Shown in pieces: positions 1 through 13,020 of a stretch of DNA of 13,020 nucleotides. The notes beneath the pieces are model-generated. The model saw only the letters and a program-made list of their open reading frames with translations, was not told the origin of the DNA and searched no databases. The first letter of the stretch is position 1; each line of letters opens with the position of its first letter. Source of the stretch: Undibacterium sp. (GTDB lineage Bacteria; Pseudomonadota; Gammaproteobacteria; Burkholderiales; Burkholderiaceae_D); contig JAIELM010000538.1 in the NCBI GenBank assembly GCA_019752975.1, positions 1-13,020 on the forward strand, in the 5' to 3' direction. The position numbers were made by a program, and so were the translations under genes.

Positions 1-567
1 TTTCAGAAACGTCGTAAGCTGTTTAAATATGTCGGTGGTCTGAAAGATTTTCCCAACAATATTAAGAAGCAGTTGGGCAAAAAAAGCCGTCTTCAAATCG
101 TTGCGACCCTGACTGAATTTTACCGTGAGGAAGCGCAGTTTTACGATGGCATTGCGGATCTATTAAAACAACTCATCGCCACCAAAGAGATTCGCGTTGG
201 ACTAGTCACACGCAACGTCAGCAACGAACCGGCTGTCACCATGAGTAGACTATTTGCTCGACACGACATTGATATAGCGGAGCTAGATTTTTTTGCTCAT
301 GTACCGATCCGCGCCAGTAAAGCCGATTATTTTAAAGCCGCCCGCAAACAGTTCGCCATTAACCCGGCTCGTAGTTATGCATGCGGTGACGAACACAAAG
401 ACTTTTCCTCAGCCATTGCCGCTGGCATGCATCCTTTCGTGGTCTCCTATGGCTTTGAAGACTATCAGCGATTATCACAAAAATATGCCGTACCAGAAGA
501 AGTGATTTCGCGTTCCCCATTAGAACTTTGCGGCCGGATAAGGCATGCCTTGGATTTGCCTACTTAG
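1..567 (+). CDS. HAD-family hydrolase, 5'-partial
   Basis: The reading frame is open from base 1 to the TAG at 565-567, so the true start lies before the window; the TTG at 73 is an internal codon. 188 residues are visible. Three C-terminal HAD signatures can be seen: a motif II-like LVTRNVS with Thr at visible residue 70, a motif III lysine in RASKADYF at residue 107, and the motif IV acidic cluster GDEHKD at residues 129-134, followed by a glycine-containing turn and a hydrophobic strand. The catalytic DxDx(T/V) motif I must lie upstream of base 1. HAD enzymes are soluble and usually remove phosphate from small molecules; nothing visible fixes the substrate. The gene ends at a hairpin shared with the convergent amtB. 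Confidence 0.8.
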   Translation, partial: FQKRRKLFKYVGGLKDFPNNIKKQLGKKSRLQIVATLTEFYREEAQFYDGIADLLKQLIATKEIRVGLVTRNVSNEPAVTMSRLFARHDIDIAELDFFAHVPIRASKADYFKAARKQFAINPARSYACGDEHKDFSSAIAAGMHPFVVSYGFEDYQRLSQKYAVPEEVISRSPLELCGRIRHALDLPT

Positions 568-618
568 GATAGGCTTTACTGCATCGATTTATCGGTAGCT
601 CGACATAAGCCTAAAATC

Positions 619-650
619 AACCCAACGTCTACCTTGTAGATAGTTGGGTT
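619..650. terminator. bidirectional hairpin between HAD gene and amtB
   Basis: AACCCAAC (619-626) pairs with GTTGGGTT (643-650). Inside, TCTAC (628-632) pairs with GTAGA (636-640) around a three-base loop. This gives 8 + 5 base pairs separated by a small bulge. On the plus strand it is followed by CTTTAAA; on the minus strand it is followed by GATTTTAG. Neither is a long U tract, but the position between two convergent genes fits a terminator used from both sides. Confidence 0.65.
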
Positions 651-662
651 CTTTAAACCATC

Positions 663-2090
663 TTAATTATGATAAGCCGACTCGCCATGACTAGTAATAT
701 CCAGACCCTCGCGCTCTTCCTCTTCTGGTACTCTCAGGCCGATCACCATATCGACTAATTTGTAAGCTATCAATGACACTACAGCCGACCAAATAATCGT
801 GATCCCTACCGCCTTGGCTTGGATGGTCAATTGCGTCAAAATTGAATAGGGATCGGTCGACATTTTGTTCGTCACATAATCAAAAATCCCTTGTCCTCCC
901 AACGCTGGCGAAGCAAATACACCGGTCATCAGGGCACCTAAAATACCACCCACACCATGGACACCAAAGACATCTAAAGTATCATCAGCTCCTAACAAGC
1001 GTTTGAGTCCATTGACTCCCCACAGGCAAACCACGCCAGCCATCAAACCTATGCACAAGCCGCCCATAGGGCCTACATAGCCACATGCGGGAGTAATTGC
1101 CACTAAGCCTGCTACCGCACCCGAAGCCGCGCCTAGCATGGATGGAGTCCCTTTACTCATCCACTCGCCGCCCACCCACGCTACCGTCGCAGCAGCCGTC
1201 GCCAACAAGGTGTTGATAAAGGCTAGGGCCGCGATGTCATTGGCTTCATAAGCCGAGCCCGCATTGAAACCAAACCAGCCTACCCACAATAATGAAGCTC
1301 CTATCATCGTCATCGTTAGCGAGTGCGGAGCCATCGCTTCTCTACCGTAGCCTATCCGTTTTCCTATCATGAACGCACCCACCAAACCGGCCACAGCGGC
1401 GTTAATATGCACCACAGTTCCACCAGCAAAATCGAGTGCGCCCATTTGCCATAAATAGCCCGCTTTTGCAGTTTCAACTAACAAACTGGCAGCATCTTTA
1501 ATCGCATCTGGCCCAGTCCAAAACCAGACCATATGGGCGATCGGTAAATAGCTAAACGTGAACCACAGTACGACAAAAGCGAGTACCGCTTTAAACTTTG
1601 CGCGCTCAGCGAAGGCACCAATAATCAGACCACAAGTAATCGCTGCAAAAGTCGCTTGAAATGCAGCAAACACAAATTCTGGAATCATCACTCCTTTGCT
1701 AAAGGTAGCCGCGGTACTAAAACTGGCATGCACAGGATCCCAAATGCCGCGTAAAAAAAGACGATCAAATCCACCTAAAATTGAACCACCTTCCGTGAAT
1801 GCCAAGGAGTAGCCATACATGCACCACAAGACAATGATGAGCGCAAAAATCATGAACACTTGCAGCAATACCGAAAGCATATTTTTTGCTCTCACTAAGC
1901 CACCGTAAAATAGTGCCAGCCCAGGTATCGCCATCATGCAAACCAACATGGTAGCGACCATCATCCAGGCAGTGTCCGCTTTATTCACCACGCTAACGGG
2001 CGCGCTGACAGCCGCTTGAGCCAACGCCAGGCCACTATAACTACAAAGTGCGATGCTTGTTACGAACAGCAAAATAAGATATTTTTTCAT
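663..2090 (-). CDS. amtB: AmtB-type ammonium transporter
   Basis: Inner-membrane ammonium channel of the Amt/MEP/Rh family. Residues 1-25 look like a cleavable signal peptide (lysine-rich start, hydrophobic core, ALAQ end), as in E. coli AmtB, followed by about eleven hydrophobic segments. Family signatures are present: GLALFYGGLVRAKN at 57-70, DFAGGTVVHI with pore His228, GFNAGSA at 274-280, and DVFGVHGVGG with the second pore histidine, His378. The cytoplasmic tail is rich in Glu (PEEEEREG, 455-462), where PII proteins commonly contact the channel. Length (475 aa) is normal. The ATG at 2090 is preceded by AGGGC about six bases away. It is the last gene of the porin-glnK-amtB operon, 92 bp after glnK. 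GlnK should block the pore when nitrogen is plentiful. Confidence 0.97.
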   Translation of the reverse strand: MKKYLILLFVTSIALCSYSGLALAQAAVSAPVSVVNKADTAWMMVATMLVCMMAIPGLALFYGGLVRAKNMLSVLLQVFMIFALIIVLWCMYGYSLAFTEGGSILGGFDRLFLRGIWDPVHASFSTAATFSKGVMIPEFVFAAFQATFAAITCGLIIGAFAERAKFKAVLAFVVLWFTFSYLPIAHMVWFWTGPDAIKDAASLLVETAKAGYLWQMGALDFAGGTVVHINAAVAGLVGAFMIGKRIGYGREAMAPHSLTMTMIGASLLWVGWFGFNAGSAYEANDIAALAFINTLLATAAATVAWVGGEWMSKGTPSMLGAASGAVAGLVAITPACGYVGPMGGLCIGLMAGVVCLWGVNGLKRLLGADDTLDVFGVHGVGGILGALMTGVFASPALGGQGIFDYVTNKMSTDPYSILTQLTIQAKAVGITIIWSAVVSLIAYKLVDMVIGLRVPEEEEREGLDITSHGESAYHN

Positions 2091-2128
2091 GATAAGCCCT
2101 ACAAAATTTTAGACAAAAAGAGTCCCTT

Positions 2129-2165
2129 CCAAGATCAAGGTCTTGGAGATCTTATTTCAAGATCT
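2129..2165 (-). promoter_or_regulatory. tandem, mutually exclusive stem-loops between glnK and amtB
   Basis: In the transcribed (minus) direction the first stem is AGATCTT/AAGATCT (2165-2159 with 2153-2147; 5-base loop) and the second is CCAAGA/TCTTGG (2146-2141 with 2134-2129; 6-base loop). GATCTT occurs in both elements, so an alternative pairing (2153-2148 with 2136-2131) is possible. Beyond the second stem the transcript reads AAGGGACTCTTTTTG, so a five-base U run lies about eight bases after it. This could be an intercistronic attenuator, a partial terminator or an RNA processing and stability element. The pairing is seen directly; the role is inferred. Confidence 0.45.
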
Positions 2166-2182
2166 AAGGAGGAAATTGGTTT

Positions 2183-3306
<1,124 letters not shown>

Positions 3307-3385
3307 GTCAAGTCCTTTAAAAATAGACGGGTCAATACAAGGAAAAGTCCAACCGTTGATATTGTCTGTCCTTTCATTGTCATCT

Positions 3386-3401
3386 AGCAGAAGTCGTGCC
3401 A
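3386..3401 (-). promoter_or_regulatory. sigma-54 (RpoN) promoter of porin-glnK-amtB
   Basis: Read on the minus strand, the site is TGGCACGACTTCTGCT. Against the consensus TGGCACG-N4-TTGCW it matches every fixed position but one (C for T at the start of the -12 element), with the essential GG and GC at the correct spacing. Transcription should begin near 3376, giving a leader of about 70 nt before the porin ATG. A sigma-54 promoter is the expected control for a glnK-amtB operon and implies activation by an AAA+ protein, most likely NtrC. Confidence 0.85.
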
Positions 3402-3669
3402 GCTATTTGAAAGGGACAAAAATCACCACATGCAAGGAAAAAAAAGGCTACGTGAGAATAAAAATTTGGCCATGTTTTGCGCTACTCAGAGACGAAATAT
3501 AGCTAGTCTACGAAGACAACCGTGTTTCAAGACGATCACAAAGAAAAACAAATTCCGACGATGTTCATGAAAAGTGTTAAATTACTACTTTGGCGAAGTT
3601 TTAGTGCATTTCCCAAAGCCACTGCACAACAATGGCGCAAAGAGTGAATCAAGTAAGAGCAAGCGGAAG

Positions 3670-3702
3670 TGCACCGCACCATTATTGCACCATATAGGTA
3701 AT
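3670..3702. promoter_or_regulatory. clustered GCACC boxes, candidate NtrC enhancer
   Basis: TGCACC occurs at 3670-3675 and 3686-3691, with GCACC also at 3676-3680. GCACCATTAT (3676-3685) and GCACCATATA (3687-3696) form an 11-bp-spaced direct repeat. TGCACCATATAGGTAAT (3686-3702) resembles the NtrC dyad TGCACCA-N3-TGGTGCA, with a good left half and a partial right half. It lies about 290 bp upstream of the sigma-54 promoter, somewhat far but workable for an enhancer. NtrC binding is inferred. Confidence 0.4.
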
Positions 3703-3781
3703 AGCCAAGCATTAGTCATTTTCTGGGTATTCTCTGCGCTGCCAAAAAGCAACGAATTCATTTTATTATTGAAAGCATCTT

Positions 3782-4027
3782 ATGGAAAAAACGACTTTTT
3801 TTGACGATATTCAAACAAAACTACATCAAGTCTTAGAAAACTCTCCGGCCAAAGACATAGAAAAAAATGTCAAAGCCATGATGAGCCAAGGGTTTGCCAA
3901 GCTCGATTTAGTCACCCGTGAAGAGTTTGATATCCAAGCCCAAGTGTTGGCCAAAACTCGCGCCAAGCTAGAAGCTCTAGAAACCCGCGTTCAGGCCTTA
4001 GAACAGCGCTTGCTTGATCAAAACTAG
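3782..4027 (+). CDS. ubiK: UbiK-type ubiquinone biosynthesis accessory factor
   Basis: 81 residues, slightly shorter than E. coli UbiK (YqiC, about 96). The N-terminal half is an amphipathic helical region (FFDDIQTKLHQVLENSP). The C-terminal half, from about residue 48, is a strongly predicted coiled coil with Leu and Ala heptads (KTRAKLEALETRVQALEQRL). This layout and the phrase LVTREEFDIQAQVLAKTR identify the BMFP/UbiK family. UbiK is a small protein that assists assembly or function of the ubiquinone biosynthesis (Ubi) complex at the inner membrane. The ATG at 3782 has only a weak GAAAG site. yifB follows after 12 bp, a pairing I recall as common in proteobacteria, though no functional link is established. 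Confidence 0.88.
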   Translation: MEKTTFFDDIQTKLHQVLENSPAKDIEKNVKAMMSQGFAKLDLVTREEFDIQAQVLAKTRAKLEALETRVQALEQRLLDQN

Positions 4028-4044
4028 GCCATCCTCCTTATGGC
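4028..4044 (+). promoter_or_regulatory. start-codon hairpin of yifB
   Basis: GCCAT (4028-4032) pairs with ATGGC (4040-4044), which contains the yifB start codon. The seven-base loop is CCTCCTT. The stem begins immediately after the ubiK stop TAG (4025-4027), and no Shine-Dalgarno sequence precedes the yifB ATG. A ribosome finishing ubiK would melt the stem, so translation of yifB is probably coupled to ubiK. Pairing is seen; coupling is inferred. Confidence 0.4.
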
Positions 4045-5566
4045 ATTAGCGGTACTCAAAAGTCGCGCCTTAAACGGTATGGACGCACCCGAGGTCACTG
4101 TCGAGGTGCATTTGGCCAATGGTTTGCCAGGTTTTACTATCGTTGGCCTTCCAGAGACCGAAGTCAAAGAGTCCAAAGATAGAGTCAGAGCCGCCCTACA
4201 AAACGCCCGCTTTGACTTTCCTGCGCAAAGAATCACCGTAAATTTAGCGCCGGCAGAACTACCTAAAGAATCCGGTCGATTTGATCTCCCCATCGCTTTA
4301 GGTATCCTAGCGGCCTCGGGACAGATTCCTAGTGATGCATTAGATAAATATGAGTTTGCCGGAGAATTATCCTTATCAGGTGAATTACGCCCGGTACGTG
4401 GTGCTTTAGCGATGACCTTCGCGATCTGCAAAAATTTGCAAGGAAAAAACGGTACTCCTCGTGCTTTTATCCTGCCCAGCGCCAACGCAAACGAAGCCTC
4501 CCTCGTCAGCGAAGCACAAATCTATCCAGCTGATTCACTCTTGCAGGTATGCGCCCACTTCGCAGCAACAGATCAAGAATCCAAAATCTCACCACATCGT
4601 CGAATCAGCGTCAATGCTCAACCGAGCTATGCCGACTTCGACGAAGTCAAGGGACAATCCCAGGCTAAACGTGCTTTTGAAGTGGCTGCTGCGGGTCTGC
4701 ATAGCGCTCTCCTGATTGGTCCACCTGGGACTGGAAAATCCATGTTAGCCAATCGCTTTCCTGGCATTCTACCGAGGATGACCGACCAAGAAGCCTTGGA
4801 GTCAGCCGCGGTACTTTCCCTCACCAGCGGATTTTCTATCGACAAATGGAAACAAAGACCTTTTAGGTCACCTCACCACACCGCTTCTGCAGTGGCCTTG
4901 GTTGGAGGTGGTGGAACGCCACGACCTGGGGAAATCTCTTTAGCGCACCACGGTGTATTATTTTTAGATGAGCTACCTGAGTTTGATCGGCGGGTTTTGG
5001 AAGTGTTACGCGAACCTTTAGAATCAGGACACATCAGTATTTCACGAGCGGCCAAACAAGCCCAATTTCCAGCACGTTTCCAGTTAATTGCGGCCATGAA
5101 TCCCTGTCCCTGCGGTTATTACGGACATCATAATGGTAAATGTCGATGCACACCTGATGCGATAAATCGCTATCAGGGTAAAATTTCTGGCCCATTGTTG
5201 GACAGAATCGATATGCAAATTCAAGTCCACGCTTTGCCACACGCCGATCTGCTCAAACAAAGCCAAAGCGAATCATCTCAGCATATTCAAGCACGGGTGG
5301 AGCAGGCGTTCGAACGTCAATTGCTACGCCAAAACAAAACCAACAATCTACTATCTGGCAAAGAAATTGAGCAATTTTGCCCTTTAGAGTCGGTCACCGA
5401 GCAATTATTGCAAAATGCCATGAGCAAATTTAATTGGTCCGCTCGCGCTTATCATCGCGTTTTAAAAGTAGCTAGAACCATCGCCGACTTGGCAAACTCC
5501 CCACAAATCAAACAAGCTCATGTGGCAGAAGCGATACAGTATCGACGCGCGCTTAACGAAACTTGA
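4040..5566 (+). CDS. yifB: YifB-family Mg-chelatase-like AAA+ ATPase
   Basis: 508 residues, the normal length for YifB/ComM. Residues 1-170 are the N-terminal ChlI-like (Lon-protease-fold) domain, with the opening MALAVLKSRALNGMDAPEV characteristic of the family; this supports the start. Walker A GPPGTGKS is at 227-234 and Walker B VLFLDE has Asp310 and Glu311. The family-specific cysteine motif NPCPCGYYGHHNGKCRC is at 354-370 (Cys356, 358, 368, 370), and a C-terminal chelatase domain follows. Members close to ComM act as hexameric helicases that extend D-loop branch migration during natural transformation; YifB of other bacteria is not well characterised. The protein is cytosolic. The gene sits 12 bp after ubiK with no clear ribosome site. 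Confidence 0.95.
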   Translation: MALAVLKSRALNGMDAPEVTVEVHLANGLPGFTIVGLPETEVKESKDRVRAALQNARFDFPAQRITVNLAPAELPKESGRFDLPIALGILAASGQIPSDALDKYEFAGELSLSGELRPVRGALAMTFAICKNLQGKNGTPRAFILPSANANEASLVSEAQIYPADSLLQVCAHFAATDQESKISPHRRISVNAQPSYADFDEVKGQSQAKRAFEVAAAGLHSALLIGPPGTGKSMLANRFPGILPRMTDQEALESAAVLSLTSGFSIDKWKQRPFRSPHHTASAVALVGGGGTPRPGEISLAHHGVLFLDELPEFDRRVLEVLREPLESGHISISRAAKQAQFPARFQLIAAMNPCPCGYYGHHNGKCRCTPDAINRYQGKISGPLLDRIDMQIQVHALPHADLLKQSQSESSQHIQARVEQAFERQLLRQNKTNNLLSGKEIEQFCPLESVTEQLLQNAMSKFNWSARAYHRVLKVARTIADLANSPQIKQAHVAEAIQYRRALNET

Positions 5567-5567
5567 T

Positions 5568-5601
5568 ACCGCACAACAGCGGTTTCGCTATTTTCACCGC
5601 T
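5568..5601 (+). terminator. possible weak terminator after yifB
   Basis: Just after the yifB stop, ACCGC (5568-5572) can pair with GCGGT (5579-5583), followed by TTTCGCTATTTT. Alternatively AGCGGT (5578-5583) can pair with ACCGCT (5596-5601). Both stems are only 5-6 bp and neither has a solid T run, so this is a weak call. Confidence 0.25.
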
Positions 5602-5622
5602 TTGGCTTACACTATTACCTAA

Positions 5623-5648
5623 CAGTAAGTCCCCCAAAATGCTTACTG
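5623..5648 (+). repeat. 7-bp inverted repeat upstream of the chemoreceptor gene
   Basis: CAGTAAG (5623-5629) and CTTACTG (5642-5648) are perfect inverted copies separated by 12 bp, 40 bp before the chemoreceptor ATG. It may be an operator or a leader hairpin. No T run follows, so it is not a standard terminator. Confidence 0.35.
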
Positions 5649-5687
5649 CTCTCCTATCGATGTTCTCACCATTAGTCGAGGTACTAG

Positions 5688-7487
5688 ATGAGTATCAAGC
5701 GCAGAATTTGGGCTCTGCCCATCATAGCGACCGTCATTTTCGGCGCTGGGATCGCCGCCAGTGTGTTTTTTTCCACCACCGCCATCAAATCGATCAAGAC
5801 CACAGAGAGCATCGATTATCCCGTTTTGGATTACTCAAAAAATATACAGTCCGATGTTCAGGGTATCGTCGACGCGCTAAAACAAGCAGTAGGTGAGGGT
5901 GATAAAAAAGCCATGGACGCGGTCGCAGAACGCGCCAAGAAAGTACGCGAGAGATTCAAAGCTTTAGCGAAATTACAGGGGCAAGATGGCTTAGCTGGAC
6001 GTCTAGAAAAAGAATTTGACGCCTACTATACGCCAGCAAACTCAGTGGCCAAAATTATGATGAACGTGGAACAAGGCGATCCAACTGCAGCGATAGGGCA
6101 AATGCAGTCGTCCTTAAAAACACTAGAGACTGATCTTGCCAAAACGGTGGAATCGGCGCAGGCACAATTTACCTCTGGCGTAGACAATAGTGGAGATAAC
6201 GTGCGTCGGGTACTAACCACAGTAATCCTTTCAGGACTGATCGTTATCATGGTGCTAGGTGCGGTGTCCTACTTCATTATTCGCACTGTTTGGCAGCAGT
6301 TAGGAGGAGAACCTGAGTACGCGCAAGAGATCGCATCAGCGGTCGCTTCTGGAGATCTCAGTATGCAAATTGAAGTTGAGAGTGGTGACGATACCAGTCT
6401 TTTAGCGGCACTCTCCGAGATGCAGGATAGACTTAAAAATATGGTGACAGAAATCAAAACGTCTGCCGAAACCATTAAAGTCGCCAGCGCCGAAATCGCT
6501 TCTGGAAATGTCGATCTTTCCTCTAGAACCGAGTCGCAAGCAAGCAGTTTAGAGGAGACTTCTAGCTCTATGGTCAGCATGACCGATACCGTCAAACAAA
6601 ACGCTGACAATGCCCGACAAGCCAACAAAATGGTGGAGACCGCATCCACTGTTGCCGTTAAAGGAGGCGAAGTTGTTAATCAAGTGGTCGCCACCATGGA
6701 GGACATCAACCAATCGTCGAAAAAAATCGTCGACATCATTAGCGTAATTGATGGAATCGCCTTTCAAACCAATATTTTGGCTTTAAATGCCGCAGTCGAA
6801 GCGGCCCGAGCAGGTGAACAGGGACGTGGCTTTGCCGTAGTTGCTTCCGAAGTGCGTAGTCTCGCACAAAGAAGTGCTGCCGCGGCCAAGGAGATTAAGT
6901 CCTTAATCGGTGATTCTGTGGATAAGGTTAAAACTGGTTCAGTGTTGGTCGATCAAGCGGGTCAAACCATGGGAGAAATTGTCGCCTCAGTGAGACGTGT
7001 GAGTGACATCATGGCAGAAATCACCGCCGCAAGCCAAGAGCAAAGTAGTGGGATACAAGAAATCGGTGCATCGATTAATCAAATGGATGAGATGACCCAA
7101 CAAAATGCAGCATTGGTGGAAGAAGCAGCAGCGGCAGCGGAATCTTTAGAAGAACAGGCAGGCATCCTAAGCACAGCACTAGAAGTGTTTAAGCTCAGCC
7201 CTCTGAGTATGAAGCCGACTACCCGTGCACCTATGAACCCCGGCTCCAGCCCGATGACATCAACAAAAACAGCAACCACTAGGATAGCCGCAAAGCCAAA
7301 CAAACCAAAACCCATCGCCAAACCAGCCAAGCAAGCTCCAGCTTATTCCTCGGACGAGACCGATCACGTGCTAGAGGTCGAAACTCGGGGCACTACTACA
7401 TCGACGAATAATCGACAAAGTGGTGTAAAGCCAGGTGCTTTTAAAAAAACCAGCGATCCGATTGATAGTGATTGGGAAGAGTTTTAA
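5688..7487 (+). CDS. methyl-accepting chemotaxis protein (chemoreceptor)
   Basis: 599 residues. TM1 spans about 8-30 and TM2 about 175-199, enclosing a periplasmic domain of about 145 residues, mostly helical in appearance, that resembles small four-helix-bundle sensors. A HAMP-type segment follows (about 200-250). The long cytoplasmic coiled coil has the conserved tip at about 352-396, including [32 protein letters not shown] and SLAQRSA, which contacts CheA and CheW. Glu/Gln-rich helices on both sides carry likely methylation sites. Residues about 504-594 are a flexible Pro/Lys/Thr-rich tail ending in DWEEF, matching the xWxxF pentapeptide that tethers CheR and CheB in Tar and Tsr. The ATG at 5688 has GAGG seven bases upstream. 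The ligand is unknown; the gene stands alone, away from che genes. Confidence 0.95.
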
Positions 7488-7505
7488 TACCCGTTTATTT
7501 CAAGC

Positions 7506-8705
7506 TCAACTCAAAAATGACTCTGCTAAATTGACCCAGTAACTCGCCCCAAGCGGTAACAGTGCGTCGTTGAAATCGTAACTAGGATTATGTAAGTTGC
7601 ATGGTCCTAGTCCATGTCCTAGACTACGATGGTCACCATCGCCATTCCCAATAAAGACATAGCAACCGGGCTTAGCCTGTAGCATGAAGGCAAAGTCCTC
7701 TGCTCCCATGGAGGCTTCCACCTTAGTATTGACCTGCGCCTCACCCACCATCTTTTGTAATACCTCAGTAGCTAACTGGGTTTCTTTTTCGTGATTGATG
7801 AGGGCGGGATAGTTACGTGTGAACCTAAAATCGACGCTAGCACCGTAAGCCTCGGCAGTATGGCGAGCCATACTTTGCATGCGTTTTTCAATTTCATCTA
7901 AAACCGCACCATCAAAAGTGCGTACCGTACCCACCATGATCGCTTCATCGGCAATCACATTGGTTGCGCTACCAGCATGAATTTGCGTGATCGACAAAAC
8001 TGCCGAAGCAAGAGGATTAATTTGACGACTAACGATGGTCTGCCATGCTTGCGCTATATGTACCGCCACCATAATTGGATCTATCCCCATTTGTGGCTGC
8101 GCCGCATGCGCTCCCTTGCCGCTAATTTTAAGCGCAAATTCATTGGCAGAGGCCATCATTGCACCACTTTTTAGGGCGAAGTGACCTACAGGAATACCCG
8201 GCCAATTGTGCATACCAAACACCGCATCCACGGGACATTTCTCAAACAGGCCCTGCGATATCATCACTTCGGCGCCACCACCACCCTCTTCGGCTGGTTG
8301 AAAAATAAGATACACCGTACCATCGAAATGACCAAATTTTTGCAAATAATGAGCCGCGCTCAATAACATGGCGGTATGCCCGTCATGACCGCAGCTATGC
8401 ATCTTTCCTGGATGCTGTGAAGTATGTGCAAATTCATTGACCTCTTGCATTGGTAAGGCGTCCATGTCAGCACGCAAACCAATTGCCCGGTGACTTTGAC
8501 CACGTCGGATCACACCAACGACTCCTGTTCCTGCTAGGCCTTGGAGTATAGTGATACCCCATTCTTGCAATTTTTCCGCGACCAAGGCCGAAGTACGAAA
8601 CTCCTCGAAACTTAATTCGGGATGAGCATGAATGTCCCGCCGAATAACCTGCATTTCAGCTTGGGATTCTTCTATTGAAGTGTGAATGATAGGGGCGGGG
8701 TTCAC
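7506..8705 (-). CDS. M20-family amidohydrolase (hippurate / IAA-amino acid hydrolase type)
   Basis: 399 residues, the usual length. Metal-ligand and catalytic motifs of the peptidase M20D subgroup are present: IRRDIHAHPELSFEE (21-35), GLRADMDALPM (76-86), HSCGHDGH with Cys105, His107 and His110, QPAEEGGGGA with Glu139 and Glu140, MGAEDFAF, and a late LHNPSYDFND that supplies the last histidine. Such enzymes split N-acyl amino acids (hippurate, IAA conjugates, N-acetyl amino acids), releasing the amino acid; the exact substrate cannot be read from sequence. No signal peptide is seen, so it is cytosolic. The start is GTG at 8705 with AGGA about six bases upstream; this places 20 residues before IRRD, close to related proteins. 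An out-of-frame ATGTGA overlaps the start. It converges with the chemoreceptor gene, with 18 bp between stops. Confidence 0.93.
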   Translation of the reverse strand: MNPAPIIHTSIEESQAEMQVIRRDIHAHPELSFEEFRTSALVAEKLQEWGITILQGLAGTGVVGVIRRGQSHRAIGLRADMDALPMQEVNEFAHTSQHPGKMHSCGHDGHTAMLLSAAHYLQKFGHFDGTVYLIFQPAEEGGGGAEVMISQGLFEKCPVDAVFGMHNWPGIPVGHFALKSGAMMASANEFALKISGKGAHAAQPQMGIDPIMVAVHIAQAWQTIVSRQINPLASAVLSITQIHAGSATNVIADEAIMVGTVRTFDGAVLDEIEKRMQSMARHTAEAYGASVDFRFTRNYPALINHEKETQLATEVLQKMVGEAQVNTKVEASMGAEDFAFMLQAKPGCYVFIGNGDGDHRSLGHGLGPCNLHNPSYDFNDALLPLGASYWVNLAESFLS

Positions 8706-8771
8706 ATGGTTCCTAAATAAAATAAGTACCCCATTTTACCTGTAGGAATCGCCATAAGAAATCAAATTTAA

Positions 8772-8796
8772 AGAATGAATTCACCTATTTCATTCT
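8772..8796. promoter_or_regulatory. 25-bp palindrome, candidate operator
   Basis: AGAATGAA (8772-8779) and TTCATTCT (8789-8796) are perfect 8-bp inverted copies with a 9-bp spacer. It lies about 65 bp upstream of the amidohydrolase start on one side and about 75 bp upstream of the small-RNA promoter on the other. Size and symmetry suit a dimeric repressor or activator. No T run follows on either strand, so a terminator is less likely. Confidence 0.45.
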
Positions 8797-8802
8797 GCAG
8801 TA

Positions 8803-8835
8803 TTTTTGAGGTGTTTTTGAGGCGTTTTTGAGGTA
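8803..8835. repeat. three 11-bp tandem repeats (TTTTTGAGGYR)
   Basis: Units at 8803-8813 (TTTTTGAGGTG), 8814-8824 (TTTTTGAGGCG) and 8825-8835 (TTTTTGAGGTA) are head-to-tail copies differing only in the last two bases. The 11-bp period is close to one DNA turn, so the boxes line up on one face. They end about 37 bp before the -35 element of the small RNA. Confidence 0.8.
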
Positions 8836-8860
8836 TACGCATTTGATATATCTGGTATAC
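8832..8860. repeat. GGTATAC boxes 22 bp apart
   Basis: GGTATAC occurs at 8832-8838 and again at 8854-8860; the GTATAC core is itself a palindrome. The spacing of 22 bp is about two DNA turns. The second copy ends 11 bp before the -35 element of the small-RNA promoter. Together with the tandem repeats just upstream this looks like a regulator-binding region. Confidence 0.5.
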
Positions 8861-8871
8861 AAAAATGTGGC

Positions 8872-8900
8872 AAGACAAATTTTCTTCGTTGCGATAAAGT
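8872..8900 (+). promoter_or_regulatory. sigma-70 promoter of the small RNA
   Basis: -35 AAGACA (8872-8877, four of six consensus bases) and -10 TAAAGT (8895-8900, four of six) are separated by 17 bp. Transcription would start near 8907. The promoter has no coding gene ahead of it, only the small RNA ending at the terminator at 8971. Confidence 0.6.
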
Positions 8901-8906
8901 AGCACC

Positions 8907-8971
8907 TGTCTCCTCCAACACCTCCTAAGGTTTGGACTTAACCCGCAGCCAAAAGCTTGCGGGTTTTTTTT
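8907..8971 (+). ncRNA. small RNA with anti-Shine-Dalgarno cores (Betaproteobacteria toxic small RNA type)
   Basis: About 65 nt, between a sigma-70-like promoter and an intrinsic terminator, with no open frame of note. It contains two C/U-rich cores: UCUCCUCC (8909-8916) in the 5' part and CACCUCCU (8919-8926). The second equals the last bases of 16S rRNA around the anti-Shine-Dalgarno site. A stem forms from CCAA (8915-8918) plus ACCU (8920-8923) with AGGU (8928-8931) plus UUGG (8932-8935), with one bulged C and the loop CCUA, so part of the core is displayed. UUUGGACUUAACCCGC then leads into the terminator stem. From memory this fits the RNA family named 'Betaproteobacteria toxic small RNA', found through DNA that could not be cloned in E. 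coli. It could pair with ribosome-binding sites; that role is inferred. Confidence 0.75.
8940..8971 (+). terminator. strong intrinsic terminator of the small RNA
   Basis: AACCCGC (8940-8946) pairs with GCGGGTT (8959-8965). AGC (8947-8949) can also pair with GCT (8955-8957) around a short A-rich loop. Eight T residues (8964-8971) follow. The T run is on the plus strand only, which shows that transcription arrives from the left and not from the minus-strand DUF3567 gene. Confidence 0.92.
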
Positions 8972-9028
8972 GCTCTACGCAAAGTTCTTCGCTAGAATTT
9001 GAGATGGCGAACATGGAGTGCTTTAGGA

Positions 9029-9286
9029 TCAATGTAAAGAGACCGACTGTCCCATAAAGGTATCGAATTTCCCTAAAAAATCATCGATTTCTTCTATGCT
9101 GGGTTCCTGTGCAATTAGTTCTTGAACATCTTGCCGAAAACTCTCGGCTGAAATTCCTCCGATAAAGCACTCACGACACACTGCCTTATCGGTAATTTCG
9201 TAAGCGCCAAAACGTAAATGTTCATTGTTTAATTCCACACCGTACTCGACCACACTATATTGATCACTATTATAGATAATGTTCAT
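9029..9286 (-). CDS. DUF3567-family protein
   Basis: 85 residues from the ATG at 9286. The frame extends to an ATG at 9340, but only the 9286 start has a strong ribosome site (GAGGAG, five or six bases upstream), and MNIIYNSDQYSVVEY is where relatives begin. The sequence matches the DUF3567 family of Burkholderiales: GAYEITDK, then ECFIGGISAESFRQDVQELIAQEPSIEEIDDFLGKFDTFM and a closing VSLH. It is a small acidic soluble protein with no signal peptide. Two cysteines at residues 37 and 40 (CREC) lie where I expect relatives to have other residues, so they are probably not a conserved metal site. Function is unknown. The small RNA lies just downstream but on the opposite strand. Confidence 0.88.
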   Translation of the reverse strand: MNIIYNSDQYSVVEYGVELNNEHLRFGAYEITDKAVCRECFIGGISAESFRQDVQELIAQEPSIEEIDDFLGKFDTFMGQSVSLH

Positions 9287-9291
9287 TTTCA

Positions 9292-9297
9292 CTCCTC
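9292..9297 (-). promoter_or_regulatory. ribosome binding site fixing the DUF3567 start
   Basis: GAGGAG on the minus strand lies six bases before the ATG at 9286 and decides this start over the ATG 54 bp upstream. It is the strongest Shine-Dalgarno sequence in the window and could pair over six bases with the first C/U core (CUCCUC, 8910-8915) of the neighbouring small RNA. Confidence 0.75.
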
Positions 9298-9352
9298 GGT
9301 TACCGGAATTATTTCCTTTAGGAACATTACGGCAAAGCAAGGGATAACTTTA

Positions 9353-9375
9353 TAGGGTGGTACAAAATCACCCTA
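9353..9375 (-). terminator. hairpin downstream of the ntrX/CobW-like genes
   Basis: TAGGGTG (9353-9359) and CACCCTA (9369-9375) are perfect inverted copies around a nine-base loop, 20 bp past the stop of the CobW-like gene. In the transcribed direction it is followed by TAAAGTTATCC, without a U run, so it may be a weak terminator, a 3'-end stabiliser or an operator for DUF3567, which begins 67 bp further on. Confidence 0.35.
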
Positions 9376-9395
9376 GGAATAGTGCATAAAAATTA

Positions 9396-9776
9396 CTAAA
9401 ATACCGTTACATCCTCTAGATTTAACAATGCGCCATAATCATGAGCTGCGATCATCGTTCGCAAACCCTCTAAATGGCTAGCGTCCTGTATCGCGATAAA
9501 TAAAATATCTGGCTTTAGACGTAATAGCCGCGTGAGCGTCACGCGCATAACCAAATTGCCTATGCAACATAAGCAACCTGGCGCTGTACGCACAATGGTA
9601 AGTTTTTTTGTATTACTCAGTGACAATGAAGCAGTTGGTAAGCCTTCCATGATTACCGCGCAAACCAAGTTTTCACCCAGTAACGCTAAGCGACTGGCGA
9701 TATGATCTTCGCGCTCATGATATTTCCCTCCTGCGAGCAAAAAAAGTCGACTCTGCTTATTCTCCGCGTTTTCCAT
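9396..9776 (-). CDS. short CobW/COG0523-like protein lacking the P-loop
   Basis: 126 residues from ATG 9776. GTG 9794 is also possible; neither has a clear ribosome site. The match to the COG0523 GTPase/metallochaperone family lies in APGCLCCIGNLVMRVTLTRLLRLKPDILFIAIQDASHLEGLR (65-106), which carries the CxCC motif (Cys68, Cys70, Cys71) and the following helix and strand. The N-terminus has the first beta-strand (LFLLAGG) but then KYHERED where GxxGxGK(T/S) should be, so GTP binding in the normal way is unlikely. The C-terminal domain of the family (full length 300 or more) is absent. It may be a metal-binding remnant or a protein with a new job. The gene overlaps the end of ntrX by about 20 bp, so it is cotranscribed and probably translationally coupled. 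Confidence 0.65.
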   Translation of the reverse strand: MENAENKQSRLFLLAGGKYHEREDHIASRLALLGENLVCAVIMEGLPTASLSLSNTKKLTIVRTAPGCLCCIGNLVMRVTLTRLLRLKPDILFIAIQDASHLEGLRTMIAAHDYGALLNLEDVTVF

Positions 9777-10503
9777 ACTTAATGGATTCAACACCCAATT
9801 GTTTGAGTTTACGATAAAGATGGGTGCGTTCTAATCCTGTTTTTTCGGCAACTCTTGTCATGCTACCACCCTCTCGGTACAGGTGGTATTCGAAATAAAT
9901 ACGCTCAAATGCATCACGTGCCTCACGTAATGGGAGATCAAATGAGAGGTTAGCCATCGATGCTTGATGATGGGGTACCATATGGCTACCCATAGAAAAA
10001 TCTCTACTCTCGTAATTCCCGGTAGCACCATGAAAGCCATTGCTGCTACTGCTACCTGTGTGTGCCACCGAAGTATGATGGGCTACTTGCTCTACTGCAC
10101 CCACCCTATGCAATGTCGCCACTGGCCGAACTGGTTCTAAATTTCGACTCAGACCTTGCTGTACTGCTTTGAGAAGTTTTTGCAGAGCAATGGGTTTTTC
10201 GAGAAAATTGAGCGCGCCTATGCGGGTCGCTTCAACTGCAGTATCAATAGTGGCGTGTCCAGACATCATGATTACTGGCATATTGAGTAGTCCGTCTCTT
10301 TGCCACTCTTTAAGCAAAGTAACCCCATCAGTATCTGGCATCCAAATATCTAAAAGTACCAAATCTGGACGAGCTTGACTCCGCGCCTCACGTGCTTGTT
10401 GTGCATTTTCTGCCAATAGAACGACGTGTCCCTCATCGCCTAAAATTTCCGAGAGCAGTTCTCGGATTCCCATTTCATCGTCAACGACTAATATGTTCGC
10501 CAT
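9757..10503 (-). CDS. ntrX: NtrX-type response regulator without AAA+ domain
   Basis: 248 residues. Residues 1-120 are a CheY-like receiver with the acidic pair Asp8/Asp9, phospho-acceptor Asp52, Ser81 and Lys103. Residues about 121-185 are a low-complexity linker rich in His, Ser and Gly. Residues about 190-245 are a Fis-type DNA-binding end (REARDAFERIYFEYHLYREGGSMTRVAEKTGLERTHLYRKLKQLGV), very like the C-terminus of full NtrX. The central AAA+ domain of classical NtrX (about 240 residues with GAFTGA) is missing, so this protein cannot itself activate sigma-54 polymerase and more likely acts as a simple repressor or activator. The join is in frame with no sign of a recent break. The gene lies 139 bp after ntrY, its likely kinase. 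ATG 10503 has GGGA about eight bases upstream. Confidence 0.88.
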   Translation of the reverse strand: MANILVVDDEMGIRELLSEILGDEGHVVLLAENAQQAREARSQARPDLVLLDIWMPDTDGVTLLKEWQRDGLLNMPVIMMSGHATIDTAVEATRIGALNFLEKPIALQKLLKAVQQGLSRNLEPVRPVATLHRVGAVEQVAHHTSVAHTGSSSSNGFHGATGNYESRDFSMGSHMVPHHQASMANLSFDLPLREARDAFERIYFEYHLYREGGSMTRVAEKTGLERTHLYRKLKQLGVESIKYGKRGE

Positions 10504-10642
10504 AGTTTTTATCCCAAAACATATAAACTTATAAATCTATCACGCCGTTCTTCTCTCAATGTTAACTGGAAGCTATCGGCACACAAAGCACCATGATTAA
10601 TACCAGACCAAGATAACACCGACTGCAACGGTATTTCTCAAC

Positions 10643-13020
10643 CTATAACAATGTAGTATTTAATTCAGGTGCCAACTTTAACAGCAAAATCGATACTTTG
10701 GCACCGTTTATATCACTACGGTTTTGAATATCAATTTTCCCTCCATGCTCATCCACAATTTTTTTCACCATTGCCAAACCTAAACCGGTGCCACGTGGCT
10801 TAGAAGTGGCATATGGCTCAAAGGCACGCGCCAAAATCTTAGATGAAAATCCTGGCCCATTATCAATTACCATCAGCCGTATTGCTTTGCGTTCGGATTG
10901 ATCTGCACCGATATAATGTACGATTTCGGTAATGAGATCGATACGCGGATGTTGCCCTGCTTGCTTATTTTCTGTTACTGCATCTTGGGAATTCTGCAGT
11001 AAATTATGTATTACTTGGCGTAACTGAGTTGCGTCACCCATAATTTCCGGTAAGTCCGGTGCTGTTTGCAAATGAATAATATCCCTACCATCGTCGGATA
11101 AATACAAGTGCAAGACATCATCAATTAACGCGCCTAAATTAACTCTGGACAAAACTGCGTTAGGTATTTTGGCATAATCGCGAAAATCATCCACCATTCG
11201 TTTCATAGAACTAACTTGATTTACTATCGTACTGGTACTTTTATCGAGAATCAAGGTGTCCGCTTCACTTAATTTTCCTGCCAACTTCATTTGCAAGCGT
11301 TCTGCCGATAACTGTATAGGAGTTAACGGGTTTTTAATTTCATGCGCCAGACGCTTGGCAACTTCACCCCAAGCAATGGATCTTTGAGCAGAAATAATAT
11401 TGGTAATATCGTCGAACACTAACACATAACCAATACCAGTACCAACTGGTAAATGCGAACCACGGGCTAATAATGTGAGCGCAGTTTCTTCTTTTGTGGG
11501 TGCTTGCAAAAAAGCGGAATTAGGAAAACTATTCGGATTACTATCTGGTGTAAATTCAATTTGCTGCTGCCAATGTTCACGAACTTCACCACCGGCCGCT
11601 TGTGCATGTTGCTCGGAAAATGCTTTAGCAATGACTTCAGCGAAAACCTCCATGCCATCAATCTCCGACAATGGCTGCCCTATCGCTTGATCTAAATTGC
11701 GGCTAAGAATTCGTTCCACCGAATGATTACAACTGACTAAACAAGCTTGCTGATCTAAGACCATAACACCTGCCGACATATTGGCTAATACTGACTCCAA
11801 ATACGCTTTGGCGTTTTCTAATTCACTGCGATTCTTATCTACTGCTGAACGGGCTTCGAACAATTGACGCGTCATCGAATTAAAGGATTGTGTCAAACTA
11901 CCTAATTCATCGGCAGTGGTAGTAATTGGTCGAGGCGATAGATTTCCTTCAGCAACTGCCTTAGTACCTTCAGCTAGCAAGAGTAAAGGTCTCGCCAATT
12001 GGCTAGAGATAAAAAAGGCGGCGGTAATCGCGCCAAAAATAGCAAACAATAGTAACAGGGTTAAAGTGACCAAATACATTGTTTTTAGTCCTGCTTTTGC
12101 ATTAGAGCGCTCTCGATATCTTTCCGCCGCTTCGGTGAATTGATTTGCCTGCCTTTCTAAGTCAGTCGGGACTGCTTGTATCAGCTGTAAATAATGGGTT
12201 TCATTTTGAAAACGTGTACTTAATCCTGAATTGGCTAAAGGAATAATCACCCTTAGGAAGCCGCGAGATTCAGCCTCATTGATATTATGTGACTCAGTAA
12301 AAAGCTTTTGCGTTACATCCTCGCCTGTATGATCATGATGGCTAGAGTAGCGTGCAAATTTGCCCTTTAATTTAACCACCTGTAGCATACCAAGAGAGGG
12401 TAATTCCGGTATCAAATTAGCGGCTAAGGAATTGGCGCTGGCCACGGCGCGCCCACGTTGATTGACTATTGTGACTTCTCTTATCTGCATTTGTTCACGC
12501 AAACGTGATAGTCTAATCGGAAGACTAGAAGCGAGGGTAAGCTCGGAATTATCAGTCAATTGTGATGCGATAATACGCGCCTTGTCTTCGACACTCTGTA
12601 AGGTGGAATCTAAGGCGGTTTGCCCTAAATTGACACCAGAGCCTAGGAAAGGATCAAGCTCCACACCAAACCACGAGTCAATTGAACTAGTGACAAATTG
12701 AACCGATACAAAATAAATTAAAGTACCAGGCACAATACCCGCCAGAGCAAATAAAATCACTAAACGTGTCATGATGCGAGAGCCGAATTCACCGCGTCTA
12801 AAGCGTCTAATGAGTTGCCAAAGTAGTGTTACCACCATCGCCAATAGTATGACAGCAACAATAATATTGACGATCAATAGATAAATGAAATGATCATTCC
12901 TGAGTTGAAATCGACTTGAATTATCTGCCGAAGTCATCAAGAAAAAAAGAAATACCCCCATCAGGGCACCACCTATGACTAATCCATAACGCAAAAACCG
13001 GGTTACTCTAGTTACTCTAA
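10643..13020 (-). CDS. ntrY: nitrogen regulation sensor histidine kinase NtrY, 5'-partial
   Basis: The frame is open through the right edge of the window (codons for RVTRVTRFL precede the TTG at 12994), so the start is outside. Residues are numbered from 12994. TM segments lie at about 2-20, 37-60, 74-100 and 303-330; a large extracytoplasmic domain (about 101-302) lies between the third and fourth. HAMP is at about 330-383 and a PAS domain at about 395-535. The H-box RLAHEIKNPLTPIQLSAERL has His551; the N-box includes Asn664 and Asn668; G1 is DNGPGF (711-716) and G2 is GTGLGL (735-740). The RRFRRGEFGSRIMTRL stretch after TM2 is typical of NtrY. It should phosphorylate NtrX, encoded next, in response to a nitrogen or redox cue. 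The 139-bp gap to ntrX holds no gene and no clear terminator. Confidence 0.95.
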   Translation of the reverse strand, partial: RVTRVTRFLRYGLVIGGALMGVFLFFLMTSADNSSRFQLRNDHFIYLLIVNIIVAVILLAMVVTLLWQLIRRFRRGEFGSRIMTRLVILFALAGIVPGTLIYFVSVQFVTSSIDSWFGVELDPFLGSGVNLGQTALDSTLQSVEDKARIIASQLTDNSELTLASSLPIRLSRLREQMQIREVTIVNQRGRAVASANSLAANLIPELPSLGMLQVVKLKGKFARYSSHHDHTGEDVTQKLFTESHNINEAESRGFLRVIIPLANSGLSTRFQNETHYLQLIQAVPTDLERQANQFTEAAERYRERSNAKAGLKTMYLVTLTLLLLFAIFGAITAAFFISSQLARPLLLLAEGTKAVAEGNLSPRPITTTADELGSLTQSFNSMTRQLFEARSAVDKNRSELENAKAYLESVLANMSAGVMVLDQQACLVSCNHSVERILSRNLDQAIGQPLSEIDGMEVFAEVIAKAFSEQHAQAAGGEVREHWQQQIEFTPDSNPNSFPNSAFLQAPTKEETALTLLARGSHLPVGTGIGYVLVFDDITNIISAQRSIAWGEVAKRLAHEIKNPLTPIQLSAERLQMKLAGKLSEADTLILDKSTSTIVNQVSSMKRMVDDFRDYAKIPNAVLSRVNLGALIDDVLHLYLSDDGRDIIHLQTAPDLPEIMGDATQLRQVIHNLLQNSQDAVTENKQAGQHPRIDLITEIVHYIGADQSERKAIRLMVIDNGPGFSSKILARAFEPYATSKPRGTGLGLAMVKKIVDEHGGKIDIQNRSDINGAKVSILLLKLAPELNTTLL

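Follow-up and report, generated by a model that had tools for sequence, protein, structure and literature searches.

The RNA family RF02278 (Betaproteobacteria toxic sRNA) takes its name from growth inhibition and toxicity on over-expression in Escherichia coli, and its members have previously been studied in Burkholderia, Bordetella and Herbaspirillum. Four double-hairpin RNAs of Burkholderia cenocepacia belong to the family; over-expression of ncS27 slowed growth of this bacterium and ncS27 antisense had the opposite effect, ncS03, ncS05 and ncS27 rose 8.0-, 6.9- and 4.3-fold in glucose medium, and the regulator of the accumulation of these sRNAs is stated as unknown in that paper (PMC5688073). 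According to a review, ncS27 balances metabolic shutdown upon nutrient deprivation (PMC10987360), and four such RNAs were reported from Herbaspirillum (PMC7011215). In Bordetella pertussis, the absence of the sRNA S17 raises the expression of 92 genes, of which 70 carry, in or close to the ribosome-binding site (RBS), sequences complementary to unpaired regions of S17; direct repression of BP2158 was seen with a lacZ fusion, and exponentially growing E. coli was not impaired by S17 (PMC11722255). The initial annotation of the DNA studied here called the role of the family unsettled, a view that is outdated, as the role is partly settled in print (PMC5688073, PMC11722255, PMC10987360).

The stretch analysed here (the window) has 13,020 nucleotides and is contig C24 of an Undibacterium MAG of 3.25 Mb in 575 contigs, 73% complete. 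In the gap 8706-9028, with the M20 and DUF3567 genes on either side, the plus strand carries AAGACA, 17 bp, TAAAGT, then UGUCUCCUCCAACACCUCCUAAGGUUUGGACUUAACCCGC... and a terminator ending in eight T's (8964-8971); the coordinates given for promoter and terminator in the initial annotation check out, and so do those of its two cores, the octamer CACCTCCT and the core TCTCCTCC (8909-8916), the former in its RNA form being identical to what we take to be eight bases at the 3' end of 16S rRNA (Table 1). The gene is 66 nt long with promoter-like sequence immediately 5' of it, and the sRNA is probably the primary transcript of this promoter. A simple terminator scan returned 8940-8965 plus the T tract. 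The sRNA promoter was not listed by a simple promoter scan of the window, yet a -10 element stands at the same place in ten other loci described below; inspection of the gap sequence by eye gave no sigma-54 promoter at the right spacing. Three imperfect TTTTTGAGG repeats at 8805-8840, directly 5' of the upstream element, occur in the window copy only within the ten-locus alignment.

Table 1. Positions of the sRNA gene, its parts and its neighbours in the window
Feature	Position	Strand	Basis
sRNA of the RF02278 family	8907..8972	+	whole model matched, 49.2 bits, E 1.5e-7
-35-like hexamer AAGACA	8872..8877	+	sequence; AGAC common at the same place in genus copies
-10 hexamer TAAAGT	8895..8900	+	T-A-W-A-G/T-T there in 90 aligned genus promoters (alignment anchored on -10)
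Upstream element AGGTATAC...CTGGTATACAAAAAT, conserved, probable regulator site	8831..8866	+	matrix score 31.2; alignment
Place of PhaR-like core	8885..8893	+	window copy: mismatch to YGCRNYGCR
5' pairing region UGUCUCCUCC (site 1)	8907..8916	+	first seven bases unpaired in predicted fold
First hairpin	8914..8936	+	predicted fold, alignment, covariation
16S-like octamer CACCUCCU	8919..8926	+	mostly paired in predicted fold
Intrinsic terminator with eight T's	8940..8971	+	sequence, terminator scan, fold
M20 amidohydrolase gene, divergent neighbour	7506..8705	-	PF01546
DUF3567 gene, convergent neighbour; locus marker in relatives	9029..9283	-	PF12091

Family membership and conserved core

A cmscan search of the window against Rfam with E up to 1 gave two matches. 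RF02278 matched positions 8907-8972, 0.8 bit below its gathering score of 50; the other match, NmsRb (RF02877), was rejected at 28.2 bits and E 0.51, far below the gathering score of 52. At the DUF3567 locus, the orthologue in genome G169 reached 55.7 bits, above the RF02278 gathering score, and the others scored 42.3-49.3. The features of the family are present, namely a single-stranded 5' anti-Shine-Dalgarno (anti-SD) sequence of the UCUCCUCC type in the predicted fold, two hairpins of which the second is the terminator, and a second C/U-rich core in the first loop, where UCCU is kept but the core is reduced and partly paired. At E 1e-4 and 1e-3 none of 14 control genomes matched the model, and at the loose threshold E 1 matches appeared in 11 of them, none above the cut-off. 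Judged by these comparisons the window RNA is a member of a known family, as the initial annotation had believed, and adds one genus and one locus to RF02278. It was the only RF02278 match in its own MAG (73% complete).

By their DUF3567 protein, the nearest named loci are those of Undibacterium species. Of the 28 loci returned, ten (L061-L070; seven named Undibacterium, among them the U. seohonense locus L061, and three MAGs named Oxalobacteraceae) contain the same RNA core at a distance of 93-169 nt from the DUF3567 stop, and a motif scan of 700 nt in the other 18 gave nothing except one CTCCTCC at 575 nt in L081. When these ten loci and the window were aligned, UCUCCUCC was present in 11 of 11 and the DNA drifted on either side, and CACCUCCU was present in 9 of 11; the expectation of two kept cores between drifting flanks held for the flanks and the first core, and in part for the octamer. 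Across the genus, RF02278 matches (E <= 0.001) were obtained in all 39 genomes searched and exceeded the gathering score in 29. Among 138 fetched matches, the window's own being left out, TCTCCTCC lay within the first 14 nt in 114 and CACCTCCT occurred in 64. In the 93 promoter-bearing copies, defined by a -10-like element directly upstream and a score above 42 bits, UCUCCUCC stood at nt 3-10 in 91 and CACCUCCU in 61. These alignments indicate that the conserved core is UCUCCUCC and not the 16S-like octamer CACCUCCU.

The predicted fold of the RNA has two hairpins at -22.8 kcal/mol (z -3.76; none of 200 shuffles as good), with an unpaired C/U stretch at 8907-8913. The first hairpin, which the initial annotation had placed at 8915-8935 and taken to display part of the octamer, is present in the prediction; its extent there is 8914-8936, and most of the octamer is predicted to lie within it, with a bulged C, a paired ACCU and CCU in the loop. 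Because the octamer varies and is mostly paired, while UCUCCUCC is kept, a copy of the 16S tail, the headline of that annotation, is not the most apt description of this RNA. The octamer alone is also weak evidence, with one CACCTCCT in the window against 0.20 expected and at least one in 35 of 200 shuffles. The feature as a whole is not a product of chance, because of the E value of the RF02278 match, the z score of the fold and the covariation. In an alignment of 26 chosen copies from Undibacterium and other genera, 96.1% of the cells in the two hairpins were paired versus 83.4% in shuffles, and the covariation score was 0.359 versus 0.129 shuffled, a level that none of 500 shuffles reached; sliding gave at most 0.082. 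In the same alignment, the six base pairs with a double change and the 14 further pair types were not above shuffles (225 and 490 of 500 as high, respectively).

Tandem arrangement is frequent among the genus copies and often adjoins the M20 gene. In the tandem copies at G149:C1:1205906-1206527, G151:C3:30340-30867 and G161:C163:11472-12125, site 1 is kept and the first loop differs (CACCTCCT, CACCGTCA, CACCGTAA and others), as if the first loop had been diversified after duplication.

The promoter module and its PhaR-like box

When 90 distinct promoters of the genus, the window's left out, were aligned on the -10 element, two conserved blocks emerged, an upstream element and a TGC-rich box. 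The upstream element, AGATAT...ATGnCTGATATnCGAAAAAT, occupies the stretch between 64 and 29 bases upstream of the -10 element. A matrix of this element gave the window 31.2, against a median of 32.7 for the 90 training promoters; the second-best position in the window had 5.4. Scores of 32.3-37.3 were obtained at nine of the ten other loci, and in L066 the element is shifted by one base. In other genera, the short copies are preceded by a related upstream element. A 25-base pattern of the element with one mismatch allowed had 34 matches in 18 genomes versus 1 in the control, and no match in the own genome. Six of the 30 matches with loci precede RF02278-like RNAs, the others stand before short frames (G026, G129) or elsewhere, and no regulator of the element could be named from the pattern matches.

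Inspection by eye of G129:C1:5614915, 5615752 and 3859299 and of G026:C1:5472230, 5473084 and 3696702 (L277, L278, L288, L289) showed the element, a TGC box (ACTGCAATGCAAC, ATTGCAATGCAAC or ACTGCGACGCAAC) and short frames, with no sRNA; in G129 and G026 this promoter module apparently serves protein genes as well. At G030:C1:405156 (L281), also by eye, the element precedes an apparent two-hairpin RNA and a terminator without CCUCC cores, perhaps a sibling with other targets.

The TGC-rich box lies between -35 and -10, and its columns in the 90 genus promoters read pyrimidine-G-C-purine-any-pyrimidine-G-C-purine. These preferences equal the core of the palindrome WNWD2NYGCRNYGCRNH2WNW published for PhaR of Sinorhizobium meliloti (PMC12542648). 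Of 92 genus promoters, 78 have YGCRNYGCR within the last 60 nt ahead of the RNA, every time at -22 or -21. The adjoining 60 nt further upstream contain it in 4 of the 92, shuffles would give 0.28 of 92, and the background is 234 of 6,873 60-nt tiles of loci L061-L088; 14 of the 92 promoters are without the exact core. All ten other DUF3567 loci have it, and the window copy has no YGCRNYGCR in the 60 nt before the RNA, its score with the phasin-box matrix described below being 1.2. For other genera, the 30 best copies with their 120 nt upstream were split by regular expression into a leader class, where 11 of 14 copies had the core, and a short class, where 1 of 16 had it; this split puts three short-type copies (L012, L025, L029) into the leader class.

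Phasin genes are classical PhaR targets (PMC3570403). In the 39 genus genomes searched, TTGCRNYGCACNA was present in the 350 nt before the domain at 27 of 30 phasin loci, retrieved from a larger number of listed matches. A matrix built on the phasin boxes of these 27 alone recognised 70 of 92 sRNA promoters at scores of 9 or more (upstream control 1 of 92; shuffles 0.3 of 92), and a matrix of the sRNA boxes recognised 25 of these 30 phasin upstream regions versus 73 of 1,170 control tiles. The extended box TTNTTGCRNYGCACMA occurred 22 times in six genomes versus 2 for its reversed control. By coordinates, 9 of the 22 lie before phasin matches; another, in the own genome, precedes an inorganic pyrophosphatase gene, and two precede PEP-synthase-like genes, one of which was checked against Pfam, as was the adjacent kinase/pyrophosphorylase gene; the remaining occurrences have mixed or no clear neighbours. 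Of five occurrences of a looser box in the own genome (0 for the reversed control), one lies before a PHB depolymerase gene, one before the pyrophosphatase gene just named, and three fall within reading frames. In S. meliloti, PhaR binds the phaZ and ppdK promoters and ppa has a PhaR motif (PMC12542648).

In the own MAG (73% complete), a phaR model found nothing, and for phasin only a 22.6-bit match below the cut-off was found, in an 858-aa frame, which carries no information at this completeness. Loss of phaR was considered as the reason for the unmatched box of the window and rejected: the phaC contig C378 breaks off about 270 nt short of where a relative has phaR, so that the missing match marks a contig end and does not demonstrate a loss. 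Across 145 genomes of the window's taxonomic family, RF02278 matches were found in 133 (E <= 1e-4), under strict filters that lose some weak matches; phaR was scored at E <= 1e-5. Both sRNA and phaR were detected in 128 genomes, the sRNA alone in 5, phaR alone in 0 and neither in 12 (Fisher 5e-14), so that all 12 genomes without a detected sRNA were also without a detected phaR. For the 16 genomes not larger than 2.6 Mb, these numbers were 4, 1, 0 and 11 (p 0.003). Both p-values overstate independence, because 7 of the 12 'neither' genomes are of one genus and three of another. Of the 5 genomes with the sRNA alone, 4 have a completeness of 87% or lower. Co-absence of sRNA and phaR reads equally well as loss of PHB storage as a whole.

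Probable mode of action, alternatives and possible control

We consider it very probable that the window encodes a trans-acting RF02278 sRNA whose 5' end pairs with the Shine-Dalgarno regions of selected mRNAs, blocks ribosomes and turns down transport and catabolic genes. The nearly invariant 5' end UGUCUCC(UCC), predicted to be unpaired, is the likely pairing region; together with the C/U-rich first hairpin it would pair with Shine-Dalgarno regions and block ribosome binding, Hfq would probably sit on the U-rich tail, and transport and catabolic genes would be turned down when growth slows or carbon is in excess. The conserved upstream element is probably bound by a regulator of the sRNA promoter. 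Family match, predicted structure with its covariation, conservation and promoter anatomy come from the present analysis, and from the studied relatives we infer transcription, Hfq, RBS blocking and the kind of targets. Apart from the sRNA gene itself, the own genome contains one exact complement of nt 1-10, 2 nt before an ATG of a GH18/CBM5_12 gene, at its RBS (G000:C42, L329:1501-1510, minus strand); the reversed control pattern also occurs once and GGAGG itself is common at RBSs, and this chitinase-like gene is a candidate target, no more.

Binding of ribosome-binding sites, which the initial annotation had proposed, is the likely mode after the relatives S17 and ncS27. Another of its proposals, a broad slowing of translation, has found partial support in published work, and in its strongest form, a decoy in which CACCUCCU and 16S rRNA compete for Shine-Dalgarno sites so that most mRNAs are translated more slowly, it is unlikely. 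The presence of the octamer, the family name given for toxicity in E. coli and the attenuated growth under ncS27 over-expression (PMC5688073) would fit such a decoy; however, 32 of the 93 promoter-bearing copies in the genus and 2 of the 11 at the locus no longer have the octamer, although site 1 is retained, the octamer is mostly paired in the predicted fold, and S17 represses a gene set and left exponential E. coli unimpaired (PMC11722255). That the window holds instead a decaying copy, weakly or not transcribed, with its function carried by other genome copies, could be suspected from the score just below gathering and from the PhaR-like core that the ten other loci have and the window has not. 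It is highly improbable, since site 1, hairpins, terminator, -10 and upstream element are all intact and no second RF02278 copy was found in the own MAG (73% complete). It is scarcely credible that the sequence is the 3' end of a longer RNA or of a small-protein gene: S17 and ncS27 are processed from longer RNAs according to the published accounts and other genera have leader copies, but here a conserved -10 lies six bases before the family 5' end, and between element and RNA there is no conserved sequence suggesting a longer transcript.

The promoter comparison suggests that many RF02278 relatives of the window RNA may be under the storage-polymer sensor PhaR. On balance we lean towards the reading that the RF02278 sRNAs of Undibacterium and the leader-bearing copies of other Burkholderiaceae are direct members of the PhaR regulon, a betaproteobacterial counterpart of MmgR, with the window copy having escaped this control. 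PhaR would sit between -35 and -10 and silence the sRNAs; as PHB granules form they would draw PhaR away and release the sRNAs, which would then shut down uptake and catabolic mRNAs, and the window copy, without an intact core, would have escaped. Against PhaR control stand the coreless window copy, the 14 of 92 genus promoters without exact core and nearly all short copies of other genera, and a promoter duplicated with its RNA would share bases without function; despite this objection, what is conserved follows the motif's degenerate pattern. PhaR control is supported by sequence at the family level and not for the window copy. No link between PhaR and RF02278 RNAs was found among the open-licence papers listed by the searches, which is no claim of absence from print; PhaR control would be new for the family. 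PhaR is a concrete candidate for the control of RF02278 sRNA accumulation, and the upstream element is a second putative control site. If PhaR control is true, a widespread family gains a metabolic input signal, and betaproteobacteria, like rhizobia, would couple carbon storage to translational shut-off; this family-level promoter result matters more than the new RNA itself.

Comparison with described systems

Like the window RNA, ncS03, ncS05, ncS27 and ncS62 of B. cenocepacia have two hairpins, a C/U-rich 5' end complementary to RBSs and a 3' terminator; these RNAs come in several copies per genome (PMC5688073), whereas one was found in the incomplete own MAG. The first loop of the window RNA is of the ACC-UCCUAA type, as against CUCCUC in the RF02278 consensus, and its score is 49.2 against the gathering 50. 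S17 of B. pertussis has the same type of 5' pairing region. It was shown to repress RBS-complementary genes in an Hfq-dependent way, and it differs in being an RNase E product of a Bvg-driven 190-nt RNA (PMC11722255), the window RNA having a promoter directly upstream. NmsRa/NmsRb of Neisseria (RcoF, NgncR_162/163) share CU-rich unpaired stretches and are sibling metabolic sRNAs (PMC5688073; see also PMC5362039), but RF02877 scored on the window as given above. MmgR of S. meliloti (alpha-r8 family), alphaproteobacterial and likened here by features without a claim of sequence homology, is short, Hfq-dependent and carries an anti-SD motif; AniA (PhaR) binds its promoter and represses it (PMC8401924, PMC7143759, PMC12542648), and while the window copy is without the PhaR core, the same kind of site precedes many relatives of the window RNA.
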